A DNA stretch of 64,000 bases from Rhizobium sp. CF122 (GTDB taxonomy: Bacteria > Pseudomonadota > Alphaproteobacteria > Rhizobiales > Rhizobiaceae), in NCBI RefSeq assembly GCF_000282035.1, contig NZ_AKKA01000085.1, forward strand, positions 1 through 64,000, read 5' to 3'. Position numbers and translations under genes: made by a program. Each line of letters opens with the position of its first letter. The first letter of the stretch is position 1. The notes beneath the pieces are model-generated. The model saw nothing but the letters and a program-made list of their open reading frames with translations. It was not told the origin of the DNA and made no database searches. Positions 1 through 64,000 of the stretch are shown here, piece after piece.

Positions 1-114
1 CTGGCGGTGGAGCCACTCGTTCAGCCTCGCCCTCGTCGTGACGGAAGCATTGAGGCCCGCCGGGGCGACATGCCCCAGCTGACTAGTTGTCGTTGGTCCA
101 GTACCGGAGGTCAC
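1..114 (-). CDS. ABC transporter permease, N-terminal 38 residues (cut by window edge)
   Basis: A GTG start at 112-114 lies 13 bases after the stop of the solute-binding protein gene, preceded by a GAGGG/GAGAG purine stretch that could serve as ribosome site. The 38 visible residues are polar and end with Arg/Leu/Glu/Trp-rich sequence (RARLNEWLHRQ), the type of cytoplasmic leader seen just before the first membrane helix of sugar ABC permeases. No membrane helix is yet visible, so the assignment rests mainly on position behind a binding-protein gene. The reading frame is open to the window edge. Known: binding protein then permeases is the usual order in carbohydrate ABC operons. Confidence 0.5.
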   Translation of the reverse strand, partial: MTSGTGPTTTSQLGHVAPAGLNASVTTRARLNEWLHRQ

Positions 115-127
115 TGACTCTCAACCC

Positions 128-1621
128 TCAGTTGGTGATGCCGAGCGACGACTTGTACAGGTTCTTCTGCATGTCCCGGCCCAAACGCTCGGTGATCTCT
201 TCCCAGCCGGTCTCGACGTTCGCCACCGCCTCTTCAGCAGTGATCTCGCCGGCAAGGAAGCGAGCGAGCTCGCGGTCAAGCACGACACCCTGATACTCGG
301 CGGTCCCCGGGATCTTGAGGTCCGAGGCCATGTTCGGGTTGTTCAGGCTGTCCTTGATGGCGCCAAGATAGTTCTTGGCTGACTCCTCTGTGAACCCGGC
401 CTTGATCCACGGCTCGAGATTGTCGAGCTGCGAGTTGCGATACGGGTTGTAACCAGTCCAGCCGATCGTCACGTCGACATTCGATTGGGCCGCCTGGTTC
501 ATGTAGGACAGGAAGTCATAGCCGGCCTGTTTCACCTTGTCGTCAGCCTTGGCGTTGATGCCGCCGGTCCAGCCACCGAACGCCGCGAACGGAGAGTAGT
601 TGATGCCGTCGATCGCATGCGGGCAACGGGTGGCATCGCAGTCGACGAGCTTGCCGGTGGCCCTGTCGAGCACCTTCTTGGTACCCATCATGATGGTAGC
701 GCCCATCTTGTTCTTGATCGCCGCGCCGCCCGGGTCGAGAGACAGGGGGCCGATGTCGCCCCAGTCGATGGCCAATGCACAGCGACCAGTCGTGACGAGC
801 GCCCGGGTGTCGCCGATGTCGTGGTTGAGCTCATCGGGTGGTCCGTATTCGCCGTTCCCCTTGTAGACCTTGAAGGCCTCAGCCCAGGCTTCGTTATTGA
901 CCAAGGGTTTCATGGTCGCGGGATCGAAGAACAGGCCCTCACCGGTGCCCTGAGTCTGAACGTAGGCGGCAGCGATCGACATGAGGGCGAAGTATGACTG
1001 CGCGTTCCGCTTCTTGAACATGCAGGAGCCGAAATCCGGCGTGCCGTCGCCGTTCAGGTCCTTGCCGTTGGTCGCTGCAGCAACCGCATGATACTCGTCC
1101 CAGGTGCGCGGCGGCTTCAATCCCATCTCGTCCAGAATGTCCTTGCGGTAATAGACCATCTGGAAGTCGCCATCGACGGTGATCAGGTAGGTCTTGCCGC
1201 CGACCTTCTGGTTATACTCGCGGAAGAACGGAGCAATGTCGTTGATGTCGATCTTGGTGTCCTTCGCGACATAGTCGGTCAGGTCCTGGAGTAGACCGGC
1301 GTCGACATATTCGGGCGCCCAGCTCGAAGCAAAGACACCGACGTCGATGGAGTTGGTGGCGGTCGCCCAGTCGGTGAGAAGTTTCTGGAACAGCTCCGCG
1401 AACGGGACCTCGGCGACCTCGATCTTCGCCCCGGTCATCTCGGTGAATTCTTTGCCGCGCTCGACAAGACGCTGGGCAATAACCGGTCCGGGCCGGGTCA
1501 TGATCCTGACCGTGACGCCGTCATACATTTTCTGCGCTGCCGCAGGCCCGCTCGCCGCGACGCCGGCCATGGCCATTGCGCAGAGAAGCAGTGGGCTCAA
1601 AAGTTTTCCAACGTGGTACAT
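128..1621 (-). CDS. Extracellular solute-binding protein, family 1 (sugar-type ABC transporter)
   Basis: Encodes 497 residues with a Sec signal peptide (about residues 1-29, ending ASGPAAAQ), so the mature protein should be periplasmic. The body has features of family 1 carbohydrate-binding proteins: an early VRIMTRPGP strand, RGKEFTEMTGAKIEV, then GDFQMVYYRKDILDEMGLKPPRTWDEY about a third of the way in. At near 500 residues it is longer than the common 410-440 size. The start is supported by GGGAGG seven bases upstream. That ribosome site overlaps the stop codon of the upstream anmK remnant, so the two were probably one operon. Substrate unknown; a cell-wall sugar is conceivable because of the anmK remnant, but this is inference. 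Confidence 0.85.
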   Translation of the reverse strand: MYHVGKLLSPLLLCAMAMAGVAASGPAAAQKMYDGVTVRIMTRPGPVIAQRLVERGKEFTEMTGAKIEVAEVPFAELFQKLLTDWATATNSIDVGVFASSWAPEYVDAGLLQDLTDYVAKDTKIDINDIAPFFREYNQKVGGKTYLITVDGDFQMVYYRKDILDEMGLKPPRTWDEYHAVAAATNGKDLNGDGTPDFGSCMFKKRNAQSYFALMSIAAAYVQTQGTGEGLFFDPATMKPLVNNEAWAEAFKVYKGNGEYGPPDELNHDIGDTRALVTTGRCALAIDWGDIGPLSLDPGGAAIKNKMGATIMMGTKKVLDRATGKLVDCDATRCPHAIDGINYSPFAAFGGWTGGINAKADDKVKQAGYDFLSYMNQAAQSNVDVTIGWTGYNPYRNSQLDNLEPWIKAGFTEESAKNYLGAIKDSLNNPNMASDLKIPGTAEYQGVVLDRELARFLAGEITAEEAVANVETGWEEITERLGRDMQKNLYKSSLGITN

Positions 1622-1624
1622 TCG

Positions 1625-2149
1625 TTACCTCCCTTTGTTGGTTCGCTCGCTCGGCTGCACCTGGTTGACCGTGGTGTAGGCAAGCGTCGCAAACTTGATC
1701 GCCTCCCTGGACTGCACCGGAATGGCAAACTCGTGAGATGTCGTCAGGCGCAGACCCTTCGGCATGTATTCCCGCAGCCTACTCATCAGGTAATGATTCC
1801 GGGTGCCTCTGCCGCTGGCTATTTCGCTCAGAATTTTGACGTTGTCGGTGATCGAACGCGTAATCGCGTACGCGGCAAACTCGGTCAAAGTCGCCAGCAA
1901 ATCCTCTGTCGAAAGATGACTGAACTCCTCCATCTGGCGGTCGAGATAGGAGGAGCCGAAGTCGAGATGCCAGGCGCTCCGTGGGATCGGTCGCTTGAAG
2001 AAGTCGTGCTCTTTCAATCTCGCCATCAGCATGTCGGCGACCTTGCCCTTGGAGGCGACTTCGCCGTCCTTGTTCATAGGGCCTGCCCAAAGATTGTAGA
2101 ACAACTTCGCAGGTAGCGTGAGCAAATTTGTGAACATCTGTTGGGTCAC
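1625..2149 (-). pseudogene. anmK-like anhydro-N-acetylmuramic acid kinase, C-terminal remnant
   Basis: The 174-residue frame resembles only the C-terminal half of anhydro-N-acetylmuramate kinase (normally about 370 residues). Visible matches are the GPMNKDGEVASKG segment, HDFFKRPIPRSAWHLDFG (family pattern F..P.PKS....F), an ASGRGTRNHYLMSRL segment corresponding to the family's GGGA.N..LM..L, and a final IPVQSREAIKFATLAY. The N-terminal ATP-binding GTSxDG part is absent upstream on this strand. The intact enzyme phosphorylates and opens 1,6-anhydro-MurNAc in cell-wall recycling. The fragment is unlikely to be active. It ends within the ribosome site of the binding-protein gene. Confidence 0.65.
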
Positions 2150-2178
2150 GCAGGTTGCGTCGGTGCGACTCTCGATGA

Positions 2179-2382
2179 ATTGCTGGAAACGAGGCGGCCA
2201 GCCGTCGTGGCGCTCGCACCGTGGGCATTCATACGGCCGCCTTTATGAAGGTCGCGCGGCATCTGTATGAGAGAAGCGGCTTTGTCCGCTGCCCCAGATA
2301 CGACCTGCTCGTATCTGATATCTTCACCGTCGACAGGGCGTCGGGTGACGAGCAGCTTGTCGCCTGTCGGCTGGACCTCTAA
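2179..2382 (+). pseudogene. GNAT acetyltransferase, C-terminal remnant
   Basis: An open stretch of 67 codons starts right after an in-frame TGA (2176-2178) and has no good start codon. Its translation contains GARTVGIHTAAFMKVA followed by RHLYERSGFVRCPRYDLL, the typical end of a GNAT acetyltransferase (beta-4/alpha-4 with the LYER.GF signature), and ends VACRLDL. The acetyl-CoA-binding Q/RxxGxG/A loop that should lie upstream is missing. This is a truncated leftover lying next to the anmK remnant on the opposite strand. Confidence 0.6.
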
Positions 2383-2959
2383 CCGCGCCCTCGTTCGGCG
2401 ACATCTGAAGGGCTCTGAGAGCCTCCCAATTGCACTCCGTAGTACGTCAGAGTACCCCGCAGACTCGAGCTCTGTTTACTTCCCAAGCGACCGCATCCAA
2501 ATTGAAGCGAAGAGAGCGAATGCGCCACCCTGACGTTGATCAACCATAGCGAAGAGGAGAGCGCCTACCGGATCCTCCAACCTACGATATGGCCGCCGAC
2601 ACCCCCTCACTCCCACTCGATTGTTCAGACGGACCATAAGTAGCTGATTTCGCTCGCAATTTCTCAGTTTAGGCGACAATAAGCCGACGTGGGGGCCGTC
2701 AAAAAGCTACGCTGTTGATTTTAAACAGATTTTTCAGCGAAAATTTTTTCGTGTGGCTTCGGTATCTGTCGAGGTCGATTGCCTCTGAGAACCGATTTTT
2801 AGCGGCTGGGAGCCGCTCCGCTACCAGCGGAAAAGTACCGTCATGCCTCTTATAGCAGCGTTTTGTCGCCCGAGCGAGGCCCGTCCGACCCACGTCCCAG
2901 AGCAAGCCTACAAGAGGGCCTGACGTACCGTTGTCGCTCCCTATTCCGCGCCCTTGTAT
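2383..2959. other. 577-base stretch with no recognisable gene
   Basis: Short open frames exist on both strands, but none has a convincing ribosome site, domain signature or codon pattern. The segment around 2700-2760 is clearly more A+T-rich than its neighbours. No transposase fragment, tRNA or terminal inverted repeat was recognised. It lies between the GNAT remnant and the AbiEi promoter and is best read as decayed DNA. Confidence 0.5.
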
Positions 2960-2987
2960 GTCAGAAAACGATGTACTATTTTCTGAC
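2960..2987. promoter_or_regulatory. Perfect inverted repeat, probable AbiEi autoregulatory operator with -10 element
   Basis: Arms GTCAGAAAA (2960-2968) and TTTTCTGAC (2979-2987) are perfect 9-bp inverted repeats separated by 10 bases. The sequence TACTAT (2974-2979) inside it resembles a -10 hexamer, with TTGTAT (2954-2959) as a poorly spaced -35. The ATG of the antitoxin follows at 2990. AbiEi antitoxins are known to bind inverted repeats in their own promoter, so this is the likely operator. Confidence 0.7.
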
Positions 2988-2989
2988 GC

Positions 2990-3619
2990 ATGAAAGCCAC
3001 TGTCACATCAGTTCCGGATCGGATCATGCGACGCGCCCGCGCTGGCGGGCGTGGCGGCGTCTTCACGCCTCGTGACTTCCTGGACGTGGCCGCGCGCGCA
3101 GCGGTCGACCAAGCCCTTTCCCGTCTGGCGAAGATCGGAAAGCTTCGCCGCCTGGCGCGTGGCCTGTATGATTTCCCCAAGGTCCATCCCAAGCTAGGCC
3201 CGCTTTCTCCAACTCCCGACGACGTTGCGCAGGCGCTTGCACGCGAGACCGGCTCGCAGGTGCAGATCGCTGGCGCGCGCGCGGCGAACGCGCTCGGCCT
3301 CTCGACTCAGGTTCCGGCGAAGAGCACCTATCTGACCGATGGCCCCTCCCGCCGCGTCGTGCTGGGCAAGCGCGTGGTCGATCTGCGCCACGCCTCGCCC
3401 AAGCATCTGATTGCTCCGGGCAGCGCGGCCGGCACCGTCGTCCAGGCCCTGCGTCATGTGGGGCAGGTGCGCGCCGCCGACGTCGCACAGATCGCAGCGC
3501 GTCGTCTGTCGGCCAGCGACAAGAAGACGCTCGCCTCCACTGCGGTCCAAGCACCCGCCTGGATGCGGCCGACGCTCGTCTCGATCGCAAACGCAGCGTC
3601 GGGCGATCTCGATGGATAA
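2990..3619 (+). CDS. AbiEi-type (DUF6088) type IV toxin-antitoxin antitoxin / transcriptional repressor
   Basis: Encodes 209 residues. An N-terminal winged-helix part shows the family pattern GGVFTPRDFLD, AVDQALSRLAKIGKLRRLARGLYDFPK (about residues 23-67), followed by the C-terminal AbiEi domain. In AbiE systems this protein represses its own operon and protects the cell from the AbiEii nucleotidyltransferase. There is no Shine-Dalgarno sequence. The ATG lies 10 bases after the putative -10 element, so the message may be leaderless. The toxin frame starts at 3612, overlapping by 8 bases as in intact AbiE pairs, but that gene is truncated, so this is an orphan antitoxin. The reading frame itself looks intact. 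Confidence 0.8.
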   Translation: MKATVTSVPDRIMRRARAGGRGGVFTPRDFLDVAARAAVDQALSRLAKIGKLRRLARGLYDFPKVHPKLGPLSPTPDDVAQALARETGSQVQIAGARAANALGLSTQVPAKSTYLTDGPSRRVVLGKRVVDLRHASPKHLIAPGSAAGTVVQALRHVGQVRAADVAQIAARRLSASDKKTLASTAVQAPAWMRPTLVSIANAASGDLDG

Positions 3620-3851
3620 GGTCGCTCTTCTTCCAGCCACCGATCGGGCGGCTCTTTTTGGCGAGACCGGCGCAGGTCGAGGGGTCGCCGACACGATCAT
3701 CGAAAAGGACTTCTGGGTCTGCTGGACCTTGAAGCGGCTTTTCGGCCTGCAAGGGAAGGACGCTGCCACCTTGGTCTTCAAGGGCGGCACGTCCCTTTCC
3801 AAGGCATTCGGCGCGATCCGCCGCTTCTCCGAAGAAGCTTTGATATCTTAG
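3612..3851 (+). pseudogene. AbiEii toxin (nucleotidyltransferase, DUF1814), truncated to 79 residues
   Basis: The start MDKVALLPATDR and the motifs IIEKDFWVCWTLKRLF and LVFKGGTSLSKAFG are characteristic of the N terminus of AbiEii toxins (normally about 280-350 residues). The family then has IxRFSEDxDL, carrying the catalytic acidic residues. Here the sequence reads IRRFSEEALIS and stops at TAG, as if a small rearrangement shifted the frame right at that site. Nothing in the next 66 bases restores the domain. The toxin should be inactive. Confidence 0.75.
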
Positions 3852-3917
3852 CATGGTCGACCGATTGTTTCATTCGGATCTCGCCAAGCTTCGGGGCTTC
3901 ACCCGCGCGCAGATTTT

Positions 3918-4310
3918 CTAACCGGCCAGCAAAGCTTGCCGCTTGCGCAGCTCGCTTGTCAGTCGATCCGCATAATCCGGCCCCACAGCCCTCTTCACGC
4001 TATCGCGCGCCCGCAACGCCGAACGCCAGGCGGCAACGCGCGGCAAGCCTTCGAAGAACGGAGCCGAGGCTTTCTCGGACAGGCTATCGAAGAACCGGAA
4101 AATCGGCGCGGCGACGACATCGACCATAGTGAAGTCCGCAGCCGCAAAGTACGGCCCCTCGGACAACACGACCTCAAACCGAGCGAGCTTTTCGCGAAGC
4201 GCCGCGCCTTTGGTTTCGACCGTGGCTTGGCCAGGGGCGTTGAGAAGCGGCCAGGCGTCGGCGACGATCGCCGTCAGCGTCTCGAGGATGTGCGATATGA
4301 CCGAGGTTCG
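3918..4310 (-). pseudogene. Glutathione S-transferase, C-terminal domain remnant
   Basis: An open frame of about 130 codons on the minus strand begins just after a TGA (4311-4313), without a start codon. It encodes only the all-helical GST C-terminal domain: an ALREKLARFEVVLSEGPYFAA helix, ADFTMVDVVAAPIFRFFD with the conserved S/T-x-x-D N-capping box, and a final PRVAAWRSALRARDSV helix. The thioredoxin-like N-terminal domain that binds glutathione is missing. The first internal ATG is at 4169, but an 83-residue product would lack half the helical domain. Another relic of the 1.6-4.3 kb decayed region. Confidence 0.65.
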
Positions 4311-4440
4311 TCAGGCGGACCGACGAAGCCAACTTACATCCACCGATAGACACTGATCGATATCGGACAAATTCATTTTTGTTTTCAGAGTGTTACGTCG
4401 TACTCTAGCGTAAATTCGGCGGCGATTGGATCGGCCTGAA

Positions 4441-6003
4441 TCATTCCCACTCGATCGTGCCAGGCGGCTTCGAGGTGACGTCGTAGACGACACGATTGAT
4501 GCCACGCACCTCGTTGATGATGCGGGTTGCGGCGCGGCCCAGGAACTCCATGTCGTAGTGGTAGAAATCGGCGGTCATGCCGTCGACGGAGGTGACGGCG
4601 CGCAGTGCGCAGACGAATTCGTAGGTGCGCCCGTCGCCCATGACGCCGACGGTCTGGACCGGCAGCAGCACGGCAAACGCCTGCCAGATGGCGTCGTAGA
4701 GACCGGCCTTGCGGATTTCGTCGAGATAGATGGCGTCGGCTTCGCGGAGAATCTCCAGCTTTTCGCGGGTGATGCCGCCCGGGCAGCGGATCGCGAGACC
4801 CGGACCGGGGAAGGGGTGGCGGCCGATGAATGAGTCGGGCAAGCCGAGCTCCTTGCCGAGCACGCGCACCTCGTCTTTGAAGAGCTCGCGCAGCGGCTCG
4901 ACGAGCTGCATGTTCATGCGCTCCGGCAGGCCGCCGACATTGTGGTGCGACTTGATCGTCACCGACGGGCCGCCGGTGAAGGAAACGCTTTCGATCACAT
5001 CGGGATAGAGCGTGCCCTGGCCGAGGAAGTCGGCGCCGCCGAGCTTCTTCGCCTCTTCCTCGAAGGTCTCGATGAACAGCCGGCCGATGATCTTGCGCTT
5101 AGTCTCGGGATCGCTGACGCCTTCGAGCTCGCCGATGAACTTGTCGGAAGCGTCGACGTGAACCAGGTGCAGGTTGTAGTGTTCGCGGAACATGGCGACG
5201 ACGTTGGCCGCCTCATCCTTGCGCATCAGGCCGTGATCGACGAGCACGCAGGTGAGTTTATCGCCGATCGCTTCGTGGATCAGTAGTGCTGCAACGGAAC
5301 TGTCGACGCCGCCCGAAAGCGCGCAGAGGACGCGCTTGTCGCCGACCTGCTCGCGGATCGCTTCGACCGCCTTCTGGCGATAGGCCGACATCGACCAGTC
5401 TGCCTTGATGCCGGCGATGTTGTGAATGAAGTTGGCAATCAGCTTGGCGCCGTCAGGCGTGTGCACGACTTCGGGATGGAACTGCACGCCGTAATATTTG
5501 CGCTTCTCATCGGCGATGAAGGCGTAAGGCGCGTTCGGCGAGGTCGCGACGACTTCGAAGCCTTCGGGGAGTGCCGTGACGCGGTCGCCGTGGCTCATCC
5601 AGACCTGATGGCGTGAGCCCTTTGACCAGAGGCCTTCGAACAGGGCGCTGTCTTCGTCCACCTCGAGGAAGGCGCGGCCGAATTCGCGGTGGTGGCCGCT
5701 CTCGACCTTGCCGCCGAGCTGCATGCACATCGTCTGCTGGCCGTAGCAGATGCCGAAAACGGGCAGGCCGCTGTCGAAGATGATATTAGGCGCACGGGGC
5801 GAGCCTTCATCGACCGTCGAGGCCGGGCTGCCGGACAGGATCACGGCCTTCGGCTGCAGGCGCTTGAAGCCTTCTTCGGCGGACTGGAAGGGAACGATCT
5901 CGCAGTAGACCCCAGTTTCGCGCACGCGGCGTGCGATCAGCTGGGTTACCTGGCTGCCGAAATCGACGATGAGAACGCTGTCTGGATGTGCTGTCTGGGT
6001 CAT
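4441..6003 (-). CDS. guaA: GMP synthase (glutamine-hydrolysing)
   Basis: 520 residues, full length for GuaA. It converts XMP, ATP and glutamine to GMP in purine synthesis. The class I glutaminase domain comes first: nucleophile in [11 protein letters not shown] (Cys about 90) and the HPE of [10 protein letters not shown]. The ATP pyrophosphatase domain follows with its SGGVDSS P-loop near residue 230, then the dimerisation domain and the family ending PPGTIEWE. It appears monocistronic: the upstream neighbour mtnN is 93 bases away and only decayed DNA lies downstream. Confidence 0.97.
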
Positions 6004-6096
6004 GGCGAGCCTTTAATGAAAAGCACTCGGTCTTGCAATGCGCGAAATCCTTCGCTGGAGGATTTTATTGTCCTGATTGTCCCTGTTTTGCAGGCT

Positions 6097-6735
6097 CTAG
6101 AACCAGAATACGCCGTCCTCCAGCGCCGTAAACAGGCTGTCGACGGCATAAGACAGCTTGCGGTCGACGACATGCAGGTATTCCGTCCAGCCGGAAATAT
6201 GCTGCAGCTCTTCCACGCCGTCGGAAATCCCGCGCAGGCCGATCAGCGGCAGCTGGTACGCCTGGCAAGCGCGCAAGATTGCGAAGGTCTCCATATCGAC
6301 CATGTCTGCGGCGATCCCGTTATAGGCCTGTCCCGACACGACATTACCGCCGGTTGAGAGGCTCGCCTCGGGAATGCCTGGAATTCTGAGTGGCAGATCG
6401 ACGATGGCGGGCAAGTCGAGAAACGGCGTGCGCCCCTTCTCGAAGCCGAGCGGCGATGCGTCCATGTCGCGATAGGAAACGGAGGTTGCCTGATAGACCT
6501 CGGTCTGTTCGAGCTTTGCCGACCCGGCCGAACCGAGCGACACGACCAGCTGCGGCAACTCGTCGGTCTGCTCCAACTGCGCGAACGCCCGGGTGAGCAC
6601 GATGGCCGCCTCGACCGGACCGACCCCTGTCATCAGCGGCTCGAAGCGAGAGCGCAGGAAAGGACCATACTCGGCCTCGGCCGCCATCACGAAGAGAATG
6701 GACTTGCCGGCGACCGATTTCAGCTCAAACTTCAT
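6097..6735 (-). CDS. mtnN: 5'-methylthioadenosine/S-adenosylhomocysteine nucleosidase family protein
   Basis: 212 residues of the PNP/UDP phosphorylase superfamily. Family marks are FVMAAEAEYG near the N terminus, VSLGSAGS in the nucleoside-binding core and VDMETFAILRACQ with the ribose-binding Met-Glu, then GISDGVEEL supplying the catalytic Asp. The enzyme hydrolyses methylthioadenosine and S-adenosylhomocysteine to adenine and a thioribose, salvaging products of SAM metabolism. It is slightly shorter than E. coli MtnN (232). Its ATG overlaps the stop codon of the thioesterase gene by four bases (ATGA), so the two are translationally coupled. Confidence 0.85.
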   Translation of the reverse strand: MKFELKSVAGKSILFVMAAEAEYGPFLRSRFEPLMTGVGPVEAAIVLTRAFAQLEQTDELPQLVVSLGSAGSAKLEQTEVYQATSVSYRDMDASPLGFEKGRTPFLDLPAIVDLPLRIPGIPEASLSTGGNVVSGQAYNGIAADMVDMETFAILRACQAYQLPLIGLRGISDGVEELQHISGWTEYLHVVDRKLSYAVDSLFTALEDGVFWF

Positions 6736-7181
6736 CCCGAAATGCCCTCTCTGCCACGGATGATCATCATGGTGCTTGTCATGGAAGCGATCAGCTTTGC
6801 CGGTCCGTCGCCGATCGCGTAGCCGCGCCCGTCCGCAACGATGATGTTCGATCCCGGCTTGGTGATCTCGCCCCGAAAGAGGAAGCGATCACCACGCCCC
6901 GGCGACAGCAGATTGACCTTGAATTCGATCGTCAGAATGGATGCCTCGGCATCGATGACACTGTAGGCGGCAAAACCGCAGGCAGAATCGAGGGCAGCTG
7001 AGATCACGCCGGCATGCAGGATCCCGTGCTGCTGAGTGAGCTTGACGTCGAATGGCAACTCAATCTCCACCATTGCCCGCTCGACGCGCGTCAATTCGGC
7101 GCCGATCGTGTGCATCGCCGCCTGGCGCGCAAAGTTTTTCCGGATCCGCTCGTGGAAATCGCCACTGTCGTTGTCAGTCAT
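6732..7181 (-). CDS. PaaI-family hotdog-fold thioesterase
   Basis: 149 residues. The hotdog core is visible: HGILHAGVISAALDSACGFAAYS (the HGG/HAG helix with catalytic-site residues) and LTIEFKVNLLSPGRGDRFLFRGEI. PaaI-type enzymes hydrolyse acyl-CoA thioesters, often phenylacetyl- or hydroxybenzoyl-CoA; the substrate here cannot be told. It is the first gene of a two-gene unit with mtnN, with a four-base overlap. Confidence 0.85.
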   Translation of the reverse strand: MTDNDSGDFHERIRKNFARQAAMHTIGAELTRVERAMVEIELPFDVKLTQQHGILHAGVISAALDSACGFAAYSVIDAEASILTIEFKVNLLSPGRGDRFLFRGEITKPGSNIIVADGRGYAIGDGPAKLIASMTSTMMIIRGREGISG

Positions 7182-7428
7182 CGTTTCGCCTTTCTTGCGA
7201 GCGCGAAAGTGGCATGGTGCGCCGCGTCAGACAAGCGGTTCCCGGAAATCAGTTGGCGGAGCGCTCCCGCGCGATTTGCTGCCGCCCACCGTTTGACCGC
7301 GCGTGCCAGCGCCGGGCGTAAAGATTGGATTCAGTCTTTTTTGGTAAATCTCCGTTAGCCATTGCTTCTCAGTGGTTCCCCGGTGGCAGCGAATCTGCCG
7401 TCGACAGTTGTTTTGCGTGCGGGTTCTT

Positions 7429-8490
7429 ATGCGTCTATCGGCTGCGTCAGCTTTCTTCCTTGCTTGCCTTGCTTTGTCAGGCTGCACGTCCAGTTTGGGA
7501 CCGGACAGCCTCGTTGCAGGAGCGCCATCGCGTGAGACGACCAACTCGGTCACGCGCCCAAGCGCTCCCGTGCCGGCAACGACGGTACCGTCGGCTGATG
7601 TCGCGGAGACACCAGCGCCAGCCGCGCCGCGACAGGAGGAATTGGCTTGGGCCGGCCCGGTCCCCCAGCCGCAAGCCTTCATGCCGCAGGCAGGCGTGGC
7701 CGCTGCGCCCATGCCTTCGGAAAGGCCGGTTGAAACAGTGGCGCCGGCCGTATTGGCGCCCGCAGCACCCGAAACCGACGAGGCGCCACGGACACGTTCG
7801 CGGATCTACAATCACCGTTTCCGTGACGTCAAACCCATCAACTTCGGCTCGTCGTCGCCGCGAAAACTCGCCGTTCATGGCGTCGACGTTTCGCGATGGC
7901 AGGGTGACATCGACTGGCAGAAGCTGAGGACGCAGGGCGCGAACTTCGTCTACATCAAGGCGACTGATGGCGGCGATCATCTTGATCCGATGTTCCGAAA
8001 GAACTGGCGGGACGCCAAGCAGGCCGGAATGAAGCGCGGCGCCTATCACTTCTTCTATTGGTGCCGCACGGCAGGCGAACAGGCGGACTGGTTCATCCGC
8101 AACGTTCCGAGGGAAGCCGGAGCCTTGCCACCGGTTATCGACGTCGAATGGAACGGCGAGTCGAGCTGCAAGCGGCGCGTCTCGCCCGAGAAGGTTCGCG
8201 AGAAGATGCAGGTCTTCATGGACAAGCTTGAGCGGCACTACGGCCAGCGGCCAATCATCTATACGGCGCCGGACTTCTACCGTGACAACCTGAAGGGCGC
8301 GTTTCTGAACTATCCTTTCTGGCTGCGTTCGGTTGCGGCACACCCCTCCAAGGTTTATCCCGGACGCCGGTGGGTATTCTGGCAGTATTCGGGCTCCGGC
8401 ATCTCGCACGGTGTCGACGGCCGGATCGACCTGAACGTGTTCCACGGCAGCGAGGATGACTGGCACGACTGGGTCGCCCGCGCCGGTTGA
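7429..8490 (+). CDS. Glycoside hydrolase family 25 (lysozyme-like) lipoprotein
   Basis: With the ATG at 7429 the product (353 residues) starts MRLSAASAFFLACLALSGC, a lipoprotein signal with lipobox LSGC. An upstream in-frame start at 7372 would bury this signal, so I reject it. After a Pro/Ala-rich linker of about 100 residues comes a GH25 domain: VHGVDVSRWQGDIDW, FVYIKATDGGDH, GAYHFFYW and the catalytic DxE in PPVIDVEWNGE. GH25 enzymes cleave the MurNAc-GlcNAc bond of peptidoglycan. The protein is probably anchored to a membrane facing the periplasm. No clear operon partner. Confidence 0.88.
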   Translation: MRLSAASAFFLACLALSGCTSSLGPDSLVAGAPSRETTNSVTRPSAPVPATTVPSADVAETPAPAAPRQEELAWAGPVPQPQAFMPQAGVAAAPMPSERPVETVAPAVLAPAAPETDEAPRTRSRIYNHRFRDVKPINFGSSSPRKLAVHGVDVSRWQGDIDWQKLRTQGANFVYIKATDGGDHLDPMFRKNWRDAKQAGMKRGAYHFFYWCRTAGEQADWFIRNVPREAGALPPVIDVEWNGESSCKRRVSPEKVREKMQVFMDKLERHYGQRPIIYTAPDFYRDNLKGAFLNYPFWLRSVAAHPSKVYPGRRWVFWQYSGSGISHGVDGRIDLNVFHGSEDDWHDWVARAG

Positions 8491-8534
8491 GACGCTGCCG
8501 GTTCCGCCCGTGTGAAACAATCGGGAGGTCCGCC

Positions 8535-9110
8535 ATGGTAGAAGTTGTGCTATTTCACCACGCGCTTGGATTGACGCAGGGCGTCATCGCTTTTGCTGCA
8601 GACCTGCGAGCCGGTGGACACGTCGTTCATACGCCCGACCTATTTGCCGGCCGGACGTTCGACACCTTGGAGCAGGGTGTGCAGCATGCTCAGGAGATCG
8701 GCTTCGGCGAGATTATCCAACGCGGAGCCCGCGCCGTGGATGGGCTTGCGAGTGAGCTCGTCTATGTCGGTCTCTCCCTCGGTGTTCTCCCGGCGCAGTA
8801 TCTGGCTCAGACGCGTCCCGGCGCGCGGGGCGCGATCTTCCTTCACGCCTGCTTGCCGCGTTCGGAATTCGGTTCGGCTTGGCCGAAAGCCCTGCCCGCG
8901 CAGATCCATGCAATGGACGCCGACCCGTTCTTCGTGGGAGACGGTGATATCGAGGCGGTGAAGGCGCTGGCCGGCGAGTCGGCTGACGTCAGGCTTTTCC
9001 TCTATCCGGGCGACGAGCACCTTTTTTCCGACCGGTTGCTCGCGGCCTATGATCCAGCCGCGGCAGCTGTTCTTCAACGGCGATTGCTCGACTTTCTCGC
9101 GGATCGATAA
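8535..9110 (+). CDS. Dienelactone hydrolase family protein
   Basis: 191 residues starting MVEVVLFHHALG, chosen because GGGAGGT lies at 8524-8530 and the longer frame has no ribosome site. Alpha/beta-hydrolase features: FHHALGLTQGVIAFAADLRAGG, HTPDLFAGRTF (typical of DLH proteins), a core ELVYVGLSLGVLPAQ segment holding the nucleophile position, then an Asp at ADVRLFLYPGDEH with the His immediately after. In this family the nucleophile is usually Cys or Ser in GxC/SxG; here it reads GLSLG, so Ser. The physiological substrate is unknown. Confidence 0.82.
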   Translation: MVEVVLFHHALGLTQGVIAFAADLRAGGHVVHTPDLFAGRTFDTLEQGVQHAQEIGFGEIIQRGARAVDGLASELVYVGLSLGVLPAQYLAQTRPGARGAIFLHACLPRSEFGSAWPKALPAQIHAMDADPFFVGDGDIEAVKALAGESADVRLFLYPGDEHLFSDRLLAAYDPAAAAVLQRRLLDFLADR

Positions 9111-9143
9111 CTGTTCGCCCGAGTCGCGGGGGCGGGCAAATTG

Positions 9144-9596
9144 CTAGTTCAAATAGACGATCGAGGCATTGAGCAGCGCCTCGAAGCTCACCCAGACGGC
9201 ATAGGGAATGAAGAGCAGCGCCGAAATTCGGTCCGATTTCCAGCGGTTGACGACAAAGGCAAGGATCAGCGCCAGTAGCAAAACGATCACGACCAACGCA
9301 GCCGATGGCATCCGCAGGCCGAAGAAGGATGGCGACCAGAGAAAATTCAGCACCATTTGCCAGGCCCAGAGGAGCATGCCGATGGAGAGGTGTCCTCGCA
9401 GCCACGTCCGCGCCCCGGCAATGCCGACCAGCGCGTAGAGAACGAACCAGACGGGCCCGAAAATCCAATCAGGTGGATTGAGCGCCGGCTTGACGAGAGA
9501 TTGATACCATTCCCCGGGCGGATTGCTGACGCCGATAACCACGCCTCCACCCAGCGCGATTGCGACGAAGACGACGTAGGTCAGGGTCCTGCTCAT
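9144..9596 (-). CDS. tspO: TspO/MBR family tryptophan-rich sensory protein
   Basis: 150 residues with five predicted membrane helices and the aromatic-rich family pattern: NPPGEWYQSLVKPALNPPDWIFGPVWFVLYALVG near the start, WQMVLNFLWSPSFFG in the third helix region, and PYAVWVSFEALLNASI at the end. Bacterial TspO proteins bind porphyrins and, in alphaproteobacteria, affect tetrapyrrole-dependent regulation. It lies 62 bases downstream of the iron module on the same strand and could be cotranscribed with it, which would fit a haem-related role (inference). Confidence 0.9.
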   Translation of the reverse strand: MSRTLTYVVFVAIALGGGVVIGVSNPPGEWYQSLVKPALNPPDWIFGPVWFVLYALVGIAGARTWLRGHLSIGMLLWAWQMVLNFLWSPSFFGLRMPSAALVVIVLLLALILAFVVNRWKSDRISALLFIPYAVWVSFEALLNASIVYLN

Positions 9597-9658
9597 TCGC
9601 CTGACATAGGGCGGCTCATATCCGTGAACCAGATCGCTAGCGATCTTTTGCGCACAAT

Positions 9659-10747
9659 TCAGATGGTCGCAATGCGTACGATATGCTGGTCCCAGGCGAC
9701 GTCGCTCTGCGTTGATAGAAACCCGCCTTCATAGGACGACACGGCAAAACCGCTCCTGGCAGCGGCAATGCCTGCCGCGTCCGGCACGAACTCCTCATGG
9801 AGCACCCGACCGCTCTTCGCATCGATCGTCACGGAAGCACCGCCCTTGGGGGAGGTGACGCCGACCAGCCCTTCCATCCGATTGATTGCGATGGCGCCGA
9901 CGTAGTTTGCGAGCCGGCGTGTGGTCTCTTCCGGAAGATCGACAAAGCGCAGATCCTCGCCTTTCGCAAACGAGCCGACGAGGGGCGGCAGGTCGTTGCG
10001 ATGGCCCTCGTATTGGCAGGCAAACCAGACGCGGCCGCTGTCGTCGACATCGACGTGCCGTGTAGAGAGTTGCGCCCACTGCGATGGCAAGGAGCGTTTT
10101 TCGATCAGCGTTCCCGTTGCCGCGTCTATCAGCGTCAGCGACGGTTGCATGCTGGATAGGTTGAGCTTCGTGCGGCCGAAGTCCGGATGCGTTTCGATCC
10201 CGCCATTGGCCACGATCAGCATGCGCCCGTCGTCAGACACGGTCATGTCATGCGGACCGACGCCGTAGGTCTCGAACTCGCCGACACGCTCAAAACGGCT
10301 CGTCGCGTCGTAAAGGCCGATCACGCCACGGTTGGTGTCGAAGGCGTTTTCGCTGGCATAGAGAAGCCGGCCATCCGGTGAAAAGGCGCCATGGCCATAG
10401 AAGTGGCGACCCTCGGCAGTCGTGATGATGATCGGCTCTTTCTTGCTGCGAGAATCGAAGATCATCGCATAGGTGCCGGGGCGGCGGGCAAACGCGACAG
10501 TCTTTCCCGTCATTTGGCTGAAGGCCATGCCATGCGCTCGTGCCGGAAGCGCGACTTGATCGATGATTTCACCGCGCTCCGAAACGGTGGCAACGGCGTA
10601 GGATCCGTTTGCCGTTCGCATACCAGATGCATAGACAGCATCCGCGCGCTCCAGCGCCATGAGCGCACGCGGCTGGAGCGCGGCCAGCAATGTCAGTCCG
10701 GCGGCTTTGACGAAACTGCGCCGGTCGATCGCCAAGCTATTCCACAT
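9659..10747 (-). CDS. DUF1513 domain-containing exported protein
   Basis: 362 residues from ATG 10747 (TTG at 10756 overlaps the preceding stop codon and is the alternative). The N terminus MWNSLAIDRRSFVKAAG carries a twin-arginine motif (RRSFVKA), predicting Tat export to the periplasm. The remainder has repeated beta-propeller-like blades (GHGAFSPDGRLLYASEN, GPHDMTVSDDGRMLIVANGG), as in the DUF1513 family. Genes of this family sit beside imelysin and di-haem oxidoreductase genes in many proteobacteria and are thought to help iron uptake, but no reaction is established. Last gene of the four-gene iron module. Confidence 0.82.
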   Translation of the reverse strand: MWNSLAIDRRSFVKAAGLTLLAALQPRALMALERADAVYASGMRTANGSYAVATVSERGEIIDQVALPARAHGMAFSQMTGKTVAFARRPGTYAMIFDSRSKKEPIIITTAEGRHFYGHGAFSPDGRLLYASENAFDTNRGVIGLYDATSRFERVGEFETYGVGPHDMTVSDDGRMLIVANGGIETHPDFGRTKLNLSSMQPSLTLIDAATGTLIEKRSLPSQWAQLSTRHVDVDDSGRVWFACQYEGHRNDLPPLVGSFAKGEDLRFVDLPEETTRRLANYVGAIAINRMEGLVGVTSPKGGASVTIDAKSGRVLHEEFVPDAAGIAAARSGFAVSSYEGGFLSTQSDVAWDQHIVRIATI

Positions 10748-10752
10748 GGCCC

Positions 10753-11847
10753 TCAATCGCCGTCCGAGAAGGAGAAGCCGGCTGACAGGCCGATCGCTAC
10801 GCCGTAATCATCGCTGATTTTGGTGATCAGTTCGCGCGTACTGACGAGAAGGGCATCGAGCTTTGCTTTCTCCTCGGCGCTTGTCGCAACTTCGATATCC
10901 GGGTTGAGCTTCGGCACGGTCTCCAGCAGCGACTTGAAGCTGGCATCGATCGCATCGGCGATGGGCTTCTTGTCCGCAGGCAGAAGTTCGGCCATGCCGG
11001 CCTTTTGCCAGAGCGTGCGCAATCCTTCGAGGTTGGCCGTCATCGACTTCCACGTGTTGTGGGAGCGCCAGTAGATCGCCATGCGCGGACGTGGTGTGGT
11101 GTCCTTGCCCTTGTAGAACTGCTCGAGCCGTTGGTCGCGGACGGTCTCCGCGCCATGAACGAGAATCCCGAGCAGCGCGGTCACCGCTTCCTTGTTGTCC
11201 ATGAAGTCTGCGCTTTGCGGGCCCGGATGCTTCCAGCTCGCCTGCACGCCATCAGGCTTTTCCCAGGCCGCGACGACTTCGCCGGCCTCGCGCTGGACGT
11301 TGCCGGCAATTGCAGCGCCGTAGAGGCATCGGAAGCTGTTCTTCTGCTTGGTCAGGTCTTCGGAGCCGGTGCCGTAGAGCACGTACTCAAGCGCCGTCAG
11401 TCCCTGCAGCGCCACGCTCTTGCCCGCGATTGCGTCGACTGTCGCATCTTTGGGGTCGGCCTTGGCGATCAGAGCCTGAACCTGTTTCAGGCCGACGCCC
11501 TTGCGATCGGGATAAAACAGGATGTGCTCGAAGAGATTGTCCTGGATAACCGGCCCGGTCTGGACAATCTCTATGACCGACCAATAACGGATCGTGTCGT
11601 CGAAGGCCGATTTCGCCTTGTCGAGTGTCTGCTGGGTCGCGTCATCGCAGAGGTCCTTCATTGCCGTTGTCAGGCGCGCTGCCGATTGCTGGGCATTGCG
11701 GTAGCCAGGGCGGATCACGTCGTCGACTGCCCGCTGCATCACGGCCGATACCGCCTCCTCGTTCAGGCCGGCTTGCGGTGCAGTGGTCTGGGCGGCAGCG
11801 GAGGAAGCAAGGGCAAGGGAGAGAACAAGGGGTTGCCAAAGGCGCAT
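10753..11847 (-). CDS. Imelysin-family periplasmic protein (second copy)
   Basis: 364 residues with a Sec signal peptide (MRLWQPLVLSLALASSAAAQ). The ATG at 11847 overlaps the stop of the cytochrome gene (TGATG), indicating translational coupling. The imelysin fold is suggested by two helical repeats and LQGLTALEYVLYG. In classical imelysins this site is GxHxxE; here it is G-L-T-A-L-E, so the His is replaced by Thr while the Glu remains. Imelysins (IrpA, ICMP, EfeO relatives) are periplasmic proteins linked to iron uptake. Confidence 0.85.
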   Translation of the reverse strand: MRLWQPLVLSLALASSAAAQTTAPQAGLNEEAVSAVMQRAVDDVIRPGYRNAQQSAARLTTAMKDLCDDATQQTLDKAKSAFDDTIRYWSVIEIVQTGPVIQDNLFEHILFYPDRKGVGLKQVQALIAKADPKDATVDAIAGKSVALQGLTALEYVLYGTGSEDLTKQKNSFRCLYGAAIAGNVQREAGEVVAAWEKPDGVQASWKHPGPQSADFMDNKEAVTALLGILVHGAETVRDQRLEQFYKGKDTTPRPRMAIYWRSHNTWKSMTANLEGLRTLWQKAGMAELLPADKKPIADAIDASFKSLLETVPKLNPDIEVATSAEEKAKLDALLVSTRELITKISDDYGVAIGLSAGFSFSDGD

Positions 11848-13385
11848 CAAAGGGACTCCAGGAATGTAATCAGTGCCTGCCGGTCATCCTTCGGCAGGGA
11901 TGCGAAAGCGTCACGCGCCTTTTGCGCCTCGCCGCCATGCCAGAGAATCGCTTCGGTGAGATTTCTGGCGCGTCCGTCGTGGAGGAAAAAGCTGTGCCCG
12001 CTGACAGTCTGTGTCAGACCTATACCCCATAGTGGCGGCGTGCGCCATTCACGACCGTTGGCGCTTCCGACTTGTTGTCCGTCCGCGAGACCGTCGCCCA
12101 TGTCATGCAGCAGCAAGTCGGAATAAGGCCAGATCAGCTGGAAGGATTGGGCCTTGTCGGCGCTGTCGCGGCTCGTGACGAACTTCGGCACGTGGCAGGA
12201 GATGCAGCCGCTTTGGTAGAAGATCTTCTTGCCCCGCAGGGTTGCCGGAAAGCTCGCCTTTCGCCGCGCAGGGACGGCCAGGTTGGCGGAATAGAAGGTG
12301 ACGAGGTCGAGGATCGGGCCGGGGGCCTCCTCCTTGCCTAGGCGCTTCTGCACGCCTGTCGGCATCTTCTGGCACCCTGCTTCGGCTTTTGTGCAGTCGC
12401 CGTGTGGGTCGGGCCGGTCGGAGTTCGAAATGCCAATGTCGTTGGAAAAAGCATCGGCGCTCTGATCACGCACGCTTGCATTCTGGGCCTTCCAGCCGAA
12501 GCGACCGAGCGCGATCTTACCGGTGCGGTGATCACGCACGATCGCCGCCTTGCCATGGATGCCGTCGCCGTTCGCATCGTCCGGATCGGCGTGGGCTAGG
12601 ATGTCCGCCTCGGGAATGGCCTCGATCAGGCCGAGCCCGATCATTGCGGGCGCGACGCGCGGCGAGATCGTTGTCGCGGGGTCGAGTGGCCCGTAGCCAA
12701 GGTTGATCACCGCATAGGTCGGACGGCGCAGCGAGGCCGTTTCGCCGTCGCCAAGCGTCACAGGCTCCTCGGTGTAGCGGATCGCCATCTTCCCCTCGGA
12801 GGGAAGACCCGGAACTGCAAGATCCTGCAACTGGTGGCCATAGACAGGGTCGGGGAAGTTGACGTTCTCGGCGGTGGCGATTGCGCGTTGCTCCTCCGGC
12901 GTTATCGCCGGGCGCGATAGGCGCAGAAACATCGAGGTGGCGCTGACGCCGCCTTCCGGGGGCCTTCCGCGGCCGTCATTCAAATGGCAACTCATACAGG
13001 AGCGGGCGTTGAAGAGCGGCCCCAGGCCATCCGAGGCCTGCGTCGAGGAGGGGGCGGAAACCCAGAGCTTCTTGAAGAGGGCATTTCCAAGACGGAACGG
13101 CTGCTCTTTCTCAAAGGGGATCGTCGCGGAAATATGCGAAAAGGAATCCTCTGTGACCGGATCGATGGAGGTGGCGCCGCCGGCCTGCATCGCCTCGTAT
13201 TGCTCGACCTTGGAAAAATCGGTGGTCGGTCGCGTCACATCGGCGACGCGTTTCATATCTGCGTCGGAAAGATCGGTTCGCTTTGTCGGGAGATCGAAAT
13301 CGGACGCCAGGGCGACGGAAAATCCGGCAATCGCGGCGCAGAACACTGCGCTACTGAGAAGACGAGGGGCCGGTCTGGGAGGCAT
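11847..13385 (-). CDS. Di-haem oxidoreductase family protein (DUF1111, c-type cytochrome)
   Basis: About 512 residues from ATG 13385, which gives a clean signal peptide (MPPRPAPRLLSSAVFCAAIAG...ALA). A GTG at 13433 is possible but lies before a GC-rich hairpin (arms 13396-13403 and 13417-13424) that looks like an intercistronic structure. Two c-type haem sites are visible: NARSCMSCHLNDGRG near residue 120 and YQSGCISCHVPKF near 400. The protein should be periplasmic and do electron transfer. In this operon it may oxidise or reduce iron for the imelysins (inference from context only). Confidence 0.87.
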   Translation of the reverse strand: MPPRPAPRLLSSAVFCAAIAGFSVALASDFDLPTKRTDLSDADMKRVADVTRPTTDFSKVEQYEAMQAGGATSIDPVTEDSFSHISATIPFEKEQPFRLGNALFKKLWVSAPSSTQASDGLGPLFNARSCMSCHLNDGRGRPPEGGVSATSMFLRLSRPAITPEEQRAIATAENVNFPDPVYGHQLQDLAVPGLPSEGKMAIRYTEEPVTLGDGETASLRRPTYAVINLGYGPLDPATTISPRVAPAMIGLGLIEAIPEADILAHADPDDANGDGIHGKAAIVRDHRTGKIALGRFGWKAQNASVRDQSADAFSNDIGISNSDRPDPHGDCTKAEAGCQKMPTGVQKRLGKEEAPGPILDLVTFYSANLAVPARRKASFPATLRGKKIFYQSGCISCHVPKFVTSRDSADKAQSFQLIWPYSDLLLHDMGDGLADGQQVGSANGREWRTPPLWGIGLTQTVSGHSFFLHDGRARNLTEAILWHGGEAQKARDAFASLPKDDRQALITFLESL

Positions 13386-13433
13386 TTCGGGGGTTCGGGC
13401 CGCCCCGCCAGACGAAGCGGCCCGCCTTTTCAC

Positions 13434-14714
13434 TTATTGGAAGACCGCGTTAGGATTATCCAAGCTGTCGGAACCTTCAAGCTTCACCGTGCCGAGATCG
13501 AGTGCGGCAATAACGCGCTGCACGGACTTGGTCTGGTCGACGAGACCGTCGATGGCAGCCTGAACGACGGCGTTGCCCTTCTTGTTGCCTTCGCCGATCA
13601 TCTGGTCGTACTTCTCGACATTCTGACCGCGCTTCGCCATGACCTGCATCGCATCGAGCGTCTTCTTCAGCTTCGCCTGCATGTCCTTGTCGAGCTTGTT
13701 GTCCTTGGCTGCGACGAGATCATGCAGCGACGGACCCTTTATCTTCGTGCCGTCGACGCGGGTGTAATCGCCGGTGTAAGCGGCGGCGATGCCGATCGCG
13801 TCGTTGAGGTGCGAGTTGTAGGTGTTGTCGGAGAAGCAATCGTGCTCTTCTTCCGGATCGTGCAGCAGCAGGCCGAGCTTCATGCGCTCGCCGGCCAGCT
13901 CGCCATAGGAGAGCGAACCCATGCCGGTCAGGATGGCAACGAGGCCGGCCTTCGGGTCTGCTTCGACATGCTTGGTGGCTTCGCCATCCGGAGCCCAGTT
14001 GTTGGTCATTTCCTGAAGGTCGGAAACGAGCAGCGTGGAGGCGGACTTCAGATACTCTGCGCGGCGATCGCAATTGCCGTGTGTGCAATTCTTGAGGTCA
14101 TAATCGGTCGCAGGGCGGTTGCCAGCACCTGGACCCGTGCCGTTGAGGTCCTGGCCCCAGAGCAGGAATTCGATCGCGTGGTAGCCCGTTGCGACATTGG
14201 CTTCGACGCCGCCGGCTTCTGCCAGCGTGCCAGACAGGAACTCAGGCGTCAGCTTGGACGCGTCAACGTCCTTGCCGTCGATCTTGATCGTCTTGTTGGC
14301 AATGACGTTGGCCACATAGAGCGAGTTCTCGTCGCTCTCGGTGCCGTAGGACGGGTCGACATAATCGATCAAGCCTTCGTCCAGCGGCCAGGCGTTGACC
14401 TTGCCTTCCCAGTCGTCGACGATCGGGTTGCCGAAGCGGTAGACTTCCGTCTGCTGGTAAGGGACGCGAGCCTTGATCCAGGCGGCGCGGGCAGTCTTCA
14501 ACGTTTCATCGGTCGGGTTCTTGAGCAGGGCGTCGATTGCCGCGTCGAGAGCTTTCGCCGTGGTCAGCGAGTCTTCGTACTTGGCATGCGCAACTTCGGC
14601 GTAATGCTTGACGACTGCAGCAGCATCCGGTGCCGCGTAGGCGGGAATGGCGAGCAGAGCGGTTGGGGCCACCGCCAGCGCCACAGCTGCGCAAAAATTC
14701 TTGTTGAGTTTCAT
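13434..14714 (-). CDS. Imelysin-family iron-uptake protein (IrpA/ICMP type), first gene of the iron module
   Basis: 426 residues starting MKLNKNFCAAVALAVAP at ATG 14714, backed by AGGAGAGG just upstream; a longer frame from 14792 lacks this. Signal peptide to about residue 26 (PAYA/APDAA). The imelysin metal-site signature is complete: ATGYHAIEFLLWGQD gives GxHxxE. The domain is followed by NYDLKNCTHGNCDRR-type loops as in IrpA-like proteins. First of four genes (imelysin, di-haem cytochrome, imelysin, DUF1513), with an ICE-like box about 85-100 bases upstream of the start, so likely induced by iron status through Irr. Confidence 0.88.
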   Translation of the reverse strand: MKLNKNFCAAVALAVAPTALLAIPAYAAPDAAAVVKHYAEVAHAKYEDSLTTAKALDAAIDALLKNPTDETLKTARAAWIKARVPYQQTEVYRFGNPIVDDWEGKVNAWPLDEGLIDYVDPSYGTESDENSLYVANVIANKTIKIDGKDVDASKLTPEFLSGTLAEAGGVEANVATGYHAIEFLLWGQDLNGTGPGAGNRPATDYDLKNCTHGNCDRRAEYLKSASTLLVSDLQEMTNNWAPDGEATKHVEADPKAGLVAILTGMGSLSYGELAGERMKLGLLLHDPEEEHDCFSDNTYNSHLNDAIGIAAAYTGDYTRVDGTKIKGPSLHDLVAAKDNKLDKDMQAKLKKTLDAMQVMAKRGQNVEKYDQMIGEGNKKGNAVVQAAIDGLVDQTKSVQRVIAALDLGTVKLEGSDSLDNPNAVFQ

Positions 14715-14797
14715 GATCCTCTCCTGTGCGGACGTTCCGTCTGAGGTCCGACGAAAAATCTCTTCGCCCAAAAGCAAACTGGTGTCAAACACTCTAG

Positions 14798-14814
14798 TTT
14801 GGAATGATTTTAAG
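14798..14814 (-). promoter_or_regulatory. ICE-like box (putative Irr binding site)
   Basis: The 17 bases TTTGGAATGATTTTAAG fit the rhizobial iron-control-element pattern, a palindrome of the form TTTRGAA-N3-TTCYAAA, with three departures in the right half or ends. It lies in the 139-base gap between the rsmB-type gene and the imelysin module, 84 bases upstream of the imelysin ATG, and the downstream genes are iron related. The consensus is quoted from memory of published rhizobial Irr work; binding is inferred. Confidence 0.5.
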
Positions 14815-14853
14815 TATATTCGCCGCCGTTGCTGGGGGGCGCCGAGTGAATGC

Positions 14854-16143
14854 TCAGCCTTTCCTCTGCATGCGGCAGAAGAAGAAACCGTCCGTATCGG
14901 TGGAGGCGGGCGTCAGGGTGATGGTCCTGCCGTCGGGCGAGCGGGGACGTGGACTGTCCTTTCCGAATAGTCCATCCCAGGCAGGCAGGGCACTGACGAT
15001 TTCGTAGTCGCCGTTCTCGGTGGTGAATCGCCGGACCTGTTCCTCGTTTTCCTGCGGCAGCACCGAGCAGGTCACATAGATCAGCTCGCCGCCCGGGCGG
15101 ACAAAGGCGCTGGCCTGCTTGAGTGCATCTTGCTGCTGGGCCGTGCGCTCATCGAGGTTCTTGGCGGTCAGCCGCCATTTGGTGTCAGGCCGCCGCCGCC
15201 ATGTGCCGGTTCCCGTGCATGGCGCATCGACGAGCACCTTGTCGCAGCGATCGCTGAGGCTCTTCAAGGCCTTGGCGTCATCATGCACTTGGACATTGCG
15301 GGTTCCAGCACGCTTCAACCGCTCGATGATCGGAGCGAGCCGCTTGCGATCCGCATCGTAGGCGTGGACCTGGCCCTTGTTGTGCATGGCCGCCGACATG
15401 GCGAGCGTCTTGCCGCCGCCGCCCGCGCAGTAATCGAGAACCTGTTCGCCGTCTTTGGGAAGCACGAGATCGGCAACGATCTGCGATCCCTCGTCCTGTA
15501 CTTCGAACCAGCCTTTCTGGAACGAAAGCTCGGCTGTCACGTTTGGAAGCCGTGAGGCTCCTTCGCCGGCGGGAATCCGGATACCGTACCGCGCGATCGC
15601 GGCCCTTTGTGCGCCGGCTCTTTCGAGCGCCTTGACCGTCTTGTCGCGGGTGGCTTTCAGGATGTTGGCACGCAAATCGAGCGTGGGACGCCCGGCAAGG
15701 GCCTGCGCTTCGGCGAGCCACCGATCGCCGAAGGCACGTTCCAAGGAGGACTGCACCCATTCGGGAATATCGCCCTGAACATGAGCCGGGGCGTCGGCCA
15801 GCCGGCGGCTGTTGAAGGCGGAGAGCTGCGCTTCGGAAAGCGGGCTTGGCGCGAACTTATCGTCCGTGAGTTCCGCGGCAAGGCTTTCCGGCGTGAAGCC
15901 CCACTGCCGGAACATGACGGCATGGGCGATGGCGGATGCGCTATCGTCGTCCATCAGCCACGCGTGGGAGAGGCGCATACGAAGCGCATCATAGACAATA
16001 TTGCCGATCGCCGCGCGATCGCCGGATCCGGCGAAGCGATGAGCGAGGCCCCAGTCCTTCAATGCATCGGCTACAGGCCGTCTGCGGGCATCGATATCTG
16101 CAAGAACCGAAATCGCCCCTTCGAGCCGTCCGCCCAAACGCAT
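14854..16143 (-). CDS. RsmB/NOP-family 16S rRNA m5C methyltransferase
   Basis: 429 residues. An N-terminal NusB-like RNA-binding part is followed by the class I SAM methyltransferase core. Motifs in order: VLDYCAGGGGKTLAMSA (SAM binding), HAYDADRKRL, VLVDAPCTGTGTWRRRPD (motif IV with the nucleophilic PC) and LIYVTCSVLPQENEEQV (motif VI TCS catalytic Cys). Both cysteines are present, so the enzyme should be active. Target is likely a 16S rRNA cytosine, as for RsmB, but rhizobia carry more than one paralogue so I give no symbol. Confidence 0.9.
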   Translation of the reverse strand: MRLGGRLEGAISVLADIDARRRPVADALKDWGLAHRFAGSGDRAAIGNIVYDALRMRLSHAWLMDDDSASAIAHAVMFRQWGFTPESLAAELTDDKFAPSPLSEAQLSAFNSRRLADAPAHVQGDIPEWVQSSLERAFGDRWLAEAQALAGRPTLDLRANILKATRDKTVKALERAGAQRAAIARYGIRIPAGEGASRLPNVTAELSFQKGWFEVQDEGSQIVADLVLPKDGEQVLDYCAGGGGKTLAMSAAMHNKGQVHAYDADRKRLAPIIERLKRAGTRNVQVHDDAKALKSLSDRCDKVLVDAPCTGTGTWRRRPDTKWRLTAKNLDERTAQQQDALKQASAFVRPGGELIYVTCSVLPQENEEQVRRFTTENGDYEIVSALPAWDGLFGKDSPRPRSPDGRTITLTPASTDTDGFFFCRMQRKG

Positions 16144-16299
16144 TCACACAGCTCCTAGTCGCCTCGGGTCAAAATACCGGGCTTGTGAACAATCCGCAGG
16201 AAGCGCAACAGACGCAGCAGATTGTACACAAGTCTTCAATCGCGTCGTACTCGCGATTGGCGGCAAGAGCAAGCGGACCCCTTCGGGCCGACAGATGCT

Positions 16300-16662
16300 T
16301 TAGCCTATGACCTCGTAGCAGACCTTCGCGGTGCCGCTGCTGACCATACCAATGTTCTGGGCGGCGGCGCGGGAGAGATCGAGGACGCGGCCACGAATGA
16401 ATGGGCCACGATCGTTGACGCGGACGACGACACTGCGTCCGTTTCTGCGGTTGGTAACTTTCAGCTTCGTACCAAATGCCAGTGAACGATGTGCTGCAGT
16501 ATTGATGGTCGGGTTCATACGTTCCCCGGAAGCGGTTTTGGAGCGAAGTGCGTACCATGAAGCGCCACCGCAACCATTTGCAGCAAATCCTTCAACGGGA
16601 AGGATGGTAGAACAGGCTGCAATAGTTGCTGCTGCGATAACAGAACGGCAAATTTTCTTCAA
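16300..16662 (-). CDS. RlpA-like double-psi beta-barrel protein, TTG start
   Basis: I place the start at TTG 16662, preceded by GAGGGA with an 8-base gap. This gives 120 residues with a signal peptide (MKKICRSVIAAATIAACS...GFAA), possibly a lipoprotein because IAAC fits a lipobox. The longer frame to 16890 runs into A+T-rich DNA that does not look coding. The mature part is one RlpA double-psi barrel: GGASWYALRSKTASGERMNP, AAHRSLAFGTKLKVTN, and VVRVNDRGPFIRGRVLDLS with the conserved His and Asp. RlpA proteins act on denuded peptidoglycan; small ones like this lack the SPOR domain. Confidence 0.82.
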   Translation of the reverse strand: MKKICRSVIAAATIAACSTILPVEGFAANGCGGASWYALRSKTASGERMNPTINTAAHRSLAFGTKLKVTNRRNGRSVVVRVNDRGPFIRGRVLDLSRAAAQNIGMVSSGTAKVCYEVIG

Positions 16663-17258
16663 AACGGATTGTCCCTCAACTGTTGAACTCGCGCCTTGTG
16701 GGCGGTGGGAGGGTTGAATCCGGCCAAGTGTGGCGAAAAAGTGCCCCCAATTATCACGGAATATTACAAAGTGTAATATTTGTGATGGCAAGATGCGCGA
16801 CATGGAGCCGCTAAAAATCAAGGAGATGGGAAAAAAGATAATGAAATCAAGTAAAATTAGAACGTTTTTTGCAAGACCAAATCCACGCAACCCACGATCA
16901 CAAAATTAACGAAAATAATTTTGCGTGAGCGCCATAATTAATGCCTCATTTGAGCAAATTCAGGGGCCGTTAACCATAAACCGGCGCTGGATTGTGCGCG
17001 CTGTGTCGGCGAAGTAGGAATTTTCTACCCTTTTGCTGAACTGCTGATGGCTGCCTTGGACAACCACAGGAAGTAAAATCTGCAGCCCGCTCCCGCAGCG
17101 TTGGTAACTCATGATATCAAGCTGGCAGGGGAGTTTGCCGAGGTATCGCACAAAAAGCACGACGGCGTTGTCGAAAGTGCGGCTGTGCGAACGTCTTAGC
17201 TTGCAAGCGCGCAAGCGGTGCGCGCCTCGTCAACTTGGGCAGGGAGGCTGCGGAAGTT
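16663..17258. other. 596-base intergenic region between the RlpA-like and MFS genes
   Basis: Holds the divergent promoters. The part 16740-16960 is distinctly A+T-rich against the G+C-rich background and carries the inverted repeat listed separately. A 27-codon frame on the plus strand starts at the ATG that abuts AAGGAG near 16828, but the spacing is wrong for a ribosome site and I do not call it a gene. Nothing else recognised. Confidence 0.5.
16753..16786. promoter_or_regulatory. Composite inverted repeat upstream of the RlpA-like gene
   Basis: Inner arms AATATTAC (16760-16767) and GTAATATT (16773-16780) are perfect with a 5-base loop. Outer arms ATCAC (16753-16757) and GTGAT (16782-16786) continue the symmetry across small bulges. 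It lies about 90-125 bases upstream of the TTG start, in A+T-rich DNA, so an operator or a hairpin in the leader are both possible. Confidence 0.45.
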
Positions 17259-18473
17259 ATGAGCATACCCTACAGTTGGATTATTGTCGCGGCCGGGGCA
17301 TTGATGACCTGCGTTGCGCTCGGCGCGATGTTCTCACTGGCGATCTTCCAGGAGCCGATCGCCATCGAGACCGGCTGGTCACACGCGGGCATCGCGACTG
17401 CGATGACGCTCAATTTCATTGTTATGGGGATTGGCGGCTTTCTCTGGGGCGCCGCAAGCGATCGCTTCGGTCCGCGCATTGTCGTTCTCATCGGCGCAGG
17501 CGCGCTTGGGCTGGCACTCGTATTGGCAAGCCGCGCGGAGTCCCTTCTGCAATTTCAGCTGACCTACGGCATTCTGGTCGGACTTGCGGCCAGCACGTTC
17601 TTTGCACCGATGATCGCCACGACGACAGGTTGGTTCGAGGAGAACCGCAGCCTTGCCGTCTCATTGGTTTCTGCCGGCATGGGTGTCGCGCCGATGACGA
17701 TCTCGCCCTTCGCGCGCCTGCTTATCTCTGCTTATGATTGGCGCACCGCAATGCTGTTGATCGGCATCACGGCCTGGGTGCTGCTGATACCCGCAGCCTT
17801 GCTCGTCCGGCGTCCGCCGGCTGAAGCGAGCGACGGTGCCGCCGCCACTATATCGGACGGTGAGCGACCCAAACTCTCGCGGGTGTTGCGCTCACCGCAA
17901 TTCATTGTGCTCGGCCTGACGTTCTCTGCCTGCTGCGCCGCGCATTCCGGCCCGATCTTCCACATGGTCAGCTATGCCACGATCTGCGGCATCGCACCGA
18001 TGGCTGCCGTCAGCATCTACAGCGTCGAGGGGCTTGCGGGGCTCGGCGGCCGGCTTCTCTATGGTGGGCTTGCCGACAGGATCGGGGTGAAGCCCGTCCT
18101 CGTTACCGGCCTGCTCGTCCAGGCGATCGCGCTGGCAACCTATCTCTTCGTCAGCCGGCTCGGCGAATTCTATGTTCTCGCGATTATCTTCGGCAGTGCC
18201 TATGGCGGCGTGATGCCGCTTTATGCCGTGCTTGCGCGGGAATATTTCGGGCCGCGTATCATCGGTACTGTGTTCGGCGCAGCCACAATGCTGTCCAGCC
18301 TCGGCATGGCATTCGGGCCTCTGATCGGCGGCTGGATCTTCGACACGTTCCACAGCTACTCGTGGCTCTTCATTGGATCCGCGCTGGTCGGGCTGGGCGC
18401 GGCAGCGATCGCACTGGCGTTCCCGCCGCTCGCAAGGGTAAAGACCGAACCGGCTCTCGGGGTCTCGGCCTGA
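17259..18473 (+). CDS. MFS transporter (oxalate/formate or monocarboxylate-like family)
   Basis: 404 residues from ATG 17259 with GGGAGG upstream (17242-17247); the TTG at 17235 would begin before that ribosome site. Twelve membrane helices are suggested. MFS signs include the helix 2-3 loop WGAASDRFGPRIVV (D-R-x-G) and the matching GGLADRIGVKPVL in the second half, plus a central Pro/Ser/Asp-rich loop near residue 195. The pattern of YSWIIVAAGALMTCVALG at the start is like OFA/MCT-type carriers of organic anions. Substrate not known; no adjacent catabolic gene. Confidence 0.82.
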   Translation: MSIPYSWIIVAAGALMTCVALGAMFSLAIFQEPIAIETGWSHAGIATAMTLNFIVMGIGGFLWGAASDRFGPRIVVLIGAGALGLALVLASRAESLLQFQLTYGILVGLAASTFFAPMIATTTGWFEENRSLAVSLVSAGMGVAPMTISPFARLLISAYDWRTAMLLIGITAWVLLIPAALLVRRPPAEASDGAAATISDGERPKLSRVLRSPQFIVLGLTFSACCAAHSGPIFHMVSYATICGIAPMAAVSIYSVEGLAGLGGRLLYGGLADRIGVKPVLVTGLLVQAIALATYLFVSRLGEFYVLAIIFGSAYGGVMPLYAVLAREYFGPRIIGTVFGAATMLSSLGMAFGPLIGGWIFDTFHSYSWLFIGSALVGLGAAAIALAFPPLARVKTEPALGVSA

Positions 18474-18483
18474 GGCGGTGCCG

Positions 18484-19356
18484 CTAACCGCGCCAGCTGT
18501 TGCTCTGCATCAGCTGCGCGAGCGAGGCGGGATAGGTTGGGAAGGAAAACGTGAAGCCAGCGGCCTTCAGCTTGGCGTTCGAGACCCGCTTGTTCTCGCC
18601 GTAGAAGGACCGCGCCATCGGCGTGAGTTCAGCCGTCTCGAAAGGCTGCTCCGGCGGGGGCTCGACGCCCATCAGGCGTGCGGCCTCGACAATGACGTCC
18701 TGCGGCGGGCCGGGCAGATCGTCCGTCACATTATAGATGCCGCCGAGCCCGCGCTCGGCGAGAAACCGCGTCGCCGCGCCGATATCCTCCACGCGGATCC
18801 GGTTGAAAACCTGATCCTCCTTGATCAGCCGTCGCGCGCTGCCGCGTTCCAGATTGCAGAAGGCATTGCGGCCCGGGCCATAGATGCCCGAGAGGCGGAG
18901 AACGGCTGCCGGTATATCGGCCTCGGCGCCGATGGCCATCCAGCCATCTTCCGCTTCCAGCCTCTCCTTTGACCGCCCGGAAACCGGTGTGCATGGCGTG
19001 TCTTCGGTGACCCAATTGCCCTTGTGATCGCCATAGACGCCGACCGTCGAGAGGTAGCCGATCCACTGGAGCTCCGGCATCATCTCCCGCAAGCGATCGC
19101 CCGCCAGCCTGATCAGCGGGTCGCCATTTTCCCGCGGTGCAATGGATTGCACGAGATGCGTCGTATCCCGCATTGCAGCGCGCAAGTCGTTCCCCAGGGT
19201 TTCGCCGTCGAAAAGGAACGCGTTAATGTCCTGGCCGCGCAGGGCAGCTGCTTTGTCGTCCGCCCGTGTGGTCCCGGATACGCGCACTCCATCAGCATTG
19301 AAGGCCTTGCCGATTGCCTTGCCCGAATAGCCGCAGCCGAAAATCATCACATCCAT
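18484..19356 (-). CDS. NAD(P)-binding SDR/epimerase family protein (YeeZ-like)
   Basis: 290 residues from ATG 19356, which overlaps the queG stop codon by one base (TGATG). The Rossmann start is [19 protein letters not shown], an atypical GxGxxG variant as in YeeZ-like proteins, followed by LQWIGYLSTVGVYGDHKGNWVTED, LRLSGIYGPGRNAF and RVEDIGAATRF typical of extended SDRs. The YxxxK pair is not obvious, so catalysis is uncertain. Third gene of a GST, queG, SDR run on the minus strand. Confidence 0.85.
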   Translation of the reverse strand: MDVMIFGCGYSGKAIGKAFNADGVRVSGTTRADDKAAALRGQDINAFLFDGETLGNDLRAAMRDTTHLVQSIAPRENGDPLIRLAGDRLREMMPELQWIGYLSTVGVYGDHKGNWVTEDTPCTPVSGRSKERLEAEDGWMAIGAEADIPAAVLRLSGIYGPGRNAFCNLERGSARRLIKEDQVFNRIRVEDIGAATRFLAERGLGGIYNVTDDLPGPPQDVIVEAARLMGVEPPPEQPFETAELTPMARSFYGENKRVSNAKLKAAGFTFSFPTYPASLAQLMQSNSWRG

Positions 19357-20504
19357 CACACAGCTCCCGCTAGCCGCCACTCGTTTAGGACATCGCTGTC
19401 CGACTCATCCGGCCTTTGTGCCGCAAAGGCAAAAAATTCTCCAGCCTCAAGAAGGCGCGAAAGCGCCCAAACCGCCATGCCACGCGCGACGGGCGAGGGG
19501 TCCCGTGTCAGTTCCCGACATCGCTCGACAAATCGGCGGTCGCCCGAATTGCCGGCGGCGATGAGCACATTCCGGATGAATCGATCGCGGCCGATACGCT
19601 TGACCGGCGAACCGCTGAAGAACGTGCGGAAGGCGGCGTCGTCAAGGCTGAGCAGGAACTCGATCGTCGGTTCCTTGAGGTCCTCGCGGGCCTGCAGCTT
19701 CATCTCGGACGCCTCGTGGGCAAATTTGTTCCATGGGCAGGCGGCAAGGCAATCGTCGCAGCCATAGATCCGATTGCCGATCAGCGGGCGCAACGCCGGA
19801 TCGATCGGTCCCTTGTGCTCGATGGTCAGGTAGGAGATGCAGCGCCGCGCGTCGATCTGGTAAGGACCGGGAAAGGCATTGGTCGGGCAGATGTCGAGAC
19901 AGGCGTGGCAGGAGCCGCAGTGGTCGACTTCCGGGGTGTCGATGTTCAAATCCGCGGTCGTGAACATTGAGCCGAGGAAAAGCCAAGAACCGAGCTCACG
20001 GCTGACGAGGTTGGTGTGTTTGCCCTGCCAGCCGAGGCCGGCCGCGGCAGCCAGCGGCTTCTCCATCACCGGAGCGGTGTCGACGAAGACCTTTACATCC
20101 GCCCCGGCGCGCGCTGCAAAACGCGTCGCAATCTCCTTCAACCGCCCCTTGATGACGTCATGATAGTCGCGATTGCGCGCATAGACCGAGATCGCAGCCT
20201 TGTCGGGCTTTGTCAGAACTTCGCGGGGATCTTCGTCGGGTCCATAATTGAGGCCGAAGACGACAATCGACCGGACATCGCTCCAGAGCGTGCGCGGATC
20301 GCCGCGCCTGTCGCGGGTTTCCGCCATCCACTCCATCGTGCCATGCCGCCCCGCGTCGATGAATTCGCCAAGCCGCTCCTTGGCCTCCGGTATGGCGTCC
20401 GGCTGCGTGATGCGACAGAGGTCGAATCCCAACGCCTTTGCCTCCGAGCGAACGAAGGCGGTGAGAGTGTCGCGGCGTTTCTGTTCCTTGTTTTCCGTGG
20501 CCAT
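19356..20504 (-). CDS. queG: Epoxyqueuosine reductase
   Basis: 382 residues. Performs the last step of queuosine synthesis in tRNA, reducing epoxyqueuosine with a cobalamin cofactor and two 4Fe-4S clusters. Visible: N-terminal cobalamin-binding domain with [12 protein letters not shown], then ferredoxin-like motifs [16 protein letters not shown] and, later, [14 protein letters not shown], together giving the eight cysteines. The C-terminal HEAT-like part ([15 protein letters not shown]) is also present. Coupled to the SDR gene downstream by a one-base overlap; the GST gene starts 12 bases upstream. Confidence 0.95.
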
Positions 20505-20516
20505 CGAAGGCCCTCG

Positions 20517-21209
20517 TCAGAAGTCCAGATCGGCGTAGTGCGACACCGGCGTCAGGCCCCGCACGCGCTCAGTGAGCAACGGTCGGAAGGATGGACGCGA
20601 CTTCAGGCGCTGATACCACTCTTTCACAAGAGGGGCTTCCGACCAGTCGATTTCACCGAGATAATCGAGAATGGAAACGGCGGAGGCAGCAGCCAGATCG
20701 GCATAGCTCATGCGGTCACCCGCCAGCCACTGGCGCGAGCCTGCGAGCCATGTCAGGTATTTCATGTGCTGGCGGATATTCGCCCGCGCCGTGCGAAGGA
20801 TCTTCGAGTCAGGCGCGCCGCCGCCCTGGTCTGCCGTCATCTGCAGCTTATAGACCCGCTCGCGGGCAAGCGGCTTGGTCACGTCGGTTTCCATCTTCTG
20901 CATGAACCATTCCGTCAGCCGGCGAATTTCGGCGCGCTGGAATGGATCTTCGGCCAGCAGCCGGCGGTCACGCTTGAGCACGCCATGCGTCTCGTCGAGA
21001 TATTCGGAGATCACAGCGGCGCCGCACAGCGCCCGCATGCTGTCGTCGACATAAACCGGCAATGTTCCGGCTGGATTCAGCGCGAGGAAATCCCTGCGCT
21101 TCTCCCATGTCTGTTCCTCGATCAGGTCCGCCTGATAGCCGTACTCCGTCAGGATCAGCCGGACGAAGCGTGATGCGGATGACATAGGGTGATGATAGAG
21201 CGTGGGCAT
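20517..21209 (-). CDS. Glutathione S-transferase family protein
   Basis: 230 residues with both GST domains: the thioredoxin-like start MPTLYHHPMSSASRFVRLILTE with Ser near position 10, PAGTLPVYVDDS carrying the cis-Pro, AVISEYLDETHG, then the helical domain with WLAGDRMSYADLAAASAVSILDYLGEIDW. First gene of a probable unit with queG and the SDR gene (12-base gap). Substrate unknown. Unlike the relic at 3918-4310 this copy is complete. Confidence 0.9.
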   Translation of the reverse strand: MPTLYHHPMSSASRFVRLILTEYGYQADLIEEQTWEKRRDFLALNPAGTLPVYVDDSMRALCGAAVISEYLDETHGVLKRDRRLLAEDPFQRAEIRRLTEWFMQKMETDVTKPLARERVYKLQMTADQGGGAPDSKILRTARANIRQHMKYLTWLAGSRQWLAGDRMSYADLAAASAVSILDYLGEIDWSEAPLVKEWYQRLKSRPSFRPLLTERVRGLTPVSHYADLDF

Positions 21210-21458
21210 CGATTCTCGGATTTTTTGAGGGGTGTGGCACGTTGCAGGTGCGCGATGATTATAGCGCCCTAGTCATGACTCATTCGTTGAAGCTATAGGA
21301 GCTTGGCCCTTCCAATACAAGCGAGTCGGGCTGCCGACCGCCTGGACAAGGGAAGTGTACGTGCCCGAAAACCGATTTTTGCTTTCTCGCCCTGCCTTCG
21401 TCACTTCCAGACGCCATAACCCCACCGCAAGCTCGACCAAACTCCACGGAGAGAATTT

Positions 21459-22256
21459 ATGGACTATGTGAACTCTATAATTCTAGGCATAATAGAGGGA
21501 ATTACCGAGTTTCTGCCGATCTCGAGCACCGGTCATCTTATCATTGCTGAGCAATGGCTTGGCCATCGATCGGACATGTTCAACATCGTCATTCAGGCAG
21601 GCGCGATCCTCGCCGTCACCATCATTTACTGGCGTCGTCTTCTGGATCTCGTTCTGGGTTGGCGTGATCCGCGCAACCGCTCTTACGCCGCTAAGCTGAT
21701 TGTCGCATTTCTCATCACGTCGATCCTCGGACTGATCGTGAAGAAGCTCGGATTTCAGCTGCCTGAGAATGCGACGCCGATCGCCTGGGCGCTGATCATT
21801 GGCGGTGTCTGGATGATCTTTGCTGAATGGGCGGCCGCCCGCCGACCGCCCCACAAGGAGATAACCTGGCTCGTTGCCATCTTGGTCGGCATTGCCCAGG
21901 TGGTCGCCGGCGTCTTCCCGGGAACGTCACGCTCCGGCGCAACAATCTTCGTTGCCATGTTGGCAGGCACCGGCAATCGTGCAGCCGCAACCGAATTCGC
22001 CTTTCTGGTCGGCATCCCCACAATGTATGCCGCAAGTGCCTACGAATTGGTGAAGACGTTCAAGGATGGTGGCGCAGCAAACGAGGACTGGACAAGCCTC
22101 GGAATCGCCTTCGTCGTTTCGACGATTGTCGCATTCGTCGCCGTGAAATGGCTGCTGTCCTACATCAGGAGCAACCGGTTTACGGTGTTTGCGATCTACC
22201 GCATGATTCTCGGCGGCATTCTGCTCGCTATGGCGGCGACCGGGATGATTGCCTGA
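21459..22256 (+). CDS. uppP: Undecaprenyl-diphosphatase
   Basis: 265 residues, membrane protein with about eight helices. Hydrolyses undecaprenyl pyrophosphate to the monophosphate lipid carrier for cell-wall and polysaccharide synthesis. The two family motifs are intact: EGITEFLPISSTGH at residues 13-26 and PGTSRSGAT near 155-163, with the catalytic Glu, His and Arg. The ribosome site GGAGAG stands before the ATG. It faces a convergent small gene, and both probably end at the hairpin at 22383-22406. Confidence 0.96.
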   Translation: MDYVNSIILGIIEGITEFLPISSTGHLIIAEQWLGHRSDMFNIVIQAGAILAVTIIYWRRLLDLVLGWRDPRNRSYAAKLIVAFLITSILGLIVKKLGFQLPENATPIAWALIIGGVWMIFAEWAAARRPPHKEITWLVAILVGIAQVVAGVFPGTSRSGATIFVAMLAGTGNRAAATEFAFLVGIPTMYAASAYELVKTFKDGGAANEDWTSLGIAFVVSTIVAFVAVKWLLSYIRSNRFTVFAIYRMILGGILLAMAATGMIA

Positions 22257-22382
22257 GACGGTTTTTGATTGCCGCATTCGCGCACCGATGGCGCGGATGC
22301 GGATTGCGCGCTGAAGCAACGAACAAACACCATGAAGCGCGCGGGCTTCAGCTTCTGATCGAACTTGCGGTATCTGATAGAA

Positions 22383-22406
22383 AAACCGGCGCTACGGCGC
22401 CGGTTT
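22383..22406. terminator. Bidirectional rho-independent terminator
   Basis: A perfect 10-bp stem, AAACCGGCGC with GCGCCGGTTT, encloses the 4-base loop TACG. T-rich tracts follow on both strands (TTTCTTGTT on plus, TTTTTCTATC on minus). It sits between the convergent uppP and the 50-codon gene. Confidence 0.85.
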
Positions 22407-22410
22407 CTTG

Positions 22411-22563
22411 TTATCGGCTGATGGAGCCGGTCTCGCAGGGATCAACGCCGTAGGCTGGCGAGCACTCGCCCTTCACCGCTGCAACCGAACCGGGTGCAAT
22501 GAAGGAGCCTGCCAGAATCACCAGCGCCGCACACGCAAACAGGAGCGCGATTGACCTACCCAT
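22411..22563 (-). CDS. Small exported protein of 50 residues, function unknown
   Basis: An ATG at 22563 opens a 50-codon frame ending TAA at 22411, immediately before the terminator hairpin. Residues 4-29 form a Sec signal-like hydrophobic stretch (MGRSIALLFACAALVILAGS). The mature part is short and has two Cys in the pattern ECSPAYGVDPCETGS, which could form a disulfide in the periplasm. A GAAAGG lies upstream, rather far from the ATG. I do not recognise a family. Evidence for reality is the good signal peptide, G+C-rich coding pattern and the tightly fitted terminator. Confidence 0.65.
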   Translation of the reverse strand: MGRSIALLFACAALVILAGSFIAPGSVAAVKGECSPAYGVDPCETGSISR

Positions 22564-22849
22564 CGAAAAAAGCCTTTCAAAAGTCGTTGGCGCGCCGTCA
22601 AGGCGCTGAGTCCATTGGGAGACGCGCGGGGTGTGTAGTCAGTGGAATGACAAATAGCAATAAATCTTCCTGCTAAATTTGGTGTTAATTCCGCTAATTT
22701 TTTCGTGCGGCTTTTATGCAACGAATGCCTTCCGGACATAGAGAAAAAAAGCATCCACAACTTGCGCGATTCCGGAAGACTCTTCCAAGAAAAATGCCGC
22801 CCGCGAGGTCACGAGCAGCACTACTGATTACAAGATCGACAGCTGGCCT

Positions 22850-23830
22850 TTAGGCGGCCTTGCCTGATCCAGTGTATTGGCCGTGCGGACGATACTGCAC
22901 GAGGTACGAGCCGATCACCGAGCTCACCAGAGTTGGAGTGATGCCGATGCCCTTCAAGGTGCGGCCCTCGGCTTCCGCTTCCTTGGAGACGATGTTGTTC
23001 TTCTTTAGAAGCCGTACCTGATCTGCGGTGATCGGCGGTGTGATGAATGGAACGAGCGAGGCAACCCTGCCGATCAGGGAGGCAATGCCGAAAGGAAGCG
23101 AGACCAGGCGATTCTTGCGCCAAGTTGCCTTCAGCATGATCTCGAGACATTCGCGGAACGTCAGCACTTCGGGTCCGCCAAGCTCGTAGACTTCGCCTGC
23201 GGTCACCTTGTTCTCGACGGCTTTGGCTACGGCCTCGGCTACGTCGACGACATAGACCGGCTGGAACTTCGTCTTGCCGCCACCGATCAACGGCAGGAAG
23301 GGCGAGATGCGCGCCATGTCGGCAAACTTGTTGAAGAAGCCGTCCTCGGGCCCGAAAACGACCGACGGGCGGAAGATGATGGCATCCGGTTTGATCGCGT
23401 GGATCGCTGCCTCGGCGCGACCCTTGGTGCGGGCGTATCCGGAATCGGAATGGGCGTGAGCGCCGATCGCCGAGATATGGATCAGCTTGGCGCCGACGCC
23501 GCGAGCCGCCTCGGCGACAGCACGCGCACCGAATTCCTGGACCGCTTCGAAGGAATTGCGGCCGGTCTCGTGCAGGATGCCGACACAGTTGACGACGTAA
23601 TCGGCGCCTTCGACGGCGCGGTCGACCGAGTTGCGGTAGCGCAGATTTGCCTGGACGAAGGATATCTGTCCGACATTGCCAAGCGGTTGCAGGAAGCCGG
23701 CGAGGTCAGGGCGGCGGACGGCAACGCGGATGCGGTAGCCGCGCTTTGCCAGCACGCGCACGATATGCCTGCCGATGAAGCCGGACCCTCCGAACACGGT
23801 GACGAGTGGCGGCAGGTTGGCAAGGGTCAT
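22850..23830 (-). CDS. NDUFA9-like complex I-associated NAD(P)-binding protein
   Basis: 326 residues of the atypical extended SDR family that includes the mitochondrial complex I subunit NDUFA9. It begins with the Rossmann motif VTVFGGSGFIGRHIVRVLAKRG, then ADYVVNCVGILHETG, SAIGAHAHSDSGYARTKGRAE (Y-x-x-x-K) and IFRPSVVFGPEDGFFNKFA. In alphaproteobacteria these proteins are predicted oxidoreductases, sometimes tied to quinone or complex I biogenesis. No hydrophobic anchor except a possible segment near the C terminus. Lies 112 bases after the DUF1330 gene. Confidence 0.88.
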   Translation of the reverse strand: MTLANLPPLVTVFGGSGFIGRHIVRVLAKRGYRIRVAVRRPDLAGFLQPLGNVGQISFVQANLRYRNSVDRAVEGADYVVNCVGILHETGRNSFEAVQEFGARAVAEAARGVGAKLIHISAIGAHAHSDSGYARTKGRAEAAIHAIKPDAIIFRPSVVFGPEDGFFNKFADMARISPFLPLIGGGKTKFQPVYVVDVAEAVAKAVENKVTAGEVYELGGPEVLTFRECLEIMLKATWRKNRLVSLPFGIASLIGRVASLVPFITPPITADQVRLLKKNNIVSKEAEAEGRTLKGIGITPTLVSSVIGSYLVQYRPHGQYTGSGKAA

Positions 23831-23942
23831 GGCAGGCTCCTCGAAAGGCTCAATTGTTTGGTCGATCTGGTTTCGTCTTAGACCAATCGCGGCGCGACGA
23901 AAAGGGCCATCGCGCCGCAGTTATCATGGCTGAGAACTCGCC

Positions 23943-24230
23943 TCAGATGCCTTCGACGACGACCATCTCGGCGTCGGCGACTTCCTGGCGGATTTTCGCC
24001 GCGATCTGGTATTCCGGCGAATTGTAGCAATCGACAGCGTGCTGCATCGAAGGAAACTCGATCACCACGTTGCGCGCGCGCGCCTTGCCCTCGAGTTCGG
24101 TGATCGCGCCGCCACGGGCGAGAAAGTTGGCGCCGTACTTTTCGAAGGCCGGCTTTGCCGCCGCGACGTAATCCTTGTAGCGCTCCGCGTCACGAACATC
24201 GACGCGCGCAATCCAATATCCTTTTGCCAT
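23943..24230 (-). CDS. DUF1330 domain-containing protein
   Basis: 95 residues starting MAKGYWIARVDVRDAERYKDYV at ATG 24230, with GGGAG upstream. The compact ferredoxin-like dimeric alpha/beta-barrel fold is suggested by FLARGGAITELEG and VIEFPSMQHAVDCYNSPEYQIAAKIR, the DUF1330 signature. Function in the family is not established. 25 bases downstream of pyrF on the same strand, so likely cotranscribed. Confidence 0.9.
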   Translation of the reverse strand: MAKGYWIARVDVRDAERYKDYVAAAKPAFEKYGANFLARGGAITELEGKARARNVVIEFPSMQHAVDCYNSPEYQIAAKIRQEVADAEMVVVEGI

Positions 24231-24255
24231 TTTAGATGCTCCCTGGCTCACGTGA

Positions 24256-24951
24256 TTATTGAAGGGCCGCCGACATCTCGGCGAGGATCGCCAGGGCCGC
24301 CTCCTTGGGATCGGCTGCCTTGACGATCGGGCGGCCGACAACGAGATGGCTGGAGCCGGCCTTCAGCGCGGCAGCTGGTGTCATCACACGCTTCTGGTCG
24401 CCCCGGTCGGCGCCGACGGGGCGAATGCCCGGCGTGACAAGCGCCATATCGGGGCCGATGATCTTGCGGACGGCGGACGCTTCCTCAGCGGAGCAGACAA
24501 CGCCACCCATGCCGGCGAGGTGCGCCTGTTCGGCGCGGCGCAGGACGAGCGTGTGCGGGTCATATTCGTAGCCGGCCGCGATCAGGTCCTGTTCGTCCAT
24601 CGAGGTCAGGACGGTCACGCCGAGAAGGCAGAGATCGGAACCCTTTGCGGCCTCCACCGCAGCTTTCATCGCCTTCGGATAGGCGTGCAGCGTCAGCATC
24701 GACATGCCCATCTTGACGATGTTCTCGACGCCGGAGGCGACGGTGTTGTCGATGTCGAGCAGCTTCATATCGAGGAAGACCTTCTTGCCGCTCCTGGCAA
24801 GGTCGCGCGCAAACTCCAGGCCGCCGGCAAAGGCCAGCTGATAGCCGATCTTGTAGAAGACGACGTCGTCGCCGAGCGTGTCGACGATCCGTTCGGCCTC
24901 GCCAAGCGTTGGAACATCCAGCCCGACGATCAGCCGCTCGCGTGCATCCAT
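24256..24951 (-). CDS. pyrF: Orotidine 5'-phosphate decarboxylase
   Basis: 231 residues from ATG 24951, two bases after the upstream TGA. Final step of UMP synthesis: decarboxylation of OMP. TIM-barrel motifs in order are [29 protein letters not shown] (the catalytic D-x-K-x-x-D array) and [22 protein letters not shown] binding phosphate. Sits in the run dnaN, pmtA, histidine phosphatase, pyrF, DUF1330 on the minus strand. Confidence 0.96.
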
Positions 24952-24952
24952 G

Positions 24953-25540
24953 TCACATCCATCCCTGCCACTCTTCGATAGGCGTCCAGTCGCACGACAG
25001 GCGTCGATCCGCAAGGCTGAAACAGTAGAGATTGCCGCCGCCGCCCGGTTGATCGCCATCGCGCCGGATCGGGCGGCCTTGCAAATGGCACTTTAGCAAA
25101 GTTCCCACGCCTCCGTGGCCGACGAATGCAATGGGCAGGGCGGGATCATGCGACGCAAGAATATTGGTAACGGCCGAAATGATACGGCGCTGCGCGTCGA
25201 TTGCCCGTTCCCAACCCCTGAAGCTGTCTTCGGGATGCGCAAAGAACCAGTTGGCGGCCTTCTCGAACTCAGGTGGCGGCAGGAAGCCGGTTGCCGAGCG
25301 GTCGTTCTCATGCATGCCGTCGACAATCTCGATGGCCAGCCCGGCCGCGGCGGCAAGGATCTCGGCGGTCTCGATCGCCTTCGTCTCGTCGCTGGAAGCG
25401 ACGCGCCGCAGCTGCTTTCCCCAGTCGCTTTCGGCCGCTTTGTGGGCGCGCGCGGCGCCAAGCTCTGACAGCCCCCATTTCGGTACGGGAACCGCCGGAT
25501 CGATCCTCACCTGCGGATGCGTGATGTAGAGGCCGAACAC
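24953..25540 (-). CDS. Histidine phosphatase superfamily protein with altered RHG motif
   Basis: 195 residues. The superfamily normally starts with an RHG motif; here the corresponding place reads LYITHPQV, keeping the His but replacing Arg by Thr and Gly by Pro. The second half of the active site is present: [14 protein letters not shown] (normally SxxxRxxxTA, with the Arg place now Lys/Thr) and [14 protein letters not shown] with the catalytic second His. So it may be a divergent phosphatase. Followed after one base by pyrF, and preceded by pmtA with a 5-base gap, indicating cotranscription. Confidence 0.82.
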
Positions 25541-25545
25541 AGGGT

Positions 25546-26139
25546 TCAGCCGCGCCGGTAGATCCAGAGCTGCGCCGGCGGGATGTTACGGACGATAAAG
25601 TCGAAGTGCTGGATATGATAGCGATCCGGCCGCGCGATGATCGGCGACACAGGGCCGTACGAAATCTGCACGACGGGCCGGCCTGCCGGAAGGCGGTCGA
25701 GCAGGCTCTCGAGAAGCGCGATGCGGGCCTGCATCGGGAAGTTTAGCAGCGGGACGGCGGAAACGACGGAATCGAACTTTTGATCCCTCATGGCGCCGAG
25801 CGTCTTATCGAGATTGAACGCATCGCCATTGATGAAGTTCACGCCCGGATAGAGCCGGACCAGGTGCTCGTAGAAGTCCGTCGAATACTCGACAGCGACC
25901 AGGTTCTCCGGCTTCACGCCTCGTCCGAGGATTGCCTTGGTGATCGCCCCGGTGCCTGGCCCGAGCTCGAGGACCGGCAGTCCGGAGTGAAGGTTGATAA
26001 CGCTCGCCATCTTGCGCGCTGTAATGGAGGAGGTGGGAACAATCGAACCGACAGTCTTCGGCCCCTGCATCATTCCCTTGAAGAAGCGGATCTCTTCGTC
26101 AAACTTCTTGCCCAGCCGTTCCTTCAGGCGCAACGCCAT
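25546..26139 (-). CDS. pmtA: Phospholipid N-methyltransferase (PmtA type)
   Basis: 197 residues, soluble class I SAM methyltransferase. Family-specific start LGKKFDEEIRFFKGMMQGPKTVGSIVPTSS, then motif I VLELGPGTGAITKAI, motif II LVAVEYSTDFYEHL and FDSVVSAVPLLNFPM. Rhizobial PmtA methylates phosphatidylethanolamine three times to phosphatidylcholine. It is next to dnaN, the location I recall for pmtA in Sinorhizobium. An rRNA adenine dimethylase-like relative is a less likely reading. Confidence 0.8.
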   Translation of the reverse strand: MALRLKERLGKKFDEEIRFFKGMMQGPKTVGSIVPTSSITARKMASVINLHSGLPVLELGPGTGAITKAILGRGVKPENLVAVEYSTDFYEHLVRLYPGVNFINGDAFNLDKTLGAMRDQKFDSVVSAVPLLNFPMQARIALLESLLDRLPAGRPVVQISYGPVSPIIARPDRYHIQHFDFIVRNIPPAQLWIYRRG

Positions 26140-26256
26140 TCCACCATCCTCCTAGATATGCAACAAAGCAGCCCGGTCTTTAATTGCAGTTGGTTCGAGC
26201 GAAAAACAAGGCCCGACGTCGCAATTGGCAAAGTTTGCACGGCAAATGCGACGCGG

Positions 26257-27375
26257 TTAGACCCGCATCGGCATCAGCACGTAGAGAGCGTCGTCGCCGG
26301 TCGTGTCGCGAATGAGCGTCGGCGAGCCGGCATCGGCAAGCAGGAAGATCGCCTCATCGCCGGAAAGCTGCGCCGTAATGTCGAGCAGATATTTCGCATT
26401 GAAGCCGATTTCCATCGAGTCGGTATCGTAGCCGACCGCGACTTCCTCCGTCGCGCTGCCGGAATCCGGATTGTTGACGGTGAGCAGCAGTTGACCGTCG
26501 GAGAGCGCGAGCTTGACGGCGCGGCCACGCTCCGAGGAGATCGTCGAGACACGGTCGACGGCTTGCGCAAACGTCGTGCAATCGACGCGCATTTCCTTGT
26601 CGTTATTGGTCGGAATGACGCGCTGGTAATCCGGGAAGGTGCCGTCGATCAACTTCGAGGTCATGACGATCGAGCCGATACTGAGTCGGAGCTTAGCGTC
26701 GGAAACCTCGACGGTCACGATCGCATCCGGCACATCGACAAGCTTCTGCAGTTCGCCCACGGTCTTGCGCGGGATGATGATGCCGGGCATGCCTTCCGAG
26801 CCCGATGGCGCATTCACGTCGGCGCGGGCGAGGCGGTGGCCGTCGGTTGCGACGGCGCGCAACTTCAGGTCGCCCTTGCTCTCGATCGTGTGGAAGAAGA
26901 TGCCGTTGAGGTAGTAGCGGGTTTCCTCGGTCGAGATCGCGAACTGCGTGCGATCGATCAGCATCTTGAGGTCGGTCGCCTTCAGCTTGAAGGTATGGCT
27001 GAAGGTGCCGGCGGTGAGATCCGGGAAGTCAGATTCCGGCAGGCACTGCAGCGAGAACTTCGAGCGGCCGGACTGAACCGTCATCGAGCCGCCGTCGGTA
27101 CTGGTCGCCAGCAGGACTTCGGAGCCGTCCGGCAGCTTGCGCACGATGTCGTAAAGAAGATGGGCAGGAACGGTCGTGGCACCAGCCTGTTCGACATTGG
27201 CGGGGGTCGCTTCGGTCACTTCGAGATCGAGATCGGTCGCCTTCATGTCGAGGTTCTGGCCCTCGGCGCGCAGCAGGATGTTGGACAGGATCGGGATCGT
27301 GTTCCGGCGTTCGACCACGCGATGCACGTGGTTCAGCGACTTCAAAAGGTTGGACCGCTCAATTGTAATACGCAT
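26257..27375 (-). CDS. dnaN: DNA polymerase III beta subunit (sliding clamp)
   Basis: 372 residues, standard clamp length. Forms the ring dimer that holds DNA polymerase III on DNA. Starts MRITIERSNLLKSLNHVHRVVERRNTIPILSN, with three clamp domains; the middle contains TQFAISTEETRYYLNGIFFH and RLARADVNAP, and the C terminus is the family ending YVLMPMRV. In Rhizobiales dnaN is separate from dnaA, so it does not mark oriC. 252 bases separate it from the divergent rsmI. Confidence 0.97.
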   Translation of the reverse strand: MRITIERSNLLKSLNHVHRVVERRNTIPILSNILLRAEGQNLDMKATDLDLEVTEATPANVEQAGATTVPAHLLYDIVRKLPDGSEVLLATSTDGGSMTVQSGRSKFSLQCLPESDFPDLTAGTFSHTFKLKATDLKMLIDRTQFAISTEETRYYLNGIFFHTIESKGDLKLRAVATDGHRLARADVNAPSGSEGMPGIIIPRKTVGELQKLVDVPDAIVTVEVSDAKLRLSIGSIVMTSKLIDGTFPDYQRVIPTNNDKEMRVDCTTFAQAVDRVSTISSERGRAVKLALSDGQLLLTVNNPDSGSATEEVAVGYDTDSMEIGFNAKYLLDITAQLSGDEAIFLLADAGSPTLIRDTTGDDALYVLMPMRV

Positions 27376-27627
27376 GGGATGCTACCGCTTTCGACCGTTA
27401 CTGCTTGAGCGCACATGTTGCGCGCCGCAAGGAATGCTTTTGCCCAAGAGGGACCAGAGAGTGGACAGGCAAAATGGCAGGAATTTGCGATCGATTGCAA
27501 GAGGTACCAGCGGAAGCGTCAATGCAATTGCCGTTTTCCCGTGCAATGCTCACAGAAATCGCAGCGGCCTTGCCGAACTGCAAGGCCTCGCCCATAAAGG
27601 CGCGAAGCCAAAGAAAGTGAAACTATC

Positions 27628-28537
<910 letters not shown>

Positions 28538-28548
<11 letters not shown>

Positions 28549-28900
28549 GGCCAACGACCGCCGCAAGGCGCTTGGCCGGGGCCATGTCTCCGAGTATCTG
28601 GCTGCTCTTTATCTCATGCTCAAGGGCTATCGCATCGTCGCACTGGGCTATCGCACCAAGCTCGGCGAGATCGACATTATTGCACGCAAGCGCAATCTGG
28701 CGATTTTCGTGGAAGTGAAGGCGCGCCGTGACCACATGAGCGCCATCGACGCCGTGTCGCCAACGGCGCAAAACCGCATCAGAGCTGCCAGTGATCTGTG
28801 GTTGGCGAGGCAACGCGATTATGCTGTGCTTTCGTAGCGTTACGACATCGTGGCCATCCTGCCTGGCCGCCTGCCGCGGCATTTTCCGAATGCCTTCTAA
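28538..28900 (+). pseudogene. yraN: YraN family (UPF0102) nuclease-like protein with in-frame amber stop
   Basis: The frame starts at ATG 28538 inside rsmI and shows the YraN pattern: GHVSEYLAALYLMLKGYRIVALGYRTKLGEIDII and FVEVKARRDH (D-ExK nuclease-like core). It stops at TAG (28835-28837) after 99 residues. Reading on through gives RYDIVAILPGRLPRHFPNAF and a natural TAA at 28898-28900, which is the normal C terminus of this family (about 120 residues). The stop replaces what should be a Trp codon (TGG to TAG). The nuclease-like core is retained, so the shortened protein may or may not function. Confidence 0.8.
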
Positions 28901-28932
28901 TGTGGATTGCAATCGCGTGCAAAAAGGTATCG

Positions 28933-28950
28933 ATGTAACACTCCTGTCAT
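28933..28950 (+). promoter_or_regulatory. Pho box (putative PhoB binding site) upstream of ugpB
   Basis: Two 7-base half sites with the 11-base period of the Pho box: ATGTAAC (28933-28939), four bases, then CTGTCAT (28944-28950), the second a perfect match to the consensus half site. It lies 76 bases upstream of ugpB. ugp operons are known members of the phosphate-starvation regulon in several bacteria, including rhizobia. Confidence 0.65.
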
Positions 28951-29025
28951 CAAATCATTAAGGAGGCGTCATGGAAGGCCTCTATTGCACTCCTCACCCC
29001 AACAACTGGTGGAGAGGGATTAGCC

Positions 29026-30324
29026 ATGTTCAAGAAAATTTCGATGGCGACTGTGGCCGTAAGCTTTTCGGCATCGTCGTCCTTTGCTGCGACCAACATC
29101 ACGTGGTGGCACGGCATGGGCGGCCGCAACGGCGAAGTCATCAATGAGGTTGCACAGAAGTTCAACGCTTCGCAGTCCGCCTGCGCCCTGACCCCGGTCA
29201 GCAAGGGTACCTACGAAGAAGCGCTTGCTGCCGGCATCGCTGCCTTCCGCTCCGGCGAACAGCCGAACATCCTCCAGGTCTTCGACGCGGGTGCTGCAAC
29301 CATCATCAACGCCAAGGGCGCCGTCGTTCCGGCCGAAGACCTGATCAAGGACGCCGGCTACAAGTTCGACCGCAATGCCTTCATTCCGGGTGTTCGCTAT
29401 TTCTACGCTGCTGCTGACGGCAAGTTCGTCGGCATGCCCTTCAACTCTTCCGCGCCGATCATGTACACCAATCCGGAAGCGCTGAAGAAGGCTGGCGTCG
29501 AAGCCCCGAAGACCTGGGAAGAATTCGAGGCGATCGCTCCGAAGCTCAAGGCTGCAGGCTACATCCCGCTCGTCCAGTCGCAGCTGACCTGGGAGTTCAC
29601 CGAGAACTTCTTCTCGCGCAACAACATTCAGTTCGCCACCAACAACAACGGCTACGACAGCGTCGTCGACACCAAGCTCAAGGTCACCGATCCGAACCTC
29701 ATCATGATGTTCGACAAGCTGAAGGCCTGGTCCGACGAAGGCTACTTCAAGTACTACGGCGCCGGCTGGGCCGACAACCAGAAGCCCTTCGAAGAAGGCA
29801 AGGTCGCTCTCTGGATCGGTTCCTCGGGTTCCTTCGGCGGTCTGAAGAAGACGGCAACGATGTCCTTCTCGGCAACCTTCCTGCCCTACTGGGGTTCGAT
29901 CAAGGGCGCTGGCACCCATAGCTTCATCGGCGGCGCCGCACTCTTTGCCATGTCCGGCAAGTCGGCTGAAGAGAACAAGTGCGTTGCGGACTTCTTCCAG
30001 TTCCTGACCTCGCCCGAGATCCAGAAGTTCTACCACCAGGCAACCGGCTACGTCGCCATCACCGAGGCAGCTTACGAGCTCGCCAAGAAGGAAGGCTACT
30101 ACGACAAGGAGCCGGCGGCCGAAGTCGGCATCAAGCAGCTGAAGCTCGAAGACGGCGAGTGGTCGAAGGGCTATCGCCTCGGCTTCTATCCGCAGATCCG
30201 CGAAATCATGGAACGCGAATACGGCCGTATCTTCTCGGGCGAAACCTCCGTCAAGGACGCTTTCGATACCATCGAGAAGGAAGGCAACCAGCTCCTCGAG
30301 CGTTTTGCCAAGACTGCCGGCTGA
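29026..30324 (+). CDS. ugpB: sn-Glycerol-3-phosphate ABC transporter, periplasmic binding protein
   Basis: 432 residues with signal peptide (MFKKISMATVAVSFSASSSFAA). Close to E. coli UgpB throughout: ITWWHGMGGRNGEVINE, YEEALAAGIAAFRSGEQPNILQVFD, MPFNSSAPIMYTN and HQATGYVAITEAAYELAKKEG, ending GNQLLERFAKTAG. UgpB captures glycerol-3-phosphate and its diesters in the periplasm as phosphate sources. First gene of ugpBAEC behind a Pho box; the start has GGAGAGG upstream. A hairpin follows in the gap to ugpA. Confidence 0.92.
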   Translation: MFKKISMATVAVSFSASSSFAATNITWWHGMGGRNGEVINEVAQKFNASQSACALTPVSKGTYEEALAAGIAAFRSGEQPNILQVFDAGAATIINAKGAVVPAEDLIKDAGYKFDRNAFIPGVRYFYAAADGKFVGMPFNSSAPIMYTNPEALKKAGVEAPKTWEEFEAIAPKLKAAGYIPLVQSQLTWEFTENFFSRNNIQFATNNNGYDSVVDTKLKVTDPNLIMMFDKLKAWSDEGYFKYYGAGWADNQKPFEEGKVALWIGSSGSFGGLKKTATMSFSATFLPYWGSIKGAGTHSFIGGAALFAMSGKSAEENKCVADFFQFLTSPEIQKFYHQATGYVAITEAAYELAKKEGYYDKEPAAEVGIKQLKLEDGEWSKGYRLGFYPQIREIMEREYGRIFSGETSVKDAFDTIEKEGNQLLERFAKTAG

Positions 30325-30346
30325 TAAAGCCCATTGCTGAAAACCA

Positions 30347-30379
30347 CGGTTCCGGAGGCGCTCGCCGTCTCCGGAACCG
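30347..30379 (+). other. Intercistronic hairpin between ugpB and ugpA
   Basis: Perfect 11-bp arms CGGTTCCGGAG (30347-30357) and CTCCGGAACCG (30369-30379) around an 11-base loop, with no long T-tract after it. Such hairpins after binding-protein genes commonly protect the upstream message or cause partial termination, giving more UgpB than permease. Confidence 0.75.
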
Positions 30380-30399
30380 CTTTGCAAAAAGGTCCCGCC

Positions 30400-31281
30400 A
30401 TGAAGCGCGTGCAGTTTTCGTCGCCGACGCTGCCTTATCTCTTCCTGCTGCCGCAGATGGCGGTCATCTTTATTTTCTTCTACTGGCCGTCCGTTCAGGC
30501 GGTGAAGTCCTCGTTCTTCCTGGAAGACCCGTTCGGCTTCGGCTCCAGCTTCGTCGGCTTCGACAATTACAAGGGCGTTCTCGAAAGCGCCGAGTACCGC
30601 TCGATTGCTGGCTTCACAGCCATTTTCACGGCACTCGTCACTTTCTTCTCGCTGTCGCTAGGCTTGCTTCTCGCCGTCAAGGCCGATGCCGTCATCCGCG
30701 GCAGCTCGACCTACAAAACATTGCTGATTTCGGCCTACGCGATCGCCCCGCCGGTCGCCGGCCTGATCGGCATGATGTTCTTCGACCAGCACATCGGTCC
30801 CTTCGTGCGTTTCGCTGCCCTGTTCGGCTGGGACATGAAGATCGGTCTCAATTATTTCGACACGGCGTTTGCGATGGTGGTCGTCTCCGTCTGGAAACAG
30901 ATCCCGTACAATTTCATCTTCTTTCTGTCGGGCCTTCAGGGGATTCCCGTTTCCGTTCGCGAGGCTGCGGCGCTCGACTGCCGCTCGGGTTTCCGCCGGT
31001 TCTGGACCGTCATCCTGCCGCTCTTGGCACCGACCGCCGTCTTCCTCTTCGTCATCAACGTCACCTATTCGCTCTTCGATACTTTCGGCATCGTCGACGT
31101 GATGGTGAAGGACAAGGCCGCCAACAACCCGATCACGCTCGTCTACAAGGTCTACATGGATGGCTTCCGCGGCAACGACCTCGGCGGCTCCTCGGCCCAG
31201 TCGGTGATCCTGATGATCGTCGTCTTCGTGTTGACCGTCTTCCAGTTCCGCTTCCTTGAGCGGCGCGTTCACTACAATTGA
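30400..31281 (+). CDS. ugpA: Glycerol-3-phosphate ABC transporter, permease UgpA
   Basis: 293 residues from ATG 30400 (AAAAAGG upstream; the longer frame includes the hairpin and is rejected). Six membrane helices, beginning LPYLFLLPQMAVIFIFFYWP. The permease EAA loop is present: VREAAALDCRSGFRRFWTVILPLLAP. Length and start match UgpA (295 in E. coli). Inner membrane, pairs with UgpE. Confidence 0.92.
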   Translation: MKRVQFSSPTLPYLFLLPQMAVIFIFFYWPSVQAVKSSFFLEDPFGFGSSFVGFDNYKGVLESAEYRSIAGFTAIFTALVTFFSLSLGLLLAVKADAVIRGSSTYKTLLISAYAIAPPVAGLIGMMFFDQHIGPFVRFAALFGWDMKIGLNYFDTAFAMVVVSVWKQIPYNFIFFLSGLQGIPVSVREAAALDCRSGFRRFWTVILPLLAPTAVFLFVINVTYSLFDTFGIVDVMVKDKAANNPITLVYKVYMDGFRGNDLGGSSAQSVILMIVVFVLTVFQFRFLERRVHYN

Positions 31282-31290
31282 GGAGCGGGA

Positions 31291-32133
31291 ATGTACCGTC
31301 TCAAGATAGTCGATCACATCATCCTGCTTCTCGGCGTCTTCGTCATGATGGCGCCTGTCGTCGTTGCCTTCTTCACCTCGACGCACGATGCCGCCGAGAT
31401 CCATCGGCAAGGTTTGACCCTCACCTGGGGCAACCATTTCGCCGAGACCTACAGCACCGTGCTCAATCGCGAAGGCGGCTTCACCGGGCAGGTGACCGGG
31501 ACGCGTATGCTGATGAACTCGTTGATCCTCGGCATCGGCTTTGCCGTCGGCAAGATCATCCTGTCGATGCTCGCCGCCTATGCGATCGTCTACTTCCGTT
31601 TCCGGCTCGGAACGCTGTTCTTCTGGATGATCTTCACGACGCTGCTGCTGCCGCTCGAAGTCCGCATCCTTCCCTCTTACGAGGTGATGCACCAGCTGCA
31701 CCTGATCAACACCTATACCGGCATGATCGTGCCGCTGCTGGCATCGGCAACCGGCACCTTCTATTTCCGGCAGTTCTTCAAATCGATCCCGGACGAGTTG
31801 CTGGAAGCGGCGCGTATCGATGGCGCCGGTCCGATCAAGTTCTTCTTCGACGTGATCGTGCCGCTTTCGAAGACGATGGTGGCCGCCATCTTCATCATCA
31901 TGTTCGTCTATGGCTGGAACCAGTATCTCTGGCCGATGCTGATGACCAACGACGAGAGCTTCTACACGCTGGTGCGCGGCATTAAGCAGATTCTGCTGGT
32001 CTGGGTCGGCGCGCAGATCCCCGACTACAACGAAGCCTTCGCCATCGCGATTCTCGCGATGCTGCCGCCTGTCATCATCGTCGTGGTGTTCCAGCGCTGG
32101 TTCATCAAGGGCCTCACCGAAAGCGACAAGTAA
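31291..32133 (+). CDS. ugpE: Glycerol-3-phosphate ABC transporter, permease UgpE
   Basis: 280 residues with GAGGAG before the ATG. Six membrane helices; EAA loop at [25 protein letters not shown]. Typical UgpE features are [27 protein letters not shown] and [18 protein letters not shown]. coli UgpE has 281 residues. It starts nine bases after ugpA and is followed by ugpC after 11 bases. Confidence 0.92.
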
Positions 32134-32144
32134 AGGAAACGCCG

Positions 32145-33242
32145 ATGGCCGCCATCGAAATCAATCAGGTCTCCAAGATCTATACCGGGGACGTGCATGC
32201 GGTGAAATCCGTGAACATCGACATCAAGGACGGTGAGTTCATCGTCCTCGTCGGCCCCTCCGGCTGCGGAAAGTCGACGCTTCTGCGCATGGTCGCCGGG
32301 TTGGAGGAAATCTCCAAGGGCGAGGTGAAGATCGGCAACCGCGTCGTCAACAAGGTCGACCCCGCCGAACGCGACATCGCCATGGTGTTTCAGAACTATG
32401 CGCTCTATCCGCACATGACGGTCTACGACAACCTCGCTTACGGCCTGCGCAACCGCAAGACGCCGAAGGCCGAGATCGATGCCCGCGTCGCTGAAGCGGC
32501 CCGCATGCTGCAGCTCGAAGCCTATCTCGAGCGCAAGCCGCGCGCCCTTTCCGGCGGCCAGCGTCAGCGCGTCGCCATGGGCCGCGCCATCGTCCGCAAG
32601 CCCGCCGCCTTCCTGTTCGACGAGCCGCTCTCGAACCTCGATGCAAAGCTGCGCGTCTCGATGCGCGGCGAGATCAAGCGGCTGCAGCGCCGTCTCGGCA
32701 CCACCTCGATCTACGTCACCCACGATCAGCTGGAGGCGATGACACTCGCCGATCGGCTGGTCGTTCTCAACGGCGGCGAGATCGAGCAGATCGGCGCGCC
32801 ACTCGACGTGTACCACACCCCAGCGTCGACCTTCGTCGCGAGCTTCATCGGCTCCCCGGCGATGAATCTGCTGCAGGGCGAGCTGCATGGCGACAAGCTT
32901 GCACTGGGCCCGAACCTGATCGACCTTGGCGGTCATGCACCTGCATCCGGATCTGTCACCGTCGGTATTCGCGCCGAGGACCTGCGCCTCGCAAGCCCTG
33001 GCGAACATGCCATGACTGTTGCAGTGGACTATGTGGAAGAGCTCGGCTCCCAACGTCTCGTGCACGGAAATCTCGGCGATCAATCGCTGACGGCAGCCCT
33101 GTCTCCGGAGGCGGAATTAACGTCCGAACTGCGGCTGGTCGTGGGTGCCGAGAGACTGCATTTCTTCACTCACGACACCGGAAAGCGTATCGGCGGAACG
33201 GCTCTTCAACAGGCCATGGTGGCAAAGACGGAAATCGCCTAG
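32145..33242 (+). CDS. ugpC: Glycerol-3-phosphate ABC transporter, ATP-binding protein UgpC
   Basis: 365 residues. Nucleotide-binding domain with Walker [17 protein letters not shown]-loop [12 protein letters not shown], signature [15 protein letters not shown], Walker [16 protein letters not shown] and the H-loop [12 protein letters not shown]-terminal TOBE/OB regulatory domain follows, typical of the UgpC/MalK class. Energises uptake by UgpBAE. Last gene of the operon; it ends at the TAG near 33242 with 103 bases before the next gene. Confidence 0.93.
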
Positions 33243-33345
33243 TCCTTTGGGCGTTGTGATCGTTCAAATTGTAGCCACTGCTTGTACGGTGCCTTTACGA
33301 CTCTCTGCTATCCCGACAAGGATCTAATAGCAGCGGGGGTTGCTC

Positions 33346-33855
33346 ATGGGTATGCAGATGATGCTGGCCAGTGTGGTCGCGATGGCCGCGCGGGTGGTGC
33401 CTTTTCCGAATCTGCCGCAACCGGCGGCAAAGACATTTGTGGCGAAGTCCGGCGACAACCTCGTCATGCACGCGACGCCGATCAATCCAGACTGGATCAT
33501 CAGCGGCGATCCGCAGGCACGCACCGGTGAGCATTCCCGCAGTAACGACGATGCAGCCTACACGGCGATCTGGGACTGCACGGCCGGCGAATTCCGTTGG
33601 TACTTCTACTGGGACGAAACGGTGATGATTCTTGACGGCGGCGTGCACATCCTCGCCGAGGATGGCACGGAGCGCACGCTGGAGGCCGGCGACGTTGCCT
33701 TCTTCGCGGCTGGCACCTGGGCGAGCTGGAGCGTCGACAATTACGTGCGCAAGGTCGCGTTCCTCAGGAAGCCGTTTCCGAAGCCAGTTGCGCTTGCCTA
33801 TCGGCTCCGCAGCCTGCTACGCGGCGACGCTCCCAAGAGCGGCATCGCGGCCTGA
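33346..33855 (+). CDS. Cupin domain protein (DUF861 type)
   Basis: 169 residues from ATG 33346. The C-terminal half is a single cupin: FRWYFYWDETVMILDGGVHILAEDGTERTLEAGDVAFFAAGTWASWSV, resembling the (S)-ureidoglycine aminohydrolase-like DUF861 family. The first 20 residues (MGMQMMLASVVAMAARVVPF) are hydrophobic and may be a membrane anchor or simply a buried helix. There is no clear link to the ugp genes before it or gshB after it. Confidence 0.8.
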   Translation: MGMQMMLASVVAMAARVVPFPNLPQPAAKTFVAKSGDNLVMHATPINPDWIISGDPQARTGEHSRSNDDAAYTAIWDCTAGEFRWYFYWDETVMILDGGVHILAEDGTERTLEAGDVAFFAAGTWASWSVDNYVRKVAFLRKPFPKPVALAYRLRSLLRGDAPKSGIAA

Positions 33856-33939
33856 AGATTTCGTCTCGCGACGCGAGCACGGCGTTGCTTTCGGGGCATC
33901 TGCAGCCTACATCTGTCCGGCATTAGCTAAGGGACGGAA

Positions 33940-34887
33940 ATGGCCAAGATCAAGAATGTAGCGGTCCAGATGGACCATGTCGCCGGCATCAATATTGCAG
34001 GGGATTCCACCTTCGCGATGAGCCTCGAAGCGCAGGCTCGCGGCTATAAACTCTTCCACTACACGCCCGAGCGACTGAGCTTCAGAGATGGGAATCTATA
34101 CGCCACCGTCGAGCCGATGGTGTTGCGCGACGTCAAGGGCGATCACTTCGAGCTCGGAGCGCCCGAACGTCTCGATCTGTCGACGATGGATGTGATCCTG
34201 CTGCGCCAGGACCCGCCGTTCGACATGGCCTATATCACCTCGACTCATCTGCTGGAGCGGATCCACCCGAAGACACTCGTCGTCAACGATCCGGCCTGGG
34301 TGCGGAACTCTCCCGAGAAGATCTTCGTCACCGAATTTGCCGATCTGATGCCGAAGACGCTGATCACGAAGGACGCGGGCGAAATCCGTCGTTTCCGGGA
34401 CGAGATGGGCGACATCATTTTGAAGCCGCTCTACGGCAATGGCGGCGCCGGCGTGTTCCACTCGACCAGGGACGACCGCAACCTATCGTCGCTGCTCGAA
34501 ATGTTCGGACAACTGTTCCGCGAACCCTTCATCGCGCAGCAGTACCTTCCCGACGTCCGCAAGGGCGACAAGCGCATCCTGCTTGTCGATGGCGAGCCGG
34601 TCGGTGCCATCAATCGCGTCCCCGCCGAGCACGACAGTCGTTCCAACATGCATGTCGGCGGACGTGCCGAGGCAACCGAACTGACGGCACGCGAAATCGA
34701 AATCTGCAAGCGCATCGGCCCTGCGCTTAGGGAACGCGGCTTCCTCTTTGTCGGCATCGATGTCATCGGCGACTATATGACGGAGATCAACGTCACGTCG
34801 CCGACAGGTATTCGTGAAGTGCGCAAGTTCGGCGGCGCCGATATTGCCGCTCTGCTTTGGGACGCGATTGAGCGGAAGCGCGTCTAG
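33940..34887 (+). CDS. gshB: Glutathione synthetase
   Basis: 315 residues, full length. Joins gamma-glutamylcysteine and glycine with ATP. ATP-grasp features: [19 protein letters not shown] at the start, [24 protein letters not shown] in the glycine-rich loop, [20 protein letters not shown] and [20 protein letters not shown] at the metal site. In Rhizobiaceae it normally follows yraN directly; here 5 kb with ugpBAEC and the cupin gene lie between. The comM remnant follows downstream. Confidence 0.95.
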
Positions 34888-35035
34888 CGCTCCTTGGCGG
34901 CATGGCTTCGTGCGGCGAGGACGGTTTTCGCAGTGACAACTCGCCTCTGAATGATCACGGATCCTGTCGATCCGGGTGCACCGCCTATTTTATGATTCAT
35001 TCGGTAGCCGGACAACTATCAGGCGGAAGACTTTC

Positions 35036-35766
35036 GGATCGCAGCCCTTCCGGACCCCGCATCATTCGGCGAAGATGGCCGCCCTGGTGGGAGGCGGCTT
35101 GCGCGCGAGGCCGGGCGAGGCGTCGCTCGCCCACCATGGCGTGCTGTTCCTTGATGAGTTTCCTGAGTTTTCGCCGCAGGCGCTCGATGCCCTGCGGCAA
35201 CCGCTGGAGACGGGCGAATGCATCATCGCCCGCGCCAATCGTGCGGCCTATCCCGCCAACATCCAGCTCGTCGCAGCCATGAACCCCTGCCGCTGCGGCA
35301 TGGCGGGCGAACCCGGTCATAGCTGCGCGCGGCCCACGCTGCATGACGGACTACCAGGCGCGAATATCAGGCCCGCCAATGGATCGCATATGTGCCTGCC
35401 GTCTCTGCCGTCGATCTTATCCGACCGATGCCTGCCGAAAGGAGCGCGGATATCGGCCGCCGCGTTGCCCGTGCACGTGACATTCAGCGAAACCGCTTTG
35501 AAGCAGTCGGACTCGGAGGCATCGGCACAAACGCTCGGTGTTCGACCGCCATGATCGAGAAATACGCCGCACCGGATGCTGCTGGCCAGCAGTTGCTCCG
35601 CGACGCGGCCGGGAAAATGAAGTTCTCGGCGCGAGGCTACTATCGTGTGCTGAATGTGGCGCGCACCTTGGCCGATCTCGATGGCAACGAGACCGTAGGC
35701 CGCATTCACCTTGCCGAGGCGATTTCCTATCGAATCGCCGGCGAGCGGCTGACGATAGCCGCCTGA
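35036..35766 (+). pseudogene. comM: comM (YifB, Mg-chelatase-like AAA+ ATPase), truncated and frameshifted
   Basis: Only the C-terminal half of this roughly 510-residue protein remains. First frame: GSQPFRTPHHSAKMAALVGGGLRARPGEASLAHHGVLFLDEFPEFSPQ (Walker B region) and NPCRCGMAGEPGHSCAR. At about 35325 the frame shifts: the next frame gives GPRCMTDYQARISGPPMDRI, then a small deletion near 35390 moves to the frame that continues VPAVSAVDLIRP and ends FSARGYYRVLNVARTLADLDG...IAGERLTIAA at 35766. The N-terminal Lon-like part and Walker A are gone. Intact ComM helps branch migration in natural transformation. Confidence 0.85.
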
Positions 35767-35770
35767 AACG

Positions 35771-35792
35771 AAAAGGGGCGCCGAGGCGCCCC
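35771..35792 (-). terminator. Rho-independent terminator of cysK
   Basis: On the minus strand the 8-bp stem GGGGCGCC / GGCGCCCC (35775-35792) with a 2-base apex is followed by TTTT then CGTTT (35771-35774 and beyond). It stands 24 bases after the cysK stop codon. Confidence 0.8.
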
Positions 35793-35815
35793 AGGTTCAT
35801 TCAGGATGAGGGCGT

Positions 35816-36778
35816 TCAGTTGCCGAGGCCGTCGAACAGTGCGGTCGAGAGATAGCGTTCGGCAAAAGACGGAATGATGACGACGAGATTCTTTCCCGCA
35901 TTCTCCTCGCGGCTGCCGACCGCGATGGCCGCGGCCAGTGCTGCGCCGGAGGAAATGCCAACGGGCACGCCTTCGAGCTTGGCAACCTCGCGGGCAAGTT
36001 CCAGCGCCTCGAGACTGCTCACAGTGATGATCTCGTCGTAGATGTGCGTATCGAGGATTGCCGGCGCAAAGCCGGCGCCAATGCCCTGAATCTTGTGAGG
36101 TCCCGGCTGGCCGCCGGAAAGAACCGGCGATTCCGCCGGCTCGACAGCGACCACCTTGATGCCGGGCTTCTTCGACTTCAGCACCTGTCCCGCCCCGGTG
36201 ATGGTGCCGCCGGTGCCGATGCCGGCAACCAGGATGTCGACCGCACCCTCGGTATCGTTCCAGATCTCTTCGGCTGTCGTGCGGCGATGGATTTCTGGGT
36301 TGGCCGGGTTCTCGAACTGTTGCGGGATGATGGCATCCGGGAGCGTCGCAGCCAGTTCCTCGGCCTTCGCGATCGCGCCCTTCATGCCCTTCGGGCCCTC
36401 GGTCAGAACGAGCTCGGCGCCGAGCAGCGCCAGCATCTTGCGGCGCTCGACGGACATCGTTTCCGGCATCGTCAGGATCAACTTGTATCCCTTGGCGGCC
36501 GCAGCAAAGGCGAGCGCAATTCCGGTATTGCCGGATGTCGGCTCGATCAGGGTTGTTTTGCCAGGCGAAATCTTGCCCTGGGACTCCAGCGACTCGATCA
36601 TGGCAACGCCGATACGGTCCTTGACGGAAGCAATCGGATTGAAGAATTCCAGCTTGGCGAGCAGGTTTGCCTTTACGCCCTTCGCCTTGGCGAGCTTGTC
36701 GAGCCGCACGATCGGCGTGTCGCCGATGGTTTCGGTGATCGAGGAATAGATACGGCCACGGCCCGGTTTCTTCGACAT
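35816..36778 (-). CDS. cysK: Cysteine synthase A (O-acetylserine sulfhydrylase)
   Basis: 320 residues starting [24 protein letters not shown] at ATG 36778, with GGGAGAG upstream; the frame open to 36820 has no ribosome site. PLP fold type II: catalytic Lys in [11 protein letters not shown], the substrate loop [11 protein letters not shown] and phosphate-binding [12 protein letters not shown]. Makes cysteine from O-acetylserine and sulfide. Standard length. Terminator directly downstream. Confidence 0.95.
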
Positions 36779-36911
36779 TCGGCTCTCCCTTGATGAAATG
36801 TGCGGAGAGAATAGGGTCAAAGGCGGCCGGAGACCAGTGTGGCATCACTCGCGCGAAGGCGCCTTCGGAGAAAAAATCCTTTGAAAACCGACCTTTGCCG
36901 AACGAACTTTT

Positions 36912-37529
36912 TCAGGCTGCGCGGGTGGCGATGAAGGCTGCCGTGCCGACCAGAATGCCAGCCGCCATCTTGTTCAGTGCCTGCAGCGCACGCGGTTGCT
37001 TCAGCATCATTCGCGCACGTGCGGCAAGCAGCATATAGGGCACCAGAACAACCAGCAGGACCACGAAGGTGGTAGCGAGCAGGATGCCGTATTCGCGAAG
37101 CCCGATGCTGTTGAGGTCGATCAGCGTTGGCACCAGCGCGACGTAGAAAAGCATGGTTTTGGGGTTGCCAAGCGTTACCAGCAGGCCGGACAGGAAGCTC
37201 ATGCCGATGTTGCTTGCCTTCTTTGCTGCGACGTCCAGTGGCAGCAGTCCGGCCGTCCAGAGCTTGTAGGCGATGTAGCCGAGATAGAGCGCACCGGCGA
37301 TCTTGATGACAATGAAAACTTCCGTGAAGGTTTGTGCCACGAAGGCAAGACCGAGGATAACTGCCGTCAGATAGGTCATGTCGCCAAGGACGAGACCGAG
37401 GCCCATGAAAAACGTCTCGCGGAAATTCGAGCCTAGCGCGCGGGCAACAATCGCCGTGATGCCCGGTCCCGGAATCGCCGCCGCGATGAAAAGTGCTGCT
37501 GCATAAGCGAAAAGGGCGGTGAACGACAT
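36912..37529 (-). CDS. LysE/RhtB family amino-acid exporter
   Basis: 205 residues with six membrane helices. Family pattern IAAAIPGPGITAIVARALGS (PGP motif) and FLSGLLVTLGNPKTMLFY (G-NPK) are intact. The family exports amino acids or related compounds such as homoserine or threonine; the specific substrate is not visible. It is a single gene, 133 bases upstream of cysK on the same strand and 212 bases from the divergent dps. A link with cysteine export is only speculation. Confidence 0.92.
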   Translation of the reverse strand: MSFTALFAYAAALFIAAAIPGPGITAIVARALGSNFRETFFMGLGLVLGDMTYLTAVILGLAFVAQTFTEVFIVIKIAGALYLGYIAYKLWTAGLLPLDVAAKKASNIGMSFLSGLLVTLGNPKTMLFYVALVPTLIDLNSIGLREYGILLATTFVVLLVVLVPYMLLAARARMMLKQPRALQALNKMAAGILVGTAAFIATRAA

Positions 37530-37741
37530 GACGGTAGCTCCTGCTTCAACCGCCTTCTACGCCTGCGGCCTGGTACTTTCAAGGATCGGAGCTCTTGTCA
37601 TCATCCTGCGGTAGCTTGCCGCTATTGACGCTGGCTGTCGCGGTTCTAGTTCCACGGCGGTGATCGATGGCTGGTGAAAGCCGACACCTTGTCAACCGCC
37701 CCAATAACCAATTGCCCGCCGCTCGCCAAAGGAGACACCCG

Positions 37742-38260
37742 ATGAGCCCTACGTCAGCCGAAAAGCGCAAACTCGCCCCGCTCGCTACCCCCACGGACCT
37801 GAAGAGCAATGCCATTCAGGATATCTCAGCCGTTCTGGCTGCGTTGCTGGCGGATGTTTTTGCGCTCTACATTAAGACTAAGAATTTCCATTGGCATATG
37901 TCGGGACCGCATTTCCGCGACTATCACCTGATGCTCGACGAGCAGGCCGAGCAGATCTTCGCCACGACCGATGCGATTGCCGAGCGCGCCCGCAAGATCG
38001 GCGGCACCACACTGCGCTCCATCGGCCATATCGGCCGCCTGCAGCGCATCAACGACAATGATGCCGAGTATGTCACGCCGGAAGACATGCTGGCGGAACT
38101 GCGCGACGACAACAGGCAGCTGGTCTCGCTGTTGCGCGAGACCCATGATGTCTGCTCCGAGCACAATGACGTCGCCACGACGAGCCTGCTGGAAGTGTGG
38201 ATCGATGAGGCCGAGCGCCGCACCTGGTTCCTGTTCGAAACGACGCGGCAGCAGAAGTAG
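37742..38260 (+). CDS. dps: Dps-family ferritin-like DNA-protection protein
   Basis: 172 residues from ATG 37742 with AAAGGAG upstream. Ferroxidase-centre signature KTKNFHWHMSGPHFRDYHLMLDEQAEQIFATTDAIAER contains the inter-subunit His, Asp and Glu. A Lys/Arg-containing N-terminal extension (SPTSAEKRKLAPL) may bind DNA. Dps dodecamers oxidise and store iron and protect DNA from peroxide. Monocistronic. Confidence 0.93.
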   Translation: MSPTSAEKRKLAPLATPTDLKSNAIQDISAVLAALLADVFALYIKTKNFHWHMSGPHFRDYHLMLDEQAEQIFATTDAIAERARKIGGTTLRSIGHIGRLQRINDNDAEYVTPEDMLAELRDDNRQLVSLLRETHDVCSEHNDVATTSLLEVWIDEAERRTWFLFETTRQQK

Positions 38261-38281
38261 CCTCGTTCGCTTCTCGGATTA

Positions 38282-39178
38282 TCAGCTCGCCCGCGCGCGC
38301 AAAAACTGCGCGGGCGTCCAGCCAAGATTCATGCCTGCGGCGGCGACAAGGATGACGGCTGCGCCAAGCAGCTGCATCGGCTGCAATGCATGTCCGAAGG
38401 CCAGTCGATCCACAAGGATCGCCGCGATCGGGTAGATGAATGACAGCGCGCCGGTCAGATGGATCGGCAGCTTCTGGATCGCACCGTAGAGCAGCACATA
38501 CATCAGGCCGGTGTGCACGATACCCATGGTGATCAGGATCGACCATGAGGAGCCGTCCGCGGGCAGGTCCGAGAAGTTCATGGTCGGCAGCAGCATGAGT
38601 ACGCCGGTGGCAACCTGGATCAGCGCGATAAGGTGCGGCGGCGTACCCTTCAGCCACTTTGCCGCCAGCGCCGCGAGAGCGTAGAAGAATGCGGCACCAA
38701 GCGCCAGCAAGATGCCGAGGCCGTAGCCCTCGTGCCCACCAGTGGTGGCAGGCTTCGCCTCGACGATCGCCGCCATGCCGGCAAAGGCCAGCGTCAGCCA
38801 GAACAGCTTTGCGGCGGTGATCTTCTCGCCGAGAAACAAGGCGCCCAGCGCAAGCAGCATGAAGGGTTGCGTGTTGTAGACAGTCGTAGCGATCGAAATC
38901 GATGCATGGGCGTATGATGCAAAGAGCAGCAGCCAGTTGAAAACGATGGCCACGCCGCCGAAGATCGCGATACCGACCGATTTCAAGCTGATGATACCAG
39001 GTCGAAGCAGCCCCATGGCAGCGCAGACCGCAAGCAGGCTGATCGCGCCGAAAAGGCAGCGCCAGAACACCACGCCGCTCACCGGCTGGCCTGACATGAC
39101 CACGAACCAGCCGATTGTTCCCGATATCAGCATTGCTGCGGTCATTTGGGCGGTGCCGGTGCGGATTTCGCTATGCAT
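38282..39178 (-). CDS. DMT-superfamily (EamA) transporter
   Basis: 298 residues from ATG 39178, preceded by GGAGA at a good distance (GTG 39181 is too close). Ten membrane helices in two EamA repeats, the first near VVFNWLLLFASYAHASISIATTVYNTQPF and the second near SILITMGIVHTGLMYVLLYGAIQKL. Probably a metabolite exporter. The Lrp/AsnC gene is divergent 100 bases away, a common arrangement for regulator and amino-acid exporter. Confidence 0.9.
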   Translation of the reverse strand: MHSEIRTGTAQMTAAMLISGTIGWFVVMSGQPVSGVVFWRCLFGAISLLAVCAAMGLLRPGIISLKSVGIAIFGGVAIVFNWLLLFASYAHASISIATTVYNTQPFMLLALGALFLGEKITAAKLFWLTLAFAGMAAIVEAKPATTGGHEGYGLGILLALGAAFFYALAALAAKWLKGTPPHLIALIQVATGVLMLLPTMNFSDLPADGSSWSILITMGIVHTGLMYVLLYGAIQKLPIHLTGALSFIYPIAAILVDRLAFGHALQPMQLLGAAVILVAAAGMNLGWTPAQFLRARAS

Positions 39179-39281
39179 CACGTTTCTCCATCTCGATAGA
39201 TGAAGATTATTGCGGTCCTGTCCCGGTTTATATAGTTTGCATTAGGTTGATTGTGCCGCTCTCCTGTCATTGTGAGGAATA

Positions 39282-39752
39282 ATGTCGGTTTCGCCTAATG
39301 ATAATGCGATCGATGATGTCGATCAGAGAATATTGGAGGCGCTGGCGGAAAACGCTCGCATCTCGTTGAAGGAGCTGGCACAGGCTGCCGGGCTTTCTTC
39401 ACCGAGTGCCGCCGAACGCCTCCGTCGCCTGGAAGAGCGCGGGATCATCGCGGGTTTCACCATTGATATCGACGCTGCAGCACTCGGATACCCGCTGCAG
39501 GCGATCGTACGCGTCCGTCCGCTGCCGGGACAGCTGCATGTCGTTCAGCGGATCATCCAGGACACGCCGCAGTTCGTGGAATGCGACAAGGTGACGGGAG
39601 ACGACTGCTTCATTGCCCGGCTTGTCGTCCGCTCGATGGCGGAGCTCGACACGATCCTCGACAAGGTGGCGGAGAAGGCCGAAACGAGCACCTCGATGGT
39701 CAAGGCATCGCCCGTCAAGCGTCGGCTGCCGCCGCTCGCAGCAAAGCCCTGA
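39282..39752 (+). CDS. Lrp/AsnC family transcriptional regulator
   Basis: 156 residues. Helix-turn-helix at residues about 9-60 (DDVDQRILEALAENARISLKELAQAAGLSSPSAAERLRRLEERGII), followed by the ligand-sensing RAM domain (VRVRPLPGQLHVVQRIIQDTPQFVECDKVTGDDCFIARLVV). GAGGAAT precedes the start. Likely controls the divergent EamA transporter in response to an amino acid. Confidence 0.93.
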   Translation: MSVSPNDNAIDDVDQRILEALAENARISLKELAQAAGLSSPSAAERLRRLEERGIIAGFTIDIDAAALGYPLQAIVRVRPLPGQLHVVQRIIQDTPQFVECDKVTGDDCFIARLVVRSMAELDTILDKVAEKAETSTSMVKASPVKRRLPPLAAKP

Positions 39753-39762
39753 AAGGTAAGTG

Positions 39763-40731
39763 CTATCGGTTCGAGCGCGCCGAAATGGCAAGCCGCATCA
39801 GCTCTCCCATACGGATATGGCTGATGCCGTAATCGACCCGCGCGGCGCGGTGCACAACGACGAGATCGAGTGCCGGAACGACGATGATGTATTGCCCGCC
39901 AAAGCCGCTGGCATAAAACAGCGGCGTTTGGATGGAGAGCGGATCCTTCGGCGCATTCGCCTCCGCCGTCAGCCAGAGATAGCCATAGCCCCTGCCGCCC
40001 CCGAGATCAGAATGCGGTTGCGTTGACAGGCGAACCCAGTCCTCGGGCACAACCTGTACGCCGTTCCAGCGGCCGCCTCGCAGATAAAGCAGTCCGACCC
40101 TTGCGAAGTCGCGAGCACTCATTGCCATCTTGTAAACGGGATGCAGCGATTCGGGTCCATGCTGATAGCGGCAGTCGTCCGGCGAAAAGTCCTGCATGCC
40201 GAGGGGCGCGGCGATACGGGCGGCAAAGCTTTCGAACAGGTTCTCGCCGGTCTGGGCTTCGAGAATCGTGCCGAGGACGTTGAAATCCCAATTGTTGTAA
40301 AACCAGAAAGAACCCGGCGGGTGGTTGCCGCGCTCCGGTCGTCCCCGCTTCGTGTCATAGACCGAAGGGAGATAGACGCCGGATCGCGCGGCGAGAAGGT
40401 TGCGAACCGTGGCCGTCCGTTCCTCTGCCGTCAGCGGCGCGACGTCGATGATACCGAGATCGGCGAGCGTGGCGGAAAGGTCGATCCGGCCGGCCTCGGC
40501 ATGGATGCCGAAGAGCATGCTGATCAGGCTCTTGCGCACTGAAGCGATGCTCGACTTGTAGGCCGTGTCGCCCCAGGAAAAAGCGAGACGTCCGCCGTCG
40601 ATAATCATCATCGCGGTTGATCCGCTGCGCTCCAGCTCGCGGACGAGGTTTTCCAGCACCGCGGCATCCCAGCCGCCCTCGGTACGCTGCCGCCATTCCG
40701 AATCCGGGTAAATGAATGCGGCCTCCGCCAT
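39763..40731 (-). CDS. Serine hydrolase (class C beta-lactamase/D-Ala-D-Ala carboxypeptidase fold)
   Basis: 322 residues, AAGGAGGG before the ATG. Active-site SxxK appears as SVRKSLISM (Ser about 62, Lys 65), the Y-x-N element as YNNWDFN near 165, and late in the chain YASGFGGQYIIVVP. No signal peptide, so likely cytoplasmic. The family includes esterases and peptidases; substrate unknown. Last of three minus-strand genes after dut and the GNAT gene. Confidence 0.88.
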   Translation of the reverse strand: MAEAAFIYPDSEWRQRTEGGWDAAVLENLVRELERSGSTAMMIIDGGRLAFSWGDTAYKSSIASVRKSLISMLFGIHAEAGRIDLSATLADLGIIDVAPLTAEERTATVRNLLAARSGVYLPSVYDTKRGRPERGNHPPGSFWFYNNWDFNVLGTILEAQTGENLFESFAARIAAPLGMQDFSPDDCRYQHGPESLHPVYKMAMSARDFARVGLLYLRGGRWNGVQVVPEDWVRLSTQPHSDLGGGRGYGYLWLTAEANAPKDPLSIQTPLFYASGFGGQYIIVVPALDLVVVHRAARVDYGISHIRMGELMRLAISARSNR

Positions 40732-40781
40732 TTCAGCCCTCCTTCGATCTGCATAAGTCTCGGCTGGCCAACGCGCGGGTG

Positions 40782-41681
40782 TCAGAAATCGGCCATCGGC
40801 GAAAGCATGGCGGGCGCTTCAAGCGCGATTTCGTCGCTGGCGCGAAACATAAAGCACGTGCCGCCTCCGGGTGCCCGCGTTTCGCCTTCCCAGCCAAGCC
40901 TGTCAGGGCAGAAGAGCACTTCGGCCATGGCCGGTCGCAGACCGAGGCTGCCGATGATTTCGGCAAGGGCGGCGATTTGCTGTGCCACGACATCGAGCAG
41001 CATGAAACGATCGCCATCCGCCTTCCAGGCGATGACCGTCTGCCTGTCCTCGATAAAGCTCAGCCGCACGCTCGGATCGAGCCGGGTGTTGATGAGGAAC
41101 ATCGCCGTGCTTTCCACGACGGCCAGCGTCTCCGACACCGGCATGCGGCGCTTCAAGGCCGCCTGCAACACGGAGAGGTCGGCTGGCCGCGAGGGATCGA
41201 GCGTGCGGGCAGGGCGACCCGAAGCGGCAGGCGCCGGCGCCGGGCCGGAATAGGCGTGCATCGGCAGCGCGTGAAAGCCGTAGGGTTCGTAGAGCGCCGG
41301 CTTGTCCGTGTAAAGGACGATGGCTTCGAAGCCCTTTTCCTCGCACCAGGCGAGTGCCTTTTGCGTGAGGTCGCGATAGAGGCCACGTCCGCGCCATGCG
41401 GGACGAACGGCACCCGATTGAAATGCGGCGGCATTCACGGTGCGCCCGTTGACCATAAGCGGCATTGCGAAGGCCGAAAGATTGGCGGCAAGCTGGCCAT
41501 CAGCGGCGAACCAGCCGAAGGGCATGCTGCTCGGGTCGGGTCCGCCCATTTGCTGCAATGGGCCGATGTCGATATCGAATGTGTCCTTCAAGAGATCGAC
41601 CAGCGCCTGCCAGGCCGTGAGGTCGCCGAAATAGTCTCGGCGGAAGGTCAGGCCGGAATGATCGATGCTCTTGGAGGTCAT
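40782..41681 (-). CDS. GNAT family N-acetyltransferase (two-domain, Eis-like size)
   Basis: 299 residues. Acetyl-CoA-binding loop [19 protein letters not shown] (R-x-x-G-x-G near residue 95) and [18 protein letters not shown] form the GNAT core. The C-terminal 150 residues have the added domain seen in enhanced-survival-type acetyltransferases ([23 protein letters not shown]). The ATG overlaps the dut stop codon by four bases. Substrate unknown. Confidence 0.85.
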
Positions 41682-42148
41682 ACTCCGGTCGATCCGAAAC
41701 CGCCGGCGCCACGCGTCGTTACGCTCGCCTCGGAAATCTCTGAGATATGTGCCTGGATCGCCGGAGCGATCACCATCTGCGCGATGCGCATGCCTCTGGT
41801 GATCGCGAACGGCTCATCGCCGAGATTGATCAGCAGCACCTTGACCTCGCCGCGATAGTCGCTGTCGATGGTGCCGGGCGTGTTCAGGCAGGTGATGCCG
41901 TGCTTGAAGGCGAGGCCGGAACGCGGGCGCACCTGACCTTCGAAACCTTCAGGAATTTCGAAGATGAAGCCCGTCGGCACCAGCGCGCGCTTTCCGGGCT
42001 CGAGGGTCATCGGCATGGCGCCATCGACGGCGGCGCGTAGGTCCATTCCTGCCGCCCCCTTGCTTTCGTAGGAGGGCAGATCGAGATCCTGGCCGTTGGC
42101 GAGGCGGATGATATCAAGCGTCGGGCGGGTATCGGTGTGGATTGTCAT
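41678..42148 (-). CDS. dut: dUTP diphosphatase
   Basis: 156 residues with all five dUTPase motifs: [54 protein letters not shown] and the C-terminal [11 protein letters not shown] that closes over the substrate. Converts dUTP to dUMP. First gene of the dut, GNAT, serine hydrolase unit; divergent from prfC. Confidence 0.96.
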
Positions 42149-42238
42149 GGGGCATTAGTTTGCGCCCGATGCGCCAAGGTCAATTGCAATGCCGGGCTTT
42201 AATCGCTAGATACGCCGCAATTCCACAGGATTCACACT

Positions 42239-43822
42239 ATGGCCGAAAGTCTCGCCGAGGCGGTCTCCCGCCGCCGCACATTCGCTATTATCGCGCACCC
42301 GGACGCTGGTAAGACCACGCTCACCGAAAAACTGCTGTTGTTCGGCGGCGCCATCCAGCTTGCCGGCGAAGTCAAGGCAAAGAAGGACCGCATGCAGACG
42401 CGCTCCGACTGGATGAAGATCGAGCGCGAGCGTGGCATCTCCGTCGTTACGTCGGTGATGACGTTTGAATATAAAGACAACGTCTTCAACATCCTCGATA
42501 CGCCCGGCCACGAAGACTTCGCCGATGACACCTATCGCACGCTGACCGCCGTCGATGCCGCGGTCATGGTGATCGACGCCGCCAAGGGTATCGAACCACG
42601 GACGCTGAAGCTGTTCGAAGTCTGCCGCATGCGCGACATTCCGATCATCACCTTCATCAACAAGATGGACCGCGAAAGCCGCGATCCCTTCGAGATCCTG
42701 GATGAAGTCGAGGAGAAGCTGGCGCTTGATTGCGCGCCGGTGACGTGGCCGATCGGCCGCTCGAAGACTTTCTGCGGCACCTACCACCTAGCCAACAATG
42801 AAGTGCGCGCCTCCGACACGCAGGAGATCATGACCAAGGTCACCGATCCCGAGATGGTGTCCCACCGCCTGCCTGAAAACGAGAGGGACGCGTTTGTCGA
42901 GGAGACGACGCTGGCGATCGAGGCGTGCAAGCCGTTTGACAAGAAGGCCTTCCTGGAGGGGCATCTGACGCCGGTTTTCTTCGGCTCGGCGCTGCGCAAT
43001 TTCGGGGTGCGCGATCTCATCGATGCGCTCGGCGAGTTTGCGCCGCCGCCGCGCGATCAGGTCGCCGATATCCGTACCGTGCATGCGACCGACAACAGGA
43101 TGACGGCGTTCGTCTTCAAGATCCAGGCGAACATGGACCCGAACCATCGCGACCGCATCGCCTTTGCCCGCATCTGCTCCGGCAAGCTCGAGCGCGGCAT
43201 GAAGGCGCGGCTGTCGCGCACTGGCAAGCAGCTCGGCCTTACCGCGCCGCAGTTCTTCTTCGCCTCGCAGCGGCAGCTTGCCGATACTGCTTATGCCGGC
43301 GACGTCGTCGGCATTCCCAATCACGGCACGCTGCGCATCGGCGATACGCTGACGGAGGGCGAAGCGCTGGTGTTCCAGGGCGTGCCGAACTTTTCGCCGG
43401 AAATCCTGCGCCGCGTGCGCCTGGAAGACGCGATGAAGGCGAAGAAATTGAAGGAAGCGCTGCAGCAGATGGCTGAAGAAGGCGTCGTCCAGCTGTTCCA
43501 GCCGGAGGATGGTTCGCCGGCTATCGTTGGCGTTGTCGGTGCGCTGCAGCTCGATGTTCTCAAGGAGCGTTTGATGGCCGAATATGGCCTGCCCGTCTCC
43601 TTCGAAATGTCGCGCTTCTCCGTCTGTCGCTGGATCTCCGCCGATCAGCCCGCCGAGCTCGAGAAATTCGTCACCGCTCGCCGCGGCGATATCGCGCGGG
43701 ACTTAGACCACGATCCCGTGTTCCTGGCGCAGGACAGCTTCTCGCTCCGCTACGAAGCGGAGCGCTATCCGGCGATCAAGATGGCTGCCCTCAAGGAATA
43801 TCACGCCGTCAAGGCAGCGTGA
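42239..43822 (+). CDS. prfC: Peptide chain release factor 3
   Basis: 527 residues, standard RF3 size. GTPase domain with the P-loop AHPDAGKTTLTEKLL near residues 18-32, switch region ERGISVVTSVMTFEY, DTPGHEDFADDTYRTL and NKMD. The C-terminal part with LQLDVLKERLMAEYGLPVSFE and FSVCRWISAD is typical of PrfC. RF3 removes RF1/RF2 from the ribosome after termination. Confidence 0.97.
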   Translation: MAESLAEAVSRRRTFAIIAHPDAGKTTLTEKLLLFGGAIQLAGEVKAKKDRMQTRSDWMKIERERGISVVTSVMTFEYKDNVFNILDTPGHEDFADDTYRTLTAVDAAVMVIDAAKGIEPRTLKLFEVCRMRDIPIITFINKMDRESRDPFEILDEVEEKLALDCAPVTWPIGRSKTFCGTYHLANNEVRASDTQEIMTKVTDPEMVSHRLPENERDAFVEETTLAIEACKPFDKKAFLEGHLTPVFFGSALRNFGVRDLIDALGEFAPPPRDQVADIRTVHATDNRMTAFVFKIQANMDPNHRDRIAFARICSGKLERGMKARLSRTGKQLGLTAPQFFFASQRQLADTAYAGDVVGIPNHGTLRIGDTLTEGEALVFQGVPNFSPEILRRVRLEDAMKAKKLKEALQQMAEEGVVQLFQPEDGSPAIVGVVGALQLDVLKERLMAEYGLPVSFEMSRFSVCRWISADQPAELEKFVTARRGDIARDLDHDPVFLAQDSFSLRYEAERYPAIKMAALKEYHAVKAA

Positions 43823-43875
43823 TATTGGATCGGATATAACGATCTGCCATGATGCCTTAAGAAAAGGAGCGTTTC

Positions 43876-44397
43876 ATGGTTTGCGAGAATGAAATCAGAG
43901 AAAACGAAGTCGCCGTCGAACTACCGCCGGCGACCGACGCCGGCCTGGTGTTCATCGGGCGCATACTGACGCCCTGGACCTCTCGCAAGGAGACGCCCCG
44001 CCAGGGGCGGCATGACGGTCCGCTCTGCAAAATCGAAATATTCGAGCCGTGGAGACAGGCTCTCCAGGGTGTGGAAGCCTTCGAGCGGCTGGAGGTGCTC
44101 TATTGGCTGGATCGGTCGCGGCGCGACCTCGTTCTGCAAAGCCCGGCCAGCAGCGGAAAGGTGCATGGCACGTTTTCTCTTCGCTCGCCGGTGCGCCCGA
44201 ACCCGATCGGAACCTCCATCGTCAAGCTGGAGGGAATAGAAGGTGGCGTCCTGCTGGTTCGGGGGATGGATTGTCTTGACGGTACGCCGCTTCTCGATCT
44301 GAAGCCCGATCGCACATTGTTCAAGCCGATAGCGCTGCCGCAGACTGGAGATTTCCAGGCCGGCGACGACGTGGCGCATTCTTGCAAGAGGGCCTGA
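43876..44397 (+). CDS. trmO: tRNA (N6-threonylcarbamoyl-A37) N6-methyltransferase TrmO/TsaA family
   Basis: 173 residues starting MVCENEIRENEVAVELPP with GGAG upstream. TsaA-like beta-barrel: FIGRILTPWTSRKETPRQGRHDG and the diagnostic RSPVRPNPIGTSIVKLEGIEG. TrmO proteins methylate t6A37 with SAM. At 173 residues it consists of the core domain and lacks the longer C-terminal domain of E. coli TrmO. Confidence 0.85.
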   Translation: MVCENEIRENEVAVELPPATDAGLVFIGRILTPWTSRKETPRQGRHDGPLCKIEIFEPWRQALQGVEAFERLEVLYWLDRSRRDLVLQSPASSGKVHGTFSLRSPVRPNPIGTSIVKLEGIEGGVLLVRGMDCLDGTPLLDLKPDRTLFKPIALPQTGDFQAGDDVAHSCKRA

Positions 44398-44400
44398 CGA

Positions 44401-44610
44401 TCAGTCGACGGCGATCATGACGTCCGAGGCTTTGACGACCGCATAGGCGTCGCCGCCGAAGGCGAGCCCCAGTTCATCGACGGCTTCGTTGGTGATGGAG
44501 GCCGTGACGATCGACCCGCCGCCGATATCGATTCGGACATGCGCCGTGGTCGCACCTTTCTTCACCTCGACGATCTTTCCCTTCAGTCGATTCCGTGCGC
44601 TGATCTTCAT
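44401..44610 (-). CDS. Molbindin (single Mop/TOBE domain molybdate-binding protein)
   Basis: 69 residues from ATG 44610 with AGGAGAC upstream. One complete Mop domain: MKISARNRLKGKIVEVKKG, AHVRIDIGGGSIVTASITNEAVDELGL and GDAYAVVKASDVMIAVD. Such proteins form hexamers that bind molybdate or tungstate for storage or delivery. Its stop lies four bases from the convergent trmO stop. Confidence 0.92.
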   Translation of the reverse strand: MKISARNRLKGKIVEVKKGATTAHVRIDIGGGSIVTASITNEAVDELGLAFGGDAYAVVKASDVMIAVD

Positions 44611-44668
44611 GAGATGTCTCCTGGCTCGGGATGGCAGACTGTATCGGCTCGGCCCCGGTGTCGCAATC

Positions 44669-46183
44669 TTACTCGCCGCGCGGATAGCGTTGGCTTTCTT
44701 CCAACACATTCAAATCCATGTGGTTGCGCATGTAGCGTTCGGAAGCCTTTTGCAGTGGTTGATAGTCCCAGGGATAGTATGCGCCGTTCCGCAGTGCCTC
44801 GTAGACGACCCACCGGCGCGCCTGGCTTTCGCGCACGGCGGCATCGAAGCCCTGCAGGTTCCAGCGCTTCTCGGCCAGGGACTTGAGGTTCTCCAGGATT
44901 TCGACATGTCCTGCATCGCCGGCAAGGTTGTTCAGTTCCTTGGGATCCGCGTCGAGATCGAACAGCAGCGGCGGGTCCTTGTCGCAAAGGGTGAGTTTGA
45001 AGCGACCGTCGCGCAGGCAAACGAGAGGGGCTTCGGAACCTTCGGCGGCGTACTCCATCGGCACTGGGCCACGCCCGCCGGTCCCGGTCGCGAGTGGCGC
45101 AAGGTCTTCGCCATCCGTCCATGGTGCGAGCTTGGTCATGTCGATGCCCGCCAGTGCGGCCAGCGTCGGCGTCACGTCGAGCGTCGAGACCGGTTGCTGG
45201 ATGCAGGCGGCATTCCAGCCCGGAGCCGCGATCGTCAAGGGCACTCGTGAGGAGCCGTCGAAGAAGCACATCTTGAACCAGAGGCCACGGTCGCCGAGCA
45301 TATCGCCATGGTCGGAAACGAACAGCACGATCGTGTTGTCGGCCATCCGCGCGCGCTCGAGGACGTCAAGGATCTCGCCGATCTTGTCGTCGACGTACGA
45401 GATGTTGGCGAAGTAGCCTTGGCGTGCGCGCCGGATCTGCTCCGGCGTGATTTCGAACGCATCATAGTCGCAGGCCTTCAAAAGGCGCTGCGAGTGCGGA
45501 TCCTGCTGGTCGAACGGAATCGCATCGACATCAGGATCGAGCGCCGGGGAGTTCTCGTAGAGGTCCCAATATTTGCGGCGTGCGACATAGGGATCGTGCG
45601 GATGGGTGAAGCTCACCGTCAAGCACCAGGGACGGTCGTCGTGACGGCGCGACAGGTCGTAGAGCTTGCGGGTCGCGTTGTAGGCGACCTCATCGTCGTA
45701 CTCCATCTGGTTTGTGATCTCGGCAACGCCTGCGCCGGTCACCGAGCCGAGATTGTGGTACCACCAGTCGATGCGCTCGCCGGGCTTGGTGTAGTCAGGC
45801 GTCCAGCCGAAATCGGCGGGATAGATGTCAGTCGTCAGACGTTCCTCGAAGCCATGCAATTGGTCGGGACCGACGAAATGCATCTTTCCGGAGAGGGCAG
45901 TATGGTAGCCGGCCGCACGCAGATGGTGCGCGAATGTCGGGATATCAGATGCGAACTCGGCGGCATTGTCATAAACGCGGGTCCGGCTCGGCAGTTGGCC
46001 GGACATGAAGGATGCGCGTGCCGGCGCGCAAAGCGGACTTGCCGTGTAACTATTGGCAAATCGGACGGAGCGTTGCGCCAACGCTTTCAGATGCGGTGCG
46101 TGAAGGAAATCGGCCGGTCCGTCGGGAAACAGCGTGCCATTGAACTGATCGACCATCAGAATGAGAATATTCGGGCGCGCCAT
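44669..46183 (-). CDS. betC: Choline-sulfatase
   Basis: 504 residues of the type I sulfatase family. The formylglycine site CAPAR sits in ASPLCAPARASFMSG near residue 54. Metal-binding acidic residues appear in ILILMVDQFNG and FVSDHGDMLGDRGLW. The sequence PNILILMVDQ, QRSVRFANSYTASP and the ending YPWDYQPLQKASERYMRNH are typical of choline-sulfatases rather than arylsulfatases. The enzyme frees choline from choline-O-sulfate for glycine betaine synthesis. Divergent from its LysR regulator gene. Confidence 0.93.
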   Translation of the reverse strand: MARPNILILMVDQFNGTLFPDGPADFLHAPHLKALAQRSVRFANSYTASPLCAPARASFMSGQLPSRTRVYDNAAEFASDIPTFAHHLRAAGYHTALSGKMHFVGPDQLHGFEERLTTDIYPADFGWTPDYTKPGERIDWWYHNLGSVTGAGVAEITNQMEYDDEVAYNATRKLYDLSRRHDDRPWCLTVSFTHPHDPYVARRKYWDLYENSPALDPDVDAIPFDQQDPHSQRLLKACDYDAFEITPEQIRRARQGYFANISYVDDKIGEILDVLERARMADNTIVLFVSDHGDMLGDRGLWFKMCFFDGSSRVPLTIAAPGWNAACIQQPVSTLDVTPTLAALAGIDMTKLAPWTDGEDLAPLATGTGGRGPVPMEYAAEGSEAPLVCLRDGRFKLTLCDKDPPLLFDLDADPKELNNLAGDAGHVEILENLKSLAEKRWNLQGFDAAVRESQARRWVVYEALRNGAYYPWDYQPLQKASERYMRNHMDLNVLEESQRYPRGE

Positions 46184-46377
46184 GCGTATGGTGTCCTTCG
46201 GCTTTCGGGAGCGGGAACTTAGCCGCGTCCGCGAAGCTATTCCAGTCTGCGTTGACTGGAAATCGCGCCAGGAATCTCGGCCTCATCTCGCTTATGCCAT
46301 TTGATTGCTTTATTGATTATCCATATCGGATGACCTGTGAAGCAGGCATTTTTTGATATCCTATCTAAGGATTTTTT

Positions 46378-47295
46378 ATGGAAAGCCGCCGTGTCGAACT
46401 TGGATGGATGCGCATATTCGCTGAGATCGGCAAGGCGGGAAGTCTGTCGGCGGCTGCAGGCGTTCTTGGCCTGACGCAACCTGCCGTCAGCTATCAGATC
46501 CGCCGGCTGGAGGAGCAGGTTGGCGTCAGCCTCTTGAAACGCCAGCATCGGGGCGTGGAGTTGACGCCCGAAGGCCAGCGTCTTTTCGACATCGTCGCAA
46601 AGAGTGTCAACGAGATCGACCAGCTGGCGCGGCGCTTCCGCAATGAATCTGATCGGCCAATCATAAGGCTGCGCACGGATTATGCGTTTTCCGCCCTATG
46701 GCTAATCCCGCGCATGCATGCCTTCCGCACGCTGTACCCGAATGTTGATATTCAGATTGTCGCGACGCAGCGAACACAACGCGACCGGTCGGACGACGGC
46801 GATGTTGCTGTTGTCTTTGGCAGGCGGTCGGAGTTCGAGCGCCACGCCGTTCTGCTTTTGCCGGAGAGGGTCGCACCCGTCTGCACCCAAGGCTTCCTCG
46901 ATCGCTACGGTGCCATCTCCACGCCGACGGACCTTGCCCGAGCGCGCCTGATCCATCTCGATGCCGCGGAACCTTCGCCCTGGTTCGACTGGCGGCATTA
47001 TCTCGCGGAATTCGGTGTCAGCCGCGATACTCACGCGGGGCAGGGCGATGTGAGCTTCAATACATACTCGCTGGTCGTGCAGGCCGCGATCGGCGAACAG
47101 GGGGTTGCCATCGGATGGATGGGCCTCGTCGACTCGCTGCTCGCCTCGGGGATGCTGAAAACCGCAGGTCCGGCGCTGGAAGCGCCGGAACGTGGTTACT
47201 GGCTATTGCCACCACGCACGCGTGATGCCCAAAGCGATCTGCTTGCGGCATGGCTCACGGTGGAAGCCGGTATCGTCAGTCGACTAGATCCTTGA
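46378..47295 (+). CDS. LysR-family regulator of choline-sulfate use
   Basis: 305 residues. N-terminal helix-turn-helix (WMRIFAEIGKAGSLSAAAGVLGLTQPAVSYQIRRLEEQVG), followed by the LysR ligand-binding domain. Its placement divergent from betC with a 194-base shared promoter is the standard arrangement for the choline-sulfatase LysR factor. A small inverted repeat (ATCCT-N5-AGGAT, 46358-46372) overlaps its own ribosome site. The gene ends 20 bases inside the convergent otsA. Confidence 0.87.
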   Translation: MESRRVELGWMRIFAEIGKAGSLSAAAGVLGLTQPAVSYQIRRLEEQVGVSLLKRQHRGVELTPEGQRLFDIVAKSVNEIDQLARRFRNESDRPIIRLRTDYAFSALWLIPRMHAFRTLYPNVDIQIVATQRTQRDRSDDGDVAVVFGRRSEFERHAVLLLPERVAPVCTQGFLDRYGAISTPTDLARARLIHLDAAEPSPWFDWRHYLAEFGVSRDTHAGQGDVSFNTYSLVVQAAIGEQGVAIGWMGLVDSLLASGMLKTAGPALEAPERGYWLLPPRTRDAQSDLLAAWLTVEAGIVSRLDP

Positions 47296-48652
47296 GAAAA
47301 TCGTCGCACCAACGCGACACATCGTACTCCAGCAGATAGTCCATCATCCGCTGCCAACGCTCGCGGCGTTCTTCCAGGGGCATATTCAAGGCACGCGCCA
47401 GCGCGTTGGCGGTTCCTTCGATGTCATAGGGATTGACCAGCAACGCCCCCCTCCTCAATTCGCGCGCTGCGCCGGCGAAGCGGGATAGTACGAGCACACC
47501 AGGATCTTCGGGATCCTGTGCGGCGACATATTCCTTTGCCACGAGGTTCATGCCGTCGCGAAGCGGCGTGACCAAGCCAACCTTGGCCAGTCGATAAAGA
47601 CCCGCGAGGATCGGACGACTGACGGAGCGGTTGATATAGCGGATCGGCACCCAGTCCACCGTCCCCAGTGCGCCGTTAACTCGGCCTGCCTGTTCCGCGA
47701 CGGTGCGCTGCATTTGTTCGTATTCCGGGACTTCCGAGCGTGATTTCGGTGTGATCTGCAGATAGGTGACCTTCCGCTGGTGGGCTGGATTGTTGACGAC
47801 GAAGCGCTCGAAAGCGTCCAGCCGCTGGGTGATGCCCTTGGAGTAATCCAGCCTGTCGACGCCGATGATAAGGTCGCGGTCCTTGATGCTCTGCCGCGCT
47901 CTTTGCACCAGATGGTGGCTGCCGGCCTTCTTGGCGAATTCGGCGAAGGCGGCGGTCTCGATGCTGATGCCGTAGGCTCCGCCCTTGAAAACCTTGTCAT
48001 TCGCTGTGAAGCGGCCGTCGCCGATGGCGTCGCCCATATCCTCGCGGCGAAGGCAGCCGGCAAAGTTTTCGAGATCGTGGTCCGTCTGAAAGCCGACGAG
48101 ATCGTAGGCGGCAAGACCGTGCATGATTTCCTCGTGAACCGGCATGGTGTAGAGCACATCGGCCGGCGGCCAGGGAATGTGCAGGAAAAAGCCGATGCGG
48201 TTCTTGAAGCCCATTTGCCGCAGTTCCGCGGCGAGCGGGATCAAATGGTAGTCATGGACCCAGATGATGTCGTCCGGCCGCAGCAGCGGCGCAAGCCGAT
48301 GCGCGAAGAAACGATTGACGCGGAAATACCCCGCCATTTCCTTGCGGCCATACTCCGCGAGGTCCAGGCGGTAGTGACAAATCGGCCAGAGCACGCGATT
48401 GGCGAAGCCGTGATAGTATTCCTCGACATCCTTGCCGGTGAGATCCGTCAGTGCATAGGTGATCTTGCCCTCTTCCGTCAGCGAGAGCGGGCCGGGCTCG
48501 TCGTTTTCGCTCGATTTGCCGGACCAGCCCATCCAGATGCCGCCCCGTTCTTCGAGTGCCGCTTTGAGCGCCACCGCCAGTCCGCCGGCGGAGGCCGCGC
48601 CCTCCTTCACGGGAGCTGGCACGCGATTGGAGACGATGACAAGACGGGTCAC
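47276..48652 (-). CDS. otsA: Trehalose-6-phosphate synthase
   Basis: 458 residues starting at GTG 48652 (product [18 protein letters not shown]), preceded by AAAGGA at seven bases; the upstream ATG at 48667 lacks a purine-rich site. GT20 family signs: SNRVPAP and [11 protein letters not shown] at the UDP-glucose end, [26 protein letters not shown] and DRLDYSKGI. Makes trehalose-6-phosphate. Follows otsB by 41 bases. Confidence 0.94.
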
Positions 48653-48693
48653 GGAGGTTCCTTTCATCGGGAGGGCGGCACATCGTGCATGGA

Positions 48694-49488
48694 TCAAACG
48701 GCGAGCTGCTCAATCAGTTCCCGCACCGCCGATGAGGAAGGCAGCGCCAGAGTGGCGGCAGTGTCCGAAGACGGCCCGACACGAACGGAATGGCCGCCAA
48801 AGCGATTGGCGACACGGAACATCGCCTCGTCCGTAACGTCGTCACCGATGGCAATCGGACGCCTGCCGGCAAAGGGCGGCATCGACAGAAACGTCTCCAC
48901 AGCGTGACCTTTGTCGGCGCTCGCGGGTCGGATTTCGAGAACCATCTTGCCGCGCTGCAAGGTCCAGTTCGGCCCGACCTTGGACTGCAGCCTCTCCATG
49001 ATCAGCTCCACATCCGCCTGCCTTTGCGGCGCGAGGCGATAGTGAGCGGCGACCGCAGCTCCCTTGTCTTCCACGAGTACGCCTTGCAGATTTTCGGTTG
49101 CGGCGCGGAGCTCCGCCTTCAATGCCTCGAATGCGGCAGTGGTCTCGGCTTTCATGATGCTGCCGTCCGGCCAACGCAATTCGGCGCCGTGCAAGCCGGC
49201 GATCGGAAATCGGAATGGTGCGAACAGCTCGTCGGCATAAGCGAGTGCCCGTCCTGTGACCAAGGCTAGCGCGCCACCGAGCCTTCGCGACGCGGCATAA
49301 AGCGCTGCCGGCAGCGACGGTGGCATGACGATCGCATCCGGCACCGCGGCCAGGTCAAGCAATGTGCCATCGATATCGAGAAAAAGAGCGCAGTCTTGAG
49401 GGGAGGATAAAACGGCGCTCAGCAATTCCGTCTGCCCTGAGGCCGGTTGCGGCATCATGGCAGGAAATGGCTCACTGGGGTATGACAT
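48694..49488 (-). CDS. otsB: Trehalose-6-phosphate phosphatase
   Basis: 264 residues, HAD superfamily. Nucleophile motif LFLDIDGTLLDLA near residue 36, then LVTGRALAYADELF, LRWPDGSIMKAET, and late IAIGDDVTDEAMFRVA with the second acidic pair. Dephosphorylates trehalose-6-phosphate to trehalose, an osmoprotectant. First of the otsB-otsA unit. Confidence 0.94.
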   Translation of the reverse strand: MSYPSEPFPAMMPQPASGQTELLSAVLSSPQDCALFLDIDGTLLDLAAVPDAIVMPPSLPAALYAASRRLGGALALVTGRALAYADELFAPFRFPIAGLHGAELRWPDGSIMKAETTAAFEALKAELRAATENLQGVLVEDKGAAVAAHYRLAPQRQADVELIMERLQSKVGPNWTLQRGKMVLEIRPASADKGHAVETFLSMPPFAGRRPIAIGDDVTDEAMFRVANRFGGHSVRVGPSSDTAATLALPSSSAVRELIEQLAV

Positions 49489-49591
49489 GGTGACTTACCT
49501 ATGTCGGCATCTGCCGAAGGCAACCCGTTTTGGCTCAATAATGCGAGGAAATCTCAGATTTTGCCGTGGTATCCGTGCGCTGATCAATTGT

Positions 49592-51115
49592 TCATTCAGC
49601 CGGCATTGTGCCGGAATGCTCGGTGAAGAAGGCCTTGGCATCGGCGGTAAAGGCGGCGCGCTGAACGCTCCGCGTGTAAAACATGTGACCGCCGCGATAG
49701 ACCTTCAGCGCCACCCGCTCGCCGGCAAGCGAAGGCGGCAAGTGGTCAACAACATAACGGCTCACGCCATAAGGAGTGACGAGATCGCTGTAGCCGTGGG
49801 CGATCAACAGGCGGAATTTCGGATTGGAGGCGAGGAACTGGCGAATATCGTCGGTGACGCTCGCCTGCAGCCTAGAACCACCGCCGCGTCCGCCCCACTC
49901 CCATCTGCGGCTGATGTCGCCGTCCAGCAGCGAATAGGTCATCTCGGTCTTGAAGCCGAGTTCATTGCGCGCATAGTCGGCGAAGGCCCCGCCATAGGCG
50001 CGGGTGAAGCCGTCGAGGATGGCATCGTCGCCACGGTCAGAGTCCGACTCCGGATAAGGATCGGGCGTCGAGAACGCCGCGTCGTAAGGGCTGACAATTC
50101 GACCATCCTGCCCGCTTGATTGCTTCGCATAGGCGTTTCCGAGGAAGCCGCGGTTCTTTGCCACGATATCTTCGGGAATGCCGGTCATGCCGGCAACCTT
50201 CCCGTAGAAGGCTTTGGCCGCCTGGCCAGTCGGCAGCGGGCCAGCGAGTGTCGTCAGATAGTCGCCAAGCGCAAATTTCTCCGCATCGCGCTGCTGCGCT
50301 TCATCGAAGGCATTGCGTCTGTCCATGTTCGCTGCCGCAAGCGACGGAAACTCGAGTGCCGCGCCCAGTGCAAACTGATCGGCATTGAACATCAGTTGCC
50401 CTTCGAGCAATGGCGAAAGCATGATCGCGCCCGAGACGATGATGCCTTGGCTATCCTTCAGCGCGCCGACCACCTTGGCGGCGCGGAAGCCGCCATAGCT
50501 CTCTCCGAGAAGATATTTGGGCGAACCGGACCGGTTGTTGTGGGCGACATAGAGAGCGATCGCCTTCGCAACGCTCTGCGCGTCGGAATTGACGTTGTAG
50601 TAATTGGAGGCGTCGTCGGCCTTGGCGGTTCGGCTCCATCCGGTTCCGATCGGATCGATGAGGACAATGTCGGTAAAGTCGAGCCAGCTCTGCGGATTGT
50701 CGGTCAATTTTGCATCGGCCCCATCGGCCCCATCCGGGCCGAAATCCAGGATGCGCGGCCCTACGAGGCCGAGATGCAGGAACGCCGATGCGGCGCCGGG
50801 GCCGCCGTTGAAGGCAAAGGTCAGGGGCCGGTCGGACCTCCCGTTCTTGGCGACATAGGCCGTATAGAATACGGCGCCGGCCTTGGAGCCGTCTTGCGCA
50901 AAGAGATCCAACGTGCCGGCCGTCGCCACGAAGTCGAGGGTCCGGCCGCCGATCGTCATTGTGTGCTGGGTGACCGAGTCGCTCGGCAGCAGCTTCAACA
51001 CGCCCTCGCTCGATGAACCCTGTGCGGCAGCCTCGCCTCGACCCTCCTGCGATAAGGCGGGGGGCAGCGGAGCAAGCAAGGCGGTTGCAAGCAGAATGGC
51101 GGATAGGAAACGCAA
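49592..51115 (-). CDS. Peptidase S10 (serine carboxypeptidase-like), secreted, TTG start
   Basis: 507 residues from TTG 51115, preceded by GGAGGAG; the product begins with a signal peptide MRFLSAILLATALLAPLPPALSQ. The longer frame to 51184 would bury that signal. S10 features in order: FAFNGGPGAASAFLHLGLVGPR (oxyanion region), YLLGESYGGFRAAK with the nucleophile Ser, RLLIAHGYSDLVTPY with the Asp, and YRGGHMFYTR with the His. The catalytic triad is complete. S10 enzymes trim C-terminal residues at acidic pH. Confidence 0.88.
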   Translation of the reverse strand: MRFLSAILLATALLAPLPPALSQEGRGEAAAQGSSSEGVLKLLPSDSVTQHTMTIGGRTLDFVATAGTLDLFAQDGSKAGAVFYTAYVAKNGRSDRPLTFAFNGGPGAASAFLHLGLVGPRILDFGPDGADGADAKLTDNPQSWLDFTDIVLIDPIGTGWSRTAKADDASNYYNVNSDAQSVAKAIALYVAHNNRSGSPKYLLGESYGGFRAAKVVGALKDSQGIIVSGAIMLSPLLEGQLMFNADQFALGAALEFPSLAAANMDRRNAFDEAQQRDAEKFALGDYLTTLAGPLPTGQAAKAFYGKVAGMTGIPEDIVAKNRGFLGNAYAKQSSGQDGRIVSPYDAAFSTPDPYPESDSDRGDDAILDGFTRAYGGAFADYARNELGFKTEMTYSLLDGDISRRWEWGGRGGGSRLQASVTDDIRQFLASNPKFRLLIAHGYSDLVTPYGVSRYVVDHLPPSLAGERVALKVYRGGHMFYTRSVQRAAFTADAKAFFTEHSGTMPAE

Positions 51116-51202
51116 GACTTCTCCTCCGACGGAAGCGGCATGGGAGGCGTCAGCGTAGCATCGCCCCGTTGGGGGAGAAATCAACAGATGGTGAGGCCGA
51201 CG

Positions 51203-52495
51203 TCAGTCCGCCTTCTCGATCGTCTGCGCATTCACATACTGCGCGCGACCGGCGTTCCAGCCGTTGATAGCGGCGCCGGCACCAAGCACCACGAAAAGCA
51301 CTGCCGACCATGCGAAGCTGCCGGTCCAGCCGCGGATGAGCCCGACCAAGAGCGGGCCGATCGCGGCAAGAAGGTAGCCCACGCATTGGGCCATGCCCGA
51401 AAGATGGGCCGCGACATGCGGATCGCGCGACCGCAACACGATCGTCGTCATCGCGACAGCGATCAGGCCGCCCTGGCCAATGCCCTGCAGCACCGCCCAG
51501 ACCCAGATGGTGAAGAGCGGCGCAAACAGCAGGCCGAACAATGCGACGACGGCAACGACGCAGAGCGACGCATTGATCACGCGCTGATCCTTGCCCCTGA
51601 CGGCGATCTGCGGGGCAACCAGGCATGCCGCAGCCTGAACCATCACCGATACCGAAACGATCGCTCCAGCGGTGACGCCGTCAAGACCGCGCTCGCGCAG
51701 GATCGGGACGAGCCAACCAAACACGCAATAAGCCAGAGCCGACTGCAGGCCCATGAAGAGAGTGACCTGCCAGGCCAGGCGATCCCGCCACAGCCCTTGG
51801 ACGGAAAAGCCGCTGCGCTTGACTTGATTCTTGGTGGACAGCACCTGCGGCAACCAGATCATCCCGACGACCAATGCAGGCAGACCCCAGGCGGCCAGCG
51901 CTCCGGAGAGCGAGCCGCCGAGGATGCGCTCGAGCGGCAGCGTGAAGCCTGCGGCGCTCGCCGCGCCCGCGCATAGCGCCATCGTGTAAAAGCCGGTCAT
52001 CAGCGCTGCGCGATCGGCAAAGTCGCGCTTGACCAGCCCTGGCAGCAGCACGTTCCCGACCGCGATGCAGGCGCCGGCAAGCGCAGTGCCGACGAAGAGC
52101 AGCGGAACGGATGATAAGCCACGCAGACCCGTCCCGAGCGCCAGCAGGACGAGGACCGCCAGAAGCGTGCGCTCCGATCCGATCCGCTGGGCAAGCCGCG
52201 GCGCCAACGGCGAAAAGGCGCCGAGGCAGACGACGGGCAGGGTGGTCAGCAGGCTGGCACCGAGGGATGAAAGGCCGAGTTCCGTCTTGATTTCGGGCAG
52301 CAGCGCGGAGGCGCTGGAGAAGACGGGACGCAGATTGAAGGCGATCAGGACGAGGCTGGCGCCAAGGAGAAAGCGCACCGCTGCGCTGCTGCCAACGGGG
52401 GGCTGCGGCTGCGGTACGCTATCGGCTTCGGCATCGATGAGCTGTTCGTCCGCCAGGTCGTAGACGTGTGCGGCATCCTGAAGGGGTGTGGTCAT
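51203..52495 (-). CDS. MFS transporter, CynX/NimT (cyanate permease-like) family
   Basis: 430 residues, twelve membrane helices. The N-terminal half reads RPVFSSASALLPEIKTELGLSSLGASLLTTLPVVCLGAFSPLAPRLAQRIG, characteristic of CynX/NimT transporters (NRP/P-x-x-S-A and a long first loop). Its ATG overlaps the GntR stop codon by four bases, so the regulator and carrier form one unit. The substrate is unknown; members carry cyanate or nitroimidazoles. Confidence 0.87.
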   Translation of the reverse strand: MTTPLQDAAHVYDLADEQLIDAEADSVPQPQPPVGSSAAVRFLLGASLVLIAFNLRPVFSSASALLPEIKTELGLSSLGASLLTTLPVVCLGAFSPLAPRLAQRIGSERTLLAVLVLLALGTGLRGLSSVPLLFVGTALAGACIAVGNVLLPGLVKRDFADRAALMTGFYTMALCAGAASAAGFTLPLERILGGSLSGALAAWGLPALVVGMIWLPQVLSTKNQVKRSGFSVQGLWRDRLAWQVTLFMGLQSALAYCVFGWLVPILRERGLDGVTAGAIVSVSVMVQAAACLVAPQIAVRGKDQRVINASLCVVAVVALFGLLFAPLFTIWVWAVLQGIGQGGLIAVAMTTIVLRSRDPHVAAHLSGMAQCVGYLLAAIGPLLVGLIRGWTGSFAWSAVLFVVLGAGAAINGWNAGRAQYVNAQTIEKAD

Positions 52496-53169
52496 GAATG
52501 GAGCATCCGGTCGAGAGCGCCGATGATGGGGGCCATGAAGCGGCGAACGGCCGCATCGGCCTGTTGCGGATCGCCGGTGGCGAGCGCGTCGATGATGTCG
52601 GCATGCGCCCGCATATCAGGCTCGGGAATCTCGTCGTCCAATGTCGCCGCGATCGTTTCGGCAATCGAGGCGGAAAAAAACTGATAGATTTCGATCATCG
52701 CGCGGTTGGCGGAAGCGGCAATGATCGCCTTGTGGAAAGCAAGATCGCGTTCGACGAAGACGCTTCTGTCGCCGCCTTCGAAATTGCCCCGCTTGGCGAG
52801 AAGCGCCCGCAACTCCGCAATGATCTCAGGCGTTTGTCGTATCGCGGCCAGCCGTGCGGCCTCGACATCGAGTGCGCACCGGGCTTCGAAGAGATCGCGC
52901 AGACCGGCGCGACGCGCCATGGTGAGCGGCAGCCGGGTGTCGGTGGTCGAGAGTACGTAGGTTCCCGAGCCCTGCCGGGTTTCGAGCAGGCCTTGCGACA
53001 CCAACACCCGCACCGCCTCTCGGATCGTGCCGCGGCTGACGGAGAGCGTGGAAGACAGCGTCGCCTCGTTGGGCAATTTCTCGCCAACGGCCCATCGCTT
53101 ACCCAGTATCTCCGTGCGGATCGCCTCAATGGCCGTGTCCGCAAGTTTCGTTTTTGCAATTGGTTGCAT
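52492..53169 (-). CDS. GntR family regulator, FCD (FadR/PdhR) subfamily
   Basis: 225 residues. GntR winged helix (ILGKRWAVGEKLPNEATLSSTLSVSRGTIREAVRVLVSQGLLETRQGSGTYV) followed by an FCD ligand domain with metal ligands in the ERDLAFHKAIIAASANRAMIEIY segment and a second His in the C-terminal part. The perfect palindrome at 53175-53209 lies directly before the start codon and should be its autoregulatory operator. Probably represses itself and the MFS gene. Confidence 0.92.
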   Translation of the reverse strand: MQPIAKTKLADTAIEAIRTEILGKRWAVGEKLPNEATLSSTLSVSRGTIREAVRVLVSQGLLETRQGSGTYVLSTTDTRLPLTMARRAGLRDLFEARCALDVEAARLAAIRQTPEIIAELRALLAKRGNFEGGDRSVFVERDLAFHKAIIAASANRAMIEIYQFFSASIAETIAATLDDEIPEPDMRAHADIIDALATGDPQQADAAVRRFMAPIIGALDRMLHS

Positions 53170-53174
53170 CGCCC

Positions 53175-53209
53175 GTATTCATAAAGTCATCAGATGACTT
53201 TATGAATAC
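53175..53209. promoter_or_regulatory. Perfect 35-bp palindrome, probable GntR operator
   Basis: Arms of 17 bp, GTATTCATAAAGTCATC (53175-53191) and GATGACTTTATGAATAC (53193-53209), are perfectly complementary around one central base (53192). The centre GTCATCAGATGAC resembles FadR/GntR sites. It ends six bases upstream of the GntR start codon (53169), so it would sit in the promoter or leader. Confidence 0.85.
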
Positions 53210-53250
53210 CTTGAGGCCGTTGCCCTCGTCAATCCTGTGCTGAAAAATGA

Positions 53251-53275
53251 AAAGGGCCGCTCGAGGCGACCCTTT
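53251..53275 (-). terminator. Rho-independent terminator of the 23-codon gene
   Basis: On the minus strand a 10-bp stem (AAAGGGTCGC with GCGGCCCTTT, one G-U pair) encloses the loop CTCGA and is followed by TTTTCATTTTT. It is 57 bases after the small gene's stop and upstream of the GntR promoter. Confidence 0.75.
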
Positions 53276-53332
53276 CCATGAGTTCTGGCCTGTAAATGGC
53301 CGGACCGTCAAAGCGATCCTAGGAAGGTGGGC

Positions 53333-53404
53333 TTAGAGCGAGGGCTGCCTCGCTTTCATCACCACTTCCATGCCTTTTACGAGGTCCGAAATCTCATTAG
53401 ACAT
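53333..53404 (-). CDS. 23-residue peptide gene, function unknown
   Basis: ATG 53404 has a strong ribosome site (GGAAGG, 7-base spacing). The frame runs 23 codons (begins MSNEISDLVKG, ends KARQPSL) to a stop at 53333. It has three acidic and three basic residues and no signal peptide; the central part alternates Val/Met/Leu with charged residues and could form an amphipathic helix. A rho-independent terminator follows. It lies alone between gntR and the pirin gene with 212 bases upstream. No family recognised. Confidence 0.65.
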   Translation of the reverse strand: MSNEISDLVKGMEVVMKARQPSL

Positions 53405-53618
53405 TGGATCACCTTCCTTTCGTTCTGTTGAAGATGGGTAAAAGGTAGGATGATTCGCCGGAGATGCAAGAAAAAACGAGGTGTCAGGTGCTGCGCAGCT
53501 TCCCTGGCAGCGGTGTTTCACTTTACGGTCGCCGACAATACACCAATGTTTACAATGATGTCCTGTATGCTGCCGTAGTGAGCAAACATTGCGGCAGAGG
53601 GCTGTGGATTAAGCCGGC

Positions 53619-54530
53619 TCAGTGTGCGGCCTTGATGAAGGTGCCGTTCTGTAACTCTCGCATCGCCTGCATGATCTCCTCTCGCGAGTTCATGACGATC
53701 GGCCCATGCCAGGCAACCGGCTCCTCGATCGGCTTGCCTGAAACGAGCAGGAACCGGATGCCTTCGTCGCCGGCCTGCACCGTCACTTCGTCACCGCTGT
53801 CGAAGACGACGAGCGTCCGGTTGCCGGACATGTCGCGAATGTTGAGTTCCTCGCCGTTGACCTCCTTCTCGACACGGACGCCGAACGGCTTGGAGGCGTC
53901 GCGGAATGTGCCGGAGCCTGCGAAGATATAGGCAAATGCGTTGCGATAGGTGTCGACGGGCAGGCGCTTCTTCTTCCCCGGAGGGACCGAGACATCGAGA
54001 TAGATCGGTTCGGCCGCGACGCCGTCAACTGGCCCCGCTTTGCCCCAGAAGTCGCCACAGATAACGCGCACGGCCGTACCGTCGTCATCGACAACGACGG
54101 GAATGTCGGCGGATTTGACGTCCTGATAGCGCGGCGCCGTCATCTTCAGCGACGAGGGCAGGTTGGCCCAGAGCTGGAAGCCATGCATGCGTCCGGCAAA
54201 ATCGCCCTTCGGCATTTCCTGGTGCATGATGCCGCTTCCTGCCGTCATCCACTGGATGTCGCCGGCGCCGAGCAGACCGCGATTGCCGAGGCTGTCGCCG
54301 TGCTCGACCGTGCCTGCAAGCACGTAGGTGATCGTCTCGATGCCGCGATGCGGATGCCAGGGAAAGCCGCGGATATATTCGGCCGGATTGTCATTGCGGA
54401 AATCGTCCATCATCAGGAAGGGGTCTGTCATCGACGGATCCCCGAAGCCGAAGACGCGGTGCAGCTTCACACCGGCGCCTTCCATGGTTGGCGTTGCGGT
54501 GCTCGTATGCTTTACGGGACGTATCGACAT
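53619..54530 (-). CDS. Pirin family protein
   Basis: 303 residues. N-terminal pirin cupin with GVKLHRVFGFGDPSMTDPFLMMDDF and GFPWHPHRGIETITYVLAGTVEHGDSLGNRG, containing the His/Glu metal ligands, and a C-terminal pirin domain ending VAWHGPIVMNSREEI. Some bacterial pirins have quercetinase activity or affect metabolic regulation. Single gene, divergent from the amidotransferase gene. Confidence 0.93.
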   Translation of the reverse strand: MSIRPVKHTSTATPTMEGAGVKLHRVFGFGDPSMTDPFLMMDDFRNDNPAEYIRGFPWHPHRGIETITYVLAGTVEHGDSLGNRGLLGAGDIQWMTAGSGIMHQEMPKGDFAGRMHGFQLWANLPSSLKMTAPRYQDVKSADIPVVVDDDGTAVRVICGDFWGKAGPVDGVAAEPIYLDVSVPPGKKKRLPVDTYRNAFAYIFAGSGTFRDASKPFGVRVEKEVNGEELNIRDMSGNRTLVVFDSGDEVTVQAGDEGIRFLLVSGKPIEEPVAWHGPIVMNSREEIMQAMRELQNGTFIKAAH

Positions 54531-54794
54531 GGCATCCTCTCGAAGGTTTCAACTTGCCCGGGACTATAGCCGCCGGGCCAGCCTCTGCGAAATTAGCCGC
54601 CGCGGGAACGCACTGTTCACAAAAGAAGATGTCGCATTGCGCAATTCGATCGCATCGACCGTCAGAAATTTGTCATCTTCCGCTTGCAAGTCAGGAAGCC
54701 GTTCAGGTCTTATTAACCATCAGATTCGACAATCGTTGTCGCGTTTCAGCATTTCTCCCGCCTCCAACAACGCGGGCTCCGGAGTGGAAAGAGC

Positions 54795-55604
54795 ATGTGT
54801 CGCTGGGCAGCCTATCGCGGAGACCCCCTCTATCTGGAGGAACTGGTGTCCTCGCCCGCGCACTCGCTGATCGAGCAATCGCATTGCGCGACACGCGCCA
54901 AGACCCCCACCAATGGCGACGGTTTCGGCATCGCCTGGTATGGCGACCGTCCGGAACCTGGCCGCTATCGTGATACCTTGCCGGCTTGGTCCGACTGCAA
55001 TCTCAAGAGTTTGGCGCGGCAAATCCGCTCTCCGTTGTTCCTGGCGCACGTACGGGCAGCGACCGGCGGCGGCACCCGCCGTGACAACTGTCACCCCTTC
55101 ACCTTCGGCAATTGGTCCTTCATGCACAATGGCCAGATCGCAGGTTTCGAACGGCTGCGTCGCCCTATGGAAGCGATGCTTGATGACGAACTCTTCAACG
55201 CCCGCGGAGGGACGACCGATTCCGAACTGATGTTCTTGCTCGCCCTGCAGTTCGGCCTGCAGCAGACGCCGATAGCTGCGATGGCGGAGATGATCCGCTT
55301 CGTCGAAAGCCTTGCCGAGAAACTTCTCGGATCGGTGCTGCTGCGCTACACGGCTGCCTTCTCGGATGGCAAGGCGCTCTACGCGATCCGCTATGCGACC
55401 GACCGCAAAGCGCCGACGCTCTATGCCTCTCCGCTCGGCAAGGGCTACTGCTTGGTGTCCGAGCCGCTGAACGATGATGTCGATGCCTGGGCGGAGATCC
55501 CGGACGGAAGCGCCGTCACGCTCGGCGAAAATGGCCTTGCTATCGCGCCGTTTCGTCCGGTGCAGGCAGTTGCAAAAGCCACCCCGGTCGCGATCACGGC
55601 TTGA
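54795..55604 (+). CDS. Class II glutamine amidotransferase (YafJ-like)
   Basis: 269 residues. Starts MCRWAAYRGDPLYLEELV: Cys2 becomes the N-terminal nucleophile of class II glutaminases after removal of Met. Further conserved parts are NGDGFGIAWYG, RSPLFLAHVRAATGG, NCHPFTFGNWSFMHNGQI and ARGGTTDSELMFLLAL. No synthase domain is attached, as in YafJ. Amide acceptor unknown. Overlaps convergent coaBC by 11 bases. Confidence 0.9.
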   Translation: MCRWAAYRGDPLYLEELVSSPAHSLIEQSHCATRAKTPTNGDGFGIAWYGDRPEPGRYRDTLPAWSDCNLKSLARQIRSPLFLAHVRAATGGGTRRDNCHPFTFGNWSFMHNGQIAGFERLRRPMEAMLDDELFNARGGTTDSELMFLLALQFGLQQTPIAAMAEMIRFVESLAEKLLGSVLLRYTAAFSDGKALYAIRYATDRKAPTLYASPLGKGYCLVSEPLNDDVDAWAEIPDGSAVTLGENGLAIAPFRPVQAVAKATPVAITA

Positions 55605-56802
55605 GTCGTTCGGCAATCATCGCCGCAAGCCTCGTTGCAACCTCTTCCTTCGCCAGATCCGGCCATTGCTCGATGCCGCTGTGGCTGACGATTTTCACCC
55701 TGTTGCGGACGCCGCCCATGATGCCGGTTGCCGGCGAAACATCGTTGGCGACGATGATATCGGCACCCTTGCGGTCAAGCTTCGCCCTGGCGTTGCTTTC
55801 CACATCCTGCGTCTCTGCCGCGAAGCCGATCACCAGCTTCGGCCGCATCGTGTGATGGCCGACCGTCTTTAAAATATCGGGATTCTCCGTCAGCGCGAGC
55901 GTCGGAATGGATTCGCCCGGATGTTTCTTGATCTTCTGGTCGGTGGCCGACGCAACACGCCAGTCGGCGACCGCCGCAACCATTACGGCAACATCCGCAG
56001 GAAGCGCGGCAAGCACGGCGTCCCGCATCTGATCTGCGCGCTCGACATGGACGACCTTGACGCCAAAAGGATCGGGAATGGAAACCGGTCCGGAAACGAG
56101 GGTCACATCTGCGCCAAGCGCCGCAAGCGCCGCGGCAATTGCATGTCCCTGGCGGCCAGAGGAGCGATTGGCGATGTAACGCACAGGGTCAATCGGCTCA
56201 TGCGTTGGGCCGGAGGTGATGATCGCCTTGCGGCCGGTAAGCGGCTTCGGCCGATCATGGAGCAAGGCTTCCGCCGCGGCGACGATCTCGAGCGGTTCGG
56301 CCATGCGCCCGATGCCCGCTTCGCGGCTCTCGGCCATCTCGCCGGACATAGGCCCGATGAAGCGGATGCGGTCGCCGCGCAGAGTCTCGACATTGCGCTT
56401 CGTCGCCGGATGCGCCCACATATGCGGGTTCATGGCCGGGGCCGCGAGCACCGGCCGGTCGGTCGCAAGCAGGACGGTCGAAGCAAGGTCGTCTGCGAGC
56501 CCGTTCGCCATCTTGGCAAGCAGGTCTGCTGTTGCCGGAACAATCAGGACGAGGTCGCAATCGCGCGCCAGCCGGATATGGCCGACATCCTGCTCGTCCT
56601 GCCGTGAAAACAGGTCGGTGAACACATGGTCGGCGGCGAGGGCGCCGACCGCAAGCGGCGTCACGAATTCCTCCGCGCCCTTGGTCATCAGTGGCCGCAC
56701 CGATGCGCCCCGCTCCTTGAGCCGTCGGATGAGGTCCAGGCTTTTATAGGCCGCGATCCCGCCGGAAATGATGAGGAGGATGCGTTTGCCGCTGAGAACC
56801 AT
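55594..56802 (-). CDS. coaBC: Phosphopantothenoylcysteine decarboxylase/synthase
   Basis: 402 residues, bifunctional. The CoaC flavoprotein half begins KRILLIISGGIAAYKSLDLIRRL and has the active-site pattern LAAPAMNPHMW. The CoaB half begins KAIITSGPTHEPIDPVRYIANRSSGRQGHAIAAALAALGADVTLVSGP and has IKKHPGESIPTLALTENPDIL and NDV. Makes 4'-phosphopantetheine for CoA from phosphopantothenate and cysteine in two steps. Confidence 0.96.
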   Translation of the reverse strand: MVLSGKRILLIISGGIAAYKSLDLIRRLKERGASVRPLMTKGAEEFVTPLAVGALAADHVFTDLFSRQDEQDVGHIRLARDCDLVLIVPATADLLAKMANGLADDLASTVLLATDRPVLAAPAMNPHMWAHPATKRNVETLRGDRIRFIGPMSGEMAESREAGIGRMAEPLEIVAAAEALLHDRPKPLTGRKAIITSGPTHEPIDPVRYIANRSSGRQGHAIAAALAALGADVTLVSGPVSIPDPFGVKVVHVERADQMRDAVLAALPADVAVMVAAVADWRVASATDQKIKKHPGESIPTLALTENPDILKTVGHHTMRPKLVIGFAAETQDVESNARAKLDRKGADIIVANDVSPATGIMGGVRNRVKIVSHSGIEQWPDLAKEEVATRLAAMIAERLKP

Positions 56803-56914
56803 GACGTTCGTCCATCGAGTATCTGATTGTGTGAAACCCTAAGCCTTTGGGGAATAATAAGCAATCGGCAGCGAAGGCCGATCGGTCGCAGTGACAGCAC
56901 CTTGCTGCTGTGGC

Positions 56915-57334
56915 ATGGAACGAAGCATGGGGACCATGCGCAGCATCTTGCGGGATCGGGTATCGGCCAGCGCTGTCGCGCTGCTGGTCGCCTGTCTGCT
57001 GTTGATCCAAGGGCTGCTGGGCGGCAATGCTCAGGGCGCCGTGGCGGCATCCGCCGTCGATCCCTTCACGATCATTTGCTCTTCGAGCGGACACGGTTCC
57101 GTCGATGATGCCGGCCACGGTAATTTGCCGGCCAAGAAAGCGCCGGAGTGCCCGTGTGGCACGCTCTGCCGCCTGGCATCGGCCGCCATGCCGGCAATTC
57201 TCGACGGGCAGACGGGTCCTCTTTATGTCGCGGTCGAGACTGCGATCGACACCGCGATCCGAACCGATGCAGTCATTTCTCCGGCCTTACGCGGGCGGAT
57301 CGCCGAACCGCGTGCGCCCCCCATCACTGCCTGA
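56915..57334 (+). CDS. DUF2946-like Cys-containing exported protein
   Basis: About 139 residues; candidate ATGs are 56915, 56927 and 56936 and none has a strong ribosome site. A hydrophobic helix (VSASAVALLVACLLLIQGLLGG) follows a short basic N terminus, predicting a signal or anchor. The mature part holds Cys/His-rich stretches: IICSSSGHGSVDDAGHGN and PECPCGTLCRLAS, which could bind copper or another metal. DUF2946-like genes occur beside PepSY and TonB genes. 64 bases before the PepSY gene, so a two-gene unit. Confidence 0.6.
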   Translation: MERSMGTMRSILRDRVSASAVALLVACLLLIQGLLGGNAQGAVAASAVDPFTIICSSSGHGSVDDAGHGNLPAKKAPECPCGTLCRLASAAMPAILDGQTGPLYVAVETAIDTAIRTDAVISPALRGRIAEPRAPPITA

Positions 57335-57398
57335 CGTCATCGTTCCGCCTCCGCGCCTATTGGGCAGAGGCCCGATTTTCTTACGTTGGGAGACATTC

Positions 57399-58769
57399 AT
57401 GTCCGACCTTACCATCGGTCGCGAGAGCGTCGGCGCTTCGGTGCGCTCCGCCTCCGACCTCTATCGCGCCGTCTGGCGTTGGCATTTTTACGCCGGCCTT
57501 CTCGTCCTGCCTTTCATGATCACGCTGGCAATTACTGGCGGCCTCTATCTTTTCAAGGATGAGATCGATGCGGTGATCCATTCTGATCTCAAGCGCATTG
57601 AAGTGCAGCAAGGCGCAAGCCGGGTAGCACCTTCCGCAATGGTGACCGCCGCCCTCACCGCCCACCCGGGAATTGCCATCAGGTTCACCGACCCGGCCGC
57701 GTCGGATGCGTCGGCTGAAATCACCATCGGCACCGAGGCGGAAGGCAAACTTGCAGTCTACGTAAATCCCTACACCGCCGAGGTGCTGGGCGCGCTGCCT
57801 GATCGCGGCACCGTCATGTGGACGATCCGCTACCTTCACAGCCTCAAGCATTTCGGCAACTACGCGCGCATGCTGATCGAGATCGCCGCCGGCTGGTCGA
57901 TCCTCCTCGTCGCCACCGGCATCTATCTCTGGTGGCCGCGCCGGCAGACAGGTGGTGTTGTCTCCGTTCGCGGTACGCCAAAGCGGCGAGTCTTCTGGCG
58001 GGACATGCATGCTGTGACCGGGATCTTCGTCGGCTTCTTCATCGTCTTCCTGGCCATTACGGGAATGCCCTGGTCTGGGGTCTGGGGCGGCAAGGTCAAC
58101 GAATGGGCAAACGGTAACAACTTCGGCTATCCCGCAGGCGTGCGGGTTGCCGTACCGATGTCCGACGAACATCTCGATCACGTCGCCAAGACTTCCTGGT
58201 CGCTGGAACAGGCGCAGGTGCCGCAGTCTGCCGGGCACGCGCATCATGCACAGCCGATCGGTCTCGATAATGCGGTCGCCACCTTCGACCGTCTTGGCCT
58301 GCATCGGGGCTACGCCGTCAACATACCAATGACAGCGGATGGCGTGTTTTCCGGATCGGTCTATCCGGACGATCTTTCCAAGCAGCGGGTCGTGCATCTC
58401 GACCAGTACTCGGGGAAGTCGCTGATCGATATGAGTTATGCCGACTACGGTCCGCTGGGGAAATCGCTGGAGTGGGGCATCAATACCCATCTCGGCCAAC
58501 AATTCGGGCTTGCGAACCAACTCGTGCTGCTCGCCGCCTGCCTGGCGATCATCCTGCTTGCGGTTTCGGCTGTCGTCATGTGGTGGAAGCGACGCCCGGC
58601 AGGTTCATTTGGCGTACCGCCGATGCCTGCTGACAAGCGCGTGTTTCGTGGCTTGATTGCGATGCTTGCCGTTGGTGGGATCGTTTTCCCGCTGGTCGGC
58701 CTGTCGTTGATCGTCATGCTGGTGGCGGACTGGCTCCATCTCAGAGCCAGAAAGCCGCGATCGGCCTGA
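57399..58769 (+). CDS. PepSY-associated transmembrane protein
   Basis: 456 residues from ATG 57399 with GGGAGA upstream. Typical start LYRAVWRWHFYAGLLVLPFMITLAITGGLYLFKDEID, with H/R/W residues flanking the first helix, a periplasmic domain with PepSY features, IYLWWPRRQ and a second half with FWRDMHAVTGIFVGFFIVFLAITGMPWSG. The family includes FoxB- and ferric-siderophore-reductase-like proteins. Likely an inner-membrane reductase in iron or copper handling (inference). Confidence 0.87.
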   Translation: MSDLTIGRESVGASVRSASDLYRAVWRWHFYAGLLVLPFMITLAITGGLYLFKDEIDAVIHSDLKRIEVQQGASRVAPSAMVTAALTAHPGIAIRFTDPAASDASAEITIGTEAEGKLAVYVNPYTAEVLGALPDRGTVMWTIRYLHSLKHFGNYARMLIEIAAGWSILLVATGIYLWWPRRQTGGVVSVRGTPKRRVFWRDMHAVTGIFVGFFIVFLAITGMPWSGVWGGKVNEWANGNNFGYPAGVRVAVPMSDEHLDHVAKTSWSLEQAQVPQSAGHAHHAQPIGLDNAVATFDRLGLHRGYAVNIPMTADGVFSGSVYPDDLSKQRVVHLDQYSGKSLIDMSYADYGPLGKSLEWGINTHLGQQFGLANQLVLLAACLAIILLAVSAVVMWWKRRPAGSFGVPPMPADKRVFRGLIAMLAVGGIVFPLVGLSLIVMLVADWLHLRARKPRSA

Positions 58770-58802
58770 GACGCTCGTTGAAACTGGCCGATAAACGGCA
58801 GA

Positions 58803-58832
58803 AAGGCCGCGGAGGAGAGGAGCCGCGGCCTT
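58803..58832. terminator. Hairpin terminator between PepSY gene and convergent SDR gene
   Basis: Perfect 10-bp arms AAGGCCGCGG (58803-58812) and CCGCGGCCTT (58823-58832) with a 10-base loop. The T-tract is short on both strands (TTATTC plus, TTTCTG minus). It lies 33 bases after the PepSY stop and about 30 bases after the SDR stop. Confidence 0.7.
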
Positions 58833-58862
58833 ATTCATGCGCCTCTGATAGGGTCTCGGTCC

Positions 58863-59612
58863 TCAGAGGTTGCTCATCCCGCCATCGATGACGAGCTCGC
58901 TGCCAACGATGTAGGCAGCCTCATCGGAGGCAAGAAAGATGACGGTCTTCGCAACTTCGCCGGCATCGCCGAAACGGCCAACTGGGATCTGCGACTGGAT
59001 CTGTGCCGCCATCGCCTTGGAGTCGGCTTCCGACATGCCAAGTTTGCCGTAAAGCGGCGTTGCGATCGGGCCGGGGCTGACGGCGTTGACGCGGATGCCG
59101 CGACCGATCAGTTCTCCGGAGAGCGTCTTGGCGAGCGTCAAAAGCGCCCCCTTGGTCAGAGCATAAACGCTCGAATTCGGCATGCCGATATGGGCATTGA
59201 TCGAGGTGTTTAGCACAATCGAAGCCTGCTTCGAAAAGACCGGTAAAAGCGCCTGGATGAGGAAGAATGGGCCCTTGACGTTGATCGCGATCGACTTGTC
59301 GAAGGCTTCCTCGCTCCATTGTTCGAGCGGGCCGAATTCGGCCACGCCGGCATTGACGAAAAGAATGTCGAGATCCCCGAAGGCATCCTTGATCGCGCCG
59401 GCGACGACTTTCTGGCCGGCAGCGTTGCCGGCATCCGCCTGTATGACCAACGCCTTGTCGCCGAACTCGGCGCGGGCTGCCTCGACGCTCTTCTCGCTGC
59501 TGCCGGTGATGGCAACACGAGCGCCTTCGGCAATGAATTGACGGGCGGTTTCGAGGCCGATGCCGCTGGTGCCGCCGGTGATGAGGGCCGTTTTGTTCTG
59601 TAAGCGTGCCAT
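58863..59612 (-). CDS. SDR family oxidoreductase
   Basis: 249 residues, classical short-chain dehydrogenase. TALITGGTSGIGLETARQF (TGxxxGxG) at residues 9-27, ILFVNAGVAEFG (NAG), and the active site Ser/Tyr/Lys with YALTKGALLTLAKTL (Y-x-x-x-K), then VNAVSPGPIATPLYGKLGMSE. Ends GSELVIDGGMSNL. Substrate unknown. A paralogue lies 114 bases upstream. Confidence 0.93.
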   Translation of the reverse strand: MARLQNKTALITGGTSGIGLETARQFIAEGARVAITGSSEKSVEAARAEFGDKALVIQADAGNAAGQKVVAGAIKDAFGDLDILFVNAGVAEFGPLEQWSEEAFDKSIAINVKGPFFLIQALLPVFSKQASIVLNTSINAHIGMPNSSVYALTKGALLTLAKTLSGELIGRGIRVNAVSPGPIATPLYGKLGMSEADSKAMAAQIQSQIPVGRFGDAGEVAKTVIFLASDEAAYIVGSELVIDGGMSNL

Positions 59613-59726
59613 TGTCGTGGGTCCTTATGATCCGGTTGATGCTGGGAGGATGCGATGCAATTGCCTGTCGCGACGAACCGCTCATCCCCGGAAAATCTCT
59701 CCAGTCAGAGCGGATAATCCGCGGCC

Positions 59727-60491
59727 TCAGGTGCGGGTGATCGATGCGCCGCCGTCTACGAGTGAGGACGTGCCCGTGACGAAGCTTGAATCGTCGGATG
59801 CGAGGTAGAGAACCGAGCGCGCAAGCTCATCCGGCGCTGCAACGCGCTTCAACGCATGCAGGTTGGTGATGAAGCTCTGCTTGTCCGACGTGTCGTTCAT
59901 CTCGCGATACATATCGGTATCGACCGCACCCGGCAGGACGGCGTTGACGCGGACCTTCTTTTGCCCGAATTCGGCGGCGAGCGCCTGCGTCAGACCAATC
60001 AGGCCGGACTTGCTGGCGGCATAGGCGGCGACGCCAGGGAAGGCGAAGCTGTAGCCGACGAAGGTCGAGGTGAAGATCACCGAGCCGCCACCGTTCTTTT
60101 CCATCTGTCCGATCTGATGCTTGGCGGCAAGAAAAGAGGCCGTCAGGTTGATCGTCAGAGCCTCGGCGAAACCGGCTTCCGAAACGCCGGTGCTGGGTCC
60201 AGCTTCGCCAAGGATGCCGGCGTTGTTGAAGGCAACGTCGAGCTTGCCGTAGCGGTCGACGGCGGTGGCGACCAGCGCCTTGTGATAATCTTCCGAGCGA
60301 ACGTCGCCGGCCACGGCCACGGCCTCTCCGCCGGCTGCCTTGATCTCTTCGACCAGACTGTCGAGTTCTGCCCGGCGGCGGGCGCCGACCACGACCTTTG
60401 CGCCTTCGGCAGCAAAGAGTTTGGCGGTTGCACGGCCGATGCCCGAGCTTGCGCCAGTGATGATGGCGACTTTTCCATTCAAGCGGTTCAT
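59727..60491 (-). CDS. SDR family oxidoreductase, paralogue
   Basis: 254 residues: KVAIITGASSGIGRATAKLFAAEG, VAFNNAGILGEAGPSTG, VIFTSTFVGYSFAFPGVAAYAASKSGLIGLTQALA (catalytic Ser, Tyr and Lys) and AVLPGAVDTDMYREM. Ends VTGTSSLVDGGASITRT. Divergent from a LysR gene 127 bases away, which is probably its regulator. The SDR gene at 58863 is in the same direction and may be cotranscribed. Confidence 0.93.
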   Translation of the reverse strand: MNRLNGKVAIITGASSGIGRATAKLFAAEGAKVVVGARRRAELDSLVEEIKAAGGEAVAVAGDVRSEDYHKALVATAVDRYGKLDVAFNNAGILGEAGPSTGVSEAGFAEALTINLTASFLAAKHQIGQMEKNGGGSVIFTSTFVGYSFAFPGVAAYAASKSGLIGLTQALAAEFGQKKVRVNAVLPGAVDTDMYREMNDTSDKQSFITNLHALKRVAAPDELARSVLYLASDDSSFVTGTSSLVDGGASITRT

Positions 60492-60515
60492 TGTTCCATC
60501 TCCAGTGTGGGTTTT

Positions 60516-60535
60516 GGGACGGCGATTGCCGTCCC
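60516..60535. other. Hairpin in the SDR/LysR divergent promoter
   Basis: 8-bp arms GGGACGGC (60516-60523) and GCCGTCCC (60528-60535) around GATT. It lies 25 bases upstream of the SDR start, so it would be in the SDR leader, or it could be an operator. No T-tract of terminator quality. Confidence 0.4.
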
Positions 60536-60566
60536 TTTCGATGGGCAGAAGATGGCATTTTCTTTT

Positions 60567-60617
60567 CGTTCGGATTAGTCTCCAAATGGTGGAACTCGAA
60601 TTCGGATTTACCGAACG
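60567..60617. promoter_or_regulatory. Repeats upstream of the LysR gene, possible operator
   Basis: CGTTCGG at 60567-60573 and CCGAACG at 60611-60617 form a perfect 7-bp inverted pair. In addition TTCGGATT occurs as a direct repeat at 60569-60576 and 60601-60608. The right half abuts the LysR ATG (60618). LysR regulators often bind spaced half sites in divergent promoters. Confidence 0.45.
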
Positions 60618-61523
60618 ATGATCAGGATTGAGGGAATAACGGCCTTCGTTGCGATCGTGGAATCCGGCTCGCTCAGCGAGGCCGCTAGGCGCTTGCGACT
60701 TTCAAAATCGGTCGTCAGCGAAAGGCTCGCGGAACTCGAAAGGTCGCTTGGTGGCGTGCTCCTGCATCGCACCACCCGGAAGCTTACCCTGACAGAAGAC
60801 GGTACGGCCTTTCTGGAGCGCGCGACGCGGATCGTTCAGGAAATTGAGGAAGCCACCGCGGAGATGGCGGTGCGCCGCGGCACGCTGTCCGGCCCGCTGC
60901 GGATAGCCGCCCCCGTCACCTTCGGGCGCATGCACCTTGGCCCCGCGCTCTACCCCTTCCTGGCCGAGCATCCGGAAATCCAACTGGTGCTCGACATCGA
61001 CGACCGGCGCGTCGATGTCTCGTCCGAAGGTTATGATGCGGTGGTCCGCCATGGCCCAATCGTCGATTCCCGCCTGGTTGTTTGGAAGCTCAGCCGCAGC
61101 CGCCGGATTCTCGTCGCTTCTCCGGCTTATCTGGATCGCCATGGCATGCCGAAAACCCTAGCCGATCTCAATGGCCACAAGGGCATTTTCTACACCAATC
61201 GTGGCGTTGCGGACTGGCGCTTCCAGACGCCAGATGGCGCGATTGTCGTCCGCGCCAGTCAGGCGCTCGGGATGAACAACGGCGATATGATCCGCGATGC
61301 TGCGGCCGCCGGTCTCGGCATCGCGCTTCTTCCCGCATTCATTGCCGGACGCGCGATCAGCGCAGGCCAGCTGCAGGAGATCGATGTCGGCTACAAACCG
61401 GAAGCCGAGTTCATCTACATGGCCCATCCCGAGGGTCGCAATCCCTCCGCTAAGCTGCGCGCCGTCGCCGACCACTTGCGCAAGACCTTCGGCGATCCGC
61501 CCTATTGGGATACTGCCGGCTGA
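60618..61523 (+). CDS. LysR family regulator, divergent from the SDR genes
   Basis: 301 residues. Helix-turn-helix FVAIVESGSLSEAARRLRLSKSVVSERLAELERSLGGVLLHRTTRKLTLTEDG, with the TTRKLTLTEDG linker seen in the AaeR/DhlR-like LysR group, then a ligand-binding domain (GPLRIAAPVTFGRMHLGPALYPFLAEHPEI). Ends one base before the stop of the next, convergent LysR gene, so the two are tail to tail. Confidence 0.93.
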   Translation: MIRIEGITAFVAIVESGSLSEAARRLRLSKSVVSERLAELERSLGGVLLHRTTRKLTLTEDGTAFLERATRIVQEIEEATAEMAVRRGTLSGPLRIAAPVTFGRMHLGPALYPFLAEHPEIQLVLDIDDRRVDVSSEGYDAVVRHGPIVDSRLVVWKLSRSRRILVASPAYLDRHGMPKTLADLNGHKGIFYTNRGVADWRFQTPDGAIVVRASQALGMNNGDMIRDAAAAGLGIALLPAFIAGRAISAGQLQEIDVGYKPEAEFIYMAHPEGRNPSAKLRAVADHLRKTFGDPPYWDTAG

Positions 61524-62396
61524 TCAAATGAGGCTCATCATATTGGCGGCCACCCGCGACCGCTGTGCCTTCAGCACGGCGAGGCCGAGACGCGCGACCA
61601 GAGGTGGTCCCTCAATCGGCCGGTAGGCCACGCCATCGAGTGCCAGATGCGCAATCGAAGCCGGGACGATCGACACGCCAAGATCGGCGGCGACAAGATT
61701 GACGACAGAGGGAATCTGGGGCGCCTCCTGTGTCACGACAAGCTCGAAGCCAGCATCGCGGCACCCGCGTACGATATCATCGTAGAGACTGAGACCAACC
61801 GTGCGCGGGAACAGGATGAAGGGCTCGCCGGCAAGCGCTGAGAGCGGCACCTTGTCGTATTTTGCGAGCGGGTGGTGCGCCGGCAGGGCGATCAGCATCG
61901 GCTCATCGGCCAGCCGTTTCAGCGTGACGTCTTTCGGATCCTCCAACCCGGGCCTGATGAAGGCGACGTCGATTTCCTGGCGCAGCAATTTCTCCATGAG
62001 CCAATTGCTGTTCATCTCGGTCAGCGACAGGCTGACATCCGGCCATTGTCCACGAAAACGACGGATTGTGCCGCTGACTGCTGTGTTGAAGGCTGAGGAC
62101 GCGGTGAAGCCGAGCGCCAGCCTGCCGGTCTCGCCGCGTGTCGCGCGCTGGGCGGCGAGCTTCGCCTTCTCGGCAGCCGCGACGGCAGCGCGTCCTTCCG
62201 GCAGGAAGGCGTTGCCGGCCTCTGTCAACTCCGCGCCATGCGGAACGCGATGAAACAGCGCGGCCCCGACTTCGTTTTCGAGATCGCGGATTTGCTGGCT
62301 GAGCGGCGGCTGGCCGATGCCGAGCTTCGCCGCGGCGCGAGTGAAATTTCCCTCTTCGGCCACGGCCAGGAAATAGCGGATATGGCGCAACTCCAT
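61524..62396 (-). CDS. LysR family regulator (CatM/BenM-like)
   Basis: 290 residues from ATG 62396, supported by TTGGAGA at six bases; the alternative TTG 62408 lies before this ribosome site. The helix-turn-helix MELRHIRYFLAVAEEGNFTRAAAKLGIGQPPLSQQIRDLENEVG is of the CbbR/CatR/BenM type, with a ligand domain containing GLSLYDDIVRGCRDAGF. 96 bases of shared promoter separate it from the divergent MFS gene, its likely target. Confidence 0.92.
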   Translation of the reverse strand: MELRHIRYFLAVAEEGNFTRAAAKLGIGQPPLSQQIRDLENEVGAALFHRVPHGAELTEAGNAFLPEGRAAVAAAEKAKLAAQRATRGETGRLALGFTASSAFNTAVSGTIRRFRGQWPDVSLSLTEMNSNWLMEKLLRQEIDVAFIRPGLEDPKDVTLKRLADEPMLIALPAHHPLAKYDKVPLSALAGEPFILFPRTVGLSLYDDIVRGCRDAGFELVVTQEAPQIPSVVNLVAADLGVSIVPASIAHLALDGVAYRPIEGPPLVARLGLAVLKAQRSRVAANMMSLI

Positions 62397-62425
62397 CGGT
62401 ATCTCCAAAAGCTATGAAGAATGTT

Positions 62426-62446
62426 ATTGTCATATATTGGACAAAT
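62426..62446. promoter_or_regulatory. Candidate LysR operator between LysR and MFS genes
   Basis: TTGTC (62427-62431) and GACAA (62440-62444) are inverted with an 8-base A+T-rich centre, giving the T-N11-A style of LysR sites. It lies in the middle of the 96-base divergent promoter. Confidence 0.45.
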
Positions 62447-62492
62447 GGCGTGCTGCTGGCTAGATCAAAAGGCGTGAAAGGTTGGTGCCCTC

Positions 62493-63773
62493 ATGCAACG
62501 CCCCGCAGACAACTCGCCAGACGTCTCCGAAATCCATTCGCGTCCAAATCTCCACGTCGTGCGAACGACGGCGGAACCGCACGACAAGCAGTTTCTGCTG
62601 CGCGGCACCTCGTCCTATCGTCGCGCCAGCCTGGCACTCTTCCTCTCCGGTTTTGCGACATTCTCGCTGCTCTATTGCGTGCAGCCACTGATGCCGATCT
62701 TTGCTGTGGACTTCGGAGTGAGCCCGGCCGCGAGCTCGCTATCATTGTCCTTGTCGACCGGCTTCCTCGCCTTTGCGATCTTCTGTGCCGCGGCCGTCTC
62801 CGAAAGCTTCGGCCGCCGTAGCCTGATGTTCGCCTCGCTGCTCGGCGCTGCCCTTTGCACGATCGCCTGCGCCCTCGTGCCAAGCTGGCACGCGCTCCTT
62901 GTTATCCGCGCGCTCGAAGGGTTGTTGCTCGGCGGCGTGCCTGCCGTTGCCATGGCCTACCTCTCCGAGGAAATCGATCCTCGCGGGCTTGGTGCTTCGA
63001 TGGGCCTTTATATTGCTGGGAACGCTTTCGGCGGCATGGCTGGCCGTGTCGTCACCGGTACGCTGGCTGAATTCTTCTCGTGGCGCATCGCGTTGGGCAC
63101 GCTCGGCATGCTGGGCCTTGCCGCAGCGATAGGCTTCTTCCTGCTGCTGCCCGCATCGCGCAATTTTAAGCCGCGCAAGGGTTTTGACGCCCGCTTTCAT
63201 GTGAAGGCCTGGGTCAGCCACATCAGCAATCCAGCACTGCCGTTGCTCTTTGCCGTCGGCTTCCTCGCCATGGGCACCTTCGTCACCGTCTATAATTACA
63301 TCGGCTTCCGCCTCGTTCAGGCACCCTATAATCTCAACCAGACCGAGCTCGGCCTGATCTTCACGGTCTATCTCTTTGGTATCGCTGCATCCTGGATCGC
63401 CGGACTGCTGGGAGATCGGATTGGCCATTTCATCGTCCTGCCGGCTGGCATTGCCGTTGCGGCCGCCGGTGTCGCGATGACCCTTTCCCCCTCCTTGCCG
63501 CTGATCGTGCTCGGCATTGTGCTGCTGACATCAGGCTTCTTCGTCGCTCACTCCGTCGCAAGCGCCCTCGTCGGTCGTCTTGCGCGCGGCACCAAGGGGC
63601 ATGCCTCCTCGCTCTACCTGCTGTCCTACTACGTAGGCTCCAGCGTCGCCGGTTCGGCCGGCGGTTATTTCTGGGGCGCCGATGGCTGGAATGCTGTCGT
63701 GCTCTTCACACTGGCGTTGCTCGCCTTGGGTATGATAGCAGCCCTCGTTGCCGCACGGCTGGCAAGTCGGTAG
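62493..63773 (+). CDS. MFS transporter, YnfM/arabinose-efflux-like
   Basis: 426 residues with a polar N-terminal extension of about 45 residues, then twelve helices. Loop motif ESFGRRSLMFASLLG and GLLLGGVPAVAMAYLSEEI, typical of YnfM-like exporters (PAVAMAYLSEE). Second half RIALGTLGMLGL and the GLLGDRIGHF loop. Probably a drug or metabolite exporter under the divergent LysR regulator. The VOC gene starts eight bases after its stop. Confidence 0.88.
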   Translation: MQRPADNSPDVSEIHSRPNLHVVRTTAEPHDKQFLLRGTSSYRRASLALFLSGFATFSLLYCVQPLMPIFAVDFGVSPAASSLSLSLSTGFLAFAIFCAAAVSESFGRRSLMFASLLGAALCTIACALVPSWHALLVIRALEGLLLGGVPAVAMAYLSEEIDPRGLGASMGLYIAGNAFGGMAGRVVTGTLAEFFSWRIALGTLGMLGLAAAIGFFLLLPASRNFKPRKGFDARFHVKAWVSHISNPALPLLFAVGFLAMGTFVTVYNYIGFRLVQAPYNLNQTELGLIFTVYLFGIAASWIAGLLGDRIGHFIVLPAGIAVAAAGVAMTLSPSLPLIVLGIVLLTSGFFVAHSVASALVGRLARGTKGHASSLYLLSYYVGSSVAGSAGGYFWGADGWNAVVLFTLALLALGMIAALVAARLASR

Positions 63774-63781
63774 AATCGCTC

Positions 63782-64000
63782 ATGATCCGTATTGACCACC
63801 TCGATCACCTTGTTCTGACGGTCACCGATATCGACGCGACCTGCGGCTTTTACGCGCGGACGCTCGGCATGACCGCGGAAACCTTCGGGGAGGGGCGCAG
63901 AGCCCTGAGGTTTGGCGACCAGAAAATCAACCTTCACCAGCATGGCCGCGAATTCGAGCCCAAGACGAAGCAGCCGACCCCGGGCTCGGCTGACCTCTGC
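63782..64000 (+). CDS. VOC (glyoxalase/bleomycin-resistance) family protein, cut by window edge
   Basis: 73 residues visible, starting MIRIDHLDHLVLTVTDIDATCGFYARTLGM, the first beta-alpha-beta-beta-beta module of VOC proteins, with the metal-ligand His in DHLVL and LRFGDQKINLHQHG. Close VOC relatives contain the same INLHQ pattern. The gene directly follows the MFS exporter and is likely cotranscribed. Confidence 0.85.
   Translation, partial: MIRIDHLDHLVLTVTDIDATCGFYARTLGMTAETFGEGRRALRFGDQKINLHQHGREFEPKTKQPTPGSADLC

Follow-up and report, generated by a model that had tools for sequence, protein, structure and literature searches.

The Caulobacter RNA CC2171 was reportedly described as an sRNA by Landt et al. 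in 2008. It is already known as an Rfam family without an assigned function, is included in the Rfam 15 table, and a Mesorhizobium RNA-seq entry of 215 nt, MH_s33, was annotated as CC2171 (PMC5596092). A small protein of Sinorhizobium meliloti, SEP1, was described by Hadjeras et al. 2023 (23 aa, pI 4.18, conserved in Rhizobiaceae). In that study it had the highest translation efficiency among 54 unannotated candidates and was seen by Ribo-seq, as a Western signal for a tagged copy and in one spectrum (PMC10117765). In the tagged constructs no more than 15 nt preceded the frame, so the native fold lay outside their scope. SEP1 was published as a small protein rather than as an RNA of the CC2171 family. 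Schrader et al. 2014 reported that two earlier-predicted Caulobacter ncRNAs were translated and that most ncRNAs were located in untranslated intergenic regions (PMC4117421). No paper joining CC2171 with SEP1 was found in a literature search of partial coverage.

A stretch of 64,000 nucleotides of the Rhizobium sp. CF122 genome (hereinafter, the window) was analyzed, and a short reading frame between a pirin-type gene and a gntR-type gene was studied. Sequence comparison demonstrated homology across bacterial orders, a constant core, a near-neutral peptide, conserved helices and a terminator, and neighbours that are not shared. We consider it moderately probable that the locus encodes a stand-alone, structured and ribosome-engaging RNA of ~190 nt, which is a homologue of CC2171, adopts two folds and encodes a peptide that is not under selection. 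Within the literature searched, the following is new: CC2171, MH_s33 and presumably SEP1 belong together, the RNA is spread across orders with the 16S-complementary core as its constant part, the peptide drifts when compared with controls, and a two-fold model can be proposed.

The rhizobial alpha-r14 sRNAs, which we take to be anti-Shine-Dalgarno (anti-SD) sRNAs grouped with BbsR14, carry an anti-SD sequence, like the window RNA. BbsR14 itself is an anti-SD sRNA of Bartonella bacilliformis; this type has two stem-loops with TTCCTCCTAA (PMC7717549), whereas the window RNA has one strand able to pair with its own SD. The window RNA as an alpha-r14-type sRNA was rejected: apart from CC2171, no Rfam model matched this stretch below E 0.5, and the predicted fold pairs the anti-SD strand with the SD instead of placing it in a hairpin loop. 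The rnTrpL/RcsR1 RNA of S. meliloti is also a small RNA with a very short translated frame (PMC7143759, PMC10117765). In contrast to the window RNA, which is free-standing and has a very long SD, it represents the trp leader, with the trpL AUG at its very 5′ end; as RcsR1 is transcribed from the trp leader position, it was rejected as the same RNA. The extended SD of Flavobacterium rpsU resembles the window core in being tied to access of the 16S tail (PMC9976891), but it belongs to the leader of a protein gene in bacteria generally not using SDs.

Organization of the Locus

All features of the locus are located on the minus strand. The pirin-type gene (54530-53619) lies upstream of the short frame, and the gntR-type gene (53169-52492) lies downstream, behind the terminator. 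The short frame MSNEISDLVKGMEVVMKARQPSL (53333..53404; ATG 53404-53402, TAA 53335-53333) contains 23 codons and TAA and is preceded by the core ribosome site GAAAGGAAGGTGATCCA (53405..53421), which is complementary to the 16S 3′ tail apart from one additional A. A promoter (CTTGCA 53470-53465, CTACCT 53448-53443) was predicted from an alignment examined by eye, in which CTTG and TAC..TT were constant in the same-genus rows and adjacent bases varied; a generic sigma-70/terminator scan of the locus reported neither a promoter nor a terminator. The predicted RNA of ~190 nt (53246..53435) was delimited using the similarity of relatives, the CC2171 model match and the fold, with the 5′ end placed according to the predicted promoter. 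An alternative in-frame GTG start would give a 62 aa product and was judged not meaningful because it runs through this promoter.

Within the predicted RNA, the 5′ strand of helix H1 (ATGAG, 53393..53397) coincides with nt 8-12 of the short frame, and a hairpin GCGAGG-CAGC-CCTCGC (53338..53353) is located at the end of the frame. Directly after the stop codon lies the internal anti-SD strand ACCTTCCT (53321..53328), predicted to pair with AGGAAGGT (53418-53411) and followed by a small hairpin GGATCG..CGGTCC (53302..53319) seen in the predicted fold. The 3′ strand of H1 (CTCAT, 53278..53282) is located directly before the intrinsic terminator GGAAAGGGTCGC-CTCGA-GCGGCCCTTTTCATTTTT (53242..53277), which was recognized from sequence, fold and relatives. 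The terminator lies ~57 bases past TAA, and its stem is fully paired in the predicted fold; its 8 core pairs were kept in 100% of cells in 36 relatives, and it was present in 225 of 229 homologues.

The initial annotation had described a 24-codon frame with GGAAGG seven bases before ATG, a stop and a terminator, and it was correct in both coordinates and parts. Its view of the frame as separate from the pirin and gntR genes, with its own ribosome site and terminator, was borne out. GGAAGG does lie seven bases from the ATG; as a description of the whole ribosome site it falls short, since the site comprises 16-17 nt.

A near-perfect palindrome GTATTCATAAAGTCATC-A-GATGACTTTATGAATAC (53175-53209) was found between the terminator and the gntR start. 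It is kept in nearby relatives and is probably the GntR-family operator.

The proteins flanking 205 homologous loci (up to 410 proteins; the set was limited to frames of 10-40 codons, with ATG or GTG required by the start pattern) formed 226 similarity clusters with at most 36 members, and their strands differed; since the flanking proteins differ, the gene is considered free-standing. This bears on the possibility that the RNA is a cis-acting leader or attenuator of gntR, as the location of gntR downstream on the same strand, behind the terminator, might suggest. It was rejected because the downstream gene is not conserved: flanking genes differ among homologues in kind as well as strand, and gntR has the palindrome of its own between the terminator and its start. 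We regard a leader function as extremely improbable.

Core Ribosome Site

The 16S 3′ end (..GGCTGGATCACCTCCTTTCT..) was read in one same-genus genome and shows the core to be complementary to the small-subunit tail. A search for this tail gave no match in the genome of the window itself and succeeded in 1 of 41 genomes, probably because rRNA is missing or masked in the assemblies; this single tail was used for the duplex energies. The full core pattern is GAAAGGA(A)GGTGATCCA-RTG-TC. In other families its form is GAAAGGAGGTGATCCA-RTG-TC, allowing for some variation, and Rhizobiaceae add one A. The computed core:16S-tail duplex has an energy of -26.1 kcal/mol for the window RNA and -29.9 kcal/mol for the common form. 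Among the 55 long ORFs in the window, with the best start within the first 50 codons taken for each, the strongest ribosome site:tail duplex was -16.5 and the median -11.2 kcal/mol. The core ribosome site is almost the strongest possible.

In the same-genus loci, AAGGAAGGTGATCCA was exact in 50 of 52, and the remaining two (L013 and L024) were one base off. The motif AAAGGA(N)GGTGATCC occurred once in the 6.14-Mb own genome and was found in 43 of 61 genomes, in 42 of them as a single match, the second match in G015 being its 16S gene. A longer core pattern was found in 75 of 398 genomes of a phylum sample, all of them Alphaproteobacteria (75/135 versus 0/263 other Pseudomonadota, a split counted by hand), with one copy per genome except in G111. 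The exact core was present in 70 and absent from 315 of 385 sampled genomes of the class, so many members of the class do not have it. A scan of a named species collection gave at least 119 stretches. Among the 119 listed, 117 open frames of 14-36 codons, one (L168) has 59 codons and one (L103) is cut; four of them (L104, L120, L136 and L205) are labelled only Proteobacteria or Pseudomonadota.

The genome G111 (L076) carries its two cores at C1:805112 and C1:2922049, both of which match the CC2171 model, and it is the only genome with two copies in the phylum and class samples. In L168 (Azospirillum sp. B21) the core is followed by the 59-codon frame, the longest among the 119 listed, with a signal-peptide-like start; perhaps the ribosome site was borrowed, or the RNA has evolved into a protein gene.

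A core that complements the whole tail, outdoes the sites of all 55 long ORFs of the window and is single-copy could belong to an RNA that only binds idle small subunits through the 16S tail, as a decoy or sink for 30S and without pairing of the anti-SD strand in trans. Such an RNA would have to be abundant, and the conserved helices and terminator behind the core exceed what it would need; we consider this explanation unlikely.

Similarity to CC2171 and Distribution

Homologues were sought by DNA similarity, sequence pattern and covariance model. When the whole of Rfam was searched permissively, RF01867 CC2171 scored best (21.8 bits; E 0.0096 for the 361-base stretch searched; model 1-159, window 53429-53253). 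No gathering-level Rfam match was found in the window, the gathering score of CC2171 being 75. No other family in the locus stretch was below E 0.5, with mir-6511 (2.8) and BASRCI337 (0.71) at chance level. The CC2171 model matched at full length all six relatives from other families, which had been found via DNA similarity to the window RNA (E 2.4e-8 to 0.015). It matched three of four same-genus loci at E 0.037 to 0.45, and L057 of the same genus gave no match at E 0.5. All seven named loci, namely those of Alloyangia, Defluviimonas, Porphyrobacter, Bradyrhizobium, Mesorhizobium, Agrobacterium and Sinorhizobium, were matched at E 1.3e-8 to 0.016, below the gathering score. In a class sample, 68 of 289 genomes had a match at E<=0.01 and 9 of 289 exceeded the cut-off; under the stricter filters of this sample the window's own copy was not reported. 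One match under the cut-off came from Deinobacterium chartae, a control outside the Alphaproteobacteria.

Like CC2171, whose model contains CAAC..GAAAGGAGGUGAUCCA-GUG-UCUCAU, the window RNA has the 5′ core, a closing helix behind the start codon (ATGAG/CTCAT) and the terminator; it differs in its score (21.8 versus 75) and in having an additional A in the SD. CC2171 is classified as an sRNA, whereas the core looks like a ribosome site plus start codon. Because the scores are below gathering and the full-length matches run via intermediates, the window RNA is, judged by sequence similarity, a divergent homologue of CC2171 linked through intermediates rather than a formal member of the family.

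BjrC1505 (RF02356) was considered as the same RNA and rejected, because its best match in the own genome (G000:C121:34185-34331) lies outside the window. This match is below the threshold (33.7 bits, cut-off 50). BjrC1505 matches 105 of 121 sampled genomes of the order, and a weak match in L053 was taken as chance.

The DNA search revealed the window RNA in 59 of 60 same-genus genomes, its own included, the exception being the 82% complete assembly G003. A Sinorhizobium query found it in 32/33 and 16/16 genomes of two related genera (Sinorhizobium/Ensifer, 48/49 together); the assembly of the single miss is 70% complete. In Rhizobiaceae sampled evenly, this query had matches in 41 of 199 genomes, several of them in the core only and G594 in the terminator only, which indicates that DNA similarity fades quickly outside these genera. 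Weak matches L059-L061 covered the 3′ part without the ribosome site. The frame had been taken for an orphan of no known family; the RNA occurs in nearly all genomes of these genera, is related to CC2171 and has homologues in many other alphaproteobacterial orders, with the order names of the loci taken in part from record titles. The ribosome site and ATG extend well beyond close strains and are the most conserved part.

Short Frame and Relation to SEP1

All 52 same-genus loci examined, out of 59 with a match and with the window included, had a frame of 23 or 24 codons, so the arrangement is not accidental. The six loci of other families had a frame of 24-31 codons behind the GGAGG form in a search that required ATG, and 30 of 30 CC2171-model loci had a frame in a search that asked for ATG or GTG. 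When any start codon was allowed, 46 of 46 Sinorhizobium/Ensifer loci, out of 48 matched genomes, had an ATG start and a frame of 23 codons. When any NTG or ATN was allowed, 31 of 32 loci (one of them the window) were matched, 28 with ATG and 3 with GTG. Frame lengths cluster by type at 14, 18 and 22-26 codons (14-36 overall), and across orders the peptides share little beyond MS. With respect to the GCAGCC element downstream, the frame keeps one register throughout Rhizobiaceae, and the register is shifted in L051, L193 and L055.

All 46 Sinorhizobium/Ensifer orthologues have 23 residues, and 4 of 46 have a computed pI of 4.18, the published value of SEP1, which is likewise acidic and conserved in Rhizobiaceae. 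From the length, the pI, the conservation and the strongest ribosome site, we infer that SEP1 is the S. meliloti orthologue of the short frame. The orthologues fit SEP1, and the short frame is probably translated. The Caulobacter sRNA family and presumably SEP1 would then be one RNA gene common to much of the class, in which the stretch complementary to the 16S tail varies least.

A plain non-coding, trans-acting sRNA with an incidental ATG would agree with the filing of CC2171 as an sRNA, the conserved fold and the neutral peptide. It is at odds with the ATG or GTG that follows a near-perfect SD at a distance of seven bases in every locus read by a search that did not prescribe it, and with the published SEP1 translation data, if these concern the same frame, as is likely. 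We find this explanation quite unlikely.

Analysis of the Peptide

Selection on the peptide was evaluated as the synonymous fraction among single-base codon differences relative to the neutral expectation, the counts representing related sequences rather than independent events. The first same-genus sets gave 0.27 (neutral 0.27) and 0.33 (0.28). The larger Rhizobiaceae sets gave 0.31 (0.27) and 0.26 (0.29), with variants distributed over codon positions as 16/16/18 and 32/37/35. The values were 0.24 (0.31) for the Rhodobacterales type, 0.21 (0.30) for the Sphingomonadales type, 0.25 (0.30) for the Bradyrhizobium type and 0.18 (0.28) for the Mesorhizobium type, such group names being set by the first residues of the peptide. 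In Sinorhizobium/Ensifer the fraction was a little higher (0.39, neutral 0.29), which counts against drift. As a control, four flanking-gene families showed 0.48-0.95 per 23-codon stretch. Purifying selection on the peptide was thus not found in these sets, the overall range being 0.18-0.39 against a neutral 0.27-0.31.

The third-position bias which the initial annotation proposed as a check is therefore missing in Rhizobiaceae, and its suggestion of a functional regulatory or membrane-active peptide gained no support from a near-neutral sequence; its other suggestion, the coding part of a small RNA, is the one that the data support. A functional micropeptide gene, in which the 23 residues act as a small protein with a regulatory or membrane-associated role and the RNA serves solely as mRNA, would account for the retained start codon and stop, for 23- and 24-codon forms that differ by whole codons, for the slight rise in Sinorhizobium/Ensifer and for the detection of SEP1 by Ribo-seq, tagged Western and one spectrum (PMC10117765). 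It does not account for synonymous fractions that in the other sets are close to the neutral value or lower, far from those of the flanking genes, nor for peptides of 14-36 codons with hardly any shared sequence across orders, and we consider it very unlikely. The drift cautions against inferring a functional small protein just from a Ribo-seq signal, a tagged band and conservation within a family. It appears from these comparisons that the RNA or its ribosome contact, rather than the peptide, is what selection keeps, and the peptide is probably incidental.

RNA Structure

The window RNA (53432-53243) folds with z = -4.74, and none of 200 shuffles was as good. In the consensus fold of 36 Rhizobiaceae RNAs, 97.2% of cells were paired versus 94.4% with partners re-dealt and 35-55% when slid. 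Changes on both sides were found in 9 of 30 pairs; three of the nine (helix 4, GGAAG of the frame with CUUCC) were discounted, because CCTTCC is displaced by one column of the alignment in several rows responsible for the changes. In the hairpin 53338..53353, 4 of 7 pairs changed on both sides and 94% of cells were paired.

Helix H1 connects codons 3-4 with the element that directly precedes the terminator, and its equivalents are CATTGTC/GACAATG in the MSH type and CATGGTT/GACCATG in the Sphingomonadales type. A helix of H1 strength was in place in 82% of 186 distinct homologues, compared with 42% of shuffles and 38% of random partners (235 loci were collapsed to 229, 4 without a terminator were dropped, and the remaining 225 were collapsed to 186). 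The enrichment over shuffles is about two-fold and H1 has 5 bp in the window, which counts against our best explanation.

An anti-SD strand is also present elsewhere, namely CATCTCCTT near the terminator in the Rhodobacterales type and GGATCGCC in the Bradyrhizobium type. The anti-SD helix score exceeded that of shuffles in Rhizobiaceae (20.4 vs 14.2), the Rhodobacterales type (20.6 vs 15.1), the Mesorhizobium type (21.4 vs 14.4), the Bradyrhizobium type (19.5 vs 14.8) and a mixed remaining set (18.0 vs 14.7); it barely exceeded shuffles in the MSH type (16.0 vs 14.5) and did not exceed them in the Sphingomonadales type (15.2 vs 14.8). As the core is invariant, covariation cannot prove the SD pairing.

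The best predicted fold of the window RNA is SD-closed (-76.4 kcal/mol), and with the SD forced open the best fold contains H1 (-69.4 kcal/mol). Since both helices cross, SD closing and H1 must be mutually exclusive or form a pseudoknot. We infer from these models that the RNA has two exclusive folds. If SEP1 corresponds to the short frame, the SD-closed fold cannot dominate in growing cells, given the highest translation efficiency of SEP1 among the candidates.

Proposed Mechanism

In the preferred reading, that of a free-standing, ribosome-engaging RNA, the parts that contact the ribosome and fold the RNA are constant while the peptide drifts, from which we conclude that what counts is ribosome loading or translation as such and not its product. 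The ribosome would load on the long 16S complement and the ATG or GTG and translate the short frame, the product being unselected. In one fold the SD would be paired with the internal anti-SD strand; in the other the SD would be open and H1 would close the RNA just behind the start codon. A docked 30S subunit would compete by its tail with the anti-SD strand and hold the site open, and initiation would melt H1, as its 5′ strand lies in the frame. Docking or translation would in this way determine how the RNA is shaped or how long it lives, and whether the anti-SD strand is exposed or hidden. In Rhizobiaceae, the spacing suggests that a ribosome at the stop codon would cover the anti-SD strand, so that the site would stay open for the next one. 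The output step is the least certain and could be pairing with the ribosome sites of other mRNAs or the tying up of 30S subunits.

A further-reaching possibility, which we consider rather unlikely, is that the RNA acts across the class as a gauge of ribosomes: it would read the supply or state of 30S subunits via the free 16S tail, docking would flip the RNA and free the anti-SD strand to damp other mRNAs, and the peptide would be a by-product. The subunits concerned might be idle, newly matured or without bS21; this idea was suggested by bS21 in E. coli, which would reportedly hinder long SD pairing (PMC13009471).

It was also observed that in most Rhizobiaceae the added A in the core (GGAAGG for GGAGG) accompanies a CCTTCC anti-SD strand. 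The two may represent a paired change at the root of the family.
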